This document shows positions 1 to 64,000 of a stretch of 64,000 nucleotides of DNA, one piece after another. Location: contig NZ_JAGFOA010000001.1 of NCBI RefSeq assembly GCF_017592545.1, forward strand, positions 1-64,000. Direction: 5' to 3'. Source of the DNA: Microbacterium stercoris (GTDB lineage Bacteria > Actinomycetota > Actinomycetes > Actinomycetales > Microbacteriaceae). Every line of letters starts with the position of its first letter. Within the stretch, counting starts at the first letter, position 1. A model generated the notes under the pieces. The model was given only the letters and a program-made list of their open reading frames with translations. It made no database searches and was not told the origin of the DNA. A program made the translations under genes and the position numbers.

Positions 1-132
1 GGGAGCGATCCCCCGGCCCGCTTTCGCATCCCCGCGGCGCCCCGCCCGGGCCGACCCCGCGCCACCCCCGCGCCACCCCCGTCCCGCCCGGATGTCCGCC
101 TCGCGGGGGAGGAGCGTGCGCCGTCCATTCCG

Positions 133-144
133 TACGGTGAAGGG
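133..144 (+). promoter_or_regulatory. Predicted leaderless promoter of the histidine kinase gene
   Basis: A -10-like hexamer TACGGT (133-138) ends 6 nt before the ATG at 145, so transcription would begin at or next to the start codon. The same geometry (hexamer, 6-7 nt, ATG) recurs at 2162, 6614, 8650 and 48071. Leaderless mRNAs are common in Actinobacteria; the assignment here is inferred from spacing only. Bases 1-132 hold no gene that I can support. Confidence 0.4.
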
Positions 145-1464
145 ATGACCCTTCTCGTGCGCGGCGCGCGCGGCGTGCGCGGCCTGCTCACCCCGGCCGC
201 CGACGCCCCCGCCACCGACGCAGCGGCCGCCGCGCGACCCGCGCCGAACCGCAGCGAGCTGCGCCGCGACGCCGCGCTCGCGGTCGGCCTCTTTGTGGCC
301 GCCGTGCTGAGCGTGGCCCTGTCGACCGTGTCTCAGCTGTTCACCTTCCGCGACGACTCGGGCGCGTGGCCGCTCGTCTTCGCCGCGCTGGGCACTCTGC
401 CGCTCGCGCTGCGCCGGCGCTTCCCCCTCACGATCGGCGTGGTGATCGCCGCGGTCTACTTCGTCGGCGCGAGCCTCGAGGCCACCGAGCTCTACGTCAG
501 CCAGGTGACCGTGTTCATCGCGTTCTACACGGTGGGCGCGTGGGCGACCGACCGGCGCCGCGCCACCTGGGGCCGCGCGCTGATCATCATCGGCATGTTC
601 ATATGGCTGCTCGTCTCCACCTACGCCGGGGCGGTGAACCCGGATGAGCGGATGCCCGACGCGTCGCCGGGCGCGTTCTCGCCCTACGTCGCCTACATGC
701 TCATCCTCTGGCTGATCAACATCGCGTACTTCGGCGGCGCCTGGTATCTCGGCGACCATGCCTACGCCGCGGCGCTCGACCGCGAGGCCCTGCGGCGACG
801 CACGCGCGAGCTCGAGGAGGAGCGCGAGATGTCGGCCGCGCAGGCCGTGGCGCTCGACCGCGTGCGCATCGCCCGCGAGCTGCATGACGTCGTCGCGCAC
901 CACGTCTCCGCCATGGGAGTGCAGGCCGCCGCCGCACGCACGGTGATGGATCGGGATCCCTCGGGGGCGCGCGACATCCTGCAGTCGGTCGAGGGATCCG
1001 CCCGCTCGGCCCTGCGCGAGCTGCATCTGCTGCTCGACACGCTGCGTTCGGGCGAGGGCGCCGACGACTCCGGGTCGACTCTGCGCCTCGACGACCTGAA
1101 GGACCTCGCGCGGGAGGCCTCGGCCGCGGGCACGCCCACCACGCTCACCGTGGTCGGCGAGCCGCGCGAGGTGCCCGAGACGGTGCACGTGAACCTCTAC
1201 CGCATCGCGCAGGAGGCCCTCACGAACACCCGCCGCCACGCGGGGCCCGATGCGACCGCCGATCTGCGCCTGCGCTACCTCGCCGACGCGGTCGAGCTCG
1301 AAGTGACCGACACCGGACGCACCGCGGCGCACGCGCGTCCCGGTCTCGGGCAGCTGGGCATGCGCGAGCGCGCGATCGCGTCGGGCGGCTCGCTGGAGGC
1401 ACGGCCTCGCGACCGCGGCGGATACCTCGTGCGCGTGCGGGTGCCCTCGGGCGGTGCCGGATGA
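145..1464 (+). CDS. Sensor histidine kinase, NarL/DesK type
   Basis: This is a membrane sensor kinase of 439 aa. The N-terminal half has about six hydrophobic segments (residues ~45-65, 78-90, 95-112, 120-135, 145-162, 180-205). A cytoplasmic helix leads into the HisKA_3 dimerisation motif ARELHDVVAHHVSAM with the phospho-acceptor His at residue 247. A HATPase_c domain follows, with its N box near YRIAQEALTNTRRHA and a G box near GLGQLGMRERA. It overlaps the next response regulator by ATGA, so the two form a translationally coupled pair. An ABC exporter lies 95 bp further down and is the likely target, as in antibiotic- or envelope-stress systems, but the signal is unknown. Confidence 0.93.
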   Translation: MTLLVRGARGVRGLLTPAADAPATDAAAAARPAPNRSELRRDAALAVGLFVAAVLSVALSTVSQLFTFRDDSGAWPLVFAALGTLPLALRRRFPLTIGVVIAAVYFVGASLEATELYVSQVTVFIAFYTVGAWATDRRRATWGRALIIIGMFIWLLVSTYAGAVNPDERMPDASPGAFSPYVAYMLILWLINIAYFGGAWYLGDHAYAAALDREALRRRTRELEEEREMSAAQAVALDRVRIARELHDVVAHHVSAMGVQAAAARTVMDRDPSGARDILQSVEGSARSALRELHLLLDTLRSGEGADDSGSTLRLDDLKDLAREASAAGTPTTLTVVGEPREVPETVHVNLYRIAQEALTNTRRHAGPDATADLRLRYLADAVELEVTDTGRTAAHARPGLGQLGMRERAIASGGSLEARPRDRGGYLVRVRVPSGGAG

Positions 1465-2099
1465 TGCCCCGCGTGCTCCTCGTCGACGACCACGCCGCGA
1501 TGCGGCTCGGGTTCCGCACCATCCTCGAGGCCTCGGGCATCCGCGTCGTCGGGGAGGCGTCGACGGGATCCGAGGCGGTTGTGGCGGCGGCGACACTGCG
1601 CCCCGACGTGATCCTGATGGACGTGCAGATGCCCGACATGGACGGGATCGAGGCGAGCCGCCGGATCCTGCAGAGCGGCGGATCCGCGCAGGTGCTGATC
1701 GTCACCACCTTCGACCGCGACGACTACCTGTTCGCGGCGCTGGATGCGGGAGCGAGCGGGTTCCTGCTCAAGAACGCCGATCCCGAGGACCTCGTGTCGG
1801 CGGTGCGCGTCGTCGCCGCGGGCGACGCGCTGCTGGCGCCCGAGGTCACCCGGCGCGTCATCGAGAGGCACGCGCGCCTGGCTCCCCCGGCGGCCCCGCG
1901 GCTCGCCGTCGAGCTCACCGAGCGCGAGCGCGAGGTGCTGCGGCTGCTCGCCGAGGCCCTCAGCAACTCCGAGATCGCCGCCCGCCTGCACATCGGCGAG
2001 GCCACCGTGAAGACGCACGTGTCGAACCTGCTGCTCAAGCTCGGCGCCCGCGACCGGGTGGCGGCGGTCGTCTTCGCCCATCGGCACGGGCTCGCCTGA
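1461..2099 (+). CDS. Response regulator, NarL/FixJ family (LuxR HTH)
   Basis: This 212-aa response regulator has a receiver domain at residues 1-120, with the acidic pair D9/D10 and the phospho-acceptor D54 in ILMDVQMPDMDG. A LuxR-type helix-turn-helix (ELTEREREVLRLLAEALSNS and KTHVSNLLLKLGARDR) occupies residues ~148-208. The start overlaps the kinase stop. ATG codons at 1461 and 1464 are both in frame; either start gives the same protein within one residue. It is expected to be phosphorylated by the adjacent kinase and to act on the ABC transporter genes downstream. Confidence 0.94.
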   Translation: MMPRVLLVDDHAAMRLGFRTILEASGIRVVGEASTGSEAVVAAATLRPDVILMDVQMPDMDGIEASRRILQSGGSAQVLIVTTFDRDDYLFAALDAGASGFLLKNADPEDLVSAVRVVAAGDALLAPEVTRRVIERHARLAPPAAPRLAVELTEREREVLRLLAEALSNSEIAARLHIGEATVKTHVSNLLLKLGARDRVAAVVFAHRHGLA

Positions 2100-2161
2100 C
2101 CCGCCGCACGGGGGATCAGGATCTCCGCCCGGCGGGGGATCCGCCGCATCCGCCACCTGCC

Positions 2162-2207
2162 TAGCGTGAGTGTCATGGATGAACAGGATCGCCGATGCTG
2201 GCGTTGA
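2162..2207 (+). promoter_or_regulatory. Predicted promoter with a leaderless 10-codon upstream ORF
   Basis: TAGCGT (2162-2167) is followed 7 nt later by an ATG at 2175 that opens a 10-codon ORF (MDEQDRRCWR, stop 2205-2207). This ORF overlaps the start codon of the ABC ATPase gene at 2195 in another frame. If transcription starts near 2175, ribosomes would translate the mini-ORF first. The main start has its own weak ribosome site (AGGAT, 2186-2190). Function is inferred. Confidence 0.3.
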
Positions 2208-3079
2208 CCGGGATCGAGAAGAGCTACGGCGAGCGAAGAGTGCTCGATGACGTGTCGTTCGCCGTCGCACCGGGTCGTCTGACGGGTTTCGTCGGCGGCA
2301 ACGGCGCGGGCAAGACGACCACCATGCGCATCGCCCTCGGGCTGCTGGCGCACGACGGCGGGCAGGTGACGCTGCACGGCGCACCGGTCACGGCCGCAGA
2401 CCGCCGGGGCTTCGGCTACATGCCGGAGGAGCGCGGGCTGTACCCGAAGATGCGGGTGCTCGAGCACATCGTCTACCTCGCCCGCCTGCACGGTCTGTCA
2501 CGCGCGGATGCGCACACCCGCGCCACGGCGATCCTGGAGCGCCTGGGGCTCGAGGAGCGCCTGAACGACAACATCGAGGCCCTCTCGCTCGGCAACCAGC
2601 AGCGCGCGCAGATCGCGGCGGCGCTGGTGCACGACCCCGAGGTGCTCATCCTCGACGAGCCGTTCTCCGGTCTCGATCCGCTGGCCGTCGACGTGGTGGC
2701 CGGCGTGCTGCAGGAGCGCGCGGCCACGGGCGTCTCGGTGCTGTTCTCGTCGCACCAGCTCGACGTGGTCGAGCGGCTCTGCGACGACCTCGTGATCATC
2801 GCGGGCGGCACGATCCGTGCACAGGGATCCCGTGACGAGCTGCGCGCGCAGCACGCCTCCCGCCGCTTCGAGCTGCTCACCTCCGCCGATGCCGGCTGGC
2901 TGCGTGAGGAGCCCGGCGTCGAGGTGCTCTCGTTCGACGGCGGCTATGCGGTCTTCGAGGTGACAGATGACGCCGCCGCGCAGCGCGTGCTGCGTGCCGC
3001 CGTCGAGCGCGGCGACGTCGCCGCGTTCACCCCCCAGCGTCCGTCGCTGGCCGAGATCTTCAAGGCGGTGATCGTGTGA
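2195..3079 (+). CDS. ABC transporter ATP-binding protein (NatA-like)
   Basis: This 294-aa protein is a cytoplasmic ATPase subunit of an ABC exporter. Walker A is GGNGAGKTT (residues 34-42), the signature is LSLGNQQR (~130-137), and Walker B is VLILDEPFSGLDP (~148-160), followed by an H-loop in SSHQLD. The ~90 C-terminal residues match the DUF4162 extension found in Na+/drug-type ABC ATPases. The gene overlaps the downstream permease by GTGA, so the two subunits are translationally coupled. Its position after a two-component system suggests induced export of a toxic compound or ion; the substrate cannot be read from sequence. Confidence 0.93.
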   Translation: MLALTGIEKSYGERRVLDDVSFAVAPGRLTGFVGGNGAGKTTTMRIALGLLAHDGGQVTLHGAPVTAADRRGFGYMPEERGLYPKMRVLEHIVYLARLHGLSRADAHTRATAILERLGLEERLNDNIEALSLGNQQRAQIAAALVHDPEVLILDEPFSGLDPLAVDVVAGVLQERAATGVSVLFSSHQLDVVERLCDDLVIIAGGTIRAQGSRDELRAQHASRRFELLTSADAGWLREEPGVEVLSFDGGYAVFEVTDDAAAQRVLRAAVERGDVAAFTPQRPSLAEIFKAVIV

Positions 3080-4197
3080 GCGCCCCCGCACCGCGCGCCA
3101 CGGCGCGCCCCGAGGCGAACCTCTCGCCGCTGCAGGCGGTCTGGCTCGTCGCCGAACGCGAGATCGGCGGCAAGCTGCGCAGCAAGTCGTTCCTCATCTC
3201 CACCGCGATCCTGCTGCTCCTCGCCCTCGCCGGCGTGCTGTGGGGCGGCTTCCAGGCCGGATCGACGGAGGCCACGCCCGTCGCCGCCACGAGCGGAGTG
3301 GCCTCGGACGTGCGCGGGCTGAGCGGCATCGAGGTCACCGAGGTGGCCGACCGTGCCGAGGCCGAGGAGCTCCTCGCCGATGGCACGGTCGAGGCCGCCG
3401 TGCTCGACGACGCCGATTCGCCCACGGGGATGCGCGTGCTCGCCGAGACCGAGGCCCCCGGCTCGCTGCTGTCGCAGCTCTCGCTGTCGCCGACGGTCGA
3501 GCTGCTCGACGCGGACGGGGCGAGCGAAGGCCCGCTGCGCTACCTGCTGGGCATCATCTTCGGCGTGGTGTTCATGATGTCGGCCGTCACCTTCGGCTCT
3601 CCGATCACCATGAGCGTGATCGAGGAGAAGCAGACCCGCGTGGTGGAGATCCTGATCTCGGCCATCCCGGCCCGTGCGCTGCTGGCCGGCAAGGTGCTCG
3701 GCAACACGATCCTCGCGATCGGGCAGATCGTGCTGCTCGCCGCCGTAGCGGTGATCGGGCTCATCACCACCGGGCAGACCACGATCCTGCAGGGTCTCGG
3801 CGCCCCGATCGTGTGGTTCGCGGTCTTCTTCCTGTTCGGGTTCCTGCTTCTCGCGGCGATGTTCGCGGCGGCGGGGTCCCTGGTGTCGCGTCAGGAGGAC
3901 GCCGGCCCGACCCTGCAGCCAGTGATGTGGCTGACGATGATCCCGTACTTCCTCGTGCTGTTCGTCGGGGAGAACCCGGTGGCGATGGCGATCATGTCGT
4001 ACGTGCCGTTCTCGGCGCCCGTGGCGATGCCGATCCGGCTGTTCTTCGGCGAAGCCGCCTGGTGGGAGCCGCTGCTCTCGATGGCGATCATGCTGGCGTC
4101 CTGCCTCGCCGTGGTCGTGCTCGGAGCGCGGATCTACGAGAACTCGCTGCTGCGTATGGGCGCGCGCGTGAAGCTCGCCGACGCGCTGCGGGGCTGA
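3076..4197 (+). CDS. ABC transporter permease (NatB-like, ABC-2 type)
   Basis: This 373-aa ABC-2 family permease starts at GTG inside the upstream stop. A first membrane helix at ~40-56 is followed by a ~110-residue extracytoplasmic domain. A cluster of five or six helices follows (~156-176, 195-230, 240-270, 290-320, 335-355). This is the NatB/YhaP layout. It pairs with the ATPase encoded immediately upstream. It ends just before a strong hairpin that also serves the opposing gene. The substrate is unknown. Confidence 0.9.
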   Translation: MSAPAPRATARPEANLSPLQAVWLVAEREIGGKLRSKSFLISTAILLLLALAGVLWGGFQAGSTEATPVAATSGVASDVRGLSGIEVTEVADRAEAEELLADGTVEAAVLDDADSPTGMRVLAETEAPGSLLSQLSLSPTVELLDADGASEGPLRYLLGIIFGVVFMMSAVTFGSPITMSVIEEKQTRVVEILISAIPARALLAGKVLGNTILAIGQIVLLAAVAVIGLITTGQTTILQGLGAPIVWFAVFFLFGFLLLAAMFAAAGSLVSRQEDAGPTLQPVMWLTMIPYFLVLFVGENPVAMAIMSYVPFSAPVAMPIRLFFGEAAWWEPLLSMAIMLASCLAVVVLGARIYENSLLRMGARVKLADALRG

Positions 4198-4210
4198 CGG
4201 CCCACGCACA

Positions 4211-4244
4211 GGGGCGGGCCGGGGGATCACCTCCGGCCCGCCCC
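4211..4244. terminator. Bidirectional hairpin terminator
   Basis: A perfect 12-bp stem, GGGGCGGGCCGG paired with CCGGCCCGCCCC around a 10-nt loop, lies between two convergent ABC permease genes. There is no strong U-run, as is usual in high-GC actinobacterial terminators. Confidence 0.7.
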
Positions 4245-4252
4245 TTCGTGTG

Positions 4253-5826
4253 TCAGCTCTCGCTGCCGACCTCGGCCAGGATCTCGGGCCAGCGGCGGTC
4301 GAGCACGCGTCCGCCCCAGACCACCCCGCCCCAGACGGCCAGGCCGCCGAGCACCAGGCCGCTCAGCAGCGACAGCCACCCGAGCCAGGGGTTCCACAGC
4401 GCCGCGATCGCCAGGCCGAAGGGCAGCCCGCCGACGATGCCCGCCGCGGGCATCATGATGAGCAGCGCGAGTAGCGACTGGATGCCGCCCGACGAACCGC
4501 GTCCGAGCGGGCTGGCCTCCGGCGCGGGTGCCCGCCCGGGAAGCCAGGTGCCCACCAGCGCCCCCGCGCCCGCCGCGATCGCGGAGAGGCCGATGGACGA
4601 CCCCAGCGCCGCCGGCAGCAGCTCCCAGGCGCCGGTGAACCCGCAGGCCGCGATCGAGAGCACCACGGCCGAGGGAACGGCGATCACGAGCACTCCGAGA
4701 ACGCGACCGGCGCGATCCGACGATCCGCGCAGCCCCACCAGCACGTGCAGGGCGACCGCGTTGTTGTCGTAGGCGACATCCATCTGCACGATGGTCGCCA
4801 CCATCAGCGCGCTGATCGACGGCGCGAGCACGATCATGTTCCGCAGCACACCCAGGTCGAACTCCTCGGGCTGCAGCACGATCGGCACCACGAACAGGAT
4901 CGGCAGCGCGACCAGCGCGACCGTGTTCAGGATGTGCCGCGGGTCGCGTCGCCGGTACCGGAGCGCGCGGGCGGCGATCGCTCCGGCGGGGGAGGCGGGC
5001 AGCATCCGGTCGAGCAGCGCTCCGCCGCGGATGCGCCCGCCGCCGCGGTTGACGATCGGGGCCACCAACCGCGCCGCGAGCATGGCGCGCGCGGCCAGCC
5101 AGAGGGCCGCGAGGGTGACGAGCGCGATGACGAGCCGAGCCGTCGCCACGCCCACGGCGCCCTGCGAGATCGCCGCGGGCACGCCGAAGGCCGCGCCGAG
5201 GGGCGTCCACGCGGCGACCGCGGCGAGGTCGGTGACGGCGGCACGGGGGTCTTCAAGCGAGGCGAACGCGCTCACCCCGAGGTTGAGGATCACGCCCGAG
5301 AAGATCAGCACGAGCGCCACGAGCACCGCGACAAGATCGCGGGTCTTCCGTCCCGCCAACCAGGACGCCAGCAGCCCGGCCACGACTCGCGCGCCCAGGA
5401 TGCAGATGGCGAAGGCCACCGGGAGCATCACCACCGCCGCGATGACCGCCGGCCACGACGCCGACCATCCGATCAGCGACAGCAGCAGGAACACGAGGGT
5501 GAACATGCCGCCGATGCCGAGAGCGCTCGCGGCGAGCAGGCCCGGCAGCAGCTGGGAGGCACGCACGGGCAGCAGCGAGAAGCGCTCGGGAGCGAGAAGC
5601 TCATCGGCGCTCACGAGCACGGCGCCCGCCCACCAGCCGAGCGTCACGACAGCGCCGAGCAGCACAAGCACCATGGCGGCGAGCTCGGGCGCGGTCACGC
5701 GCATGGCGATGAGCCCGGCCCCGAGGCCGAACAGCGCACCCAGCGCCATCAGGCCGAAGACCACGAGCGACACGATCATCCACGGGTTCTTGGTCAGCTG
5801 GTGCCCCAGCTGACGCCACCGCAGGC

Positions 5827-5845
<19 letters not shown>
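4253..5845 (-). CDS. ABC transporter permease, large membrane protein
   Basis: This polytopic membrane protein of 530 aa has about twelve hydrophobic helices and no recognisable catalytic motif. It starts MVALLVSLRWRQLGHQLTKNP; this ATG (complement of 5843-5845) lies inside the end of the upstream ATPase gene, a 19-nt overlap typical of coupled ABC subunits. The sequence resembles the permease partners of CcmA-like ATPases in Actinobacteria. It forms a second ABC exporter, separate from the one at 2.2-4.2 kb. The substrate is unknown. Confidence 0.85.
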
Positions 5846-6606
<761 letters not shown>

Positions 6607-6613
6607 GCTCAGC

Positions 6614-6619
6614 ACGCTA
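6614..6619 (-). promoter_or_regulatory. Predicted leaderless -10 element of the ABC ATPase gene
   Basis: On the minus strand TAGCGT lies 7 nt before the ATG at 6606. This is the same hexamer and spacing as before the genes at 2195 and 8662. It is inferred from position. Confidence 0.35.
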
Positions 6620-6695
6620 TCGGCGGGCCCGGATGGCGCGCATCCGTCCAGAGACGGAGACGCGATCCGGATGCGCGATCCAGCTCTGCGGCCGG

Positions 6696-7526
6696 TCAGG
6701 CGACCGAGGCGAGGCCCCAGGCGATCATCAGCACCACGACTCCGAGGGCGAGAGCCACGGCGAAGCATCCGATGCCCCTGCGCGCCGCCTGCTTCGTCTG
6801 TTCGCCGTAGGCCGCCCGCAGGGCGGGCGAGAGGGCACCGGATCCGTCCCGCGCGGCACGGCGCACGCCGTCGACCGCCCCGCGCAGGTCGGCGGCGGTG
6901 ATCTCGCCGTCGAGCAGCTGGGCGGCGTGGCTCTGCAGCCCCGCGCCGATACGTCCGAGCTGCTGCCGCTGGGCATCGTCGAGTCTCGCCCCGACCGCCG
7001 CGACGGCGGAGGCGATCCGGGGATCCTGCGCGATGTCCTGCGCCCGGTCGGCGACGCGGCGTGCGGCCGGATCGTCGCCGGCGACCTGCGCGATGCGCTG
7101 GGCTACCACGCCGGCGACGTGTCCCGGATGCGCGCGCGACGCGGCGAGCGCCTGCTCGACCTCACCGCGACTGGCGCCGATGGCATCGAGCGCGCCCGCG
7201 ACATCGCCTCCGCGCAGGGCGGCGAGCGCCTCCTCGAGGTCGCGGTCCGCTCCGACGGCGACGCTCGGCGCGGCCCCGGTCGCGGGCGCGGAGGCGGCGT
7301 GCGGCGGGTCGGCCTGCGGGGCGGCGTCTTGCCGCGGGATGTTGTGCGGCGAGGCGGCGTGCGGGGCGGCCATCGCGGTCCAGTCGCCCACGGCGGGCAG
7401 ACCCAGCGGCCTCAGCTCGGGCAGCTCGACGCGCCCGATGGAGAGCAGCTCCGCCAGATCGGGCAGCCCCGGCACCTCGGCGCGGGGCGGCTGAAAGCCC
7501 GTCGCACCGCTCGTCTCGTCGCCCAT
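6696..7526 (-). CDS. Hypothetical protein with a C-terminal membrane anchor
   Basis: I do not recognise this 276-aa protein. The N-terminal ~95 residues are rich in Pro, Ala and Gly. Residues ~100-245 are Ala-rich and look helical, with recurring blocks such as GDVAGALDAIGASRGEVEQAL and DPRIASAVAAVGARLDDAQRQQ. Residues ~252-275 form one strong membrane helix (CFAVALALGVVVLMIAWGL) at the extreme C terminus. That layout suggests a tail-anchored cytoplasmic protein. The start MGDETSGATG (7526) is preferred over upstream in-frame starts that would run into the divergent SMP-30 promoter. Function unknown. Confidence 0.7.
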   Translation of the reverse strand: MGDETSGATGFQPPRAEVPGLPDLAELLSIGRVELPELRPLGLPAVGDWTAMAAPHAASPHNIPRQDAAPQADPPHAASAPATGAAPSVAVGADRDLEEALAALRGGDVAGALDAIGASRGEVEQALAASRAHPGHVAGVVAQRIAQVAGDDPAARRVADRAQDIAQDPRIASAVAAVGARLDDAQRQQLGRIGAGLQSHAAQLLDGEITAADLRGAVDGVRRAARDGSGALSPALRAAYGEQTKQAARRGIGCFAVALALGVVVLMIAWGLASVA

Positions 7527-7605
7527 GCGCACATCCTGCCGCACCTCGGCGCCCGCGATGTCGACAGAATGGAGACGCCCCACCCGATCCGTCCCCAGGA
7601 GAGCC

Positions 7606-8457
7606 ATGCCGACCGCCTCACAGATCACCGATTCCGTCACCTATCACGGCGAGGGTGCGGTGTGGCATGAGGGCCTGGGCGGCCTCCGCTGGGTCGACAT
7701 GCTGGAGGGCGACGTCCTGTCGCTCGACGAGCGCACCGGATCCGTCTCCAGGCTGCACACCGGGTCACCCGTGGCCTGCGTTGTGCGCCCGCGCACGACG
7801 GGCGGATTCATGGTCGCGCTCGAGCGCTCGTTCGCCGCCTACGACGCCGACGAGCGCCGCGAGTGGGAGACCCCGCCGCTGTGGGAGGGCGCCATCCGCT
7901 TCAACGAGGGCGCGGTCGACCCGAAGGGCCGTCTGCTGCTCGGCCAGATGGCGTACGACGCGGCCGAGGGGGCGTCTGCGATGTTCCGCCTGGGCGCGGA
8001 CCGCTCGGTCGAGAGGCTCTTCGGGGGCCTCACCATCTCGAACGGGCTGGGGTTCACCGCCGACGGTTCGCGCGCGTACTTCGCCGACACCGCGACGGGG
8101 CGGATCGACGTGTTCGACGTCACCGACGAGGGCGAGCTCACCGAGCGCCGCCCGTTCGTGACGATCCCCGAGGACGCCGGCGGCCCCGACGGACTGTGCG
8201 TCGACGTCGACGGCGGATTCTGGGTCGCGCTGTACAACGGCCATGCCGTTCGCCGATACAGCGCCTCGGGAGAGCTCACCGAGATCGTCGAGGTGGGCGC
8301 CGCCCGGGTCACTTCCTGCGCGCTCACACCCGACGGCACCCTCTACATCACCACCTCGCGCGAGGGCCTCGCCCCGGGCGAGGAGCCCGCCGCGGGCGCG
8401 CTCTTCCGCGCCTCCGTCGGCGTCGCGGGCGTGCCGATCCGCACCGTCGAACTCTGA
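7606..8457 (+). CDS. SMP-30/gluconolactonase/LRE family protein
   Basis: This is a cytoplasmic 283-aa protein of the SMP-30 beta-propeller family (lactonases and related hydrolases using one divalent metal). Family features are visible: the N-terminal EGAVWHE metal-binding Glu, an ISNGLGFTADG segment, FADTATGRIDVFDV, and the PDGLCVDVDGGFWVALYNG block that carries the catalytic Asp. The start ATG at 7606 has AGGAGAG at 7597-7603. The gene is divergent from the hypothetical gene at 6696, with 79 bp between them. The sugar lactone it acts on cannot be deduced. Confidence 0.88.
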   Translation: MPTASQITDSVTYHGEGAVWHEGLGGLRWVDMLEGDVLSLDERTGSVSRLHTGSPVACVVRPRTTGGFMVALERSFAAYDADERREWETPPLWEGAIRFNEGAVDPKGRLLLGQMAYDAAEGASAMFRLGADRSVERLFGGLTISNGLGFTADGSRAYFADTATGRIDVFDVTDEGELTERRPFVTIPEDAGGPDGLCVDVDGGFWVALYNGHAVRRYSASGELTEIVEVGAARVTSCALTPDGTLYITTSREGLAPGEEPAAGALFRASVGVAGVPIRTVEL

Positions 8458-8481
8458 CCCCCGGCGCGCCGGCCGACCGAC

Positions 8482-8553
8482 GCCGAGCGGGTGCGTGCCC
8501 GCCGACCGGGTGCGTGCGCGCGCACCCGGTCGGCGCAGGCGCACCCGCTCGGC
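8482..8553. repeat. Nested GC-rich palindrome, copy 1
   Basis: Two concentric inverted repeats are visible. The inner arms are GCCGACCGGGTGCG (8501-8514) and its complement at 8521-8534. The outer arms are GCCGAGCGGGTGCG (8482-8495) and its complement at 8540-8553. It lies after the SMP-30 gene and probably terminates its transcript. A near-identical element follows the VanZ gene at 9713-9784. Confidence 0.75.
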
Positions 8554-8649
8554 GCCGGGGCCAGCCGGCCGATCATCCCGCCGATGTATTCAGGGTCGCC
8601 TCGCGATGTATGTCGCGCTCTTTCACGCGGTCGGCGCACCGCGCGCCCA

Positions 8650-8655
8650 TAGCGT
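8650..8655 (+). promoter_or_regulatory. Predicted leaderless -10 element of the VanZ gene
   Basis: TAGCGT is followed by GAAGAC and then the ATG at 8662, leaving no room for a leader or a ribosome-binding site. Inferred from sequence only. Confidence 0.4.
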
Positions 8656-8661
8656 GAAGAC

Positions 8662-9690
8662 ATGGGACCACATCTGACACCCGCGATCGTCGCGGTGCTC
8701 GCCGGTGTGCCGGTGGCCGTTGCCCTGTTCGTGCCGTTCGTCGCGGGAGAGTACCGCCGACGCGGGCGTCTCTCGGTCGGGCGTCTCCTGCTGTGGATCT
8801 CCTCGCCCGTGTACGCCATGGCGCTGTGGACCTACACGCTGCTGCCGCTGCCGGATCCCGCGACGGTCGTCTGCGCGCCCGCGCAGCTGCGGCCGGGTCA
8901 GTTCATCGCCGACATCCTCACCTTCGACGTCTCGTCCGTCGGGGCGATCCTGCGCAACCCGGCCGTGCAGCAGGTGGTGCTCAATGTGGTGCTGTTCGTG
9001 CCGCTCGGGATCTATCTGCGCTGGCTGTGGGGCCACGGCGTGGTGGCGGCGACCGCGGCGGCGCTGACCGTCTCGGCGCTGATCGAGGTCACCCAGCTCA
9101 CCGGCCTGTTCGGCCTCTACCCCTGCGCCTACCGCGTGTTCGACGTGGACGATCTCCTCGCCAACACCCTGGGCGGCCTGATCGGCGCCCTCATCGCGCT
9201 GCTGTCGGCGCGTCGCCGTCCGACGGAGGCACTGCCCACGCGTGTCACCGCGGGGCGCCGATTCGTCGGCATGCTGTGCGACCTGCTCACCGTCACCGTG
9301 CTCAGCGTCCTGGTGGGCATGAGCACGCGGCTCGTGCAGATCGCCGCGCTCGACATCCCGTCGTCCGATCGCTCCGCCGAGCAGCTCGCGACCGCGCTCG
9401 CCTCGCTTGTGCCCTTCATCCTCTGCGGCCTGGTCGCCGCGGTGACTGGCCGCACGATCGGCGATCACGCGGTCGGCATCCGGTTCGCCGGGCGCAAGGC
9501 GGGCGTGCGGCGCTACGTCTTCGGCATCGGCGGCTTCCAGCTGCTCGGCATGGTCAGCGGGCTCGACACGCTGTTCGCGGTGATCAGCGTCGTCGCCATG
9601 GTGGCCACGGCAGACCGCCGGGGTCTGCCGGGCCTGCTGCTTCGCCGCGCACCCGAGATCCACGCCCCCGCGGCGGCACCGCACCCCTGA
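8662..9690 (+). CDS. VanZ family protein with a C-terminal RDD-like domain
   Basis: This membrane protein has 342 aa. Residues ~1-185 are VanZ-like, with helices at ~7-27, 40-62, 100-118, 125-142 and 165-182 and the conserved VVLNVVLFVPLGIYLR and DVDDLLANTLGG motifs. Residues ~195-330 resemble an RDD domain (VTAGRRFVGMLCDLL, then IGDHAVGIRFAGRKAG). VanZ proteins are linked to low-level teicoplanin resistance in enterococci, but most actinobacterial members are of unknown role. Nested palindromes flank the gene on both sides, so it is likely transcribed alone. Confidence 0.85.
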   Translation: MGPHLTPAIVAVLAGVPVAVALFVPFVAGEYRRRGRLSVGRLLLWISSPVYAMALWTYTLLPLPDPATVVCAPAQLRPGQFIADILTFDVSSVGAILRNPAVQQVVLNVVLFVPLGIYLRWLWGHGVVAATAAALTVSALIEVTQLTGLFGLYPCAYRVFDVDDLLANTLGGLIGALIALLSARRRPTEALPTRVTAGRRFVGMLCDLLTVTVLSVLVGMSTRLVQIAALDIPSSDRSAEQLATALASLVPFILCGLVAAVTGRTIGDHAVGIRFAGRKAGVRRYVFGIGGFQLLGMVSGLDTLFAVISVVAMVATADRRGLPGLLLRRAPEIHAPAAAPHP

Positions 9691-9712
9691 CCCGCGCCAG
9701 CGCGGCGTGCCC

Positions 9713-9784
9713 GCCGAGCGGGTGCACGCCCGCCGAGCGGGTGCGTGCGCGCGCACCCGCTCGGCGCCGGAGCACCCCCTCGGC
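9713..9784. repeat. Nested GC-rich palindrome, copy 2 (convergent terminator)
   Basis: The inner arms are GCCGAGCGGGTGCG (9732-9745) and its complement (9752-9765) around a TGCGCG loop. The outer arms (from 9713 and to 9784) are imperfect. It sits between the convergent VanZ and clpB genes and probably ends both transcripts. It has the same architecture as 8482-8553. Confidence 0.75.
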
Positions 9785-9790
9785 GCCGAG

Positions 9791-11929
<2,139 letters not shown>

Positions 11930-11966
11930 GCGGTCCTCCCCGGTGGTGATCTGCTCTCGTGGCGAA

Positions 11967-11987
11967 CTTGAGCCGCGTCGACTCAAG
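11967..11987 (-). promoter_or_regulatory. HAIR operator (HspR-binding site) upstream of clpB
   Basis: CTTGAGC-N7-ACTCAAG matches the HspR-associated inverted repeat (CTTGAGT-N7-ACTCAAG) with one mismatch. It overlaps a likely minus-strand -10 (TAAACT) for clpB. HspR repression of clpB and dnaK operons is established in Streptomyces and mycobacteria; by inference this clpB is heat-induced in the same way. Confidence 0.85.
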
Positions 11988-12115
11988 TTTACCGGATCCC
12001 TCCCGAATCCGTCGAGAGGGCGCGAGCGAATGGAGGCGCCGAGCCCTCCTCGGTCGCCCCACCCCCTCCGAAATACCTACAGACATACCCACGCGATATC
12101 CACCACTCTGGGGGG

Positions 12116-12442
12116 ATGCCCGCGACGCACGCCCCCTTCGCAGCCTCGCGACCCAAGCTCGCAGTCGCCGGCACGGTCGTGACCGTGCTGGGCCTGGTCG
12201 CCGCCGCCATCTCGATCCTCGGACTCCTGCAGGTGCTCTACGTGGCCGTCTCGGCCGAGGGCAGAGAGGCGCTGTGGAACCTCTACGGCGTGGCCGCTTC
12301 GGTGGTCGCCGGTGCGATCGCCGTTGTGCTCGGCGCGATCGGCTGCTTCTTCGAGGACACCGTGCGCCTCGCCCGCGTGGCGGTGATCACCGGCATCGCC
12401 TCTCCCGGCGCGGTGCTGCTGCTCGGCTGGACCACCAGCTGA
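12116..12442 (+). CDS. Small membrane protein, hypothetical
   Basis: This 108-aa protein has three hydrophobic segments (~15-43, ~58-78 and ~86-104) and short charged linkers. No family was recognised. The ATG at 12116 follows a G-rich stretch that could act as a ribosome site. It is divergent from clpB and followed by a good terminator, so it is a single-gene unit. The reading frame shows a normal high-GC codon pattern, with third-position G/C, which supports it being real. Confidence 0.72.
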   Translation: MPATHAPFAASRPKLAVAGTVVTVLGLVAAAISILGLLQVLYVAVSAEGREALWNLYGVAASVVAGAIAVVLGAIGCFFEDTVRLARVAVITGIASPGAVLLLGWTTS

Positions 12443-12471
12443 CCCGATCCGGATCCGGATCCCCCGGACAA

Positions 12472-12509
12472 GGCCGCCGTCGCTGATCACAGCGGGGGCG
12501 GTCTTTTTT
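12472..12509 (+). terminator. Rho-independent terminator
   Basis: A long stem (GGCCGCC and CGCTG on the left, CAGCG and GGCGGTC on the right, ATCA loop) is followed directly by TTTTTT (12504-12509). This is one of the few classical U-tract terminators in the window. Confidence 0.85.
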
Positions 12510-12764
12510 GCGAGCGGCCGAGTCGCTCCGCAGCGCCCAGCCATACTTTCTCGTGCCGGAGAGGCATGTGCCGGAGCTATGGCTCGCGGCGCCGACCGCA
12601 GCGGCGAGCGCAGGAACCCCCGGTGAGATGCCGTTTCCTTGGCATACCTATGGGCCGAGGGATATGCGCGTATCCATGGTGCAACAGAGGGCAACCCGGC
12701 GAGCGCGCCCGCTGCCCGCTTCCTACCGTGAAGGGGTCCCCACCGGCCCACGTCAGGAATCCTC
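12510..12764 (+). other. Non-coding leader region before metF
   Basis: About 255 bp hold no supported gene. Short hairpins are visible, for example GGATA-TGCGCG-TATCC near 12660-12676. A -10-like TACCGT lies at 12724-12729. I looked for conserved cores of cobalamin, SAM-I and SAM-IV riboswitches, which often precede methionine genes, and did not find them. A regulatory leader remains possible. Confidence 0.35.
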
Positions 12765-13610
12765 ATGTCGTATCCCGTTCCGTTCTCGTTCGAGCTGTAC
12801 CCGGCGCGCACCGAGGCCGGCATGGACATGGTGGCCGAGACGGCGACGGCCCTCGCGGCGGCCGGTCCCGAGTTCGTCTCGGTGACCTACGGCGCCGCCG
12901 GATCGTCGAACGACCGCTCTCTCGGTCTGCTCGGACACCTGCACGGGGCGGGAGCCCGCACCGTGGCGCACCTCACGACCGTGGGCCAGACCCGCGCGCA
13001 GCTGGTGGAGCGCGCCGAGACGTTCCTCGCCGCGGGCGTGCGCGACTTCCTCGCCCTGCGCGGCGACCTGCCGGCGTCGGGGGATGCCGGGGAGCTCGAC
13101 GGCCCCGTACCGCTCACCGCCCTGCTGCACGAGGTGGCCGCACGCCTCGGTGTGGACATCTCGGTCGGCGTCGCGGCGTACCCGCAGGGACACGGCCGAA
13201 CGGGCGACATCGCCGGCGACATCCGGGCCCTGCTCGCCAAGCAGGCCGCGGGAGCCTCCTACGCGATCAGCCAGGTCGTCTTCGAGGCGTCGGCCTACGG
13301 ATCCTTCGTCGCGGCGGCGCGTGCCGCGGGCGTCACGATCCCGATCATCCCGGGGCTGATGCCCGTGAGCACGTCGCAGAAGCTCGAGCGCGTGGCGGAG
13401 CTCACGGGAGTGGATGCCCCGATCTCGCTCGTCGAGGCGCTGCTCGCGGCCGGCGACACCGACCGCGAGGTCGTCGCCATCCGGTCGACCGCCCGGCTCG
13501 CGCAGGAGCTGCTCGCAGCCGGCGCCCCCTCGATCCACCTCTACGCCTTCAACCGCCACGAGACGGTGCTCGCCGTGCTCGACGAGCTGACCAGCGCCGC
13601 TCTCGTCTGA
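12765..13610 (+). CDS. metF: 5,10-methylenetetrahydrofolate reductase
   Basis: This 281-aa FAD enzyme reduces methylene-THF to methyl-THF, the methyl donor for methionine synthesis. Family marks include the N-terminal SFELYPARTEAG (the P-x-R/K-T region), VSVTYGAAGSS, FLALRGDLPASG for folate/FAD contact, and QVVFEASAYGSFVAAARAAG. The length agrees with bacterial MetF (~280-300 aa). It lies directly upstream of metE, whose product uses methyl-THF, so the pair forms a methionine-synthesis unit separated by 133 bp. Confidence 0.93.
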   Translation: MSYPVPFSFELYPARTEAGMDMVAETATALAAAGPEFVSVTYGAAGSSNDRSLGLLGHLHGAGARTVAHLTTVGQTRAQLVERAETFLAAGVRDFLALRGDLPASGDAGELDGPVPLTALLHEVAARLGVDISVGVAAYPQGHGRTGDIAGDIRALLAKQAAGASYAISQVVFEASAYGSFVAAARAAGVTIPIIPGLMPVSTSQKLERVAELTGVDAPISLVEALLAAGDTDREVVAIRSTARLAQELLAAGAPSIHLYAFNRHETVLAVLDELTSAALV

Positions 13611-13743
13611 CCCCACCGCGGCGCGCGGCCCGTCAGGCGGCGCCCCTCTTCCTCTTCCGTCCCACTCGCTCGACCAGCGAAGGGTCCACAGCTCCGGCTG
13701 TCGCACCGCTCGCGCACCCACTTCCGCCCTCAGGAGGCTCGAA

Positions 13744-16089
13744 ATGACCGCATTCCCCGCCGGCACCGTACTCGGCTACCCCCGCCTCGGCCCGCAGCGC
13801 GAGCTCAAGCGCGCACTCGAAGCGCACTGGGCCGGACGCCTCGACGCGGCCGGGCTCGAGGACGCCGCGCGCGCCCTCCGCGCCCGCACCCGCTCCCACC
13901 TCGCCGCGCTCGGCCTCAGCGCCGACGGCTCGGCCATCCCCGAGGCCTCGTCGCTCTACGACCAGGTGCTCGACGCGATCGTGGCCACCGGCGCCGTGCC
14001 CTCGCGCTTCACGGCCCCCGGGCCCGACTCGGTGCTCGACGCCGACGGCGGGGTCAGCCTCGCCGGGTACTTCACCCTCGCCCGCGGCTCCGAGGCGCAT
14101 CCGGCCCTCGAGATGACGAAGTGGTTCGACACCAACTACCACTACCTGGTTCCCGAACTGGCTCCGGATCAGGCCTTCCGCGCCGATCCGTCGCGTCTGG
14201 CCGCGCAGGTCGCCGAGGCGCGCGCGCAGGGATTCGTCACGCGCCCCGTGCTCGTGGGCCCCGTCACCCTTCTCGCGCTGGCCAAGCCGGCCGCGGATGC
14301 CCCGGAGGGCTTCCAGCCGCTGTCGCTGCTCGACCGCCTGCTGCCCGTGTACGCCGAGCTGCTCTCGGCGCTGCGCGAGGCCGGCGCCGAGTGGGTGCAG
14401 CTCGACGAGCCCGCGCTGGTCTCGGAGTCCCTCGACGCGACGCCCGCCGAGCTCGCCGCGGCGGCCGCGCAGGCCTACGCCGTGCTCGGCGCGCTCGAGG
14501 CGCGCGCGCGCCTGCTCGTGACCACGCCGTACGGCTCGCCGTCGGAGGCGGCGTGGGCCGCCCTGACCGCGGCCCCCGTCGAGGCGCTCGCGATCGATCT
14601 GGTGCGGGGCTCGCTGCCGGCCGCCGCGCCGGGCCTTGCCGACAAGACGCTGGTGGCCGGTGTGGTCGACGGTCGCAACGTGTGGCGCGGCGACCTCGCG
14701 GCCGCCTTCGACACGCTCGAGGCCGCGGCTTCGCTCGGTGCCGCCGCCGTGACCGTGGGCACGTCGACCTCGCTGCAGCACCTGCCGCACACCGTCGCCG
14801 ACGAGACGGCCCTGGATCCGCGCCTCGTGTCGTGGCTCGCCTTCGCGGACGAGCGCGTGGCGCAGGTGACGACCCTCGCGCGCGGCCTGGGCGAGGGGCG
14901 CGCGGCGATCGCCGCCGAGCTCGACGCCGCCACGGCCGCCCTCGCCGACCGCGCCGCGGCCGACGGCGTGCGCGTCGAGGCCGTGCGCGCCCGCACCGCC
15001 GCCCTCACGCCCGCCGACATCGAGCGCCTGCCCGCGCACGAGCGCGCCGTGATCCAGCAGGACCGACTCGCCCTGCCGATCCTGCCGACGACGACGATCG
15101 GGTCGTTCCCCCAGACCGCCGAGCTGCGCATCGCGCGTGCTCAGCACGCTCGCGGCGAGGCCACGACCGAGGCGTACGAGGAGGTGCTGCGCCTGGAGAT
15201 CGCGCGCGTGATCGGGCTGCAGGAGGAGATCGGCCTCGACGTGCTCGTGCATGGCGAGCCCGAGCGCAACGACATGGTGCAGTACTTCGCCGAGCACCTC
15301 GACGGCTTCGCGGTCACGCGCAACGGCTGGGTGCAGTCGTACGGATCGCGCGCCACGCGACCGTCGCTGCTCTGGGGCGACGTGTCGCGCCCCGCGCCGA
15401 TCACCGTGCGCTGGGCCGAGTTCGCGCAGTCGCTGAGCGAGAAGCACGTCAAGGGCATGCTCACGGGTCCCGTGACCATCCTCGCCTGGTCGTTCGTGCG
15501 CGACGACCTCGCGCTGGGGGAGACCGCGCGACAGGTGGCGCTCGCGCTGCGCGACGAGATCGCCGACCTCGAGGCGGCGGGCATCGCGATCGTGCAGGTC
15601 GATGAGCCCGCGCTGCGCGAGCTGCTGCCGCTGCGGGCCGACGCGCAGGAGGAGTACCTGCGGTGGTCGGTCGACGCGTTCCGCCTCGCCACGGCGGGCG
15701 CGGCGCCCGAGACCCAGATCCACACGCACCTCTGCTACTCGGAGTTCGGCGTGGTGCTCGACGCGATCCGCGGCCTCGACGCCGACGTCACCTCGATCGA
15801 GGCCGCCCGCAGCCGTGGCGAGGTCATCGCCGAGCTCGCCGCCGCCGGCTTCGACCGCGGCATCGGCCCGGGTGCGTACGACATCCACTCCCCGCGTGTT
15901 CCCTCGACCGACGAGGTGGCGGCGCTGCTCACGCTGGCCGCCGAGCAGCTGCCGCTGCGCCAGGTCTGGGTCAACCCCGACTGCGGGCTCAAGACCCGCG
16001 CCTACCCCGAGACGATCGCCGCGCTGACCCACCTCGTCGAGGCCACGGCCCGCGTGCGCGAGACCGTCACCAGCGACGCCCTGGTCTGA
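13744..16089 (+). CDS. metE: Cobalamin-independent methionine synthase
   Basis: This 781-aa cytosolic zinc enzyme transfers the methyl group of 5-methyl-THF-polyglutamate to homocysteine. The N-terminal MetE repeat starts GTVLGYPRLGPQRELKRALE. The catalytic C-terminal barrel carries the zinc ligands in HTHLCYSEF (~660) and NPDCGLKTR (~745), plus PVTILAWSFVRDD and VQVDEPALRE. A clean AGGAGG (13732-13737) sets the start. The upstream 133 bp contain a degenerate copy of the window's repeat family but no clear operator. A hairpin at 16098-16146 ends the unit. Confidence 0.96.
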   Translation: MTAFPAGTVLGYPRLGPQRELKRALEAHWAGRLDAAGLEDAARALRARTRSHLAALGLSADGSAIPEASSLYDQVLDAIVATGAVPSRFTAPGPDSVLDADGGVSLAGYFTLARGSEAHPALEMTKWFDTNYHYLVPELAPDQAFRADPSRLAAQVAEARAQGFVTRPVLVGPVTLLALAKPAADAPEGFQPLSLLDRLLPVYAELLSALREAGAEWVQLDEPALVSESLDATPAELAAAAAQAYAVLGALEARARLLVTTPYGSPSEAAWAALTAAPVEALAIDLVRGSLPAAAPGLADKTLVAGVVDGRNVWRGDLAAAFDTLEAAASLGAAAVTVGTSTSLQHLPHTVADETALDPRLVSWLAFADERVAQVTTLARGLGEGRAAIAAELDAATAALADRAAADGVRVEAVRARTAALTPADIERLPAHERAVIQQDRLALPILPTTTIGSFPQTAELRIARAQHARGEATTEAYEEVLRLEIARVIGLQEEIGLDVLVHGEPERNDMVQYFAEHLDGFAVTRNGWVQSYGSRATRPSLLWGDVSRPAPITVRWAEFAQSLSEKHVKGMLTGPVTILAWSFVRDDLALGETARQVALALRDEIADLEAAGIAIVQVDEPALRELLPLRADAQEEYLRWSVDAFRLATAGAAPETQIHTHLCYSEFGVVLDAIRGLDADVTSIEAARSRGEVIAELAAAGFDRGIGPGAYDIHSPRVPSTDEVAALLTLAAEQLPLRQVWVNPDCGLKTRAYPETIAALTHLVEATARVRETVTSDALV

Positions 16090-16097
16090 GGTCGCCC

Positions 16098-16146
16098 GCC
16101 TCTCCCGCCCTCTCGCCGGGCTCACCGGCTCAGGGGTGGGAGAGGC
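16098..16146 (+). terminator. Hairpin terminator after metE
   Basis: GCCTCTCCC (16098-16106) pairs with GGGAGAGGC (16138-16146) around a 31-nt loop with its own short GC stem. There is no U-tract. Confidence 0.55.
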
Positions 16147-16215
16147 GTCCGCCTCATATCGTTGGGGTACGCACTAATATGGGAGATCCCACCCCAGGGC
16201 ATCAAAGGAGATCCC

Positions 16216-18129
16216 ATGCAGTTCTTCGCGGACGGCTACCACCCCGGCGACCCGACCATCGCGCCCGAGCACCCGCAGCGCTGGCAGCCCGGCCTTCCGG
16301 CCGAGATCGATGTGCTCATCGTCGGCACCGGCCCCGCGGGTCTGGTGCTCGCCGCCCAGCTGGCGCGTTTCCCCGGCATCCGCACCCGCATCGTCGAGCG
16401 CCGCACCGGCCCGCTCCTGCGCGGCCAGGCAGACGGCGTCTCGTGCCGCTCCGTCGAGATGCTGCAGGCCTTCGGCATCGCACAGAAGCTGCTCTCGGAG
16501 GCGTACTGGGTCAACGAGACGATCATGTGGCAGCCCGATCCGGATGACCGTCGCCGCATCGTGCGCACGAGTCGCGTGCAGGATGTCGCCGACGGACTGA
16601 GCGAGATGCCCCACGTGATCATGAACCAGGCGCGTGTGCACGACTACCTGCTCGAATCGGCGCGCGCACAGCCCGCGCGTCTCGAGCCCGACTACGGCTG
16701 GGAGTTCGTCTCGCTGCAGAGCCCCGACGATGACGGACCCGTGCTCGTGACGCTCGCGCATCGCGACGACACGGGCGAGGCGACCGGCCGCACCCGCACG
16801 ATCCGGGCCCGCTATGTGATCGGGGCCGACGGCGCCCGCAGCCGCGTGCGCACCGCGATCGGCCGCGCGCTCTCGGGCGACGCCGCGAACCACGCGTGGG
16901 GTGTCATGGACGTGCTCGCCGACTCGGACTTCCCCGACCTGCGCTTCAAGACGATGATCCAATCGGACGGACACGGATCGATCCTCCTCATCCCCCGCGA
17001 GGGCGGACGCCTCGTGCGCGTGTACGTCGATCTCGGCACCGTCACCGACGAGAGCCGTGAGCGCGTGCGCGCGATGACCGCCGCCGAGATCACCGACATC
17101 GCCAACGGCGTGCTGCACCCGTACTCGCTCGATGTGAAGCAGACGGTGTGGTCGTCGGTGTACGAGGTGGCCCAGCGCATCGCCGACGGCTTCGACGACG
17201 CCGCGGGACGCGACCGCGCACCGCGCGTGTTCATCGCGGGCGACGCCTGTCACACCCACTCGGCGAAGGCCGGCCAGGGCATGAACGTGTCGATGCAGGA
17301 TGCCTTCAACCTCGGCTGGAAGCTCGCGGCCGTGCTCGAGGGACGGGCCGACGCGTCGCTGCTCGAGACCTACGACGCCGAGCGCCGCCCGATCGCGCAG
17401 GAGCTGATCGACTTCGACAGGGAGTGGTCGGCGATGCTCGCGCAGCCCGCGCAGGATCCGGATCACCCGGAACGCGGCGGCGTGACGGCCGCCGAGCTCG
17501 CCACGTACTGGGCGCGACAGGGTCGCTACACCGCGGGCGTCGCCGCGCGCTATGCGCCGGGCCGGCTCACGGGGAAGGGCACGCACCAGCACCTCGCGAC
17601 CGGCTTCGAGATCGGCACCCGGTTCCACTCGGCCGAGGTCGTGCGGGTGGGCGACGGGCGACTGCTGCAGCTCGGGCACACGCACGAGGCGGATGGCCGC
17701 TGGCGCCTCTACGCGTTCGCCGACGCCGGCGAGCAGGCGCTCCGCGCTCTTCTCGGCTGGCTGAGGACGGATCCGTCCTCTCCCGTTGTGCGCACAAGAC
17801 GAGACGGCGACGACATCGACGCGCTGATCGATGTGCGCGCGATCCTGCAGTCCCCGCTGCACGACGTCGACTTCGCGGGGCTGCCCGAGATCCTGCGGCC
17901 GCGCACCGGTCGCCTCGGGCTCGTCGACTACGAGAAGGCCTTCACGGCCGCACCGACCGGGTCGGCCGCGACCGCGGGCATCGACATCTACGGCGAGCGC
18001 GGCGTCTCTCGCGAGGCCGGGGCGCTGGTGGTCGTGCGCCCGGATCAGTACGTGGCGCATGTCCTTCCGCTCGATGCGCGCGGCGAGCTGACCGGGTTCT
18101 TCGAGGGCATCCTGTTGTCGGCGTCGTAA
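16216..18129 (+). CDS. FAD-dependent aromatic hydroxylase (3-hydroxybenzoate 4-monooxygenase/phenol 2-monooxygenase-like)
   Basis: This 637-aa class A flavoprotein monooxygenase likely hydroxylates a phenolic substrate using NAD(P)H and O2. It shows the Rossmann GTGPAGLVLAAQLARFP near residue 36, the DG motif YVIGADGARSRVR, and the GD motif FIAGDACHTHSAKAGQGMN. The ~200-residue C-terminal thioredoxin-like phenol-hydroxylase domain is present. Length and N terminus (MQFFADGYHPGDP) resemble MobA-type 3-hydroxybenzoate 4-hydroxylase, ~640 aa. The start is fixed by AAAGGAGA just upstream. A MarR regulator follows 25 bp downstream. The exact substrate is inferred. Confidence 0.85.
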   Translation: MQFFADGYHPGDPTIAPEHPQRWQPGLPAEIDVLIVGTGPAGLVLAAQLARFPGIRTRIVERRTGPLLRGQADGVSCRSVEMLQAFGIAQKLLSEAYWVNETIMWQPDPDDRRRIVRTSRVQDVADGLSEMPHVIMNQARVHDYLLESARAQPARLEPDYGWEFVSLQSPDDDGPVLVTLAHRDDTGEATGRTRTIRARYVIGADGARSRVRTAIGRALSGDAANHAWGVMDVLADSDFPDLRFKTMIQSDGHGSILLIPREGGRLVRVYVDLGTVTDESRERVRAMTAAEITDIANGVLHPYSLDVKQTVWSSVYEVAQRIADGFDDAAGRDRAPRVFIAGDACHTHSAKAGQGMNVSMQDAFNLGWKLAAVLEGRADASLLETYDAERRPIAQELIDFDREWSAMLAQPAQDPDHPERGGVTAAELATYWARQGRYTAGVAARYAPGRLTGKGTHQHLATGFEIGTRFHSAEVVRVGDGRLLQLGHTHEADGRWRLYAFADAGEQALRALLGWLRTDPSSPVVRTRRDGDDIDALIDVRAILQSPLHDVDFAGLPEILRPRTGRLGLVDYEKAFTAAPTGSAATAGIDIYGERGVSREAGALVVVRPDQYVAHVLPLDARGELTGFFEGILLSAS

Positions 18130-18154
18130 GCCGCCTCTGCGGCAGGATGGCCTG

Positions 18155-18619
18155 ATGGAGAGCCTGGTCGACGAGGAACCCGAACCGCTGCGCCACCTCG
18201 GCCACCTGCTGCGCCGCGCGCAGCAGGTGCACCTCGCGGCGTGGCAGCGCGAGGTCTCGCGCGACATCACCAGCGTGCAGTACGCCGCGCTCGCCGTGCT
18301 CGAGCGCCTGCCCGGATCGAGCCAGGCGGTGCTCGGCGCCGAGCTCGACCTCGACCGCTCGACCATCGCCGACCTCGTCGCGCGGATGACGCGCCGCGAC
18401 CTCATCGCACGCACGACGGATCCGGACGATCGCCGCCGCAACGTGCTCGAGCTCACGGCCACGGGCCGCCAGACGCTGGAGGCACTGCGCCCGCGCGTCC
18501 ACGGCCTCGAAGAGGTGCTTGTCGGATCCCTCGCGCACGCCGATCGGGCCGAGCTGCGGCGCATCCTGCGCGCGATGCTCGCGGAGGCCCAGCGCGACGG
18601 CCTCCTCGCGAGCGAGTAG
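18155..18619 (+). CDS. MarR family transcriptional regulator
   Basis: This 154-aa winged-helix regulator carries the MarR core (ITSVQYAALAVLERLPGSSQAVLGAELDLDRSTIADLVARM) and a wing with DPDDRRRN. It follows the aromatic hydroxylase gene by 25 bp in the same direction, so it is probably co-transcribed and senses the aromatic substrate or product, as MarR proteins of phenolic catabolism do. The operator may be the repeated GGAGATCCCA upstream of the hydroxylase (16182 and 16208), but this is a guess. Confidence 0.9.
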   Translation: MESLVDEEPEPLRHLGHLLRRAQQVHLAAWQREVSRDITSVQYAALAVLERLPGSSQAVLGAELDLDRSTIADLVARMTRRDLIARTTDPDDRRRNVLELTATGRQTLEALRPRVHGLEEVLVGSLAHADRAELRRILRAMLAEAQRDGLLASE

Positions 18620-18631
18620 CCCCCACCCCCT

Positions 18632-18799
18632 CGCTCGTCGAGCGAGCGCCAGCGAGTCGAGACGCCCCAAACCCGCCGGCGGCTCCAGCCCGCGGTCGTG
18701 ACACCCGTTTCGACTCGCTCCGCTCGCTCAACGAACGAACCAGCACCTCCGCCCGAGGTCGTGACACCCGTTTCGACTCGCTCCGCTCGCTCAACGAAC
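18632..18799. repeat. Copies of the modular head-core-tail repeat, including a 43-bp direct repeat
   Basis: One forward copy with a short core lies at 18632-18666. Two identical 43-bp reverse-oriented copies, each starting GGTCGTGACACCC, lie at 18694-18736 and 18757-18799 (period 63). They sit between the convergent marR and acyl-CoA dehydrogenase genes. Confidence 0.85.
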
Positions 18800-18819
18800 C
18801 GGCCGGCGAGCGGGCCGGG

Positions 18820-19983
18820 TCAGCCGCGGAAGGCGGCGTGGCCGGTGATGCGCTGCCCGAGGATCAGCGTGTGCACCTCGTCGGTGCCCTCATAGGTGCG
18901 CACCGACTCGAGGTTGTTCGCGTGGCGCAGCGGCGAGTAGTCGAGCGTGATGCCGTTGCCGCCGAGCACCGTGCGCGCCTGGCGGGCGATGTCGATCGCG
19001 ATCCGGGTGTTGTTGAGCTTGGCGACCGAGATCATGTGGTGCTCGAGCGTTCCGGCGTCCTTGAGGCGCCCGAGGCGCAGGGCCACGAGCTGGGCCTTGA
19101 CGATCTCGAGGGCCATGTTCACGAGCTTCTCCTGCGTCAGCTGGTAGGCCGCGAGGGGCTTGTCGAACTGGATGCGCTGCTGCGAGTAGGCCAGGGCCGC
19201 ATCGAAGCTGTCGCGCGCCGCGCCCACCGCGCCCCACGCGATGCCGTATCGCGCCTCGTTCAGGCACGAGAAGGGCCCGCTCAGGCCCCGGGCTCCCGGC
19301 AGCATCGCCGACTCGGGCAGACGCACGTCGGTGAGGGTGATGTCGCACTGGATCGATGCGCGCATCGAGAGCTTCTGCGTGATCGGCGTCGCGACGAACC
19401 CGGGGGTGTCCGTCGGCACGACGAAGCCGCGCACGCCGTCGTCGGTCGCGGCCCAGATCACCGCGACGTCGGCGATCGAGGCGAGGCCGATCCAGCGCTT
19501 CGCGCCGTTGAGCACCCACTCGCCGCCCTCGAGCACCGCCCGCGTCTGCATGCTGGAGGGATCCGATCCGGCCGTCGGCTCGGTGAGGCCGAAGCATCCG
19601 ACGGCCTCGCCGCGCGCCATCCGCGGCAGCCACTCCTGCTTCTGCTCCTCGGATCCGTGCTTGGCGATCGCCGACATCGCGAGAGAGCCCTGCACCGACA
19701 CGAACGTGCGGATGCCCGAGTCGCCGGCCTCCAGCTCCTGCATCGCGAGTCCGTACTCGACGGCCGATCGCCCGGCGCATCCGTAGCCCTTCAGGTGCAT
19801 TCCGAGCAGGCCGAGCTCGGCCATCTCGGGGACGATCTCGACGGGGAAGCGCGCGTCGTCGTACCACTCGGCGATGTTCGGTCGGATCCGCCGATCGACG
19901 AAATCGCGAACGCGGTCGCGGATCTCCTGCTCTTCTGCACTGAATTCGGCCGAGATGTCGAGCAGATCGCTGGGGTCGGTCAT
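18820..19983 (-). CDS. Acyl-CoA dehydrogenase, glutaryl-CoA dehydrogenase-like
   Basis: This 387-aa flavoenzyme most resembles glutaryl-CoA dehydrogenase, which oxidises and decarboxylates glutaryl-CoA to crotonyl-CoA. Characteristic segments are FVSVQGSLAMSAIAKHGSEEQ, CFGLTEPTAGSDPSSMQTRA (FAD/substrate binding) and TYEGTDEVHTLILGQRITG, which holds the catalytic Glu position (the E of YEGT). The start at 19983 (MTDPSDLLDISAEFSAEEQ) is the standard family N terminus. A longer in-frame reading runs into the divergent gene. It faces a hydroxyacyl-CoA dehydrogenase and a CoA transferase, consistent with glutarate or lysine catabolism. Confidence 0.88.
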   Translation of the reverse strand: MTDPSDLLDISAEFSAEEQEIRDRVRDFVDRRIRPNIAEWYDDARFPVEIVPEMAELGLLGMHLKGYGCAGRSAVEYGLAMQELEAGDSGIRTFVSVQGSLAMSAIAKHGSEEQKQEWLPRMARGEAVGCFGLTEPTAGSDPSSMQTRAVLEGGEWVLNGAKRWIGLASIADVAVIWAATDDGVRGFVVPTDTPGFVATPITQKLSMRASIQCDITLTDVRLPESAMLPGARGLSGPFSCLNEARYGIAWGAVGAARDSFDAALAYSQQRIQFDKPLAAYQLTQEKLVNMALEIVKAQLVALRLGRLKDAGTLEHHMISVAKLNNTRIAIDIARQARTVLGGNGITLDYSPLRHANNLESVRTYEGTDEVHTLILGQRITGHAAFRG

Positions 19984-20098
19984 GATGTGAGTCTGACGCC
20001 CCGAGGCGAGGATCGGAAGGGCCGATCTGCCCGGCGCCCCATCTGGTGGCGCCCCGTCGCACGGGCGAAGCTGGTCGGACGACAGCAAGGGAGCAGTC

Positions 20099-20959
20099 AT
20101 GACCGTCGAAGTGCAGAGGATTCTCGTGATCGGCGCGGGCGCAATGGGCCGGCAGATCGGCGCCGTGTTCGCCCTCGCCGGATACGACACGACCGTGGGC
20201 GACGTGTCGCAGGACATCGTCGACGCGGCGCGCGACGAGATCCGCACCCGGATCGCACGGCTCGCCGAGAAGGGGCAGGTGGACGATCCGCAGGCGGCGC
20301 TCTCGCGCCTGACCTGGACGTCCGACTGGGACGACGCGGCGCGGGAGGCCGACCTCGTGGTCGAGGCCGCGACCGAGCGGCTGGAGCTGAAGCGGCAGAT
20401 CTTCGCCCGGGTCAGCGAGCTCGCGCGACCCGACGCGATCCTCGGCACGAACTCGTCGACGATCCCGTCGTCGCTGCTGGCCGACAGCATCCGCAATCCC
20501 GAGCGTCTCTGCAACATGCACTTCTTCAACCCGGCGCTCGTGATGGCGTGCGTCGAGATCGTGCCGAACCCGCAGACCTCGCAGGAGACGATCGACACGG
20601 TCGTGTCCGTGTCGCAGCGCACAGGCAAGGAGGTCGTGCTGCTCAAGCGCGAGATCCCGGGGTTCATCGCGAACCGGCTGATGCAGGCCGTGCTCGACGA
20701 GGCGATGCGCCTGCACGCGTCCGACGTCGCCACGATCGAGGACATCGACGCGGCCGCGCGCCTGGCGCTCGGACACCCCATGGGGCCGTTCCAGCTCATG
20801 GATCTCGTCGGCAACGACGTCATCAGCTTCATCCATCACGCCGAGTTCGAGCTGACGGGCGACGAGAGCGCCAAGCCCAGCCCCGAGCTCGAGGCGCTGG
20901 TGGCCGAGGGGCGGCTCGGCCGCAAGGCGGGACGCGGCTGGTATGACTACTCCTCCTGA
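20099..20959 (+). CDS. 3-hydroxyacyl-CoA dehydrogenase (FadB2/PaaH-like)
   Basis: This 286-aa NAD(P)-dependent dehydrogenase of the 3-hydroxybutyryl-CoA type has the Rossmann motif ILVIGAGAMGRQIG (residues 8-21). It also has NSSTIPSSLLAD, the catalytic HFFNPALVMACVEIV (catalytic His and downstream Asn), EIPGFIANRLMQAVLDEA, and the C-terminal LGHPMGPFQLMDLVGNDV. The length is that of the monofunctional enzyme. It is divergent from the glutaryl-CoA dehydrogenase gene (115-bp shared promoter region) and overlaps the CoA transferase by 17 nt. It would oxidise 3-hydroxybutyryl-CoA to acetoacetyl-CoA. Confidence 0.9.
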   Translation: MTVEVQRILVIGAGAMGRQIGAVFALAGYDTTVGDVSQDIVDAARDEIRTRIARLAEKGQVDDPQAALSRLTWTSDWDDAAREADLVVEAATERLELKRQIFARVSELARPDAILGTNSSTIPSSLLADSIRNPERLCNMHFFNPALVMACVEIVPNPQTSQETIDTVVSVSQRTGKEVVLLKREIPGFIANRLMQAVLDEAMRLHASDVATIEDIDAAARLALGHPMGPFQLMDLVGNDVISFIHHAEFELTGDESAKPSPELEALVAEGRLGRKAGRGWYDYSS

Positions 20960-22076
20960 GGGCGGGCCCCTCGCGGGAGTGGTGGTCGCCGACCTCAGCC
21001 GGGTGCTGGCGGGGCCCTACTGCACGATGATGCTCGGCGACCTCGGCGCGACGGTGATCAAGGTCGAGAGTCCGCAGGGCGATGAGACCCGCACGTGGGT
21101 GCCGCCGGAGCGCGACGGATCCGGCACGTACTTCCTGTCGGTCAATCGCGACAAGCAGTCGATCGCGCTCGACTTCTCCGCGCCCGACGACCTCGCGCTG
21201 GTGCGACGCATCGTCGACCGCGCCGACGTTGTGGTGCAGAACTTCAAGCCCGGCGGGCTTGTGCGGTTCGGCCTCGACTACGAGACGCTGAGCGCCGCAC
21301 GCCCGGAGCTCGTCTACGCCTCCATCTCGGGGTTCGGATCGACGGGCGGCGCGGATCTGCCGGGCTACGACCTGCTCGCCCAGGCGGTGAGCGGCATGAT
21401 GTCGGTCACCGGATCGCCGGACGGCGAGCCGACGAAGGTGGGCGTCGCGGTCTTCGACGTGATCGCGGGGCTTCATGCCGTCACGGGCATACTCGCGGCG
21501 CTGCGCGCCCGCGACCTGACCGGCCGGGGCGATCACGTCGAGGTCAACCTGCTGTCATCGGCGCTGTCGGGCCTGGTCAACCAGGCCTCGGCATATGTCG
21601 CCGGCGGCGTGGAACCGGGGCGCCTGGGCAACGCGCATCCGTCGCTCTACCCCTACGAGCCGTTCCCCGCGCGCGACCGCGAGATCGTGATCGCGGTGGG
21701 CAACGATGCGCAGTTCGCCCGGCTCGCGGATGCCGTGGGGCTGGAACCGGATCCCTCCTGGGCCACCATGCGCGGACGCAACCTCGCGCGCGCCGACGTG
21801 CGCGCAGCCCTCATCGAGCGCCTGGCCGCGCGCGATGCCGACGAGTGGTTCGCGGTGCTGCGCGCCGCGGGCGTGCCGGCCGCGCCGATCCTGTCGATCG
21901 GCGGGGGCGTCGCCCTCGCCGAGGAGCTGGGGCTCGCGCCCGTCACCCTCGCGGGCGACGTGCCCACGATCCGCCACCCCATCGGCTTCGCGAACGCGAC
22001 CCTGCCGGATCCGGTCGCCCCTCCCGCCCTCGACGCCGACCGCGCCGCGGTGCTGGAGTGGCTGGGCGAGCAGTAG
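20943..22076 (+). CDS. CaiB/BaiF family (class III) CoA transferase
   Basis: This 377-aa class III CoA transferase moves CoA from one acyl-CoA to a free acid. The N-terminal LAGVVVADLSRVLAGPYCTMMLGDLGATVIKVE and the region around LPGYDLLAQAVSGMMS, with the family's catalytic Asp, are clear. It is coupled to the upstream dehydrogenase by a 17-nt overlap. Next to glutaryl-CoA dehydrogenase, the most economical role is glutarate activation (succinyl-CoA:glutarate CoA transferase, human SUGCT type). That assignment is context-based. Confidence 0.88.
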   Translation: MTTPPEGGPLAGVVVADLSRVLAGPYCTMMLGDLGATVIKVESPQGDETRTWVPPERDGSGTYFLSVNRDKQSIALDFSAPDDLALVRRIVDRADVVVQNFKPGGLVRFGLDYETLSAARPELVYASISGFGSTGGADLPGYDLLAQAVSGMMSVTGSPDGEPTKVGVAVFDVIAGLHAVTGILAALRARDLTGRGDHVEVNLLSSALSGLVNQASAYVAGGVEPGRLGNAHPSLYPYEPFPARDREIVIAVGNDAQFARLADAVGLEPDPSWATMRGRNLARADVRAALIERLAARDADEWFAVLRAAGVPAAPILSIGGGVALAEELGLAPVTLAGDVPTIRHPIGFANATLPDPVAPPALDADRAAVLEWLGEQ

Positions 22077-22097
22077 CCCGGGGTGGCTCGGCGCAGC

Positions 22098-22170
22098 GGC
22101 GTTGACTAGTCCCGCGCGGCGTTACTAGTCCAGGCGGGACCAGTAATCCCGCGGAAGACTAGTCAACGCC
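22098..22170. repeat. 73-bp CTAG-rich nested palindrome, copy 1
   Basis: The outer 14-bp arms GGCGTTGACTAGTC (22098-22111) and GACTAGTCAACGCC (22157-22170) are perfect. An inner hairpin with arms TACTAGTCC and GGGACCAGTA lies around AGGC. Three CTAG tetramers occur. It lies between the convergent CoA transferase and glxA-type genes. A second copy at 35268-35340 differs at 3 positions. Confidence 0.9.
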
Positions 22171-22206
22171 AGGCAGGTGGCCCGGAGTTCGTGCCACGAC
22201 CTCGGC

Positions 22207-23178
22207 TCAGGCCGCGACGGCCTCACGCACGGGGCAGGCGAACCGCGCGCGGTACGCCGTGGGGGTGAGGCCCAGCACACGGCCGAAATTCTGGCGCAGC
22301 ACGGCGGCCGATCCGAAGCCGCACTCGTCGGCGATGCGGTCGAGGCCCCACTCGGTCTGCTCGAGCAGGCGCTGGGCGTGGATGATGCGCTGGCGTGCGA
22401 GCCACGCCGCCGGCGTGGTGCCGTAGTCGGCCTTGAAGCGGCGGGCGAACGTGCGAGGCGACATGTGCGCGTGCTGCGCGAGCAGCTCGACGGTGAGGTC
22501 GCGGTGGAGGTTCTCGAGCGCCCAGTCGGCCACCGGCGCGAGCGAGAGCCCCGTCGCCTCGGGCACGGGTCGCACGATGAACTGCGCCTGGCCGCCGTCG
22601 CGCTGCGGCGCCACGACCATACGCCGCGCGATGACGTTGGTCGCCTCGGCGCCGAGCTCCTGCCGCAGCAGGTGCAGGCAGGCATCCAGGCCCGCCGCCG
22701 TGCCGGCGCTCGTGATGATCTTGCCGTCCTGCACGTAGAGCACATCCGGATCCACGTCGATCTCGGGATACATCCGCGCGAGGCGGTCGGTGTACTTCCA
22801 GTGCGTGGTCGCGCGGCGACCGTCGAGCACGCCGGCATCGGCGATCGCGAAGGCCCCGCTGCACACGCTCAGCAGCCACGCGTCACGGTCGACGGCGGCC
22901 CGGATGACATCGAGCACACGCGGGTCGACCGCGCCCCACTGCTCCTTCGGCACGGGGGCGACGACCACGAGGTCGGCTTCGTACGCGAACGAGAGGTCGA
23001 GGTCGACGTTGAGCGAGAAGCCGAGCTTGGTCGTGACCACGCCGGGCTCAGGCGTGACGACGCGGAAGTCGAAGTTCTCGATGCCGTCGTCGCTGCGATC
23101 GAGGCCGAACGCCTCACACGCCACGCCGAACTCGAACGGCGAGAAGCCGTTCTGCACGATGCACGCGACGGTCTTCAT
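22207..23178 (-). CDS. GlxA family transcriptional regulator (DJ-1/PfpI plus AraC HTH)
   Basis: This 323-aa regulator has an N-terminal DJ-1/PfpI-like domain (residues ~3-185; LLSVCSGAFAIADAGVLDGRRATTHW) and a C-terminal AraC/XylS DNA-binding domain (~225-318; MSPRTFARRFKADYGTTPAAWL and RIADECGFGSAAVLRQNF). Such proteins often control amidase, nitrilase or quaternary-ammonium catabolism. No such gene is adjacent, so its target is unknown. The start MKTVACIVQNGFSPFEFG (23178) follows AGGAGGAT. It is divergent from a 40-aa membrane protein ORF. Confidence 0.9.
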   Translation of the reverse strand: MKTVACIVQNGFSPFEFGVACEAFGLDRSDDGIENFDFRVVTPEPGVVTTKLGFSLNVDLDLSFAYEADLVVVAPVPKEQWGAVDPRVLDVIRAAVDRDAWLLSVCSGAFAIADAGVLDGRRATTHWKYTDRLARMYPEIDVDPDVLYVQDGKIITSAGTAAGLDACLHLLRQELGAEATNVIARRMVVAPQRDGGQAQFIVRPVPEATGLSLAPVADWALENLHRDLTVELLAQHAHMSPRTFARRFKADYGTTPAAWLARQRIIHAQRLLEQTEWGLDRIADECGFGSAAVLRQNFGRVLGLTPTAYRARFACPVREAVAA

Positions 23179-23252
23179 CCGGATCCTCCTGGCAGTTTTC
23201 CGATGCAATGTGTCGATCCTGCCACTGTTGGCAGGATCTTCGCAATCGCAGG

Positions 23253-23375
23253 ATGACTGCCATGATGATTCTCGTGGTGGCGCTGGTGATGTCGGCAGTC
23301 GGCGTGGGCGCGACGGTGCGCGCCCTCGCGTCGGACGGGATGCGAAGGGTGCCGACCCGGCACGCGGCGGAGTGA
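23253..23375 (+). CDS. Small single-span membrane protein (40 aa)
   Basis: A 40-codon ORF encodes MTAMMILVVALVMSAVGVGA (one membrane helix) followed by a short basic tail with DGMRRVPTR. The same layout, an N-terminal helix and a tail ending near DG-x-R-x-PTR, is familiar in tiny actinobacterial proteins of unknown function. No strong ribosome site precedes it. It sits alone between the glxA-type gene and a repeat copy. Support comes from composition and pattern only. Confidence 0.5.
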   Translation: MTAMMILVVALVMSAVGVGATVRALASDGMRRVPTRHAAE

Positions 23376-23388
23376 GGGCTCGCATCCC

Positions 23389-23428
23389 CGCTCGTCGAGC
23401 GCGGAAGGAGCGACCGGGGCGAAGCGCC
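23389..23428. repeat. Degenerate modular repeat copy at a glycosyltransferase 3' end
   Basis: It begins CGCTCGTCGAGCG and ends GAAGCGCC, matching the head and a diverged tail of the family. It abuts the stop codon of the minus-strand glycosyltransferase gene. Confidence 0.6.
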
Positions 23429-24639
23429 TAGACGCCCGTCGCGCGCCGGTAGACCTCGATCATCGCGGCGGTGCGCGACGACTGGCGGAACTTCGTCGGC
23501 ATCTGCGGATCGGGCGCCGGCGCGGTGCCGTGCTGGATGTCGGAGGCCGCCTTGCGCAGCGCCGCGGCGAGCGCGGTGATGCGCCCCGGCTCGTCATCGG
23601 CGATGGCGACGGGCCAGACGCCCGCCCCGACCTCCGCGGCGATGTCCGGATCGCTGACGACGGCGGGCGTGCCGAGGGAGGCGGCCTCGAAGGGTGTCAT
23701 GCCCTGCGTCTCGAAGCCGATCGACGTCTGCACGAGGGCGTCGGCTGCCGCGATGCGGCGCAGGGTCTCGTCGTACCCGAGCCGGCCCGCGAAGGTCACC
23801 GGCAGGCGGTGCTTGGCGACCAGGCGCTGGGCGGCCGCGAGCTGGGCTCCGCCGCCGATGATCTCGACCTCGCAGGTCACGCGCGCCTCGGCGAGTGCCT
23901 CGAGGAAGGGCAGCAGGCGCTTCTCGGGGCTCATGCGGCCGAGCCAGACGAAGCGCGGCGGCCCCGCCGTGCGCTCCGGCGCGGCTTCGGCGCGCACCCG
24001 ATCCAGCAGCTCGTCGTCGATGCCGTTCCACACGACATCCACGCTCGGGAACACGGCGTGCTGCTCGAGGCGGCGGGCGAAGTGCCCCGACGGCGCCGTC
24101 ACCGCCCGCGCGCCGAGCGCGAGCCCCCGCAGGTACGCCCATCCGTCGACGCCGGTGGCGAGTCCGCCGATCCTGCCGCGCAGCGCCCCGCGCCGCCAGG
24201 CGTTCAGCGCGCGCAGCACCAGGGCGGGGAAGGGCGCCGTCGCCTCGATGCCGACGTCGACGCGGTTGTGCATCGTGTGCACCACCGGCAGGTCGTGCCG
24301 CGCCGCAAGGCGATAGCCGAGGAACGCGCCCCAGAAGTCGGCCTGCACGTGCACCACGTCGACGGGCGGTCGCCCCGCGAGTCCGGCGTCGATGGCGCGG
24401 TCGGCACGCCGCCCGGGCCAGGTGAGCGAGTACTCGCGATCGGGGGTGATCGGAACCGACGGAAGGTCGAGGTAGGCGGGATCATCCGGATTCACGCGCG
24501 CTCGCGCCCCGTGCCGCCGCGGTGCGACGATCGTCACCGTGTGACCCGCCCACTCGAGATAGCGGCGCTGCAGGCGCATGGACACCTGGGCGCCGCCGAG
24601 CGACTCGACGTGCTGATCCGCGAAGATCACAACGTGCAT
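23428..24639 (-). CDS. Glycosyltransferase family 4 protein
   Basis: This 403-aa GT-B glycosyltransferase has an N-terminal acceptor domain starting MHVVIFADQHVESLGGAQVSM and a C-terminal nucleotide-sugar domain with RFVWLGRMSPEKRLLPFLEAL. The GT4 E-x7-E region is GFETQGMTPFEAASLGTPAVVSD. It lies 41 bp downstream of a second GT4 gene, so the two are probably one operon making a glycolipid or cell-wall glycan. Sugar and acceptor cannot be read from sequence. Confidence 0.9.
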   Translation of the reverse strand: MHVVIFADQHVESLGGAQVSMRLQRRYLEWAGHTVTIVAPRRHGARARVNPDDPAYLDLPSVPITPDREYSLTWPGRRADRAIDAGLAGRPPVDVVHVQADFWGAFLGYRLAARHDLPVVHTMHNRVDVGIEATAPFPALVLRALNAWRRGALRGRIGGLATGVDGWAYLRGLALGARAVTAPSGHFARRLEQHAVFPSVDVVWNGIDDELLDRVRAEAAPERTAGPPRFVWLGRMSPEKRLLPFLEALAEARVTCEVEIIGGGAQLAAAQRLVAKHRLPVTFAGRLGYDETLRRIAAADALVQTSIGFETQGMTPFEAASLGTPAVVSDPDIAAEVGAGVWPVAIADDEPGRITALAAALRKAASDIQHGTAPAPDPQMPTKFRQSSRTAAMIEVYRRATGV

Positions 24640-24680
24640 GACGGCAGCGGATCCGATCCTGGTCAGGTGTTTCCGGTCGC

Positions 24681-25910
24681 TTATGCGGCCGGCTTCTCGC
24701 CCCGGCCGCTCTGGAGGTCGCGGGGATCCGCACCGCGATAGAGCGCCTCGAAGGTGTCGAGCGTGCGGTTGATGTCGTGCACGAGCACGCCGTCGAGCGA
24801 GGCCTGCTGCATGCGCAGGTACTCCTCGGGGCGTGCGGTGAGCACGGTGGTGAGCTTGGCGGCGAGCTCGTCGGCGTCTCCGGGCTTGAAGAGGTAGCCG
24901 TTCTCACCGTCGTGCACGAGGTGGGGGAGCGCCACGGCGTCGGCGGCCACAACGGGCAGGCCCGAGGCCATCGCCTCCATCGTTGCGATCGACTGCAGCT
25001 CGGCGATTGACGCGATCGCGAAGACCTTGCCGGCCGTGAGCGTCGCCCGCAGGTGCTCGTCGCTCGAGCGTCCGTGCAGCACAACGCGGTCGGCGATGCC
25101 GAGCTCGACGGCCAGCTGCTCGAGCGCGGGCTCCTGGTCGCCCTGGCCCACGAGATCGAGCTTCACGTCGAGCGACGGGTCGAGCTTCGCGATCGCGCGC
25201 AGGATGACGTCGACCTGCTTCTCGGTGGTCATCCGGCCCACGAAGACGATGCGGTTCTCGCTGCGGGGCGTGAGGTCGGCCGTGTAGACCGTGCGGTCGA
25301 TGCCGCAGCTGATCGGGATCACGCCCTGGATGTCGATGGACTTCTCGAGGAAGTCGGCCGCTCGGCGCGTGGGTGTGGTGACCGCGCGCGTCATGCCGAA
25401 GGTGCGCTTGGCGTCGTCCCACGCGAGCTTGACCAGGATGCGGTTTGCCCACTCGGGCAGGGTCGTGTGGTCGAGGATGTTCTCGGGCATCACGTGGTTG
25501 GTCGCGATGACGGGGATGCCGCGCTTGCGGGCCTCACGTGCCAGCCCCCGGCCGACGACGATGTGCGACTGGATGTGGACGACGTCGGGCTTGACCCGGT
25601 CGAGCACGCGGCGCGCGTGGTGCTTCGAGCGCCACGGCCAGACGAAGCGGATCCACTCGTGCCACCACAGCCTCTGCGACGGCAGGCGATGCACCGTCAT
25701 CTGCTGGCCCTCGATGACCTCGGTGCGGCCGGGCTCGTCGGCGAAGCGGGTGTTGGGCGCCGCGACGTGCACCTCATGGCCGCGCTGCACGAGGCCCGCG
25801 GCGAGGCGCTCGGCGAAGCGCGCGGCGCCGTTGATGTCGGGCGCGAAGGTGTCGGCGCCGATCAGGACGCGCAGCGGACGACGCTGCTCGGAAGCGGGAG
25901 AGTCGGTCAC
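24681..25910 (-). CDS. Glycosyltransferase family 4 protein
   Basis: This 409-aa GT-B enzyme has RVLIGADTFAPDINGAARF at its N terminus, a C-terminal domain with RIVFVGRMTTEKQVDVILRAI, and the donor-binding SIAELQSIATMEAMASGLPVVAADA. It is close in style to actinobacterial mannosyltransferases of the PimB/MgtA type, which is only a family-level inference. A GTG start at 25910 is chosen because GAGG lies just upstream and the longer reading is unusually charged. It heads a two-gene glycosyltransferase operon. Confidence 0.9.
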   Translation of the reverse strand: MTDSPASEQRRPLRVLIGADTFAPDINGAARFAERLAAGLVQRGHEVHVAAPNTRFADEPGRTEVIEGQQMTVHRLPSQRLWWHEWIRFVWPWRSKHHARRVLDRVKPDVVHIQSHIVVGRGLAREARKRGIPVIATNHVMPENILDHTTLPEWANRILVKLAWDDAKRTFGMTRAVTTPTRRAADFLEKSIDIQGVIPISCGIDRTVYTADLTPRSENRIVFVGRMTTEKQVDVILRAIAKLDPSLDVKLDLVGQGDQEPALEQLAVELGIADRVVLHGRSSDEHLRATLTAGKVFAIASIAELQSIATMEAMASGLPVVAADAVALPHLVHDGENGYLFKPGDADELAAKLTTVLTARPEEYLRMQQASLDGVLVHDINRTLDTFEALYRGADPRDLQSGRGEKPAA

Positions 25911-26089
25911 GTTCGGCCTCACTGGTGCTGTTCGTGGCGGCACGTCGCCCCGGCGCGGGTCGGCTCGGGGGACGGGAAGTCGGAGATCCGAGCCTATCCG
26001 ACCCTCCTCCGAGGCCCCAGGAGGCATGCCGCGCCCTGTGGAGAGCGGATCCCGCCCGCTCAGCCCTGCTCGGCCCCGCTCAGCCCTGC

Positions 26090-27517
26090 TCAGCCCTGCT
26101 CAGCCCACCAGGCCAGCAGGCGGCGCTCGGCCTCCTCCTGACCGAGCACACCCTCGTCGAGGCGCAGGTCGAGCAGGAAGCGGTACGCCTGGCCGACCAC
26201 CGGGCCCGGCTTCACACCCAGCAGCTCCTGGATGCGGTTGCCATCCACCTCCGGGCGGATCGAGTCGATCTCCTCCTGCTCCCGCAGGGTGACGATCCGG
26301 GCCTCGATGTCGTCATATGCCGAAGCGAGCATGCGGGCCTTGCGCTTGTTTCGCGTGGTGACGTCGGCACGGGTCAGGATGTGCAGGCGCTCGAGCTGGT
26401 CGCCCGCGTCGCGCACGTAGCGGCGCACTGCCGAGTCGGTCCAGGCGCCCTCCGCGTAGCCGAAGAAGCGCAGGTGCAGCTCGATGAGCGTGGTGACCGC
26501 GTTGATGGTGTCGCCGTCGAAGCGCAGAGCCTGCAACCGCTTGCGGGCCATCCGCGCACCCACCGCGTCGTGGTGATGGAAGGTGACCGCACCGCCCGGC
26601 TCGAGCTTGCGGGTGCGGGGCTTGCCGATGTCGTGCAGCAGGCTGGCGAGGCGCAGCGGGATGTCGGCGCCCCGATCCGGGAACCGCGCCTTCTCGTGCC
26701 CGATCGCCTGCTCCAGCACCGTGAGCGAGTGCTCGTACACGTCCTTGTGATGGTGGTGCTCGTCGACCTCGAGACGCAGCGCCGAGACCTCGGGCAGGAA
26801 CTCCTCGATGAGGCCGGTCTCGACGAGCACGCGGATGCCGCGCACCGGATCGTCGGTGCCGAGCAGGCGCGTGAGCTCGCCCTGGATGCGCTCCGGGCTG
26901 ACGATCGAGAGGGTGCCGCGCAGCTGGGCGATGGCGTCTCGTGTGTCGTCAGCGATGTCGAAGCCGAGCTGCGACGCGAAACGTGCCGCTCGGAGCATAC
27001 GAAGCGGATCGTCGCCGAACGAGACGGCCGGATCGATGGGCGTGCGCAGAATGCCTGCGAGCAGGTCCTCGACACCGCCCGTGGGGTCGATCAGCTTCGC
27101 CTCGGGCACCTTGAGCGCCATGGCGTTGACCGTGAAGTCGCGGCGCACGAGGTCGGCCTCCAGCGAATCGCCGAATGCGACGGTGGGCTTGCGCGTTGTG
27201 CCGTCGTACTCATCCGCGCGGTAGGTGGTGATCTCGACCTGCTCGCCCTGCACTCTCGCGCCGATCGTGCCGAAGGCGCGTCCGATGTCCCAGTGCGTGC
27301 TCGAGATCGGCCGCACGATGGACAGGATCTGATCCGGCGTCGCGTTCGTGGTGAAGTCGAGGTCGTGGGTGTCGCGGCCGAGCAGGGCGTCGCGCACCGG
27401 GCCGCCCACGATCGAGAGGTCGAAGCCCGCCTCGGCGAAGGCTCGCGCCAGGGTGGAGATCACCGGCGAGGCCGCCAGCTCGCCGAGACGTGCGATTCCG
27501 GCGGCCATGTTCAGCAT
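26090..27517 (-). CDS. pcnA: CCA tRNA nucleotidyltransferase
   Basis: This 475-aa class II CCA-adding enzyme repairs and completes tRNA 3' ends. The head domain shows LSIVGGPVRDALLGRDTHDLDFTTNA, where DLD supplies the metal-binding acids and GGPVRD binds phosphate. RRDFTVNAMAL and the RRD motif region follow, then DDPLRMLRAARFASQLGF and an HD domain (LLHDIGKPRT). The start is 27517 (MLNMAAG) or 27508 (MAAG). In Actinobacteria this gene normally neighbours DUF6049 and murJ; here about 8 kb of other genes intervene. A parS site lies 45 bp upstream. Confidence 0.94.
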   Translation of the reverse strand: MLNMAAGIARLGELAASPVISTLARAFAEAGFDLSIVGGPVRDALLGRDTHDLDFTTNATPDQILSIVRPISSTHWDIGRAFGTIGARVQGEQVEITTYRADEYDGTTRKPTVAFGDSLEADLVRRDFTVNAMALKVPEAKLIDPTGGVEDLLAGILRTPIDPAVSFGDDPLRMLRAARFASQLGFDIADDTRDAIAQLRGTLSIVSPERIQGELTRLLGTDDPVRGIRVLVETGLIEEFLPEVSALRLEVDEHHHHKDVYEHSLTVLEQAIGHEKARFPDRGADIPLRLASLLHDIGKPRTRKLEPGGAVTFHHHDAVGARMARKRLQALRFDGDTINAVTTLIELHLRFFGYAEGAWTDSAVRRYVRDAGDQLERLHILTRADVTTRNKRKARMLASAYDDIEARIVTLREQEEIDSIRPEVDGNRIQELLGVKPGPVVGQAYRFLLDLRLDEGVLGQEEAERRLLAWWAEQG

Positions 27518-27561
27518 GGTCTCCAGTCTACGGAGGGTGGTCCCCACCCACCCTCGCCCGC

Positions 27562-27575
27562 GTTTCACGTGAAAC
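27562..27575. promoter_or_regulatory. parS site (ParB-binding), distal copy
   Basis: A perfect GTTTCACGTGAAAC lies in the divergent gap between pcnA and the EamA transporter gene, about 30 kb from parB. ParB binding to this 14-bp palindrome is established in many bacteria. Confidence 0.92.
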
Positions 27576-27584
27576 CATGGACGG

Positions 27585-28427
27585 ATGCTCGCCGTCGTCC
27601 TCGCCCTCGCCAGCGCGGCGGCCTATGGCGTCTCCGACTTCCTCGGCGGCCTCTTCGCCAAGCGCGACAGCGCCTGGACCATCGCCCTGTGGGGTCAGGC
27701 GGGTGCACTCGTCGCGGCGGGAGGGCTCGCGCTGTTCTTCGGCGGCGCGCCCGCCGGGGCCGATCTCCTCTGGGCCGCGGTGTCGGGCGTGGGCTCCGGC
27801 CTCGGCGGAGCCTTCCTCTACCGAGGCCTCGCGAACGGCCGGATGAGCGTCATCGCGCCGATCTCGGCCGTGATCAGCGCCGCTGTGCCGGTCGTCACGG
27901 GCGTCGTCACGGGGGAGCGCCCGTCGGGGCTGACCTGGGTCGGGATCGTCGTGGGGCTCGTCGCGATCTGGCTGGTCGCGCGCGCCCCGGATCCCTCGGG
28001 CGCGCCGCGCGAGGGAACGGGGGCGTCGATCCGCGACGGTCTTCTCGCGGGCGCGGGCTTCGGCACCTCGTTCGCGGCGATCGGTCAGATCCGCGACGAG
28101 GCGGGGCTGTGGCCGAACGCCGCGAGCATGGTGGTCGCGATCGTGGTGCTGCTGGGCGCCGTGCTGCTGGTGCGTGCGCGCATCCTGCTTCCCCCACGCC
28201 GGGCGCTGGTGGCGATGACGCCCGGAGTGCTCAGCGCCGCGGCGCTGGCGTTCTTCCTCTTCGCGAGCCAGGCGGGGCTCCTCACCGTGGTGTCGGTGAT
28301 CTCGTCGCTCTACCCGGCCAGCACTCTGGTGCTCGCCGCCCTCGTGCTGCGGGAGCGAATCCTTCCGGGCCAGGCGGTCGGGCTCGCCGCCTGCGCGGTG
28401 GCCGTCGGTCTGGTGGCCGCCGGATAG
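27585..28427 (+). CDS. EamA/DMT family transporter
   Basis: This 280-aa inner-membrane protein has nine or ten hydrophobic helices in two related halves (SAAAYGVSDFLGGLFAKRDS at the N terminus; VISSLYPASTLVLAALVLRE near the C terminus). The second-half motif, a new export partner followed by LRERILPGQAVGLAACAVAVGLVAAG, is typical of EamA drug/metabolite exporters. It is divergent from pcnA, with parS between them. The substrate is unknown. Confidence 0.88.
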   Translation: MLAVVLALASAAAYGVSDFLGGLFAKRDSAWTIALWGQAGALVAAGGLALFFGGAPAGADLLWAAVSGVGSGLGGAFLYRGLANGRMSVIAPISAVISAAVPVVTGVVTGERPSGLTWVGIVVGLVAIWLVARAPDPSGAPREGTGASIRDGLLAGAGFGTSFAAIGQIRDEAGLWPNAASMVVAIVVLLGAVLLVRARILLPPRRALVAMTPGVLSAAALAFFLFASQAGLLTVVSVISSLYPASTLVLAALVLRERILPGQAVGLAACAVAVGLVAAG

Positions 28428-28434
28428 GCGCCCG

Positions 28435-29955
28435 TCAGGCGAACGCCAGGAACCCGTCCATCAGCAGCTCGCGCACGCGCGGAAGCAGCTCGGCGCGGAG
28501 CGCTGCGGGATCCACCTCGAGCAGCGAGGCGATCGCGTCGATCAGCGTTCCGACGGGCAGGTCGCCGTCGCACGCTCCCACGAGTGCCGCGAGCCCCGGA
28601 TCCACACCGATGGCCCGGCCGAAGCCCGCCCCCTGGCGCAGCTCGATGACCTGCGGGTCGCCGACGCCCGGAAGGTGATGCCGCGCCTCGGTGACGTCGG
28701 CCGCGGTGCGCAGCGTGACATCGGCGAGCGCGTCGTCGGAGAGGCCGGCGACGCGGTCGAACGCCTCAAGCGCCGCGGCGAGGTGCCCGCCGAGCCCGCC
28801 CTCGGAGGGAATGGGCTGGGTCACGCGCTCGTAGCGCGTGAGCCTCGGCCCTCCGACGGCACGGCGCAGCAGCACGTAGCCGAAGCCCACCGCGCTCACT
28901 CCGCGCTCAGCGAAGTCGTCGAGCCACGCACTCAGCAGCCCGTCGTGGGCGGGGGATCCGGGCGCGGTGCCGCCATCGCGGATCCACATCTCGGCGTACT
29001 CGATCGGGTTCAGCTGCTCACGCTCGACCACCCATGCCTCGAGCGGAATATCCGACTCCTCGACCCATCGGCGCACGCGCTCCAGGCCCGGCACCCCGCC
29101 ACGGGTCTCCCAGTTGCCGAGCAGCTGCGCCACACCGCCCGGAGTGAGGTGAGCGCCCACTCCGCGCACGACCTGCTCCACGAGCGCGTCGCCGACCAGG
29201 CCTCCGTCCCGGTACTCGTAGCCCGGAACACCCTTCGCGCGCGGGGTGATGACGAACGGCGGATTCGACACGATGCGATCGAACGACTCGCCCTCGACGG
29301 GCTCGAACAGGCTGCCGTGACGGGTGTCGATCCGCTCGTCGCGGTTCAGCATCGCGTTCAGCCGTGCGAACAGCAGCGCGCGCTCCGACAGGTCGGTCGC
29401 CACGACCGCATCGGCGTACCGGCGCGCACGCAGGGCCTGGATGCCGCAGCCCGTGCCGAGATCGAGCACACGCCGGGCCGGCGTCGGGAGCTGAAGACCG
29501 GCGAGCGTGAGGGAAGCCCCGCCGACGCCGAGCACGTGATCCTCGGCCAGCGCGCCGCCACCCGTCGCGATCTCATCGAGATCGCTCGCGAACCACCACT
29601 CGCCGGTGCCCTCGGTGTCGAGATACGACTGCGGCCGGATGATCGCTCGCGGGGTCACCAGTTCGGTGACCGAGGCGAGTCCCAGCGACGCGAGCCCCGC
29701 GGATCCGAGCGTCGGCAGCGCCGCGTCGACCGCGGCCACGGGCTGGGCCACGCCCAGCACAAGCAACCGACCGAGCGTGGCGAGCGCGTCATCGCGGTCG
29801 CCCAGGCCGCGCAAGGCGGGCACGCGCAGGCCACGACCGATGGCATCGTCGGCCTCGACGCCCCATGCGGCGCGCAGCGCCTCGGAGCGGAAGCGCGCGG
29901 CCTGCAGGTCGGCGGCGAGAGCGGCGCAGAGCGCGGGATCCGGGTTCGGAGTCAT
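28435..29955 (-). CDS. Class I SAM-dependent methyltransferase (N5-glutamine/N6-adenine type)
   Basis: This 506-aa protein has an N-terminal ~150-residue domain of the kind found in actinobacterial DUF7059 proteins. A Rossmann methyltransferase core follows, with motif I VLDLGTGCGIQALRAR (~165) and motif IV IVSNPPFVITPR. NPPF is characteristic of PrmC/HemK, RsmC and N6-adenine enzymes. The C-terminal ~180 residues are alpha-rich without a known motif. The modified target is unknown; a translation factor or rRNA is plausible from the NPPF motif. It converges on the EamA gene with only 7 bp between stops. Confidence 0.82.
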   Translation of the reverse strand: MTPNPDPALCAALAADLQAARFRSEALRAAWGVEADDAIGRGLRVPALRGLGDRDDALATLGRLLVLGVAQPVAAVDAALPTLGSAGLASLGLASVTELVTPRAIIRPQSYLDTEGTGEWWFASDLDEIATGGGALAEDHVLGVGGASLTLAGLQLPTPARRVLDLGTGCGIQALRARRYADAVVATDLSERALLFARLNAMLNRDERIDTRHGSLFEPVEGESFDRIVSNPPFVITPRAKGVPGYEYRDGGLVGDALVEQVVRGVGAHLTPGGVAQLLGNWETRGGVPGLERVRRWVEESDIPLEAWVVEREQLNPIEYAEMWIRDGGTAPGSPAHDGLLSAWLDDFAERGVSAVGFGYVLLRRAVGGPRLTRYERVTQPIPSEGGLGGHLAAALEAFDRVAGLSDDALADVTLRTAADVTEARHHLPGVGDPQVIELRQGAGFGRAIGVDPGLAALVGACDGDLPVGTLIDAIASLLEVDPAALRAELLPRVRELLMDGFLAFA

Positions 29956-30035
29956 GCGTCCATTCTCGCCCGCACCCGCCTGCGCCCCGCTCCCGCGCCC
30001 CGCCCGGCGACGCGCCCCGCCCGAGCGCCCCACCG

Positions 30036-30168
30036 CCGCTCGTCGAGCGAGGGAGGAACGACCGAGTCGAGACGCCCCAGCCCAGCCCTGCACCCCGCCC
30101 GGCGCCCGCCCCAGCGCCCCACCCCCCGCTCGTCGAGCGAGGGAGGAACGACCGAGTCGAGACGCCCC
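30036..30168. repeat. Two direct copies of the modular repeat (GGGAGGAACGACC core)
   Basis: Copies at 30036-30078 and 30126-30168 are identical over 43 bp (period 90). Each has head CGCTCGTCGAGCGA, core GGGAGGAACGACC and tail GAGTCGAGACGCC. They lie between the divergent-side end of the methyltransferase gene and doxX. Confidence 0.9.
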
Positions 30169-30215
30169 AGCCCGCCCGCGCCCGCCCCGCGACGCGCGGC
30201 GACGCGCGCCCCGGA

Positions 30216-30584
30216 TCAGCCGAGCACGACGGCGAAGCTGAGCGCCGCCGACGCCACGGCGATCAGAGTGATCACGAGCGCGGGCACAAAGGGCTCCTTG
30301 CGGCGGATGTGAACCACCGTGGCGCCGGCCATGATGATGACGAGTCCCAAGGCCGCGAGGGGCGTCAGGATCGGCGCGATGCCGGTGGCGAGGGGCAGGA
30401 TCAGGCCGAGCGCGCCGAGAACCTCGACGATGCCGATGAAGCGCGAGAATCCGCCGGGGAAATCGTCGACCCAGCCCATGCCCTTCTCCTTCAGCTTCTC
30501 CGGGGCGGAGAGGGCCTTCATGCCGCCCGAGAGCAGCATGAGCGCGGCGAGGATGCCGTTGACGATCCAGGTGGCGATGAGCAT
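30216..30584 (-). CDS. DoxX family membrane protein
   Basis: This 122-aa protein with four membrane helices matches the DoxX/DoxD-like family (LSGGMKALSAPEKLKEKGM, then FIGIVEVLGALGLILP). DoxX proteins are linked to thiol/redox stress in mycobacteria, but this short form has no proven role. The gene is divergent from an HxlR regulator across 107 bp, so that regulator is its probable repressor. AAGGAAACC precedes the ATG. Confidence 0.88.
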   Translation of the reverse strand: MLIATWIVNGILAALMLLSGGMKALSAPEKLKEKGMGWVDDFPGGFSRFIGIVEVLGALGLILPLATGIAPILTPLAALGLVIIMAGATVVHIRRKEPFVPALVITLIAVASAALSFAVVLG

Positions 30585-30657
30585 GGGTTTCCTTCTGTTA
30601 CTGACTTACGATGTGTGAGCTACCTCATGATCCGTGATCATTCAGGCGCATACAAAA

Positions 30658-30673
30658 GGCACATCCGTGTGCC
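30658..30673. promoter_or_regulatory. Candidate operator between doxX and the HxlR gene
   Basis: A perfect inverted repeat GGCACA-TCCG-TGTGCC lies 19 bp before the regulator's ATG. It could be the HxlR autoregulatory site or a leader hairpin. Confidence 0.4.
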
Positions 30674-30691
30674 TGACCAGGAGGGATCCGG

Positions 30692-31084
30692 ATGGGCGAC
30701 GCCACCGAGACCGAGTACGCCTCCGCCTGCGCCGCGGTCAGCGACAGTGACAGTCGCGCGATCCGCGCGGTGCTCGATCGCATCGGCGACAAGTGGTCGC
30801 TGCTGGTCATCGGCGAGCTGAGCCACGGAGTGCGCCGGTTCACCGGGCTCCTCCGAGGCATCCCGGGCATCTCGCAGCGCATGCTCACGCTCACCCTGCG
30901 TCAGCTCGAGCGCGACGGACTTGTGACGCGCACGGTGCACGCCGAGGTGCCGCCCCGCGTGGAGTACGAGCTCACACCGGTGGGCGAGACCCTCATTCCG
31001 CACGCCATCGCGCTCGCGCACTGGGCCGTCGAGCACTACCCCTCGATCGAGACATCCAGAGCCTCCTTCGACGCCGGATCCTGA
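30692..31084 (+). CDS. HxlR family transcriptional regulator
   Basis: This 130-aa winged-helix regulator has the HxlR core (VLDRIGDKWSLLVIGELSHGVRRFTGLLRGIPGISQRMLTLTLRQLERDGLV). The single Cys at ~13 sits in the N-terminal segment where redox- or electrophile-sensing HxlR proteins (HypR, YodB) carry their sensor Cys; that parallel is an inference. The start is set by CAGGAGGG. It is divergent from doxX, the likely target. Confidence 0.9.
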   Translation: MGDATETEYASACAAVSDSDSRAIRAVLDRIGDKWSLLVIGELSHGVRRFTGLLRGIPGISQRMLTLTLRQLERDGLVTRTVHAEVPPRVEYELTPVGETLIPHAIALAHWAVEHYPSIETSRASFDAGS

Positions 31085-31107
31085 TCCGGATCCCGCAGAA
31101 AAAGATC

Positions 31108-31133
31108 TGGCACTCTCGGGTCGAGAGTGCTAA
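31108..31133 (+). promoter_or_regulatory. CIRCE operator (HrcA-binding) upstream of hsp20
   Basis: TGGCACTC-N9-GAGTGCTAA matches the CIRCE consensus TTAGCACTC-N9-GAGTGCTAA in the right half completely and in 7 of 9 left-half positions. It lies 80 bp before the hsp20 ATG. HrcA repression through CIRCE is established. Confidence 0.88.
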
Positions 31134-31213
31134 AACAGGTATCGAGTCCAGAGGGCTCGACCCTCGGGACTCCGTCCGAAGAATCAGCGCTTCAGACAAA
31201 GAGGAGGATCACG

Positions 31214-31648
31214 ATGGCGATGTTCTTCGACCCCTTCCGCGAGTTCGACCGCGTGGCCGAGCAGCTGTTCGACCGTCAGGGTCCGCGGCTGATGCCGATG
31301 GACCTCTACCGCGACGGCGATCACTACGTGCTCAGTGCCGACCTTCCCGGCATCGATCCGGGCAGCGTCGACATCGACGTGGACGGCCAGCTGCTCACCA
31401 TTCGGGCCGAGCGCACCCCGCGCAGCGACGACGGCGTGAAGTGGATCACGCGCGAGCGCTCGACGGGCTCCTACCTGCGCCAGCTGAACCTGGGGCAGGG
31501 CATCGACACGGCCGGCATCTCGGCCACCTATGACAACGGCGTGCTCAGCGTGCTGATCCCGATCAGCGAGCGGGCGAAGCCGCGCAAGGTCGAGGTGCAG
31601 CGGTCGGTCGGCGGCGCGCAGGACGTCACGCCCGAGCTGACGACCTGA
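31214..31648 (+). CDS. Small heat shock protein, Hsp20/alpha-crystallin family
   Basis: This 144-aa holdase chaperone has the N-terminal FFDPFREFDRVAEQLF segment typical of actinobacterial Hsp18-like proteins. The alpha-crystallin domain covers residues ~38-130 (DHYVLSADLPGIDPGSVDIDVDGQLLTIRAER) and contains the YDNGVLSVLIPISE strand, equivalent to the A-x-x-x-n-GVL motif. GAGGAGG lies 8 nt before the ATG. Expression should be heat-induced through the CIRCE element upstream. Confidence 0.94.
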   Translation: MAMFFDPFREFDRVAEQLFDRQGPRLMPMDLYRDGDHYVLSADLPGIDPGSVDIDVDGQLLTIRAERTPRSDDGVKWITRERSTGSYLRQLNLGQGIDTAGISATYDNGVLSVLIPISERAKPRKVEVQRSVGGAQDVTPELTT

Positions 31649-31685
31649 CGCACTCCTGGCTCGTCGAACGAGCCGACGAAGAACG

Positions 31686-31739
31686 AGCGAGGCGAGACGC
31701 CCCGGCCTCACGCGAAGGCTAGGCGTGTCTCGCCTCGCT
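31686..31739. terminator. Bidirectional hairpin between hsp20 and galK
   Basis: Perfect 13-bp arms AGCGAGGCGAGAC (31686-31698) and GTCTCGCCTCGCT (31727-31739) lie between convergent genes. The left part overlaps a diverged copy of the modular repeat (from 31664), so the repeat seems to have been recruited into a terminator. Confidence 0.6.
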
Positions 31740-31785
31740 TCACGCGCGCGCTCGCCCGGCGCACGAGCGAGCGCGACGAGCGGTG

Positions 31786-32975
<1,190 letters not shown>

Positions 32976-32979
<4 letters not shown>

Positions 32980-34154
32980 GACAGGACCTCCGGGATGGTG
33001 GCGAGGGCCTCGCCCAGCCGGTCTGCGGACTGCTCGGGCGGGATGTCGCCGATCCAGGCGCCCATGGCGGCCTCGGATCCGGCGAGGAACTTGAGCTTGT
33101 CGGCCCCGCGACGCGGCGACGTGAGCTGCAGGTGCAGACGCGCGCTGTCGCGAGCGACGTCAACCGGGGCCTGGTGCCAGGCGGCGATGTAGGGCGTCGG
33201 GGTGCCGTACAGCGCGTCGACACCGCGCAGCAGGCGCAGGTAGAGAGGGGCGAGCTCGTCCTTCTCGGCCGAGGAGAGCTCGGCGAAGTCGGCCACGTGG
33301 CGTCGCGGGGCCATGTGCACCTCGACCGGCCAGCGGGCGGCGAACGGCACGTAGGCGATCCAGTGCTCACCCTCGAGCAGCACGCGCGGCCCGGCGGCCT
33401 CGAACTCGATGATGCGCGCGAACAGGTCCGCTCCCTCGCGCTCGATCGACTGCAGCAGCAGCTGCGTGCGCGGCGTCACGTAGGGGTAGGCGTAGATCTG
33501 GCCGTGGGGGTGGGGGAGCGTGACGCCGATCTCGGCGCCGCGGTTCTCGAACACGAACACCTGGCGCACGCCGGGCAGGGCCGACAGCGCGGCCGTGCGG
33601 TCGGCCCACGCCTCGATCACGGTGCGGGCGCGCGTGACCGAGAGCGATCCGAAGGATCCGACGCGGTCAGGGCTGAAGCACACCACCTCGCACCGCCCCA
33701 CGGAGGTGCGCGAGCGTCCGAGCCCCGGGGCGGCGAGGTCTTCGAGGCCCGAAGCCGGGTCGATCGCGGCGGGCGCGTCGCCGACGGCGACGTCGAGGGC
33801 CGGCCCGAACGAGGGGGAGCGGTTCTCGAACACCGCGACGTCGTACGCGCTCGGCAGCTCCGACGGGTTCGTGGGCGTCTGCGGGGCGAGCGGATCGAGG
33901 TCGGCGGGCGGCATGACCACGCGCGACTGGCGCGACGCGGCCACCGAGATCCAGTCGCCCGTGAGCACATCGCGCCTCATCGTGGCGGTCTCCGGACGCG
34001 GGGCCAGCTCGCGCGCGTCGATGGCTCGCTCGGCCGGAAGCGCCGTGCCGGGGTCGTCGTAGTAGAAGAGGTCGCGGCCGTCCGCCAGGCGGGCGGAGCG
34101 CTTCACGACCCCCGCGCCGAGCGTGGCGGCGGGCAGGTCTGCGGACTGCGTCAT
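32976..34154 (-). CDS. galT: Galactose-1-phosphate uridylyltransferase
   Basis: This 392-aa HIT-superfamily enzyme exchanges UMP between UDP-glucose and galactose-1-phosphate. It contains NRSPSFGPALDV, the active-site TLPHPHGQIYAYP (~213-226; the second His of HPH is the nucleophile in characterised GalT), and a C-terminal HMAPRRHVADF. It starts at 34154 (MTQSADLPAATLG). It is the first gene of a galTK operon. An 18-bp palindrome 29 bp upstream is the probable repressor site. Confidence 0.94.
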
Positions 34155-34182
34155 CGGTATCCTTCGAACGCGCGCTCTCGCG

Positions 34183-34200
34183 CATGTTGACGTCAACATG
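34183..34200. promoter_or_regulatory. LacI-type operator in the galT/lacI-like intergenic region
   Basis: CATGTTGACGTCAACATG is a perfect 18-bp palindrome with a central CG, the usual form of LacI/GalR family operators. It lies 29 bp before galT and 48 bp before the divergent LacI-type gene, so one repressor could control both. Confidence 0.85.
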
Positions 34201-34247
34201 GATGATAGAACGAGAGTGCAGGATCCGGCAACGAGAGCGAGCAGCGG

Positions 34248-35249
34248 ATGTCCAGAAGCGTGTCGGCAGCGGATGTCGCCCGCCTTGCCGGTGTCTCCGG
34301 TCAGACGGTGTCCCGCGTGGCCAATGGCTCCGAGCGCGTCGATCCGGGCACCCGGGCACGCGTCGAGGCGGCGATGCAGCAGCTGGGCTATCGCCCCCAC
34401 CGGGCGGCACGGGCGCTGCGCACCGGCCGCACGCGCACCATCGGCGTGCTCGTGCGCACCTTGGCCTCGGTGGGCAACGCCCGCATGCTCGAGGCGCTGG
34501 TGTCCGCGGGCGCCGCGCACGAACACGCCGTGCTCGTCGTCACCCTGGCCGATGACACCCCCGAGGCGGCGAAGGCGGCGCTGGCCGGACTCGCCGATCA
34601 CGGCGTGGACGGCGCCATCGCCCTGAACGAGGCGACCCCGAGCGTGCAGGCCGCAGGCACCGCCTCGTTCCCGCTGGTGGCCGTCGACGCGTCGCCGGAG
34701 GCGGGGCTCATCGCGCTCGAGTCGGATCACGCCGGGGGAGCCGCCGCCGCCGTGCGGCATCTGCTGGACGCGGGGGCGGCAACCGTCCACCACCTGGCCG
34801 GGCCGGCCGGATCCTTCGCCGCCGATGAGCGAGAACGCGGCTGGCGATCCGCGCTCTCTCACACGGCGGGGCAGGATGTCGCGGGTCGGGCGGATGAGGC
34901 GACCCCGCCGGATCCGATCCGCGGCGACTGGACCGCGGCATCCGGATTCACGGCGGGGCGGACCCTCGCCGCCGATCCGTCCGTCACGGCGGTGTTCGCC
35001 GCGAACGACCAGATGGCGCTCGGTCTGCTGCGCGCCCTGCGCGAGGCGGATCGCGCCGACGTGGCCGTTGTGGGCTTCGACGACGTGGTCGACGCCGCGC
35101 ACTACCAGCCGCCGCTGACCACCGTCGCCCAGGACTTCGACGCGCTCGGCGCCACCGCGGTCGATCTGCTGCTCGCCCGCGTCGCCGGCACCGAGGTGCC
35201 CGCCCGCACCGTCATCCCCACGCGGCTCGTCCTTCGCGGGAGTGCGTAG
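34248..35249 (+). CDS. LacI family transcriptional regulator (GalR-like)
   Basis: This 333-aa repressor has the N-terminal LacI helix-turn-helix and hinge (SAADVARLAGVSGQTVSRVANGSERVDPGTRARVEAAMQQLGYRPHRAARALRTG). The periplasmic-binding-like sensor domain ends in the usual TRLVLRGSA. AANDQMALGLLRAL and VVGFDDVVDAAHYQPPLTTV are conserved family blocks. Being divergent from galTK across the palindrome at 34183, it most likely represses galTK and responds to galactose; the effector is inferred. Confidence 0.93.
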   Translation: MSRSVSAADVARLAGVSGQTVSRVANGSERVDPGTRARVEAAMQQLGYRPHRAARALRTGRTRTIGVLVRTLASVGNARMLEALVSAGAAHEHAVLVVTLADDTPEAAKAALAGLADHGVDGAIALNEATPSVQAAGTASFPLVAVDASPEAGLIALESDHAGGAAAAVRHLLDAGAATVHHLAGPAGSFAADERERGWRSALSHTAGQDVAGRADEATPPDPIRGDWTAASGFTAGRTLAADPSVTAVFAANDQMALGLLRALREADRADVAVVGFDDVVDAAHYQPPLTTVAQDFDALGATAVDLLLARVAGTEVPARTVIPTRLVLRGSA

Positions 35250-35267
35250 CCTGCGGGCTCGGCGAGG

Positions 35268-35340
35268 GGCGTTGACTAGTCCCGCGCGGCATCACTAGTC
35301 CAGGCGGGACTAGTAATCCCGCGGAAGACTAGTCAACGCC
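35268..35340. repeat. 73-bp CTAG-rich nested palindrome, copy 2
   Basis: It has the same 14-bp outer arms as the element at 22098-22170 and differs at only three internal positions. The change at the inner hairpin restores a fourth CTAG, so the inner arms pair better here. It begins 18 bp after the LacI-type gene. The rest of 35341-35467 shows only GC-rich short repeats (CGCGGGCCGACCC twice). Confidence 0.9.
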
Positions 35341-35467
35341 CCGACGCTAACCCACCCCGCGCCCCACACGACCACGCGGGCCGACCCGGCACCACGCCGC
35401 GCGGGCCGACCCCGCGCCTCATCGCACCGCGGCGGTCGCGCTTCCAGAGGTTCCGCAGGCATCTCCG

Positions 35468-35473
35468 TAGAAT
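35468..35473 (+). promoter_or_regulatory. Predicted -10 element for the DUF6049-murJ operon
   Basis: TAGAAT lies 37 bp before the ATG at 35511 in an otherwise GC-rich gap. No convincing -35 is visible. Confidence 0.35.
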
Positions 35474-35510
35474 CGAGTCACTGCGGGCGACGTTCCGCGG
35501 AAAACACACC

Positions 35511-37658
35511 ATGACGCCGAACACCCCTCGAGCGCGGGCGCCCCGCCGCCTGCTCGCCGCCCTCGCTGCCGCGGTCTTCACCGCGCTCTCGGGCGCGATC
35601 GTCGCCCCCGCGTACGCCGCCGTCGAGGAGCAGCCCGAGCCCGAGCTCATCCTCGCGTCGAGCGTGCGCGGCGTCGCCCACGCGGGCGCGGCGCTGAGCG
35701 CGTCACTCCAGATCGCCAATGCGGGCAACGAGCCGCTGCCCGCATCCACCGCCGTGCTGCAACTGGGCACTCGACCCCTCGCCGACCGCTCGGCCCTGCG
35801 CTCGTGGCTGGCGGGACTGGATCCGGATCTCCCGCTCACGTCGATCGGCTCGACGGCCGGATCCGCGGTGGCAGCCGACGGCTCCACGGAGGTGTCGCTG
35901 ACCGCGCCGGCCGAAACGCCCGCGCTCGCGGCGCTGACCCCGGGTGTCTATCCGCTGCAGGCGACCTACGGCGGAGCGACGGCGCAGTCGGTGATCGTCG
36001 TCGGCGCCGAAGCCGAGCCCACCAGCCTGATCCTGCCGATCACCGCGCCGGTCGAGAACGCCGGCCTGTTGAGCGCCGACGAGCTCGCCTCGCTGACCGC
36101 CCCCGACGGCGCGCTCACCGCGCAGCTCTCGGCGGCCGCGGGCACTCCTGCCGCCCTCGCGGTCGATCCGGCGATCCCGGCCGCCATCCGCGTGCTCGGC
36201 GAAGACGCGCCGCTGAGCGCGATCGAGTGGCTCGAGCGGCTGATGCTGCTGCCCAACGACCGCTTCGCGCTGCAGTTCGGCGACGCAGATGTCGCCCCGC
36301 AGCTGCAGGCCGGGCTGCCGGCGCCGCTCTCACCGCTCTCGCTGGAGGGCTACGAGGCCGCGGCCGAGCCCGAGCCGACACCCACCCCGACGCCGACGCC
36401 CACCGAGAAGCCCGCCGCGGTCGGTTCGGACGAAGAGGACCTCGACCTCGCCCGCTTGCTCTCGATCGGCGACGACGCCATCGATTCGGTGTACTGGCCC
36501 GCCCCGGGTCAGGCGACGCCGGCCGTGATGGATGCCCTCCGCGCGGCGAATCCGGACGCGATCGCCGTCACGCCGTCCGAGGCGACACAAGAGGGGGCAT
36601 CCGGATCTGCGGTGCCTGCCTCCGGCGCGATCGCGGGCGGGGGAGCGGCGCTGGTCTACGACACGGATGCCTCGGCCGCGCTCGACGCGGTGGTGCGCGC
36701 CGCGACCGCAGCGGAGCGCTCCGCAGCCTCGGCCGTCGCCACGGCCGAGCTGTTCTTCGCGGGACGGGAAGCGGGCGACGCCCCCGTGCTCGTGGCGCTC
36801 GACCGCGCTCTGAGCACCAGGCTGAGCATGGCAGAGGAGGGCGAGGCCGGCGACGCCGCTCTGGACGACCTCGCCGATCGCCTGAGCGCCGCGATCGACC
36901 TCGTGGCGCTCACCTCGACGATCGCCCCCCAGCACCTCGACGATGTGCTGGCCGCCCCTGCGCAGCCGATCACCCCCGTCGACGCGACGCCCGACGCGGC
37001 GCGCGTGGCCCTGGCCGCGAGCATCGCCGATGCCGAGTCGAGGGTCGGCGTGATCGCCACGGTGCTCGAGACACCCGCCATGCTCAACGGCCTGCAGCGC
37101 GCGGAAGCGCTCCAGGCGCTGGGCGTCGGATGGGCGGCTCGCACCGACGAGTGGCAGGCGGTGGCGACCGGGTTCGCCGATCGCACGGCGGCCCGGGCCG
37201 ACGCGGTCGCCATCCAGGAGCCCGCCCCCGTGAATCTGCTCAGCGCCGGCGTCAACCTGCCGGTCTGGGTGCGCAACGACCTGCCCTGGCCCGCGACGCT
37301 CACGCTGCGCGCCAGCCCGTCGGATCCGCGTCTCGTCGTCGCCGACACCACCTCGGTCGTCGCCCAGCCCGCGAGCCGCACGCAGGTGCAGGTGCCCGTG
37401 CAGGCGCGGGTCGGCAGCGGCGATGTCGACATCGCGCTCACGCTCATCAGCCGGGACGGACACCGGATCGGACCGTCGCAGACCGTCGATGTCAGCGTGC
37501 GTGCCGAGTGGGAGACGATCGGCGTCATCGTGCTCGGTGTGCTCATCGGCGGCCTGCTCGTCGCGGGCGTGATCCGCACAGTGCGCCGTCGACGCAAGAC
37601 GAAGGATCCGGATGCCGCGGCACGCGCGGACGACGACGTCACCGAGGGAGACGCATGA
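35511..37658 (+). CDS. DUF6049 family membrane-anchored secreted protein
   Basis: This 715-aa protein has an N-terminal signal peptide (RRLLAALAAAVFTALSGAIVAPAYA, cleavage near 37). It has a large extracytoplasmic region, a Pro/Thr-rich linker at ~285-300 (TPTPTPTPTEK), and a C-terminal membrane helix (~675-697; VIVLGVLIGGLLVAGVI) with a basic cytoplasmic tail. The DUF6049 family is encoded next to murJ across Actinobacteria (Rv3909 in M. tuberculosis). The stop overlaps the murJ start by ATGA, so the two are coupled. A role in envelope assembly is inferred from this pairing. Confidence 0.88.
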   Translation: MTPNTPRARAPRRLLAALAAAVFTALSGAIVAPAYAAVEEQPEPELILASSVRGVAHAGAALSASLQIANAGNEPLPASTAVLQLGTRPLADRSALRSWLAGLDPDLPLTSIGSTAGSAVAADGSTEVSLTAPAETPALAALTPGVYPLQATYGGATAQSVIVVGAEAEPTSLILPITAPVENAGLLSADELASLTAPDGALTAQLSAAAGTPAALAVDPAIPAAIRVLGEDAPLSAIEWLERLMLLPNDRFALQFGDADVAPQLQAGLPAPLSPLSLEGYEAAAEPEPTPTPTPTPTEKPAAVGSDEEDLDLARLLSIGDDAIDSVYWPAPGQATPAVMDALRAANPDAIAVTPSEATQEGASGSAVPASGAIAGGGAALVYDTDASAALDAVVRAATAAERSAASAVATAELFFAGREAGDAPVLVALDRALSTRLSMAEEGEAGDAALDDLADRLSAAIDLVALTSTIAPQHLDDVLAAPAQPITPVDATPDAARVALAASIADAESRVGVIATVLETPAMLNGLQRAEALQALGVGWAARTDEWQAVATGFADRTAARADAVAIQEPAPVNLLSAGVNLPVWVRNDLPWPATLTLRASPSDPRLVVADTTSVVAQPASRTQVQVPVQARVGSGDVDIALTLISRDGHRIGPSQTVDVSVRAEWETIGVIVLGVLIGGLLVAGVIRTVRRRRKTKDPDAAARADDDVTEGDA

Positions 37659-39274
37659 TGGCCGGCCTCGGACGCGCGAGCGCGATGATCGCCGCGGGCA
37701 CACTGGTGTCCCGCGTGACCGGACTGCTGCGATCGGTTGCGCTCGTCGCCGCGATCGGAGGCTTCGGCAAGGCGTCCGATGCGTTCGGTATCGCGAATCA
37801 GCTGCCGAACTACGTGTTCCAGGTGCTCTCGGCCGGCCTCATCACCGCGGTGCTCGTCCCCCAGATCGTGAAGTGGTCCGCGCGAGACGACGGTGGCAAG
37901 GCGCACCTGTCGAAGCTGTTCACTCTCGGGACGGTCGTACTGTTCGCCGTCACCTTGATCGCCACCGTCGCCGCCCCTTGGCTCGTCCGATTGATGGGCG
38001 CCAACTGGCCCGAGTACCAGGTCGCGCTGGCAACCGCGTTCGCGTACTGGTGTCTGCCCCAGGTCTTCTTCTATGGAATGTTCGCGCTGATCGGCGAGAC
38101 CCTCAACGCCCGCCGCGTGTTCGGGCCGTATGCCTGGGCACCCATCGTGAACAACGTCGTGACGATCGTCGGCTTCGGCGCGTTCATCCTGATCTTCGGG
38201 GGCGAACGCAGCGCGGTCGACCAGTGGGATTCCACGACCATCGCCGTGATGGGCGCAATCACGACCTTCGGCATCGTCGCCCAGACCGTCGTGCTCGTCT
38301 TCTTCTGGCGCCGCACCGGTCTGAGTCTGCGCCCCGACTTCGGCTGGCGCGGGCTGGGTCTCGGCGAGGTGCGCAACCTCGCCGGTTGGAGCTTCGGAAT
38401 GCTGCTGGTGGGCCTCGTGGTCTCCACGGTGCAGCAGCGCGTGATCTCCGGCGCATCCGGAGACAACGCCTCCGCCATGGTGTGGTTCAACGCCTGGCTC
38501 GTCTTTATGCTGCCGTACTCGATCATCGTGATGTCGATCGGCACCCCCTACTTCACGCAGCTCTCGGAGCACGCGTCGGCAGGGCGCGATAAAGAAGTGC
38601 GTGCCGACATCGGGCGATCCATCCGCACCCTCGGCGTGCTGATCGTCATCGCGGCGGCCGCGCTGATGGTCGCCGCGGTGCCCGCGTCGCGCATCTTCAC
38701 CGGCAGTGAGGAGGAGGCCGTCGCCGCGGGCCCCGTGCTCATCGGCTTCCTCGTGGGTCTCGTGCCGCTCGCCGTGCAGTTCGTTGTGCAGCGCACCTTC
38801 TACGCCTATGGCGACACCCGCACGCCCTTCTTCTTCACGGTGTTCCAGGCGGCGATCGCGATCGGCCTCGCCCTGCTGATGCCCTATGTCGCGTCCCTCG
38901 GCTTTCTCACGGCGACGATCGCGCTGTCCCAGTCCCTCTCGAGCCTCGCCCAGGTGATCCTGGCGACATGGCTGCTGCGCCGCCGCCTCGGTCCGCTCGG
39001 CATGGTCGAGAACGTCTGGGCGCTCATCCGGTTCACCCTCGCCGCGATCCCCGCGGGCGCGGTCGCGCTCGTTGTGTACATCCTGAACGGCGGCAACGAC
39101 GGCTGGATGGCTGCCGCGGGGGTCTCCGGCATCCCCGGCAAGCTCCTCGCCGCGGTCGGCACCGGCGTCCTCGGCGTCGTCGCCGTGGTGGTCTACGTGG
39201 CGATCCTCGCGCTCTTCCGGGCCCCCGAACTGCGCACCGCCACGGGCCTCGTGCGTCGTCTCGTCGGCCGCTGA
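37655..39274 (+). CDS. murJ: Lipid II flippase MurJ (MviN)
   Basis: This 539-aa MOP-superfamily protein with about 14 membrane helices flips lipid II across the membrane for peptidoglycan synthesis. The N terminus (AAGTLVSRVTGLLRSVALVAAIG) and helix motifs such as APIVNNVVTIVG and QRTFYAYGDTRTPFFFTV are characteristic. Many actinobacterial MurJ proteins carry a C-terminal kinase-like fusion; this one does not. ATG codons at 37655 and 37658 are both in frame. sigM, which follows murJ in mycobacteria, is absent here. Confidence 0.94.
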   Translation: MMAGLGRASAMIAAGTLVSRVTGLLRSVALVAAIGGFGKASDAFGIANQLPNYVFQVLSAGLITAVLVPQIVKWSARDDGGKAHLSKLFTLGTVVLFAVTLIATVAAPWLVRLMGANWPEYQVALATAFAYWCLPQVFFYGMFALIGETLNARRVFGPYAWAPIVNNVVTIVGFGAFILIFGGERSAVDQWDSTTIAVMGAITTFGIVAQTVVLVFFWRRTGLSLRPDFGWRGLGLGEVRNLAGWSFGMLLVGLVVSTVQQRVISGASGDNASAMVWFNAWLVFMLPYSIIVMSIGTPYFTQLSEHASAGRDKEVRADIGRSIRTLGVLIVIAAAALMVAAVPASRIFTGSEEEAVAAGPVLIGFLVGLVPLAVQFVVQRTFYAYGDTRTPFFFTVFQAAIAIGLALLMPYVASLGFLTATIALSQSLSSLAQVILATWLLRRRLGPLGMVENVWALIRFTLAAIPAGAVALVVYILNGGNDGWMAAAGVSGIPGKLLAAVGTGVLGVVAVVVYVAILALFRAPELRTATGLVRRLVGR

Positions 39275-39323
39275 CCCGCGCTGACCGCGCCCGACCCTCG
39301 CGAGGCCACACCCGCCCCCACGA

Positions 39324-39386
39324 GGGCACATCCCGCGCGCGGGGGCACACCCCGAAGCATGCGCCCTCTCGAGCGAGATGTGTCCC
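39324..39386 (+). terminator. Possible hairpin after murJ
   Basis: GGGCACATC (39324-39332) pairs with GATGTGTCCC (39377-39386) with further GC-rich pairing inside. It shares the words GAGGGCACATC/GATGTGCCCTC with 44256-44320, so it may be a diverged intergenic repeat that works as a terminator. Confidence 0.35.
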
Positions 39387-39510
39387 CGCCGCCCGCACGC
39401 GCGCCCCTACGCACCTTTCCCCGGTCGGCGTCAAGCCTCTCCCGCCGTCCCGTCGGCACTGATTCTCTGGGAATCCGTCGCGGAGAGGCCGCGCGGAGAG
39501 AGGCACCCTC

Positions 39511-39972
39511 ATGAGCACCGCAGCGACCCGCGGCAACGGACGGTACGCGGAGACCCCCGTCCAGAAGGCCGCCCTCGTGTTCGGCATCGTTTTCTTCATC
39601 GTCGGCATCGCCGGATTCATCCCGGGGCTCACGTCGAACGTCGACGCGCTCGAGTTCGCCGGCCACGAGTCGGGAGCGATGCTGCTCGGCATCTTCCAGG
39701 TCTCGATCCTGCACAACATCGTGCACCTGCTCTTCGGCGTGCTCGGCCTGGTCACGGCCCGCACCTTCAGCGGCTCGCGAGGCTTCCTGATCTGGGGTGG
39801 CGCGATCTACGCCGTGCTGTGGATCTACGGCCTTGTTGTGCCGCACGACCACCAGGCCAACTTCGTGCCGCTGAACACCGCCGACAACTGGCTGCACTTC
39901 GTGCTGGCCGCGGCGATGATCGCGCTGGGCGTTCTGCTGGGTCGTCGCGTTCGCGACGCTCGCACCGTCTGA
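39511..39972 (+). CDS. DUF4383 domain-containing membrane protein
   Basis: This 153-aa protein has four membrane helices (~22-42, 60-82, 90-112, 125-143). It matches the DUF4383 family (ILHNIVHLLFGVLGLVTART, then NTADNWLHFVLAAAMIALGV), which is common in Actinobacteria and of unknown function. A GAGAGAGG ribosome site precedes the ATG. It lies alone between murJ and trxB. A long perfect palindrome begins 24 bp after its stop. Confidence 0.88.
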   Translation: MSTAATRGNGRYAETPVQKAALVFGIVFFIVGIAGFIPGLTSNVDALEFAGHESGAMLLGIFQVSILHNIVHLLFGVLGLVTARTFSGSRGFLIWGGAIYAVLWIYGLVVPHDHQANFVPLNTADNWLHFVLAAAMIALGVLLGRRVRDARTV

Positions 39973-39995
39973 CGCATCCGGATTCGTCCGCTTCC

Positions 39996-40043
39996 ACGTC
40001 CGGGCTATTCCATAGATGTTGATCTATGGAATAGCCCGGACGT
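39996..40043. repeat. Perfect 48-bp palindrome (22-bp arms, GTTG loop) before trxB
   Basis: The left arm is 39996-40017 and the right arm 40022-40043, with no mismatch. The centre is AT-rich (CTATTCCATAGAT / ATCTATGGAATAG), unlike the local composition. The right arm contains the -35 of a SigR/SigH-type promoter for trxB. Confidence 0.95.
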
Positions 40044-40053
40044 ACGATGTGTT
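40028..40053 (+). promoter_or_regulatory. SigR/SigH-type promoter of trxB-trxA
   Basis: GGAAT (40028-40032), an 18-bp spacer and GTT (40051-40053) fit the Streptomyces SigR consensus GGAAT-N18-GTT, known to drive trxBA under disulfide stress. TACGAT at 40043-40048 could be an overlapping housekeeping -10. Confidence 0.75.
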
Positions 40054-40079
40054 CTGGCAGTCGAACCAAGGAGGCACTC

Positions 40080-41060
40080 GTGCGACAGCTCACCATCATC
40101 GGATCCGGCCCGGCCGGTTTCACCGCCGCCATCTATGCGGCGCGTGCCAACCTGAAGCCGCTCGTCGTGGCGTCGTCGGTCGAGGTCGGCGGTGAGCTCA
40201 TGAACACCACCGAGGTCGAGAACTTCCCCGGATTCCCCGAGGGCATCATGGGTCCCGACCTGATGGCGAAGATGCAGGAGCAGGCCGAGAAGTTCGGCGC
40301 CGAGATCGCCTACGACGACGTCACCGAGCTGGATCTGTCGGGCGACATCAAGAAGGTCACGCTCGGAAGCGGCCAGGTCGTCGAGACCGAGGCGCTGATC
40401 TACGCGACCGGCTCGGCCTACCGCAAGCTCGGCCTTCCGGGCGAGGAGCGACTGAGCGGCTACGGCGTCTCGTGGTGCGCCACCTGCGACGGCTTCTTCT
40501 TCCGCGAGAAGGAGATCGCGGTCGTCGGCGGCGGCGACTCGGCGATGGAAGAGGCGACGTTCCTCACGAAGTTCGCGTCGAAGGTGTACATCATCCACCG
40601 CCGCGACACCCTCAAGGCCTCGAAGATCATGCAGGAGCGCGCGCTGGCGAACCCGAAGATCGAGTTCATCTGGAACGCCGAGGTGGTCGACATCCTGGGT
40701 GATGGCGCCGTCACCGGCGTGACCCTGAACGACACCGTCACGGGCGAGAAGCGCGACCTGGCGCTCGAGGGCCTCTTCATCGCGATCGGCAACGACCCGC
40801 GCACCCACCTCGTGCACAACAAGCTCGAGCTCACCGAAGAGGGCACGATCGCGGTCGACGGCCGCTCGTCGCGCACCTCGACCGCGGGTGTCTTCGCCGC
40901 CGGCGACGTGATCGACCCGCACTACCGTCAGGCCGTGACGGCCGCTGCATCCGGCACGGTGGCGGCTCTCGACGCCGAGCACTACCTCGCCGCGCGCGGC
41001 GACGCCGGAGCCCCGCTCGTCACGGGCGACCAGCTCGACCAGGACGTCGTCACGGTCTGA
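40080..41060 (+). CDS. trxB: Thioredoxin-disulfide reductase
   Basis: This 326-aa NADPH/FAD enzyme reduces thioredoxin. It has the FAD-binding GSGPAGFTAAIYAARANL (8-25), the redox pair C133/C136 in WCATCDG, the NADPH-binding VVGGGDSAMEEATFL, and the C-terminal GVFAAGDVIDPHYRQAVTAA. The GTG start at 40080 is supported by AAGGAGG at 40068-40074; a longer in-frame ORF begins inside the promoter and is rejected. It is followed by trxA after 64 bp. Confidence 0.96.
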   Translation: MRQLTIIGSGPAGFTAAIYAARANLKPLVVASSVEVGGELMNTTEVENFPGFPEGIMGPDLMAKMQEQAEKFGAEIAYDDVTELDLSGDIKKVTLGSGQVVETEALIYATGSAYRKLGLPGEERLSGYGVSWCATCDGFFFREKEIAVVGGGDSAMEEATFLTKFASKVYIIHRRDTLKASKIMQERALANPKIEFIWNAEVVDILGDGAVTGVTLNDTVTGEKRDLALEGLFIAIGNDPRTHLVHNKLELTEEGTIAVDGRSSRTSTAGVFAAGDVIDPHYRQAVTAAASGTVAALDAEHYLAARGDAGAPLVTGDQLDQDVVTV

Positions 41061-41124
41061 GCGGAACAAACGAGCGGATACGCGCGTTCTCCCTCTTCAC
41101 AGGACTTCCGATTAAGGAGCAATC

Positions 41125-41448
41125 ATGACCGCCAAGGCCACCACCTCGGCCACGTTCGAGCAGGACGTGCTTCAGGCCGAGGGCCCCGTCCTCGTCGACT
41201 TCTGGGCTGCCTGGTGCGGCCCGTGTCGTATGGTCTCCCCGATCCTGGACGAGATCCAGTCGGAGAACCCCGACAAGATCACGATCCTCAAGCTCAACGT
41301 CGATGAGAACCCCGACCTCGCGATGAAGTACCAGATCACGTCGATCCCGGCGATGAAGGTCTTCCAGGGCGGCGAGGTCGCCACCACGATCATCGGCGCA
41401 AAGCCCAAGTTCGCCCTCGAGCAGGACCTCGCAGAGTTCCTCAAGTAA
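41125..41448 (+). CDS. trxA: Thioredoxin
   Basis: This 107-aa disulfide reductant has the WCGPC active site (C31/C34) in VDFWAAWCGPCRM, the cis-Pro in TSIPAMKVF and the C-terminal helix. AAGGAG (41114-41119) precedes the ATG. It lies in an operon with trxB. A 13-bp-stem terminator follows 13 bp after the stop. In the conserved actinobacterial order the next genes would be cwlM-like and parB; here a 16-kb accessory block begins. Confidence 0.97.
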   Translation: MTAKATTSATFEQDVLQAEGPVLVDFWAAWCGPCRMVSPILDEIQSENPDKITILKLNVDENPDLAMKYQITSIPAMKVFQGGEVATTIIGAKPKFALEQDLAEFLK

Positions 41449-41461
41449 GAGCGCTTCACAC

Positions 41462-41491
41462 AGAACCCCCGGCCGCACGGCCGGGGGTTCT
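41462..41491 (+). terminator. Terminator after trxA
   Basis: Perfect 13-bp arms AGAACCCCCGGCC (41462-41474) and GGCCGGGGGTTCT (41479-41491) with a 4-nt loop; TGTCGTT follows. Confidence 0.8.
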
Positions 41492-41506
41492 GTCGTTCCC
41501 GGGTGC

Positions 41507-41679
41507 GGCGTTTCGACTCGCTCCGCTCGCTCAACGAGCGGGTGAGGGGCGGAGCGGGGAAGGGGAGGAGCGGGGTAGGGGAGGAGCGGGGTAGGCGCAG
41601 GGGCGGGGCCGTTGCCCTCACCCTTGCCCCTCCTTCCCTCGTTCGTTGAGCGAGGGAGGAACGACCGAGTCGAAACGCC
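41507..41679. repeat. Inverted pair of modular repeats enclosing a tandem GC element
   Basis: A reverse copy (41507-41540, starting GGCGTTTCGACTCG) and a forward copy (~41638-41679, core GGGAGGAACGACC, ending CGAGTCGAAACGCC) face each other. The interior contains GGGGAGGAGCGGGGTA twice. The pair marks the left edge of the accessory block between trxA and parB. Confidence 0.85.
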
Positions 41680-41724
41680 TCACGCGCGCAGCGCCCGCCG
41701 ATCCTGCGCGCTTCCAGGAATATA

Positions 41725-41767
41725 TGGACCATTCGTCCACTTAGGTATATAGTGAACGCATCGTTCA
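41725..41767 (+). promoter_or_regulatory. Promoter and two TetR-like operators before the SDR operon
   Basis: Palindromes TGGAC-CATTC-GTCCA (41725-41739) and TGAACG-CAT-CGTTCA (41753-41767) have centres 28 bp apart. A plausible promoter lies across them: TGGACC (-35, 41725), a 16-bp spacer, TATAGT (-10, 41747-41752). One site would cover the -35 and the other the start region. Confidence 0.55.
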
Positions 41768-41791
41768 TATAAACCACTCCTGGAGGAAACC

Positions 41792-42535
41792 ATGAACACC
41801 ACTGAGAACCCCACGCGCGTCGCCCTCGTCACCGGCGGATCGGGCGGCATCGGCACCTCGATCGTCGAGCGTCTCGCCGCCGACGGCTTCGCGGTCGCCG
41901 TGCACTACGCCGGTCGCGCCGCGGCCGCAGAGGCGGTCGTCGCCTCCGCCGTCGCGCAGGGCGCCCGTGCGATCGCCGTGCAGGGCGATGTGGCCGATGA
42001 GCACCAGATGGCCCGTGTGTTCGACTCCGTCGAAGCCGAGTTCGGAGGCATCGACGTGGTCGTCAACACCGCGGGGATCATGATCAACGGCCCGATCGCC
42101 ACGTTCGATCTCGCCGACCTCGACCGCATGCACCGCACCAACATCCGCGGCGCCTTCGTCGTCTCGCAGCTCTCGGCCAACCGCCTGCGCTCCGGCGGAG
42201 CGCTGATCAACTTCTCGACCAGCCAGACGCGCGGCCAGCTGGCGGGTTACGGCCCGTACGCGGCGAGCAAGGCGGCGGTCGAGGGGATGACCCTGGTGCT
42301 GGCGCGCGAGCTGCGCGGCAAGGACATCACGGTCAACGCCGTCGCCCCCGGCCCCGTGGCCACCCCGCTCTTCCTCGAGGGGAAGAGCGACGAGCTGATC
42401 GAGCACTTCTCGAAGGTCGTGCCCCTCGAGCGCCTCGGTCAGCCCGATGACGTCGCCGAGGTCGTCGCGCTGCTCGCCGGTCCCGGCCGCTGGATCAACG
42501 GGCAGACCCTGTTCGTCAACGGCGGCCTCGCCTGA
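41792..42535 (+). CDS. SDR family oxidoreductase
   Basis: This 247-aa classical short-chain dehydrogenase has the cofactor motif TGGSGGIGTSI (~14-24), VNTAGIM, a catalytic Ser in NFSTSQTRGQ, and the YGPYAASKAAVEG Y-x3-K pair (~150-154). It has Gly-rich NAD(P) specificity and a C-terminal GRWINGQTLFVNGGLA. CTGGAGGAAACC sets the start. It is the first gene of a two-SDR operon behind paired palindromes. The substrate is unknown. Confidence 0.9.
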   Translation: MNTTENPTRVALVTGGSGGIGTSIVERLAADGFAVAVHYAGRAAAAEAVVASAVAQGARAIAVQGDVADEHQMARVFDSVEAEFGGIDVVVNTAGIMINGPIATFDLADLDRMHRTNIRGAFVVSQLSANRLRSGGALINFSTSQTRGQLAGYGPYAASKAAVEGMTLVLARELRGKDITVNAVAPGPVATPLFLEGKSDELIEHFSKVVPLERLGQPDDVAEVVALLAGPGRWINGQTLFVNGGLA

Positions 42536-42588
42536 TCCGAGCGACCAGAGCCGATCAGATCCGAACCTCAGCGAGAGAGAAGACAGTC

Positions 42589-43485
42589 ATGTCCACACAG
42601 AACATCGTGCTGATCACGGGCGCATCCAGCGGCTTCGGAGCCCTCACCGCGCGTGCGATCGCGCGCTCGGGCGACGTCGTCTACGCCGGGATGCGCGAGA
42701 CAAACGGTCGCAACGCGCCGGCCGTGCAGGCCGCCGCCGACTGGGCCACGGAGCATCGCGCCGACCTGCGCGCGATCGAGCTCGACGTCAATGACGTCGC
42801 CTCGGTCGAGACGGCGGTGCGGCAGATCCTCGCCGAGCACGGTCGTATCGACGTGCTCGTCCACAACGCCGGACACATGGTCGTCGGTCCCGCCGAGGCC
42901 TTCACGCCCGAGCAGCTCGCGGAGCTGTACGACGTCAACGTGCTCTCCACGCAGCGCGTGAACCGCGCCGTGCTGCCCGGGATGCGGGAGCGGGGCGAGG
43001 GCCTGGTCGTCTGGGTCGGCAGCTCGAGCACCCGCGGCGGCACCCCGCCCTACCTCGCGCCGTACTTCGCCGCCAAGGCGGGCATGGATGCGCTGGCGGT
43101 CAGCTATGCCGCGGAGCTCGCGCGATGGGGAGTGGAGACGTCGATCATCGTGCCCGGATCCTTCACCCGGGGCACGAATCACTTCGCGCACTCCGGACGG
43201 CCGGCCGACGCGGATGTCGAAGCGGCCTACGAGACCCGCTACGCCGGCCTGATGGAGCAGGTCGCGACGAAGCTGGCCGCGCTCGCGCCGGCGGACGCCG
43301 ACGCGTCGATGGTCTCCGACGAGATCGCCCGCGTTGTGGCGCTGCCGCGAGGCGAGCGCCCCTTCCGCGTGCACATCGACCCGGCCGACGACGGATCCGA
43401 GGCGGTCTCGTCAGTCGCGGATCGCGTACGCGGGGAGTTCCTCACCCGGGTCGGGCTCGACGACCTCCTCACGATCACACGATGA
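42589..43485 (+). CDS. SDR family oxidoreductase
   Basis: This 298-aa short-chain dehydrogenase has TGASSGFGALTARA (cofactor), VHNAGHMVVGP, Ser in WVGSSSTRGG, and the catalytic pair in YLAPYFAAKAGMDALA. It has a longer C-terminal substrate region than its neighbour. It lies 53 bp downstream of the first SDR gene and is likely co-transcribed. The substrate is unknown. The TetR gene follows after 116 bp with its own promoter-like TAGAAT. Confidence 0.9.
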   Translation: MSTQNIVLITGASSGFGALTARAIARSGDVVYAGMRETNGRNAPAVQAAADWATEHRADLRAIELDVNDVASVETAVRQILAEHGRIDVLVHNAGHMVVGPAEAFTPEQLAELYDVNVLSTQRVNRAVLPGMRERGEGLVVWVGSSSTRGGTPPYLAPYFAAKAGMDALAVSYAAELARWGVETSIIVPGSFTRGTNHFAHSGRPADADVEAAYETRYAGLMEQVATKLAALAPADADASMVSDEIARVVALPRGERPFRVHIDPADDGSEAVSSVADRVRGEFLTRVGLDDLLTITR

Positions 43486-43601
43486 GCATCCCGCCCCGCG
43501 GCGAGGGGTGCGCCGCCCCCGCACGGGCGCGCCCCTCGGCGCGGGCGCTCGCACCGAGCCTCGTTAGAATTCACACGGATCCCCGACCCCCGAGGAGAGC
43601 T

Positions 43602-44204
43602 GTGTCCGAGCAGGAAACGCCCCCGCGTCGCGGTCGCGGCCGGCGCCCCGCAGACGAGGTGCGCACGGACGTCTACAACGCGGTCGGGGAGCTCCTGCTG
43701 TCCGAGGGCATGGCCGACCTGACCTTCGAACGCGTCGCGCGCATCGCCGGCGTGAGCAAGACGACGCTCTACCGCTGGTGGCCGAGCGTGGGTGTGCTCG
43801 CCCTCGACTGCTACAAGCACGCGGTCGAGACGCGCTTCGCCTTTCCGGACACCGGCGACATCCGCACGGATCTCCTCACGCAGATGACCTCCTTCGCGGA
43901 CGTCATGACGCACACCCCGGGCGGACGCATCCTGGCCGAGCTGATCGGGGCGTCGCAGACCGACCCCGAGCTGTCGGCGACCTACCGCGAGCTGTACTCG
44001 TCCGAGCGCCGCGCGCTTGCCGTCGCCCGCCTCGAGATCGCTCAGCAGGCCGGCCAGATCCGGGAGGGCGTCGACCTGCGTGTGCTGGTCGATCAGCTCT
44101 GGGGCGCGATCTACCACCGCGTGCTCATCCCGGACGAGCCGGTCGACGAGGCCTTCATCACGGCGCTGGTCGACAACCTGCTCGGCGGCGTCGCGCCGCG
44201 CTGA
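43602..44204 (+). CDS. TetR family transcriptional regulator
   Basis: This 200-aa regulator has the N-terminal TetR helix-turn-helix (VYNAVGELLLSEGMADLTFERVARIAGVSKTTLYRWWPS, ~22-60) and the TetR_C-type ligand domain. The GTG start at 43602 has CGAGGAGAG upstream; the longer in-frame reading overlaps the SDR gene and is rejected. A -10-like TAGAAT lies at 43565-43570. It may control the two upstream SDR genes through the palindromes at 41725-41767, which is inferred from proximity. Confidence 0.9.
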   Translation: MSEQETPPRRGRGRRPADEVRTDVYNAVGELLLSEGMADLTFERVARIAGVSKTTLYRWWPSVGVLALDCYKHAVETRFAFPDTGDIRTDLLTQMTSFADVMTHTPGGRILAELIGASQTDPELSATYRELYSSERRALAVARLEIAQQAGQIREGVDLRVLVDQLWGAIYHRVLIPDEPVDEAFITALVDNLLGGVAPR

Positions 44205-44255
44205 GTCTCGCCCCTCGCCGAGCCCCGCGCCACGCCGGGCCGCCCGGCAACACAC

Positions 44256-44301
44256 CGATCCCGCGAGCACACACCCGGCAGGATGTGGTCTCGCGGGATC
44301 G
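44256..44301. terminator. Bidirectional hairpin between tetR and the SRPBCC gene
   Basis: Perfect 12-bp arms CGATCCCGCGAG (44256-44267) and CTCGCGGGATCG (44290-44301) lie between convergent genes. GATGTGCCCTCGCG follows and is shared with the region after murJ. Confidence 0.65.
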
Positions 44302-44323
44302 ATGTGCCCTCGCGTGAAGACGG

Positions 44324-45292
44324 TCAGACGAGCACGTCCTCCAGTCGCGCGTAGCTCGTCTCCATCCCATCCGTCATGCCGGTGGCGAGCACGGTCTCGC
44401 GCATCTCGGCGCTCGGATACGTGATCACCAGCGTGAGCAGCGTGCCGCCCTCGACGGGCGTGAGGGTCAGCTCGTTGCGGGCCGGATCTCCGGGCATGCC
44501 GATCATCGACTCCGTGGTGACCTCGCGGTGCGGCGGCTCCGATTCCAGCAGTTCGCCCTCGAAGCCGAACCCATCGGATCCGTCCTCCCGGGTCCACTCC
44601 TGGCGGAAGCGCCCGCCGACCTCCGGGGCCTGTTCGGCCACGGTCATGATCCAGCCGTCGGGGCCCTTGAGCCACTGCTTCATCAGCTCGGGCTCGTGGT
44701 GCGCCCGCCACACCTGATCGACGGATCCGCGGATCACCCGGCTCACGCGCACCTGGGTGTCGCCGATCAGCTGGGCGGCGACAGGCAGCTCGGCGGCGAA
44801 CGAGCGCAGGTCATCGAGCACGGCGTCGATCTGGCCCATGGCCGCCTTCGTGCCCTCTTCCATCCCCATCTCGACGAGCTGCTCGAGCGCCTCGAGCGAG
44901 GGGAACGTCGCGACCGTCACCAGCCGCGAGCCGCCGTCGGTCTCCTCGAACCCGAAGGTCATCACCGTCAGGGGCAGGTCGGTGTTCAGCGTGCCGTCCT
45001 CGCGAGCGAAGCCGTCACGCACGGTGAACGAGCGCCCCTCGTCGACGGCGTCGAAGAGCCACAGGCCGCCGGCCCGCTCGCCGTCCGGACCGGTCATGTA
45101 GTAGTGCGACTCGCCGCCCTCGAACACGTCGTGCCGCGTGAAGGTGGCGGGCCACTCGGGCGGACCCCAGAAGCGCTCGATCTGGCGCGGGTCGACATAG
45201 GCGTCCCAGAGCCGGCGCACGGGCACCGGGAAGTCGGCCGTGATGGTCATCGTCAGGGCGTCGAGGTCCTTCTCGACAGAGGTGAGAGGCAT
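44324..45292 (-). CDS. SRPBCC (AHSA1-type) protein with two START-like domains
   Basis: This 322-aa cytosolic protein is made of two tandem AHSA1/SRPBCC folds. The first is ~12-150 (FPVPVRRLWDAYVDPRQIERFWGPPEWP) and the second ~175-320 (VIRGSVDQVWRAHHEPELMKQWLKGPDGW). The paired motifs V-x-LWDA-x3-P and W(G/L)-x-P are the family hallmarks. It is encoded 33 bp downstream of an ArsR-type repressor gene, an arrangement seen very often for SRPBCC-ArsR pairs. Ligand or client unknown. Confidence 0.88.
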   Translation of the reverse strand: MPLTSVEKDLDALTMTITADFPVPVRRLWDAYVDPRQIERFWGPPEWPATFTRHDVFEGGESHYYMTGPDGERAGGLWLFDAVDEGRSFTVRDGFAREDGTLNTDLPLTVMTFGFEETDGGSRLVTVATFPSLEALEQLVEMGMEEGTKAAMGQIDAVLDDLRSFAAELPVAAQLIGDTQVRVSRVIRGSVDQVWRAHHEPELMKQWLKGPDGWIMTVAEQAPEVGGRFRQEWTREDGSDGFGFEGELLESEPPHREVTTESMIGMPGDPARNELTLTPVEGGTLLTLVITYPSAEMRETVLATGMTDGMETSYARLEDVLV

Positions 45293-45325
45293 GGGTGTCT
45301 TCCTCGGTTGATTCGGTCAGTCGTG

Positions 45326-45661
45326 TCAGTCATCGGTGAGCAGCTCGTCGAGGCGCGTCATGCGGCCCCGCCAGATCTGCTCGAAGCGGTCGAGCAGCGC
45401 CTGGGCGCGCTTGATCCGCTCCGGATCGCCGCGGACGATGCGTTCGCGGCCCTGCGGGTGCTTCGTCACAAGACCCGCCCCTTCCAGCACAGCGACGTGC
45501 TTCTGCACCGCCGCGAAGGACATGTCGTAGGCGGCGGCGAGCTGCGACACCGTCGCCTCTCCCTCGAGGGTGCGGCGGAGGATGTCGCGGCGCGTCGCAT
45601 CGGCGAGTGCCCGGAACATCCGGTCGATCTCGTCGTCGGTGAGCTCAGTTCGTACAACCAT
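45326..45661 (-). CDS. ArsR/SmtB family regulator
   Basis: This 111-aa winged-helix repressor (RMFRALADATRRDILRRTLEGEATVSQLAAAYDMSFAAVQKHVAVLEGAGLV) lacks the Cys-rich metal sites of ArsR/CadC. It belongs to the type paired with SRPBCC proteins. The start at 45661 (MVVRTELTDDE) sits inside a perfect palindrome, so autorepression is likely. A minus-strand -10-like TATCGT (45675-45670) is close enough for a leaderless transcript. Confidence 0.9.
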   Translation of the reverse strand: MVVRTELTDDEIDRMFRALADATRRDILRRTLEGEATVSQLAAAYDMSFAAVQKHVAVLEGAGLVTKHPQGRERIVRGDPERIKRAQALLDRFEQIWRGRMTRLDELLTDD

Positions 45662-45672
45662 TTGGTTGTACG
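45651..45672. promoter_or_regulatory. ArsR operator spanning the arsR start codon
   Basis: Perfect 10-bp arms CGTACAACCA (45651-45660) and TGGTTGTACG (45663-45672) with TT between. It covers the -10 and the ATG of the ArsR-SRPBCC operon. The consensus GTACAACC-n-GGTTGTAC is AT-richer than its surroundings. Confidence 0.8.
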
Positions 45673-45737
45673 ATAGCGCATCCCGAGGCGATGTCAACAG
45701 GGTGTTTGTCGGAAGCGTGCCGTGCCGCGACATCCGG

Positions 45738-46935
45738 TCACCGCAGGGGACGGAAGAACTCGCGCAGGTCGCCGACGAGCACCTCGGGCACCTCCATCGC
45801 GGCGAAGTGACCGCCGACCTCGTGCTCCTTCCAGAACACGATCTGATCGTTGTCGCGCTCGGCGAACACCCGGATCGACCGGAAGTCGTTCCTGAAGATC
45901 GAAACGCCCGTCGGCGCGTGGTTGATGCGCGCGCCGACGCCCTCGCCGGCGTTGAACCGCGCGTCCTCCTTGTACTGGCGCGCCGACGAACCTGCGGTGT
46001 TGGTGAACCAGTACAGCGAGACGTGGGTGAGGATCTGGTCGCGGCTGAGTTCTGTGGGCCGGTCGAACGTCGCCATCAGCTCGTTCCAGGCGAGCTGACC
46101 TACCGGAGAGTCGGCAAGGGCGTGCGCGATCGTCTGCGGCCTGGTCGACTGCAGCGACGCGAAAGCCGAGATCTCGCCGAAGTTCTTCAGGATCTCGAGC
46201 GCCTCGAAGTCCTTCGGGCCGAGCTGCTCGAACTCGGCCGGGTCGCCGCTCGGGAAGGAGAACAGCTGCAGCACGTGGGTGCCGACGAGCCCGTCGGGCG
46301 CGAGGATGCCGAGTTCCCGACCGACCAACGATCCGCCGTCACCGCCGTGCGCGCCGTACCGGGCGTAGCCGAGTCGCTTCATGAGCGTGTCCCACGCCGC
46401 CGCGACACGGGCCGACCCCCAGCCGGCCTCGGTGACCGGCCCGCTGAAGGTGTAGCCCGGGAAGCTCGGCACCACGACGTGGAAGGCGTCCTCCGCGCGG
46501 CCGCCGTGCGCGACCGGGTCGACGAGCGGGCCGATCATGTCGACGAACTCGCGCGAACGATCCCGGCCAGCCGTGCGTGAGCACGATCGGGAAGGCGTTC
46601 GGCTCGGCAGAGCGCACGTGCAGGAAGTGGATCGGCTGCCCGTCGATCGTCGTCATGAAGTGCGGGAACGCGGTGAGTCGCGCCTCTACGGCGCGCCAGT
46701 CGAACTCGTCACGCCAGTACTCGGCCATCTCGCGCACCTTGGCAAGGCTCGCCCCGTAGGCCGGGTCGCCGCCCGGAACCTCGGTCGTGTACCTCGTGCG
46801 GGCGAGACGGTCGCGCAGGTCGTCGAGATCCGCGGCGGGGATCGAGAACGTGAACGGGCTGACCTGGTGGTCGCTCGCCTCGGTGGTCGGAAAGGGGGTC
46901 TGCAGGGTGCCGGTGTTCGGCTCGTTGTTCGTCAT
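45738..46935 (-). pseudogene. Epoxide hydrolase (EHN/alpha-beta hydrolase), frameshifted
   Basis: The N-terminal 125 codons (from ATG 46935, MTNNEPNTGTLQ) encode the EHN domain and the oxyanion HGWPGS. The rest (REFVDMIGPLVDPVAHGG through the GGDGGS nucleophile region to the C-terminal HEVGGHFAAMEVPEVLVGDL) continues in another frame. The break is at 46548-46560, where one extra base in a CGCG run separates GSF from REFVDM. The total of 1198 nt is one more than a multiple of 3. Removing one base gives an intact ~398-aa enzyme, so this is a recent mutation or a sequencing error. A WYL regulator is divergent. Confidence 0.85.
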
Positions 46936-46989
46936 GCCCGTACGGTAGGAACCAATGCGGAAGACGAGCTTCCGCGAAACGAGGCGTCC

Positions 46990-47994
46990 GTGAAACAGAC
47001 CGCGACACGTGTGCTGCAGGTGCTCGCGCTCCTGCGGCAGCGGCCCGACTGGTCGGCGACGGAACTCGCCGTCCGAATGGATGTCTCGACCCGCACGATC
47101 CGCTCGGATATCGGGCGCCTGCGCGAGCTCGGCTATGTCATCGACGCCACCAGCGGACGAGGGGGCGGCTACCGGCTCGACCGCGCCAGCGACCTGCCGC
47201 CGTTGATGCTCGACGACGATGAGGGCATCGCCGTCGCCATCGCGCTGCACCAGGTCACCTCGAACGCCGTCGCCGACATCGACGCGAGCGCGGCCCGGGC
47301 TCTCGCGAAGCTCGAGCACGTGCTGCCACGCCAGCTGGCCGATCAGGTGAACGCGATGACCGTGGCGACGGCACCGCGGACCCGCGACCGTGGGCCGAGC
47401 GTCGAGGCCCCGACGCTCGCCACGATCGCCCAGGCGGTGCAGCGCGCCGAGTGGCTGAGGTTCGAGTACACGCCGTTCCAGGGCGAGGCCTCGCTTCGAC
47501 GCGTCGAGCCGCACCGGCTCGTCAGCTGGGGCCGACGCTGGTACCTCGTGGCCTTCGACCTCGAACGCGACGACTGGCGCAGCTTCCGCGTCGACCGCAT
47601 GGCCTTGCGCCCGCCCACCCGGCGACGGTTCGAACCCCGGGGCCTGCCCGCCGACGACGTCGCGGCCTACGTGCTGCGGGGCGTCGCCTCGGCGGGGTGG
47701 CGGTTCAGAGCCCGGGTACTCGTGCACGCGCCGGCGACCGTCGTCGCCGAGAAGATCGATCCCTCGGTCGGCCTCGTCGAGGCGATCGACGACAAGAGCT
47801 GCGTCTTGATCACCGGCGCCGACCACCCCATGACGGTCGCGGTGTACCTCGCCCTGCTCGACGAGGACTTCACCGTCGACGGCCCCGCGGAACTGACCGA
47901 GGCGATTCAGACGCTCGCCCGGCGATACGCGACAGCGAGCACGCAGCGCAGGGAGGCGCCCGGCGCCGCGGAATCAGAATCCCGGGATCGGTGA
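46990..47994 (+). CDS. WYL domain-containing DeoR/YafY-type regulator
   Basis: This 334-aa regulator has an N-terminal HTH_11 (ATRVLQVLALLRQRPDWSATELAVRMDVSTRTIRSDIGRLRELGY), then a WYL domain (~150-215; LRFEYTPFQGEASLRRVEPHRLVSWGRRWYLVAFDLERDDWRSFRVDRM) and a C-terminal WCX region. The GTG start at 46990 is the family N terminus; the longer ORF overlaps the divergent gene. It is 54 bp from the epoxide hydrolase start, which it probably controls. Confidence 0.9.
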   Translation: MKQTATRVLQVLALLRQRPDWSATELAVRMDVSTRTIRSDIGRLRELGYVIDATSGRGGGYRLDRASDLPPLMLDDDEGIAVAIALHQVTSNAVADIDASAARALAKLEHVLPRQLADQVNAMTVATAPRTRDRGPSVEAPTLATIAQAVQRAEWLRFEYTPFQGEASLRRVEPHRLVSWGRRWYLVAFDLERDDWRSFRVDRMALRPPTRRRFEPRGLPADDVAAYVLRGVASAGWRFRARVLVHAPATVVAEKIDPSVGLVEAIDDKSCVLITGADHPMTVAVYLALLDEDFTVDGPAELTEAIQTLARRYATASTQRREAPGAAESESRDR

Positions 47995-48070
47995 CGACAA
48001 CCGTGGAGGCGCGGCGATTGATGCCGAGTTCACGCGGAGCATCCACTGGTCGCCGCGTGCCCCGCGTCCC

Positions 48071-48103
48071 TACGCTTGAAGGATGACCGGAGTCACCACA
48101 TGA
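48071..48103 (+). promoter_or_regulatory. Predicted leaderless promoter with a 6-codon coupled mini-ORF
   Basis: TACGCT (48071-48076) is followed 6 nt later by ATG (48083) opening MTGVTT. Its TGA (48101-48103) overlaps the peptidase ATG at 48100 as ATGA. The main start lacks a good ribosome site, so reinitiation from the mini-ORF is plausible. Confidence 0.35.
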
Positions 48104-48819
48104 GCGTGCACCTGCTGGGCGGCGGGGCGCTGGAGCCGACGGACGCGCCCCTGTACGCGCCGTTCGTCGCCGAGGCGACGGCCCTCGCCCACGCGAACGG
48201 ACGAAAGACGCCCCGGATCGCCGTTGTGTCGATCCACCCGGGCGGCCCGGAGAGGGCCGAGGTGCTGGTGCGCGTGCTCAGCGCGGCGGGCCCCATCGAG
48301 GCCCAGGTGACGAGTTCGCTCGGGGGAGAGGCCCTGCCACTCGCTGCCGTGACGAACGTCGACGGGATCGTCATCGGCGGCGGCATCGTGGAAGACGTTC
48401 GGGCGGGCCTCGCGCCGCTGTTCGACGAGCTGCGCGGGAAGGTCGGGGAGGGTGTGCCCTATCTGGGCGTCTCGGCCGGCGCCATGGTCGCCGCGCGCCA
48501 CGCCCTCGGCGGCGGCACCCGGATCGGCGGGAGGCCCGTCTGCCCGGAGGATCCGGATGATCCGGGTCCCGAGCTCGAGGTGCAGGACGGCATCGGCCTC
48601 ATCGAGCCCTCGATCGACGTGCACGTCGCCCAGCGCGGCACGCTGTCGAGGCTGGCCGCGGCCGTGGAGTCGGGACTCATCGGCGGTGCGCTCGGCATCG
48701 ACGAGCGCACCCTGCTCGTCATCGACGACGGGCGGCAGAGCGTCTCCGGCAGCGGCAGCGTATGGCAGGTGCAGCAGGGTGACGGCGGTGCGCTGATCTC
48801 GACGACGCGCGCCCGCTGA
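48100..48819 (+). CDS. Peptidase S51/cyanophycinase-like protein
   Basis: This 239-aa protein has the class I glutamine-amidotransferase-like fold of S51 peptidases (dipeptidase E, cyanophycinase). The nucleophile elbow YLGVSAGAMVAARHA holds the Ser, VDGIVIGGGIVEDV precedes it, and DVHVAQRGTLSRLAAAVESG follows with a His equivalent. The length is typical for the family. ATG 48100 is chosen (MSVHLLGGGALEP); a TTG-initiated longer form is possible. The substrate is unknown. It converges on a small hypothetical gene. Confidence 0.83.
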   Translation: MSVHLLGGGALEPTDAPLYAPFVAEATALAHANGRKTPRIAVVSIHPGGPERAEVLVRVLSAAGPIEAQVTSSLGGEALPLAAVTNVDGIVIGGGIVEDVRAGLAPLFDELRGKVGEGVPYLGVSAGAMVAARHALGGGTRIGGRPVCPEDPDDPGPELEVQDGIGLIEPSIDVHVAQRGTLSRLAAAVESGLIGGALGIDERTLLVIDDGRQSVSGSGSVWQVQQGDGGALISTTRAR

Positions 48820-48831
48820 TCCGGATCAGGA

Positions 48832-49182
48832 TCAGCGCGGGTCGCTCACGCGCACCACGGCGTCCCAGCGGCGGTGCGTGTTCTCCTGGCCGATGAGCCG
48901 CCAGACGGCGCGCGTCAGCTCGGGGTACTCCTGGGCGATGAGGCGCAGGAGACGCTGGTTGCGGGCGTGCGTGGGGCGCAGTCCGCCGTCGGCCTCGATG
49001 TGCTCGGCACGCAGCGTGAAGACGACGAGCTCGTCGACGGTGGGCAGATCCTCCATGAACTCCCAGGGATCCTCGCCGCCGCGCAGGCGCTCGTGCACCA
49101 GGGCGGCGAGCTCCTCGGCCGCCTCCGCGCGCAGCACCTCGACGCTCGCGCGTCGCTGGGGCAGGGAGGCCGGATCACTCAC
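48832..49182 (-). CDS. Conserved hypothetical protein, 116 aa
   Basis: This is a small soluble, acidic and basic helical protein with no membrane segment, Cys or known motif. Segments LAALVHERLRGGEDPWEFMEDLPTVDELVVFTLRAEHIEADGGLRPTH and NQRLLRLIAQEYPELTRAVWRLI look like one compact helical domain. It uses a GTG start at 49182. It lies between the S51-like gene (convergent) and the citB-type regulator gene (same strand, 50 bp upstream). Function unknown. Confidence 0.7.
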   Translation of the reverse strand: MSDPASLPQRRASVEVLRAEAAEELAALVHERLRGGEDPWEFMEDLPTVDELVVFTLRAEHIEADGGLRPTHARNQRLLRLIAQEYPELTRAVWRLIGQENTHRRWDAVVRVSDPR

Positions 49183-49231
49183 CCGACAAGGCTACGCGCG
49201 TGCAGCAGGGGAGGGGCCGTAAGAGGCGGAG

Positions 49232-49915
49232 CTACCGCCGCGCGGAGTACATCAGCTCGGGACGCCCGGCGTGGCCGTAGCGCGGCTCGCGCGCAGCGAG
49301 ACCCGCCTCCACCAGGCGCTCGAGGTACCGGCGCGCGCTGACGCGCGACATCCCGAGCTGATCGCCGAGCTCGGCAGCGGACACCGGTTGACCGTGTGCC
49401 TCGAGCGCCGACGCGACGCGTTCGAGGGTGAGCGGAGAGACGCCCTTGCGCGCACCGGCCGAGGCGAGCGCGTCGCGGCGCATGAGCTGGTCGACGGCGG
49501 TCTGGTCGAGCTCGGAACCCGCCGCCAGGGCGGAGTCGCGCTCCAGGGTGCGCCACACGTCGTCGAGGCGCTCGTGCAGCGCCTGCATGGGGAAGGGCTT
49601 GACGAGATAGTGGTGCACGCCGTGGGCACGGGCCACGCGCACGGTCTCGAGGTCGCGCGCCGCGGTGACCGCGATCACCTCCACGCGCGATCCGGACACC
49701 CGGGCCCGCCCGAGCACCGAGATGCCCGACATGTCGGGCAGGTAGACGTCGAGCAGCATCACGTCGGGCTCGAGCTCGGCGAGCGCCCGGAGGGCCTCCG
49801 AGCCGGTCGACGCGACGCCTACGACCTCGTACCGCGGATGCCGCTCGACGAACCCGCGCGTCACGTGTGCGACGGCGAAGTCGTCCTCCACGATGAGGCA
49901 CCGCACCTTGCTCAT
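49232..49915 (-). CDS. Response regulator, CitB/DcuR/DpiA family
   Basis: This 227-aa response regulator has a receiver domain (acidic D11/D12, phospho-acceptor D56 in VMLLDVYLPDMSG, Lys in HYLVKPF). The C-terminal HTH is of the CitB type (SAAELGDQLGMSRVSARRYLERLVEAGLAAREPRYGHAGRPE). Such pairs control di- and tricarboxylate uptake. The kinase is immediately upstream and tctCBA is divergent, which fits. The start context MSKVR is copied twice in the 34 bp ahead of it. Confidence 0.93.
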   Translation of the reverse strand: MSKVRCLIVEDDFAVAHVTRGFVERHPRYEVVGVASTGSEALRALAELEPDVMLLDVYLPDMSGISVLGRARVSGSRVEVIAVTAARDLETVRVARAHGVHHYLVKPFPMQALHERLDDVWRTLERDSALAAGSELDQTAVDQLMRRDALASAGARKGVSPLTLERVASALEAHGQPVSAAELGDQLGMSRVSARRYLERLVEAGLAAREPRYGHAGRPELMYSARR

Positions 49916-49958
49916 TACCGCACCTCGCTCATGACCGCACCTTGCTCATGACCGCACC
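49908..49958 (-). repeat. Three 17-bp tandem repeats at the kinase/regulator junction
   Basis: Units at 49908-49924, 49925-49941 and 49942-49958 differ by single bases. On the minus strand each carries GGTGCGGTNATGAGCNA. The first holds the kinase stop (TCATGA), and the copies create mini-ORFs MSKVRS and MSEVR before the regulator start. Confidence 0.92.
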
Positions 49959-51559
49959 GCTCGTTCCGCCCCGGCCCCCGGCCCGACGGGCGAGGGCAGC
50001 CGCACGACGAACCGGGCGCCGCCGGCCGGCGAGGTCTCCACCCCGACCCGGCCGCCCAGTCGCTCGACGATGCGCGACACGAGCGTCAGGCCGTATCCGC
50101 GCTGCATCGCCCCGTCCTTCGTCGAGTAGCCGAGGACGAACACGTCCGCCCCCTCCGGCACGCCGGGGCCGTCGTCGTCCACCGCGATCTCCAGCCCGTC
50201 GGGCGACCCGACCACTCTCAGCTGCACCCGCCCTCCGCGGCCCGCGGCGTCGATCGCGTTGTCGAGCAGGTTCCCCACGACGGTGACGAGATCGGCGTCG
50301 TCGCCGGCGCCGGCCGGCAGCAGCGAGTCGTCCGAGATGGTGAGCGCCACGCCCCGCTCGCGGGCCCGCGCGCGCTTCGCCAGCAGCAGCGCGGCGAGCT
50401 CGATGTCGCGGATGCCGCCGTGCCGGTCAAGGGGATGCGCGTCGAGCCGAGTGATCGCCCCGCCGTCGCCGCTGCGCTCGATCACGCGCATGGCGGCATC
50501 CGTCTCGCCCAGCTCGATCAGGCCGCCGAGGGTGTGCAGGGTGTTGGCGAACTCGTGCTGCTGCGCGCGCAGGCCCTCGGCGAGGCTCTGCGCTCCCGCG
50601 AGCTGCTGCAGAGCGTGGTCGAGCTCGGTCCGATCCATGAGGATCACCACGGCGCCCACAAAGCGCCCGTCGACCCGCACGGGCGCCGCCCGGGCCACAA
50701 GCACCCGCTCTCCGGACAGCACAAGCCGCTGGGGCGCCTCTCCGCCGTCGTGGCGCACCTGGTCGACCAGCGCGGCCAGATCCTGCTCCAGCAGCTCGTC
50801 CACCGCCGTGCCCACCACGCCGGCGGGCGAGTCGAGGCCGAGCAGGCGCGCGGCGGCGTCGTTGCAGAGCGACACCCGCCCCTCCTCGTCGAAGGCGATG
50901 AGTCCCTCGCGGATGCCGTGCAGGGTCGCCTCGCGGGTCTCGAGCATGCCCCTGATCTCCTCCGGCTCGAGTCCGTAGATGCGACGGCGCACCATCCGCG
51001 CCGTGAAGGTGGCCGCGACCACGCCGATCACCGTGGCGGCGCCGAGCGCGATCGAGAACCCCGTCATCTCGCCGAGGAAGTCGGCTCGCAGCTCCGACTC
51101 CAGGATGCCCACCGACACCTGTCCCACCACCGCGCCGTCCGTGCCGAAGACCGGAACCTTGACGCGCCACGACTCGCCCAGCGTGCCGGTCTGCGTACCG
51201 GTGTAGATCTCGCCCGAGCGCACCGCATCCGGATCGGTCGACACCCGCTCTCCGATGAGGCCGGGGTTCGGATGCGAGAACCGGATGCCTTCGGCGTCGC
51301 TGACGACCACGTAAGCGACATCCGAGGACTCCCGGATGAGCTCCGCGATCGGCTGGATCACGGCGGACGGATCCGGATCGTCGAACGCCTCGGTGACGGA
51401 GGGCAGCTGTGCGACCGACTGGGCGACGGCGATCATCCGATCCTGCGATGCCTCGCGGATCTGACGCTCCTGCATCCACATCGCCGAGAGACCGACCGTC
51501 ACCACGATCACGAGCACGATGACGACCTGCAGCAGCACCAGCTGCGTGCGGAGCGTCAT
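49946..51559 (-). CDS. Sensor histidine kinase, CitA/DcuS/DpiB family
   Basis: This 537-aa membrane kinase has TM1 at ~6-27, a periplasmic PAS-like (sCache) sensor at ~30-165 (VAYVVVSDAEGIRFSHPNPGLIGERVSTDP is the DcuS/CitA signature) and TM2 at ~168-190. A cytoplasmic PAS is at ~205-300 (LIAFDEEGRVSLCNDAAARLLG). The SpoOB-type H box LRAQQHEFANTLHTLGGLIELG has H335, and the HATPase domain has NLLDNAIDAA. The periplasmic fold suggests sensing of citrate or a similar carboxylate. ATG 51559 is preferred; GTG 51568 is possible. Confidence 0.93.
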   Translation of the reverse strand: MTLRTQLVLLQVVIVLVIVVTVGLSAMWMQERQIREASQDRMIAVAQSVAQLPSVTEAFDDPDPSAVIQPIAELIRESSDVAYVVVSDAEGIRFSHPNPGLIGERVSTDPDAVRSGEIYTGTQTGTLGESWRVKVPVFGTDGAVVGQVSVGILESELRADFLGEMTGFSIALGAATVIGVVAATFTARMVRRRIYGLEPEEIRGMLETREATLHGIREGLIAFDEEGRVSLCNDAAARLLGLDSPAGVVGTAVDELLEQDLAALVDQVRHDGGEAPQRLVLSGERVLVARAAPVRVDGRFVGAVVILMDRTELDHALQQLAGAQSLAEGLRAQQHEFANTLHTLGGLIELGETDAAMRVIERSGDGGAITRLDAHPLDRHGGIRDIELAALLLAKRARARERGVALTISDDSLLPAGAGDDADLVTVVGNLLDNAIDAAGRGGRVQLRVVGSPDGLEIAVDDDGPGVPEGADVFVLGYSTKDGAMQRGYGLTLVSRIVERLGGRVGVETSPAGGARFVVRLPSPVGPGAGAERAVRS

Positions 51560-51740
51560 CGCCTTCACCACCGCTTCATCGTAGGTCGACGCGGTTTCAC
51601 GTCCCACGGCCGTGGCGGGACCGTAATGAACGAAACCTTCCGTTGCGACCACAAGCCGCGCGACGTCGCCCCGCCTCCATACGCTCCGGAGATCAGCGGC
51701 ACCGTCGCCGCGCACCTGTCGGACTCGAGGAGGAGCCCAC

Positions 51741-52796
51741 ATGTCACAGCACACCGTCTTCCGCGCACGCCCCCACCTGCGCCTCACCGCCTTCGCCGCC
51801 CTCGGTGCGGCGGCCCTCGCCCTCACCGCCTGCGCCGGCGGCACGGGCGCCGGATCCACTCCCGGCGGCGACGGCGGGGGAGAGGCGAAGCCCGCCGCGA
51901 TCGACGCGGTCAAGGTCATCGCCCCGGCCGACCCCGGCGGCGGATGGGACCAGACCGCACGCGCCCTCGCCCAGTCGCTCACCGATGCGAAGCTCGTGAG
52001 CTCGGCGCCCGTCAGCAACATCGGCGGCGCGGGCGGCACCGTGGGCCTTGCCTCGCTCAAGACCGAGACCGATCCGAACACCCTGATGGTCACCGGCAGC
52101 GTGATGGTCGGCGCGGTCGAGACCAACCAGTCGGAGGTGCGGATCGAGGACATGACCGCGGTCGCGAAGCTCACCGAGGAGCCCCTCATCGTCGTGGTGC
52201 CCCCGGACAGCGAGTACGACAGCATGGAGGACTTCGTCGAGGCGTGGGCGAAGGCCGGCGCCGACATGGCCGTGACGGGCGGGTCGGCCGGTGGCATCGA
52301 CCACATCCTCGCGGGCATGCTGCTCACCGACGCGGGAGTCGACTCGGCCGATGTGCCGGACACCCTCAACTACATCGCCAACTCGGGTGGCGGCGAGGCT
52401 CTCACCATGCTGCTGGGCGGCCAGGTCGACGCCGGCATCTCGGGCGTCGGCGAGTTCGCCGAGCAGATCAAGGCGGGCAAGCTCAAGGCTCTCGCGGTGT
52501 CGTCGGCCGAGCCCGCCGAGCTGCTGCCCGACGTGCCGACGCTCGCCGACGAGGGCATCGACATCACGCTCACCAACTGGCGTGGTCTGCTCGCCCCCGG
52601 CGACCTCGACGACGCCCAGGTGAGCGCGCTGCAGGATCTGGTCACGCAGCTGCACGAGAGCGAGTCCTGGACCGCCACCCTCGAGGAGAAGGGATGGACC
52701 GACGCCTTCCTCACGGGCGACGAGTTCACCTCGTTCCTCGAGAGCGACATCGCGACGACGCAGGACACCCTGCGCACCATCGGGCTCATCGAGTGA
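51741..52796 (+). CDS. tctC: Tripartite tricarboxylate transporter substrate-binding lipoprotein
   Basis: This 351-aa Bug-family binding protein starts with a lipoprotein signal (FAALGAAALALTAC, lipidated C31). It then has IDAVKVIAPADPGGGWDQTARALAQSL, the family's carboxylate-binding loop, and later SAEPAELLPDVPTLADEGIDITLTNWRGL. It delivers a tricarboxylate or related acid to TctBA. It overlaps tctB by one base (TGATG). It is divergent from the citAB-type system across 181 bp, so regulated expression is likely. Confidence 0.92.
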   Translation: MSQHTVFRARPHLRLTAFAALGAAALALTACAGGTGAGSTPGGDGGGEAKPAAIDAVKVIAPADPGGGWDQTARALAQSLTDAKLVSSAPVSNIGGAGGTVGLASLKTETDPNTLMVTGSVMVGAVETNQSEVRIEDMTAVAKLTEEPLIVVVPPDSEYDSMEDFVEAWAKAGADMAVTGGSAGGIDHILAGMLLTDAGVDSADVPDTLNYIANSGGGEALTMLLGGQVDAGISGVGEFAEQIKAGKLKALAVSSAEPAELLPDVPTLADEGIDITLTNWRGLLAPGDLDDAQVSALQDLVTQLHESESWTATLEEKGWTDAFLTGDEFTSFLESDIATTQDTLRTIGLIE

Positions 52797-53359
52797 TGTC
52801 CGAGCCGCAGCCGATCACGCGCCCCGGGGAGGTCGTCGCCTCCCCGGGCTCCGGGCCGTCCCGGGAGCGCCGGATCGGGGAGCTCGCCTTCATCGGCGTG
52901 ATCCTGGTGTTCTCGATCGTGGCGCTCGTGATGACCGGGTTCATCCGCGAGCCGGCCGGATCATCGAACGTGCTCGGCGCCCGCGTGGTGCCGTACGCGG
53001 TGAACGGGCTGATGCTCGTCGCCTCGATCGGCGCCTTCATCGCCGTGCTGCGCGGCGACGTCGGGGCCCCCGACGAGGGGGAGGACATCGATCCTGATGC
53101 CCCCACCTCGTGGCGCACGGTGGTGCTGGTGGCGCTAGCGTTCGCCTCGCTCATCGTCACCATTCCGCTTCTCGGCTGGCCGGCCGCCGTGACGATCCTG
53201 TTCACCGGCGCCTCTCTGGCCCTCGGCTCCGGTACGTGGTGGAAGGCGCTGCTGATCGGTCTCGGCCTCGGTGTGCTGACGCAGGTCGTCTTCGGCACCC
53301 TGCTGGGCCTGTCCCTCCCGCCGTTCGGCGACGTTCTTCCGGGGGTGTTCGGTGGATAG
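52796..53359 (+). CDS. tctB: Tripartite tricarboxylate transporter small membrane subunit
   Basis: This 187-aa membrane protein has four or five helices ([83 protein letters not shown]), the layout of TctB. The start ATG at 52796 overlaps the tctC stop and its end overlaps tctA by 8 nt, so the three subunits are tightly coupled. It acts as the small partner of TctA. Confidence 0.9.
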
Positions 53360-54923
53360 CCTGCAGCTGCTGATGGACGGCTTCGCCACCGCCCTGCAGC
53401 CCCAGTACCTGCTCTACGCGTTCATCGGCGTGCTGCTCGGCACGGCCGTGGGCGTGCTGCCGGGCATCGGCCCCGCCATGACCGTGGCGCTGCTGCTGCC
53501 CCTCACGTACACGCTCGATGTGACCAGCGCGATCATCATGTTCGCCGGCATCTACTACGGCGGCATGTACGGCGGATCGACCACGTCGATCCTGCTGAAC
53601 ACCCCCGGCGAATCGGCATCGATCGTGACCGCGCTCGAAGGCAATCGCATGGCCCGAATGGGCCGTGCCACCGCGGCTCTCGCGACCGCCGCGATCGGAT
53701 CCTTCATCGCCGGCACGATCGCCACCGCGCTGCTGACCCTGTTCGCGCCCTTCATCGCCGACTTCGCGATCACCCTCGGCCCCGCCGACTACTTCGCGCT
53801 GATGGTCGTCGCCTTCCTCACGGTGGGTGCGCTGATGGGAGGCTCGCCCCTGCGCGGGCTCGTGTCGCTCTCGGTGGGCCTGTTCCTGGGGCTCGTCGGC
53901 ACCGACACGCTCACGGGCCAGGCGCGTTTCACGTTCAACATCCCGAACCTCGGCGACGGGATCGACGTGGTCATCATCGCGGTCGGCCTCTTCGCCCTCG
54001 GCGAGGCGCTCTATGTGGGGTCTCGGATGCGCCACGGCGAACTGCCGATCATCCCCGTATCGGGCAGCTGGCGCAGCTGGATGAAGAAGAGCGACTGGAA
54101 GCGCTCGTGGAAGCCCTGGCTGCGGGGCACGTTCATCGGCTTCCCGATCGGATCCATCCCGGCGGGCGGCGCGGATGTCGCGACGTTCCTGTCGTATGCG
54201 ACCGAGAAGAAGCTGGCGAAGGAGCCGTACCGTCGCCAGTTCGGCAAGGGCGCCATCGAGGGTGTCGCCGGCCCGGAGGCCGCGAACAACGCCGCGGCTG
54301 CGGGTGTGCTCGTGCCGCTGCTCACGCTGGGCCTGCCGACCACCGCCACCGCGGCGATGATCATCACGGCCTTCACCACGTACGGCATTCAGCCGGGGCC
54401 GCTGCTGTTCCAGAACCAGCCGGCCCTGGTGTGGGCGCTCATCGCGAGCCTCTACATCGGCAACATCGTGCTGGTGGTGCTGAACCTGCCGCTGGTGGGC
54501 ATGTGGGCGAAGGTGCTGCGGATCCCGCGTCCCTACCTCTACGCGGGCATCCTCGTGTTCGCGGGCCTCGGTGCGTACGCGGCGAACTTCACGGTGTTCG
54601 ACATCGGCGTGCTGCTGGTGCTGGGTCTCGTCGGGTTCTTCATGCGCCGGCATGGCTTCCCGGTGGCGCCGATGGTGGTCGGATCCATCCTGGGTCCGAT
54701 GGCGGAGGAGCAGCTGCGCAAGGCGATGGCGATCAGCCAGGGCGACCCGTCGTACCTCGTGCACAGCCCGGCGTCGATCGTCATCTACGCCTCGCTTGCC
54801 GCGCTGCTCGTCGGCGGCTTCTGGCTCAAGCGCCGCCAGGCGCGCTACGAGGCGTCGATTCCCACGGTGGACACCACGGCCATCCGCACGGTCGACGCGG
54901 AGGTGAACTCGTACGACCGCTGA
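53352..54923 (+). CDS. tctA: Tripartite tricarboxylate transporter large membrane subunit
   Basis: This 523-aa permease with about 12 helices matches TctA throughout: [78 protein letters not shown] and [33 protein letters not shown]. It uses a GTG start overlapping tctB. It forms the Na+/H+-coupled channel of the tripartite system. A very strong terminator follows 36 bp after the stop. Confidence 0.95.
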
Positions 54924-54959
54924 TCCACCCCTCGATCGCTCGCCGCACCGGCCGAGCGC

Positions 54960-54999
54960 GAAGAAGGCCCCGAACCCCTGCGGGTTCGGGGCCTTCTTC
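54960..54999. terminator. Strong hairpin terminator after tctCBA
   Basis: Perfect 18-bp arms (54960-54977 and 54982-54999) around CTGC. The ends GAAGAAGG/CCTTCTTC supply U-rich and A-rich tails in both directions, so it can serve the convergent small gene too. Confidence 0.9.
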
Positions 55000-55005
55000 G
55001 TGGGA

Positions 55006-55263
55006 TCAGTGGTCGCGCAGCTTGGCGATCAGCTGGTCCTTCTTCAATCCCGAGTAGCCCTCGATGCCGAGCTCCTTGGCGCGCTTGCGCAGCTCGTCGA
55101 CGGTGCGATCCTCGTAGTCCTCCGCTTCGCCGCCACGGTGTCCTACGGCGCCGCGACCGTCACGAGCGGCGGCATTCGAGATGCGGGCCGCCTTCTCCTT
55201 GGAGTTTCCCTCGTCGCGCAGCTTCTCGTAGAGCTCTTCGTCCTTGATGCTGCGGTTCGGCAT
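55006..55263 (-). CDS. Small protein with Rho-N/SAP-like domain
   Basis: This 85-aa protein has an N-terminal stress-protein-like segment (MPNRSIKDEELYEKLRDEGNSKEKAARISNAAA, the DUF7218 pattern). The C-terminal Rho-N/SAP-like helix pair is RTVDELRKRAKELGIEGYSGLKKDQLIAKLR, which suggests nucleic-acid binding. It starts one base after the stop of the upstream SDR gene, so the two are an operon. Similar small proteins accompany general-stress genes in Actinobacteria; the role is inferred. Confidence 0.85.
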   Translation of the reverse strand: MPNRSIKDEELYEKLRDEGNSKEKAARISNAAARDGRGAVGHRGGEAEDYEDRTVDELRKRAKELGIEGYSGLKKDQLIAKLRDH

Positions 55264-55264
55264 G

Positions 55265-56128
55265 TCAGAACCCCTTTCCTCCTGTCACGGGCAGCACGGC
55301 ACCCGAGGTGTAGGTCGCCTCTTCGCTGGCGAGGTACACGTAGGCTCCGGCGAGCTCGGAGGGCTGTCCCGCCCGGCCCAGGGGAGTGTCGCCTCCGAAG
55401 TCCTTCACCTTGTCGGCGGGGAAGCCTGTCGCGGGGATCAGCGGCGTCCAGATGGGGCCGGGAGCGACGGCATTGACCCGGATGCCCTGGGGCCCCAGGT
55501 CCTCCGCGAGGGCCTGGGTGAAGGCGACGAGCGCCGCCTTGGTCATCGCGTAGTCGATGAGGCCGGGGGAGGGGGCTGAGGCCTGGATCGAGGCGGTGAC
55601 GATGATCGACGAACCCTCGCTCAGGTGCGGCAGCGCCTCACGGGCGAGGACCATCGTCGAGACGAGGTTCGTGCGGAAGGTCTTCTCGATCTCCGACACG
55701 GGCAGATCCTTCACACCCTCGCGCTGGCGCTGGTAGGCGGCGTTGGGGATCAGGATGTCGATGCCGCCGAGCTCTTCCCGCGTCTTGGCCACCACATCGA
55801 TGCAGGCCTGCTCGTCGGTGAGGTCGGCGGGCAGAAGAAGCGCCTTCCGTCCGGCCTCCTCGATGTACCGCTGGGTGTCCTGCGCGTCCTCTTCTTCCTC
55901 CGGCAGGTACACGATGGCGACGTCGGCACCCTCACGCGCGTACGCGATGGCCACCGCTCGGCCGATGCCGGAGTCGCCGCCGGTGATGAGCGCCTTGCGT
56001 CCTTCGAGGCGGCCTCGTCCGACCCAGCTGTTCTCGCCGTGGTCGGGCTCGGGGGCCATGGGGTCGGTGAGCCCGGGCTGGTCGGGCTGCTGCTGGGCGG
56101 GGAACTGGGTCGTCGTCTCATCGCTCAT
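55265..56128 (-). CDS. SDR family oxidoreductase (YghA/general-stress type)
   Basis: This 287-aa SDR has the extended N terminus typical of YghA/YhdF-like stress oxidoreductases (TTQFPAQQQPDQPGLTDPMAPEPDHGENSW). It carries the cofactor motif ITGGDSGIGRAVAIAYAREGADVAIVYL, IPNAAYQ, the catalytic Ser in IVTASIQA, Y-x3-K in DYAMTKAALVAF, and the C-terminal YTSGAVLPVTGGKG. It is co-transcribed with the small Rho-N protein. The 1.6 kb upstream of it contains only repeats. Confidence 0.9.
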   Translation of the reverse strand: MSDETTTQFPAQQQPDQPGLTDPMAPEPDHGENSWVGRGRLEGRKALITGGDSGIGRAVAIAYAREGADVAIVYLPEEEEDAQDTQRYIEEAGRKALLLPADLTDEQACIDVVAKTREELGGIDILIPNAAYQRQREGVKDLPVSEIEKTFRTNLVSTMVLAREALPHLSEGSSIIVTASIQASAPSPGLIDYAMTKAALVAFTQALAEDLGPQGIRVNAVAPGPIWTPLIPATGFPADKVKDFGGDTPLGRAGQPSELAGAYVYLASEEATYTSGAVLPVTGGKGF

Positions 56129-56225
56129 GCCCCCGACGCTACGGACGCACGCACGCTGGGTGCAGGGTCTTGACATCCCCGCCCTCGGAGAGCAAGCTCC
56201 GCCGCCCCCCGCCCCGCCGACCCCT

Positions 56226-57137
56226 CGCTCGTTGAGCGACCGCAGCGAGCTCTGCGAGCGCAGGGAGTAGAAACGCCCAAGCCCAGCTCGCGCCCGGGCC
56301 GCGTGCTCCAGCCCCGCGGGCCGCAACCCGCGAGCTCCAACCCCGCGGGCTCAAACCCCCCGGGCCCGCCCCCCCGCTCGTTGAGCGACCGCAGCGAGCT
56401 CTGCGAGCGGCGGGAGTCGAAACGCCCAAGCCCACCGCGGGCCCAACCCCGCGAGCCGCAACCCGCGAGCTCCAACCCCCGGGCCCGCCCCCCGCTCGTT
56501 GAGCGACCGCAGCGAGCCCTGCGAGCGCAGGGAGTCGAAACGCCCAAGCCCTGCCCGGGCCCCAACCCGCGGGCTCGACCCCCGGGCTTCGCCGCCGCTC
56601 GTTGAGCGACCGCAGCGAGCCCTGCGAGCGCAGGGAGTCGAAACGCCCAAGCCCAGCCCGCAGCCCCAACCCACAGGCGCGAACCCGCGGGCCCGAACCC
56701 CCCCGCTCGTTGAGCGACCGCAGCGAGCTCTGCGAGCGCAGGAAGTCGAAACGCCCAAACCCACCGCGGCCCCATCCCGCGGGCTCCACCCCGCGGGCCG
56801 TAGCCCCAACCCCTCGCTCGTTGAGCGACCGCAGCGAGCCCGGCGAGCGCAGGGAGTCGAAACGCCCCAGCCTCCCCCCGGGCCCCAGCCCGCGGGCGCG
56901 ACTCCCGCGCTCGAAGCCCCCGCTCGTTGAGCGACCGCAGCGAGCCCTGCGAGCGCAGGAAGTCGAAACGCCCAAGCCGATCCGCGCCCCACCCCGCGGG
57001 CTCGAACCCCGCGGGCCGCAACCCGCGAACTCCAACCGCGAACTCCAACCCGCGCCACGCTGGCACGCGCCCCGCCTGCCCCCTCGCTCGTTGAGCGACC
57101 GCAGCGAGCCCTGCGAGCGCAGGGAGTCGAAACGCCC
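56226..57137 (+). repeat. Array of eight 53-bp modular repeats
   Basis: Units start at 56226, 56375, 56493, 56596, 56704, 56815, 56921 and 57085, all in the same orientation. Each has head CGCTCGTTGAGCGA, a 26-nt core with CGCAGCGAGC and CTGCGAGCG, and tail GAGTCGAAACGCCC. One to three substitutions separate copies. Spacers of 50-111 bp are Pro/Arg-like GC text (CCGCGGGC words) that also resemble one another. The long ORFs read through this region are repeat artefacts; 56129-57744 holds no gene. Confidence 0.93.
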
Positions 57138-57150
57138 TACGCCAGCTCAA

Positions 57151-57641
57151 CGCGTTTCGACTCGGTCGCGGGCTCCCTCGCTCAATGAGCGCGGGTGGTC
57201 ACGCTCCACGCGGGCCACACCCCACCCGACGCCGTACGCCAGCTCAACGCGTTTCGACTCGGTCGCAGGCCCCTCACTCAACGAGCGCGGGGTGCTCACC
57301 CCGCGCGGGGCCACCCCCGTCCCACGCCCAACGCGGCTCGACGCGTTTCGACTCGGTCGCGGGCTCCCTCGCTCAACGAGCGCGGGTGGTCACACTCCAC
57401 GCGGGCCACACTCCATCCGAGGCCCTACGCCAGCTCGACGCGTTTCGACTCGGTCGCGGGCTCCCTCGCTCAACGAACGGGGTGATCACAGCTCACACGG
57501 GCCACCCCTGTCCACGCCCTCGCCCGACGAACGCGGTGGCCATACCCACGCGGCCCAGCCCACCCGACGCTCTACGCCAGCTCGGCACGTTTCGACTCGG
57601 TCGCAGGCTCCCTCACTCAACGAGCGCAGTCATCACAGCTC
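57151..57641 (-). repeat. Second array: five reverse-oriented modular repeats, ~97-bp period
   Basis: Reverse copies have GTTTCGACTCGGTCGC at 57154, 57251, 57345, 57442 and 57599 (periods 97, 94, 97, 157). A decayed copy near 57520 fills the long step. Here the core reads GGGAGCCCGCGACC on the minus strand. The inter-unit text (GTGGTCAC...CACGCGGGCCACA...TACGCCAGCTC) is repeated too, so the whole ~97 bp is a tandem unit. Confidence 0.9.
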
Positions 57642-57703
57642 ACGCGGGCCACCGCTGTCCCGCGCCCCGAAACACCCCAAACCACCGGCCCGCAACACAA
57701 AGG

Positions 57704-57731
57704 GGCCGATGTTTCACGTGAAACATCGGCC
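57704..57731. promoter_or_regulatory. parS inside a 28-bp palindrome downstream of parB
   Basis: Perfect parS at 57711-57724 is extended on both sides to GGCCGAT...ATCGGCC, 28 bp of perfect dyad. It lies 13 bp after the parB stop, and on the minus strand it is followed by CCCCTTTGTG, so it could also end the parAB transcript. Confidence 0.9.
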
Positions 57732-57744
57732 GCCTCGAGTCGGT

Positions 57745-58734
57745 TCAGGCTCCGTAGCCCTCTTCGCCCAGCTCCGAGAGGATGCGGTTGAGATCCTGGA
57801 TCGTCGCGAAGTCGATCTTGATCTGCCCCTTGCGCGAGGTGAGGTCGATCTTGACCTTGGTGTTGAGGCGGTCGCCGAGGCGCTCCGACACGTCGTTGAG
57901 GAACGCCCGGCGCGCGCCCGCCTTGGGCTTCGGGGCCTTGCTGGCAGCGGTGCCAGACTCGGCCGTGACGACCTTGGCGGCGGCCTCCGCGGCGCGGACC
58001 GAGAGATCCTCGTTCACGATCTTGTCCGCAAGCTTCTGCATCGCGTCGGCGTCCTGCAGCGACAGGATCGCGCGCGCGTGACCCGCGCTGAGCACTCCCG
58101 CGGCGACACGCTGCTGCACGGGGACGGGCAGGCGCAGAAGGCGGATGGTGTTGCTGATCTGCGGACGAGACCGTCCGATCCGCTTGGCCAGCTCCTCCTG
58201 GGTGGTGCCGAAGTCCTCGAGCAGCTGTTGGTAGGCCGACGCCTCTTCGAGCGGGTTCAGCTCAGAGCGGTGAAGGTTCTCAAGCAGCGCATCGCGCAGG
58301 AGATCCTCGTCGGCGGTGTCACGCACGACCGCGGGGATCGAGGTCAGTCCGGCTTCGCGCGAGGCGCGCGTACGGCGCTCGCCCATGATGAGCTCGAATG
58401 TGCCATCGCCCTTGTCACGCACAACCACGGGCTGAAGCACACCGAACTCGCGCACGCTGTGCACCAGCTCGGCAAGGTCCTCCGGGTTGAAGTGCGTGCG
58501 CGGCTGACGCGGGTTCGGCACGATCTTGTGCGGATCGATGTGGACGAGCCTCGCACCCGGCACTGCGAGAAGTTCCGCCTCCGCGGCGGCCTCCGCCGCC
58601 TTATCGGCTGCCTCCGCCGCCTTCTTGGTTGGCGCCCCGGGGAAGAACACGTCGACCGGGCGCTCCGATCCGGAGTCTGCCGTCGGGATGAGCGCGCCGA
58701 TGCCTCGCCCCAGTCCTGTTCGCTTCGCCGCCAT
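57745..58734 (-). CDS. parB: Chromosome-partitioning protein ParB
   Basis: This 329-aa centromere-binding CTPase has the N-terminal region with LVHIDPHKIVPNPRQPRTHFNPEDLAELVHSVREFGVLQPVVV. The CTP/GERR box is FELIMGERRTRASREAG, the parS-binding helix-turn-helix is TQEELAKRIGRSRPQISNTIRLLRLP, and a C-terminal dimerisation domain is present. The start overlaps the parA stop (ATGA). Its sites (perfect parS) occur at 57711, 59642, 59735, 59779, 60862, 61583 and 27562. Confidence 0.96.
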   Translation of the reverse strand: MAAKRTGLGRGIGALIPTADSGSERPVDVFFPGAPTKKAAEAADKAAEAAAEAELLAVPGARLVHIDPHKIVPNPRQPRTHFNPEDLAELVHSVREFGVLQPVVVRDKGDGTFELIMGERRTRASREAGLTSIPAVVRDTADEDLLRDALLENLHRSELNPLEEASAYQQLLEDFGTTQEELAKRIGRSRPQISNTIRLLRLPVPVQQRVAAGVLSAGHARAILSLQDADAMQKLADKIVNEDLSVRAAEAAAKVVTAESGTAASKAPKPKAGARRAFLNDVSERLGDRLNTKVKIDLTSRKGQIKIDFATIQDLNRILSELGEEGYGA

Positions 58735-59657
58735 CAGGCTTCCTCTCCATTGGATCCACGTCGCACGATCTCCACCGCGGCCTCGCGATAGGCGATCGCG
58801 CCCGCCGAGTTTCCGTCGTACGCGATGACCGTCTGCCCGAAACTCGGGGCCTCCGAGATCCTCACCGATCGGGGGATCATCGTCCTCAGCACCTCCTGCG
58901 AGAAGTGCTCGCGCACCTCGTCGGCCACCTGCTGGGCCAGCTTCGTGCGGCCGTCATACATGGTGAGCAGGATGGTCGAGAGGTGCAGCTTCGGGTTGAG
59001 GTGCTTCTGGATCATCTTCACGTTGCCGAGCAGCTGGCTCAGGCCTTCGAGGGCGTAGTACTCGCACTGGATCGGAAGGAACACCTCCTCCGCCGCGGTG
59101 AAAGCATTGATCGTGAGCAGTCCGAGTGAGGGCGGGCAGTCGATCAGGATGAAGTCGAGCGGCTGCGCGAGGGAGGCCAAGTACTCGTCGATGGCGGTCT
59201 TGAGTCGCTGTTCGCGTGCCACCTGCGTGACGAGTTCGATCTCCGCCCCGGCAAGGTGGATGTTGCTCGGCGCACAGAAGAGGAGTTCGCTCTCGGGACT
59301 CTGCTGCACCACGTCGTCGAGAGGGAATCCATCGATCAGCACGTCGTAGATGCTCGGCACATCGGCGGAGTGGGGGATGCCCAGGGCCGTGGACGCATTG
59401 CCCTGCGGATCCAGATCGATGACCATCACGCGACCACCGAGCGACGCGATCGCGGCCGCGATGTTGACCGTCGTTGTGGTCTTGCCCACGCCGCCCTTCT
59501 GGTTCGACACCGTGAGGATTCGGGTGCGACCAGGGAAAGAAACCTCGACGTTCGCCAGCGCACGTCGGCGAGCCGAGAGATCGGCCAGCTCACGAGCGAG
59601 AGGGGTGTCGTCGGGCAGTGAGAACGAGGCCGTCTCGGACTGTTTCACGTGAAACAC
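58734..59657 (-). CDS. parA: Chromosome-partitioning ATPase ParA (Soj)
   Basis: This 307-aa deviant Walker ATPase moves ParB-parS complexes. It has Walker A' KGGVGKTTT in ILTVSNQKGGVGKTTTTVNIAAAIA, Walker A'' in VIDLDPQGNAS, and Walker B FILIDCPPSLGLLT. The start is uncertain: GTG 59657 (VFHVKQSETASF, with AAGGGAAGA just upstream) or GTG 59648 (VKQSETASF). Either way a perfect parS overlaps the first codons, so ParB binding may touch parA expression. It is coupled to parB. Confidence 0.95.
   Translation of the reverse strand: MFHVKQSETASFSLPDDTPLARELADLSARRRALANVEVSFPGRTRILTVSNQKGGVGKTTTTVNIAAAIASLGGRVMVIDLDPQGNASTALGIPHSADVPSIYDVLIDGFPLDDVVQQSPESELLFCAPSNIHLAGAEIELVTQVAREQRLKTAIDEYLASLAQPLDFILIDCPPSLGLLTINAFTAAEEVFLPIQCEYYALEGLSQLLGNVKMIQKHLNPKLHLSTILLTMYDGRTKLAQQVADEVREHFSQEVLRTMIPRSVRISEAPSFGQTVIAYDGNSAGAIAYREAAVEIVRRGSNGEEA
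59642..59655. promoter_or_regulatory. parS site overlapping the parA start codon
   Basis: Perfect GTTTCACGTGAAAC, translated as FHVK at the N terminus of ParA. Confidence 0.93.
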
Positions 59658-59734
59658 TCTTCCCTTCGGAGCGGTGGGTGAATCCACTCTAACTGCCGCA
59701 TCCGACACCGCCGCGTGTCGCCGCGGCGCGACAC

Positions 59735-59792
59735 GTTTCACGTGAAACATCCGCACGACCCACACCCGTCATGCCGACGTTTCACGTGAAAC
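59735..59792. promoter_or_regulatory. Two parS sites in the parA upstream region
   Basis: Perfect GTTTCACGTGAAAC at 59735-59748 and 59779-59792, centres 44 bp apart (about four helical turns). Both are followed by ATC. The rest of 59658-59831 shows no gene. Confidence 0.93.
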
Positions 59793-59831
59793 ATCGGCCC
59801 CCGCAACCGGATATGCGGCTCCTGACCGCCC

Positions 59832-60842
59832 TCACGCAAGCAAGCGCAGCGCCCCCGGAGCCACCTCGACGCGCACGGGCAGGGTGCCGATACGCTCCCC
59901 ATCGCCGTACACGGCCGGCCAGTCGGCGGGGGCGTCCGAAGACTCCATCGTCACCGTGCGCGCGCGGACGGCGCGTAGGTCTTCTGACTGCAGATGCTTG
60001 CCAGCGATCATCAACGGAAACAGCTTCCCGGCCGTGAGTGCACCGACATCTCGCGCGAGGATCAGGTCGAGCAGACCGTCATCGAGCAGGGCGTCGGGTG
60101 CGACCCGGATACCGCCCCCGATGGTCGAGGTGTTGGCAGCCGTGACCAGTGCTCCGCGGCTCTCCCACCTGAGGTGATGCTCTCCCGCGACCGCGGACGA
60201 TTCGATCATCACGCCCGGGAATCGCTCCAGCCCAGCGCGTAGTGGGGGAGTGAGGTCGACGCCCTCCACCTGCAGGCGGTAACCCCACGATCGATACGAC
60301 AGGATCTCCCGCACCGCGGCAACAACATACTTCGATGCTCCCTTGGGGAAGCGCATCCGGTTCGCGCGGGCATTGACGGCCGCGTCCAGCCCCGCGGACA
60401 CTGCCCCTGCCACCCATCTCGGTGCACCCCCCTCTACACCCGCACCCTCCACCCGCAACAAGTCCAGCGAGCGCGGAGCGGTGCCGTCGACCACGCGGCG
60501 CATCACCGCGGCGATGGCGTCGGCGGGCACGAGCGGGACTCCCGTCGCCGCGGCGAAGTCGTTACCCGTGCCGACGGGGATCAGGCCCAGCGGAACGTCA
60601 GTCTGCGCCACGGCCTGCACGCCGAGATGGACCATGCCATCACCACCGACCACGACGAGTGCGTCGATGTCGCGCAGTGCGCCGCGCACGTTCGAAAGCG
60701 CGACGTCGGCGCTCAGCGCGGACAGTCCGACGATCTCGCAGCCGGCGTCGACGACCGTTCGCGCGAAGCTCGCGCCGACTTCTTTCGCGGTGCCGCCGCC
60801 GGCTGCCGGATTGACCACCATGCCGATGCGTCGCACGTTCAC
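59832..60842 (-). CDS. Diacylglycerol/lipid kinase family protein
   Basis: This 336-aa DAGK-catalytic-domain protein has the phosphate-loop MVVNPAAGGGTAKEV and the kinase motif DALVVVGGDGMVHLGVQAVAQTDVPLGLIPVGTGNDFAAATG (GGDG and GTGND), followed by the beta-sandwich domain with GGGIRVAPDALLDDGLLDLILARDV. It phosphorylates a lipid alcohol such as diacylglycerol or undecaprenol; the substrate is not evident. A GTG start at 60842 is used. It sits between parA and rsmG within the parS cluster, with parS 20 bp upstream. Confidence 0.9.
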   Translation of the reverse strand: MNVRRIGMVVNPAAGGGTAKEVGASFARTVVDAGCEIVGLSALSADVALSNVRGALRDIDALVVVGGDGMVHLGVQAVAQTDVPLGLIPVGTGNDFAAATGVPLVPADAIAAVMRRVVDGTAPRSLDLLRVEGAGVEGGAPRWVAGAVSAGLDAAVNARANRMRFPKGASKYVVAAVREILSYRSWGYRLQVEGVDLTPPLRAGLERFPGVMIESSAVAGEHHLRWESRGALVTAANTSTIGGGIRVAPDALLDDGLLDLILARDVGALTAGKLFPLMIAGKHLQSEDLRAVRARTVTMESSDAPADWPAVYGDGERIGTLPVRVEVAPGALRLLA

Positions 60843-60861
60843 GTCCCCACGCTACCGGCCC

Positions 60862-60875
60862 GTTTCACGTGAAAC
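60862..60875. promoter_or_regulatory. parS site upstream of the lipid kinase gene
   Basis: Perfect GTTTCACGTGAAAC, 20 bp before the GTG start of the lipid kinase gene. Confidence 0.93.
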
Positions 60876-61003
60876 ACGCACATAGAAGCGGGTACCCCAG
60901 TGCCACTCAATTGACCCGCGTTTTGCACGAGCAAACGCCCGCCTCGCTTTCGTCGTGCGAGCGCCGCGAGTCGAAGTGCACTTACGCCCGCGGGCGGCTC
61001 GGC

Positions 61004-61512
61004 GCGTTTCGACTCGGTCGCAAGCTCCCTCGCTCAACGAACGATGGGAGGGGAGCGTTCGGACTGCGCACTCACCCTCCCGCTCGTTGAGCGAGCGCAG
61101 CGAGTCGAAACGCCCTCACCCCCGCGGGCAGCTCGGTGCGTTTCGAACGAAAGAGGGGAGGGGAGCGATCGAGCCGCGCACTGATCACCCTCCCGCTCGT
61201 TGAGCGAGCGGAGCGATTCGAAACACCCTCCTCCCCACGGGCAGCGCGGCGCGTTTCGAACGAGGGAGGGGAGGGGAGCGACCGAACCGCGCACTGATCA
61301 CCCTCCCGCTCGTCGAGCGAGCGGAGCGAGTCGAAACGCCCTCATCCCCACGGGCGGCTCGGCGCGTTCCGAACGAGAGGAGGGGCCCGATCGAAGCGGG
61401 CACTCACCTTCCCGCTCGTTGAGCGAGCGCAGCGAGTCGAAACGCCCTCACCCCCGGGCGGCAGCTCAGCGCGTTTCGACTCGGTCGCAAGCTCCCTCGC
61501 TCAACGAACGAG
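61004..61512. repeat. Third array: ~113-bp tandem units of paired modular repeats
   Basis: Forward copies start at 61081, 61194, 61307 and 61413 (periods 113, 113, 106). Between them are inverted copies with an internal deletion (GTTTCGA joined directly to ACGA) at 61140, 61253 and 61366. Full-length inverted copies with GTTTCGACTCGGTCGCAAG flank the array at 61006 and 61473. No gene is seen in 60876-61694. Confidence 0.9.
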
Positions 61513-61582
61513 AGGAGGAAGCCCGCTACGCACTCGAGTCGGGCGTAAGCCGCCTCACTCAACGCCTTTCGCCGCGGCGTCC

Positions 61583-61596
61583 GTTTCACGTGAAAC
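61583..61596. promoter_or_regulatory. parS site between the third array and rsmG
   Basis: Perfect GTTTCACGTGAAAC. It lies between the repeat array and the rsmG terminator. Confidence 0.93.
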
Positions 61597-61643
61597 ATCC
61601 GCACGCCAGAGCGCCGCAGCACCCGCAACCCACCCCAAAAGCC

Positions 61644-61677
61644 GAGGGCCGGTGTTTCACTTGAAACACCGGCCCTC
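61644..61677 (-). terminator. rsmG-side hairpin built on a one-mismatch parS
   Basis: The sequence has 16-bp perfect arms (GAGGGCCGGTGTTTCA and its complement) around CT. The core GTTTCACTTGAAAC differs from parS by one base. On the minus strand it is followed by GGCTTTTGGGG, so it should terminate the yidC-jag-rsmG transcript. Confidence 0.8.
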
Positions 61678-61694
61678 AAGACAAGAAAGGCGTG

Positions 61695-62330
61695 TCAGCC
61701 GCGCACCGTGGCGCGCACAACGCGCGTCTCCTCGCCGAGAACGCCCTCGCCGAGCACCTCGACGCGGACATCCGACAGCTTGTACTTGCGAATCGCCTTC
61801 GCCGCCGCCTCGATCTCAGCCGGAGCACCCGAGCCCTTCAGCAGGATCAGTTCACCGCCGTCGCGCACGAGGGGTGCGGTCCACGGCAGCAGGGTCCGCA
61901 GAGCCGAGACCGCGCGCGCAGTCACCGCGTCGAGCACACCCTCGTACCGGCCTGCGTCCTCAGCGCGAGCGCGCTCGACGATCACGTTGTCGAGCCCGAG
62001 AGCCTCGACCTGCTCCTCCAGCCAGGCGACCCGGCGCTCCATGGGCTCGATGAGAACCCAGCGGATGTCCGGACGCGCGATGGCGAGCACCAGACCGGGA
62101 AGGCCGGCCCCCGAACCCACATCGCCCACCGTTCCCCCGGCGGGGAACAGGGGAGCGGCGATCGCGCTGTTCAGGATGTGCCGGGTCCACAGTCGCGGCA
62201 CCTCAAGCGGGCCGATGAGCCCGCGCTCCTCGCCGTGCTCGGCCAGTGCACGCGTGAACTGGCGGGCCAGCTCGATGCGGTCGCCGAAGAGCTCGGCCGC
62301 GGCCGAAGGCTCCTGCTCGAGCTCAGCCAC
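61695..62330 (-). CDS. rsmG: 16S rRNA (guanine527-N7)-methyltransferase
   Basis: This ~211-aa SAM-dependent enzyme methylates G527 of 16S rRNA. It contains the family motifs RLWTRHILNSAIAAPLF, GTVGDVGSGAGLPGLVLAIARPD (SAM binding) and VTARAVSALRTLLPW. GTG 62330 (VAELEQEPSAAAELFGDRIELARQ) overlaps the jag stop by 8 nt and fits the usual N terminus. An ATG at 62366 would add 12 residues with no ribosome site. It is the last gene of the yidD-yidC-jag-rsmG unit. Confidence 0.93.
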   Translation of the reverse strand: MAELEQEPSAAAELFGDRIELARQFTRALAEHGEERGLIGPLEVPRLWTRHILNSAIAAPLFPAGGTVGDVGSGAGLPGLVLAIARPDIRWVLIEPMERRVAWLEEQVEALGLDNVIVERARAEDAGRYEGVLDAVTARAVSALRTLLPWTAPLVRDGGELILLKGSGAPAEIEAAAKAIRKYKLSDVRVEVLGEGVLGEETRVVRATVRG

Positions 62331-62814
62331 GTCGGATGACGGTGTGACGGTCGGCTCCGTCGCCATACGACTCGGAGACGAGGCCGCGCTCAGCCACGAT
62401 GTCGTGGATGAGCTTGCGCTCGTAGCTCGACATCGCGGGCAGCGACGCCTGCGAGGCGCCCTCATCGAGGCGCGAGACCGCCGCGTCCACGAGCTTCTCC
62501 AGCTGCGCCCGGCGAGCATCGCGCGACCCGTCGACGTCCAGGATCAGGCGCGAGAAGCGGCCCGTCTTCGCCTGCACAGCGAGCCGCGTGAGCTCCTGCA
62601 GGGCCTGCACCGTGTCGGGGTCGGCCAGCACACCGAGCGAGTCGTCATCCGACTCGACCGAGACGTACGCGCGGCCCTGCTTGACGTCGAGCGTCAGGTC
62701 GCCGTCGATGTCGGCGATGTCCAGCAGGCCCTCGACGTAGTCGGCGGCGATGTCGCCCTCAGCCTCGAGCTCGGCCTGGGTGGGCGCGTCACCGGTGACG
62801 GGAGTGGTGCTCAT
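62323..62814 (-). CDS. jag: Jag/KhpB family RNA-binding protein (R3H/KH)
   Basis: This 163-aa protein has an N-terminal acidic segment, a KH domain at ~35-105 (DYVEGLLDIADIDGDLTLDVKQGRAYVSVE, then DPDTVQALQELTRLAVQAKTGR) and an R3H domain at ~110-160 (MSSYERKLIHDIVAERGLVSESYGDGADRHTVI). The N-terminal Jag_N domain of Firmicutes is absent, as is usual in Actinobacteria. The gene lies between yidC and rsmG in the conserved order. It is thought to bind RNA and influence envelope growth. Confidence 0.93.
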   Translation of the reverse strand: MSTTPVTGDAPTQAELEAEGDIAADYVEGLLDIADIDGDLTLDVKQGRAYVSVESDDDSLGVLADPDTVQALQELTRLAVQAKTGRFSRLILDVDGSRDARRAQLEKLVDAAVSRLDEGASQASLPAMSSYERKLIHDIVAERGLVSESYGDGADRHTVIRRG

Positions 62815-62854
62815 GTGATGTCCTCGAGAATCCAGAATGCCTGATCAGAAGGTA

Positions 62855-63904
62855 TTACTTGGCCGGGGTGCCCGCAGCGCCGGAGTCACCGTCGTGCGGT
62901 CGCTGCCCCTGCTTCTTCGCGCGCTGCTTGCTCATCGGCTGCTGGCGCTTGGGCTGCTGCGCCTTGCGCTTCTCGTTCTCCTCGAGCAGGCGCTGCTGCT
63001 CGGCCTCGTACACGGCCATCGGCACGATCTTGCCCTTGGAGTCGAGCGCCTTGCCCTTGCGCGCCAGACGCTCCTCGCGGGCCTTCGCGGCCTCCGATCC
63101 GGGCGTCGGCATCTCGCGGATCACGATGAACTGCTGCACCATCGTCCAGATGTTGGAGAAGAACCAGTACATAACGACGCCGAGCGGGAAGAAGACGCCC
63201 GAGAAGATGAAGCCCAGCGGCAGGATGTAGAGCATCACGCGCTGCATCTGGTAGGCCTGGCCGGTCTTGGCCTCGGGGGAGAGGTTCTTCGAGATGATCT
63301 GCAGCTGAGTGTAGAACTGCGACGCGATCATCAGGATGACCAGCACAACGAGGATGATGATCGTCGCGGTCTGGCCGGCGCTCCACGCCTCACCAAGGGT
63401 CTGGTGGAAGGGCGCGATCTCGAACAGCTTCGAGTCGTTGAACTGCTTGGTGAGCTCGGCGTTGAGCAGGCCGACGCCGCCGACGCCCTGCTGCGCGTGG
63501 TGCTTCACGTCGGAGAGCGTGTAGTACATCGAGAAGAAGATGGGCATCTGCACCAGCAGCGGCCAGCAGCCCGACAGCGGGCTCGATCCGTGCTTCTTGT
63601 ACAGCGCCATGGTCTCGCGGCTCATGGCCTCGCGAGAGAGCTGGTCGCGCTTGCCCTTGTAGCGATCCTGGATCTTGCGGATCTCAGGAGCGAGCTCCAT
63701 CATCGCGCGCTGGCTCTTGATCTGGCGCACGAACAGCGGCACAAGCGCGCCGCGCACCACCAGGACGACACCCAGGATGGACAGCATCCAGGTGACACCG
63801 CCGGTCGCGGACAGTCCGAGCGACGTGAACAGCCAGTGCCAGCCGACGAGGATGGCCTCAACGGCCCACTTCAGGGGCCAGAGGATGATTCCGAAGAAAT
63901 CCAC
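62855..63904 (-). CDS. yidC: Membrane protein insertase YidC
   Basis: This 349-aa Oxa1-family insertase has membrane helices at ~1-25, 35-55, 105-130, 180-205 and 235-270. It carries the conserved cytoplasmic loop RAMMELAPEIRKIQDRYKGKRDQLSREAMSRETMALYKKHGSSPLSGCWPLLVQMPIFFSMYY, the hydrophilic-groove region, and a long basic C-terminal tail (KRKAQQPKRQQPMSKQRAKKQGQ) that can contact ribosomes. The GTG start 63904 (VDFFGIILWPLKWAVE) follows AAAGGA; the longer reading is the yidD frame region. Confidence 0.95.
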   Translation of the reverse strand: MDFFGIILWPLKWAVEAILVGWHWLFTSLGLSATGGVTWMLSILGVVLVVRGALVPLFVRQIKSQRAMMELAPEIRKIQDRYKGKRDQLSREAMSRETMALYKKHGSSPLSGCWPLLVQMPIFFSMYYTLSDVKHHAQQGVGGVGLLNAELTKQFNDSKLFEIAPFHQTLGEAWSAGQTATIIILVVLVILMIASQFYTQLQIISKNLSPEAKTGQAYQMQRVMLYILPLGFIFSGVFFPLGVVMYWFFSNIWTMVQQFIVIREMPTPGSEAAKAREERLARKGKALDSKGKIVPMAVYEAEQQRLLEENEKRKAQQPKRQQPMSKQRAKKQGQRPHDGDSGAAGTPAK

Positions 63905-63911
63905 GAGTGGA

Positions 63912-64000
63912 TCAGTCCTTTCGAAGGGGCACGACGAAGCCGTGAGGGGTGAGGTCGTAGCGGAAGGCTCGGTGCGGACGGACATCGTCCTCGCCACCGG
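63912..64000 (-). CDS. yidD: Membrane protein insertion efficiency factor YidD, C-terminal part
   Basis: The last 28 codons of a gene that enters from the right edge read GGEDDVRPHRAFRYDLTPHG and FVVPLRKD before the stop at 63912. Its place 7 bp upstream of yidC and the HR-x-RYDLTPHG ending fit actinobacterial YidD. The yidC ribosome site AAAGGA lies inside its last codons. It is truncated by the window. Confidence 0.75.
   Translation of the reverse strand, partial: GGEDDVRPHRAFRYDLTPHGFVVPLRKD

Follow-up and report, generated by a model that had tools for sequence, protein, structure and literature searches.

An array of eight 53-bp units beside parB in Microbacterium stercoris probably arose by local amplification within a dispersed family of REP-like DNA repeats; their working form would be the hairpin of the G-A strand, and the place of the array next to parB would be incidental. 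Our confidence in this reading rests on the repeat family and is unchanged by the lead to a GIY-YIG nuclease that is described below. The window referred to throughout is the whole stretch of DNA that was analysed, the first 64,000 nucleotides of contig NZ_JAGFOA010000001.1.

The array beside parB

The eight units lie on the same strand within positions 56226–57137 and start at 56226, 56375, 56493, 56596, 56704, 56815, 56921 and 57085. These positions agree with a first-pass annotation, which had described eight same-strand units of about 95% identity in 0.9 kb; over the 53 bp we obtained a mean pairwise identity of 0.963 (96.3%; range 0.925–1.000). The seven spacers, which are 50–111 bp long and consist in part of short tandem repeats with a period of 13–15, reached 0.73 identity across aligned columns, and the earlier picture of short conserved units among degenerate spacers (0.96 vs 0.73) was borne out. 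The array had also been called gene-free, and our own codon-usage gene caller likewise placed no gene inside it; the long open reading frames that cross it were taken as artefacts of GC-rich repeats. Five opposite-strand units of a second subtype, one of them degenerate, continue the array at about 57153–57626, and the composite of both subtypes spans about 56222–57626. A perfect parS at 57710–57725 lies between this composite and parB, which ends at 57745.

56226..56278 (+), unit 1/8, 3' core mutated to GTAGAAAC
56375..56427 (+), unit 2/8
56493..56545 (+), unit 3/8, consensus
56596..56648 (+), unit 4/8, consensus
56704..56756 (+), unit 5/8
56815..56867 (+), unit 6/8
56921..56973 (+), unit 7/8
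57085..57137 (+), unit 8/8, consensus
57153..57191 (-), second-subtype unit, degenerate (CATTGAG)
57250..57283 (-), second-subtype unit
57344..57378 (-), second-subtype unit
57441..57475 (-), second-subtype unit
57588..57622 (-), second-subtype unit, last before parB

Each unit of the array is made up of a CGCT tag, a 46-nt element and CCC, and reads as a palindrome in the form CGTT-GA-GC-GA-CC-(3x3 mismatch)-GC-GA-GC-YCT-GC-GA-GC-(3x3)-GG-GA-G-T-C-GA-AACG. Variation is confined to six of the 53 positions: two belong to the predicted loop, three are G.A or mismatch positions and one, in copy 1, is a Watson-Crick position, a number too small for a statistical test. In copy 1 GTAGAAAC replaces GTCGAAAC in the 3' core, and the exact core pattern is present in the other seven units. 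A head hairpin and a second dyad, CGCAG/CTGCG, had been noted in every unit. Both can be drawn, but the head hairpin did not hold up as a conserved structure, as it can form in 52 of the 81 elements of this genome, in 10 of 55 from M. paludicola and in 1 of 15 from a distant genome, and three further Microbacterium genomes gave 0/23, 0/9 and 0/10. The window contains a further tandem repeat at 49900–49958, with a 17-bp period (ACCGCACCTTGCTCATG, 3.5 copies) and a sequence unlike that of the hairpin-repeat family.

A dispersed family of elements

The pattern GTTGAG-N8..36-GTCGAAACG gave 81 matches in this genome (34 on one strand, 47 on the other) and none for the reversed control, and the 81 exact cores group into 26 sites. 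Once the type with C-G next to the core is included, the window and the other stretches fetched from this genome hold about 125 elements, a count that includes at least two overlapping matches. The assembly has a reported contamination of 7.14%. Elements elsewhere in the window are as follows.

18706..18796 (-), two 27-nt-core elements between convergent genes
30037..30191 (+), two elements with a CGTC/GACG foot (C-G in place of T-A beside the core)
41509..41677 (both strands), one element per strand, bordering a 2.8-kb stretch absent from M. paludicola
61005..61510 (.), second large cluster of the window, between a DAGK/YegS-like gene and rsmG (gidB)

Across 119 Microbacterium genomes the reversed control gave 0–1 matches, while 49 genomes had at least one match to the pattern, 21 (this one included) had at least 10, the maximum was 130 and 70 had none; M. 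paludicola carries 121 exact-core matches. A looser pattern matched 111 of 249 Microbacteriaceae genomes (controls 0–2), with high copy numbers in scattered genera (270, 95, 86 and 71), and in these high-copy genera the minimal 17-nt form GTTGAGCYTGTCGAAAC predominates among the matches listed. Outside the Microbacteriaceae, in a search of 296 genomes of the phylum, copy number was high only in G372 (33) and in G649 (115), which belongs to another family. All of these numbers are lower bounds, because the patterns demanded GTCGAA and the site that was read in one Microbacterium genome, G049, uses mostly GACGAA. A phage origin was considered and rejected, the exact 27-nt form having 0 matches in viral contigs. 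We recognised no description of this repeat family in the literature searched, which misses subscription papers, and strings of the minimal element had no match in the literature text searched.

Palindrome anatomy and covariation

Comparison between elements shows each unit to be a single imperfect palindrome: CGTT-GA-GC-(variable stem)-G-T-C-GA-AACG. Three parts make it up. The foot is precise and mostly CGTT...AACG; the core, TGAGC...GTCGAA, is fixed and has an additional T, which in some elements is A; the inner stem varies. Along the palindrome, Watson-Crick steps take turns with 5'-GA/3'-AG steps; the stem mismatches are nearly all 5'-GA-3' facing 5'-GA-3', and the GA opposite GA mismatches all fall on one and the same strand of the element.

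The ends of the elements were imposed by the search pattern and the middles were free. In a symmetric pairing of 102 distinct middles, 49% of pairs were Watson-Crick, 42% G.A, 1% G.T and 8.5% other, and Watson-Crick and G.A together made up 90.7%, against 50% in shuffled sequences (27% + 23%; maximum 55.6% in 500 shuffles). Tandem G.A steps were almost uniform, with 108 GA/GA, two GG/AA and one AG/AG. Three kinds of match were excluded from this set: those in which GTTGAG occurs a second time, a few long ones that looked like chance, and forms that came from the phylum-wide search only. The 18 middles from G649, with nested-second-element matches and 17-nt forms left out, gave 92.7% Watson-Crick or G.A pairs vs 47% when shuffled (maximum 58.5% of 1000), a typical example of such a stem being CGATC-GA-GGC-GCTA-GCC-GA-GATCG. 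Since the elements share descent, shuffles overstate their independence and related sequences inflate the counts, and (GAGC)n-like sequence may account for some of the G-A signal. When 3' arms were swapped among elements of equal length, pairing was 80.8% (maximum 85.3%) compared with a native value of 91.5% in 97 Microbacterium elements, and 75.5% (maximum 88.1%) compared with 91.7% in 15 G649 elements; 0 of 2000 swaps reached the native value in either set.

The foot gave a sharp edge when it was left free. In this genome the flanks of TGAG[CT]...GTCGAA paired at 0.86, 0.88 and 0.88 over three bases and then at 0.05, the corresponding values being 0.77, 0.84 and 0.82, then 0.06, in G119 and 1.0, 0.95 and 0.85, then 0.10, in G649. 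Flank complementarity in 15 element-poor relatives was 0.41–0.50. Seven different complementary feet occur across all groups; the T-A-type elements of this genome all have CGT/ACG, and the next pair beside the core is C-G at 30.0 kb and in an array at 828 kb. The extra core T is mostly A in the G049 array that was read, a change that fits the expectation for an unpaired base.

Loops, strand and folding energies

The loops of the 102 middles comprised 44 GNA (39 closed by C-G), 14 cGNNAg, 12 gCNNGc, 13 YCT and 19 others. CNNG loops are a DNA-stable class, and together with GNA and GNNA such loop types account for 70 of the 102 distinct forms, 32 falling outside those classes. In G649, 13 of the 18 loops were cGNNAg. 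Excerpts of PMC4686876 describe GNA and GNNA loops on two G-C pairs as extraordinarily stable, nuclease-resistant DNA mini-hairpins, with GCGAAGC melting at 78 °C. The G-A strand outscored its complement in 49 of 58 cases with DNA parameters and in 46 of 58 with RNA parameters, and the elements are apparently built to fold as single-stranded DNA.

The energies themselves were unremarkable, with folding z values of -1.0 to +1.8 for six elements of this genome under RNA parameters. The predicted fold of the consensus unit was two small hairpins and not the G-A hairpin, most elements did not yield the G-A fold under DNA parameters, and in many 46-nt units the reverse strand scored equally well or better with RNA parameters. 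Folding energies alone give the proposed structure no support; it is one that rests on comparison.

Placement in the genome

None of the 81 elements of this genome lies within a called gene, and three do so in G099 and two in G049, as judged by a simple codon-usage gene caller. Intergenic element sites in six genomes fell between convergent genes in 35 of 72 cases, vs 46 of 381 element-free pairs from the same stretches (OR 6.9, p = 2e-11); divergent pairs showed no significant depletion (7/72 vs 61/381 controls, p = 0.21). Because L001 and L089 overlap, M. paludicola contributed its parB site and its rsmG site two times each to this count, in both cases classed as tandem. The elements are mostly intergenic, with a bias to the 3' ends of genes.

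The enrichment between convergent genes would suit an element that works as RNA, a transcribed hairpin that is useful at gene ends as a terminator, a 3'-UTR stabiliser or a small RNA. RNA parameters also return the G-A fold for several elements, and tandem G.A pairs are stable in RNA as well as in DNA. Orientation, however, is not tied to transcription, since elements at 11 tandem sites of this genome run along it at five, against it at three and are mixed at three. GNRA loops are found in none of the 14 GNNA tetraloops of Microbacterium (GCCA, GTCA, GACA) and in only two of the 13 of G649, flank composition revealed no T-run downstream of the elements, and an Rfam search of the window at gathering thresholds gave 0 matches. 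An RNA-level role therefore seems unlikely to us.

Facing pairs (> <) are narrowly spaced, with gaps of 25–27 or 39–42 in 21 of 23 pairs in this genome and of 28–29 or 41–42 in 11 of 17 in M. paludicola, and none in G081. Back-to-back and same-strand neighbours, the latter as common and making up 48 of the 87 neighbours in this genome, do not keep to such gaps. Elements carry CGNT on their 5' side in four of the five Microbacterium genomes (CG[C/T]T here, mainly CGGT in G119, G081 and G049). In G099 a CGAAACG-like sequence precedes most of the nine elements, and in G649 the flank is [A/C]GCC. At 29.97–31.1 and 41.5–44.3 kb of the window, elements border gene blocks that are present here and absent from M. 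paludicola, and they may mark indel breakpoints.

History of the parB site

The parB-SDR gene pair is common to six relatives (gene starts from tblastn). The gap between the two genes is about 120–185 bp with no elements in five of them, 435 bp with elements of other subtypes in M. paludicola, and 1616 bp here. The exact 53-bp array subtype has 16 matches in this genome and none in 365 other Microbacterium genomes, and therefore spread recently; forms of 43–45 nt occur at seven sites of this genome. At the site orthologous to the 828-kb array, M. paludicola also has an array, of other subtypes. Taken together, the parB-SDR, 828-kb and subtype comparisons indicate that sites persist while subtypes turn over, and that a new subtype spread in this lineage. 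The recent amplification that the first-pass annotation had considered is supported by both the confinement of the subtype to this genome and the short, element-free gaps of the five relatives. A clean empty insertion site was not found, and at 30.0 kb and 41.5 kb the difference from M. paludicola amounts to whole genes. Adjoining the SDR gene, 55006–55263 (-) encodes an 85-aa protein with DUF7218 and Rho_N/SAP-like matches.

Array length differs between species, the inner sequences are rich in GAGC and GCGA and the spacers carry period 13–15 repeats, as they would if degenerate (GAGC)n-like tracts and GC-rich spacers had grown by slippage, with neither structure nor mobility. Such a neutral expansion would not, however, provide a compensatory foot that stops at an exact edge, inner stems that compensate in two families, dispersal to 26 sites or units so much better conserved than their spacers, and the G649 stems already argue against the arm complementarity depending on GAGC-like elements. 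We regard it as improbable.

Candidate partners

The first-pass annotation had raised a RAYT/TnpA_REP-like gene as a partner, and our search turned up no Y1_Tnp domain (PF01797, E <= 0.001) in this genome. The domain was also absent from 118 of the 119 Microbacterium genomes, the single positive (G041, L027) carrying 0 elements, and from all 12 high-copy genomes, six of which were also in the 119-genome survey. The search covered the Y1_Tnp family, and its control was positive in 5 of 14 known genomes. The tag-plus-hairpin anatomy, intergenic position, opposed pairs and genome-specific subtypes are all what classical REP/REPIN elements moved by RAYT would display, but the absence of Y1_Tnp from this genome and the high-copy genomes, together with the lack of a GT[AG]G tag, contradicts that reading for the current spread, and we think it very unlikely. 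A RAYT lost in the past is still conceivable.

A different gene recurs among the elements. In two relatives, M. paludicola and G049, they surround or adjoin a gene for a GIY-YIG protein of 98–106 aa. The elements begin 54 bp downstream of the gene in M. paludicola (L090 3373–3693), and the nearest solved relatives of its product are UPF0213 proteins. In G049 (L066 4074–4370) they flank the gene at distances of 112 bp on the upstream side and 14 bp on the downstream side, and the array there is a mixture of subtypes lying on opposite strands. Microbacterium sp. cf046 (L009) encodes a homologue (43–44%) between six YGAGTA...TATCGAR palindromes, the nearest 99 and 86 bp away, which by our reading share the foot, the GA/GA and the extra-T layout; the 20.9 kb of L009 contain no element of the main family. 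These sibling palindromes (L009 7989–8865) bracket the GIY-YIG gene and interleave with parS in the parB region. A tblastn search (E <= 0.01) found no homologue in the stretches of this genome that cover all 26 sites, near the listed sites of G078 (16), G038 (27) and G099 (14), at seven of eight G102 sites or in the fetched parts of the G081 and G649 sites, and UPF0213-like genes may be common in general.

Chenal and colleagues are said to have reported in 2025 that Ssn of Neisseria, a GIY-YIG nuclease, cuts a dispersed REP-like repeat (NTS) as a single strand, and the target is reportedly of the dRS3/CGTC-1 type. We tentatively propose a GIY-YIG nuclease as the partner of the repeats, because its gene lies among elements in two relatives, its L009 homologue lies between sibling palindromes and the Neisseria system offers a precedent; this candidate comes from adjacency and UPF0213 homology. 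Other recurrent neighbours (aldehyde dehydrogenases, SDRs, ParA-like, PadR, VanZ and GATase proteins) look like common families and were set aside, and the GIY-YIG gene is the sole plausible partner among the recurrent neighbours.

The position next to parB

A special link to parB, next to which the earlier annotation had placed the array, was not supported by comparison. Among 15 other Microbacterium parB loci, an exact element lies within 1.5 kb downstream of parB only in M. paludicola, and the array is absent from the five relatives that share the parB-SDR pair, so the link is best seen as incidental. A role in organising the chromosome, through ParB/parS, SMC or the origin, would explain why the array sits in a parS cluster and why parS motifs alternate with elements at the M. 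paludicola rsmG-DAGK site, yet 12 of the 15 loci have no exact core in the stretch examined, though all 15 have parS, and just two of the 26 sites of this genome, those at parB and rsmG-DAGK, are near parS, which leaves this explanation scarcely credible.

Sites resembling parS (0–2 mismatches) occur around parAB at 57710–57725, 59641, 59734, 59778, 60861, 61582 and 61653 of the window, with a separate one at 27561. The parS that follows parB sits in the palindrome GGCCGATGTTTCACGTGAAACATCGGCC and is followed by CCTTTG on the strand of parB, and for this reason may double as part of a terminator. In the rsmG-DAGK gap of M. paludicola (L001 7226–7920) there are five parS motifs alternating with REP-like elements, as if pairs of parS and element had been duplicated together.

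A possible mechanism

The G-A strand would be the working form, in a single-stranded state. Sheared G.A pairs in tandem, together with loops of the types stable in DNA, would make the hairpin, which the complement, with T.C mismatches, would form less well. A UPF0213-like GIY-YIG nuclease might then nick the hairpin in single-stranded DNA, the least certain step. Through template switching or gene conversion, repair would write one subtype over others and carry it to new sites. Arrays would grow by slippage or unequal exchange, and no host role would be needed. The full proposal, of actinobacterial REP-like mobile DNA in which a one-strand G-A zipper hairpin is recognised and subtypes are spread and homogenised by a GIY-YIG single-strand nuclease rather than a Y1 transposase, is a speculative one. 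If it is true, sibling nuclease-palindrome pairs, as in L009, would make the combination of GIY-YIG and palindrome a wider system.

How REP-type repeats without a RAYT spread is a question that parts of PMC3733652 raise for the CGTC REPs. The present family is abundant, its subtypes are specific to genomes and its edges are defined; some sister species carry elements and others lack them, and a concrete candidate partner is at hand. Its one-strand G-A design predicts which strand would be bound or cut. Surveys that demand perfect arms may overlook such repeats.

Comparison with known repeat systems

The elements resemble the GTAG REP, BIME and REPIN sequences in being short imperfect palindromes, mostly intergenic, with a 4-nt 5' tag in most genomes, some opposed pairs and species-specific subtypes. 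They differ from GTAG REPs in having no GT[AG]G tag and no Y1 RAYT found, an extra core base, up to three tandem G.A steps and actinobacterial hosts. All eight units of this array lie on one strand. Integron attC sites were considered because GTTGAGC fits GTTRRRY, the end motif of attC, and were rejected, the order of the ends being reversed in the elements.

The G.A interruptions are not unique to this family, going by portions of two surveys. Centres of the CTTG or GNA-like kind occur in some REPs, and by our reading the same GA-GC-TT-GC-GA layout is seen in the REP of Coxiella (GTAGGTTGGGCTGAGCTTGCGAAGCCCAAC; both from excerpts of PMC2817692); P. aeruginosa GTAG-24 contains unpaired GA residues (excerpts of PMC3733652). 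The CGTC REPs, as portrayed in the sections available of Di Nocera 2013 (PMC3733652), are likewise REP-like with no dedicated transposase. They differ in their CGTC tag, stems of 8–9 bp, loops of 4–5 nt and rarity of clusters, and Actinobacteria are not among the five phyla that those sections name; the flanks of our elements have no unpaired CGTC tag and their stem is interrupted. REP-like sequences without terminal motifs are mentioned for M. tuberculosis in the same sections (PMC3733652). The fold-back hairpins of Streptomyces telomeres share the loops, GCA and GGA (sheared) and CTTG, according to parts of PMC7205883. Those hairpins lie at the ends of linear replicons, whereas the Microbacterium elements are internal, dispersed and very short.

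As with Ssn and NTS in Neisseria, M. paludicola and G049 have a small GIY-YIG gene in the midst of a palindromic repeat that is dispersed, but here the connection is known from gene adjacency in two genomes and UPF0213 homology. The general features of REPs are all present, namely a short imperfect palindrome in 81 exact cores, a mainly extragenic position and a covarying stem, and our verdict is that the family is a new, RAYT-less variant of the REP repeats.
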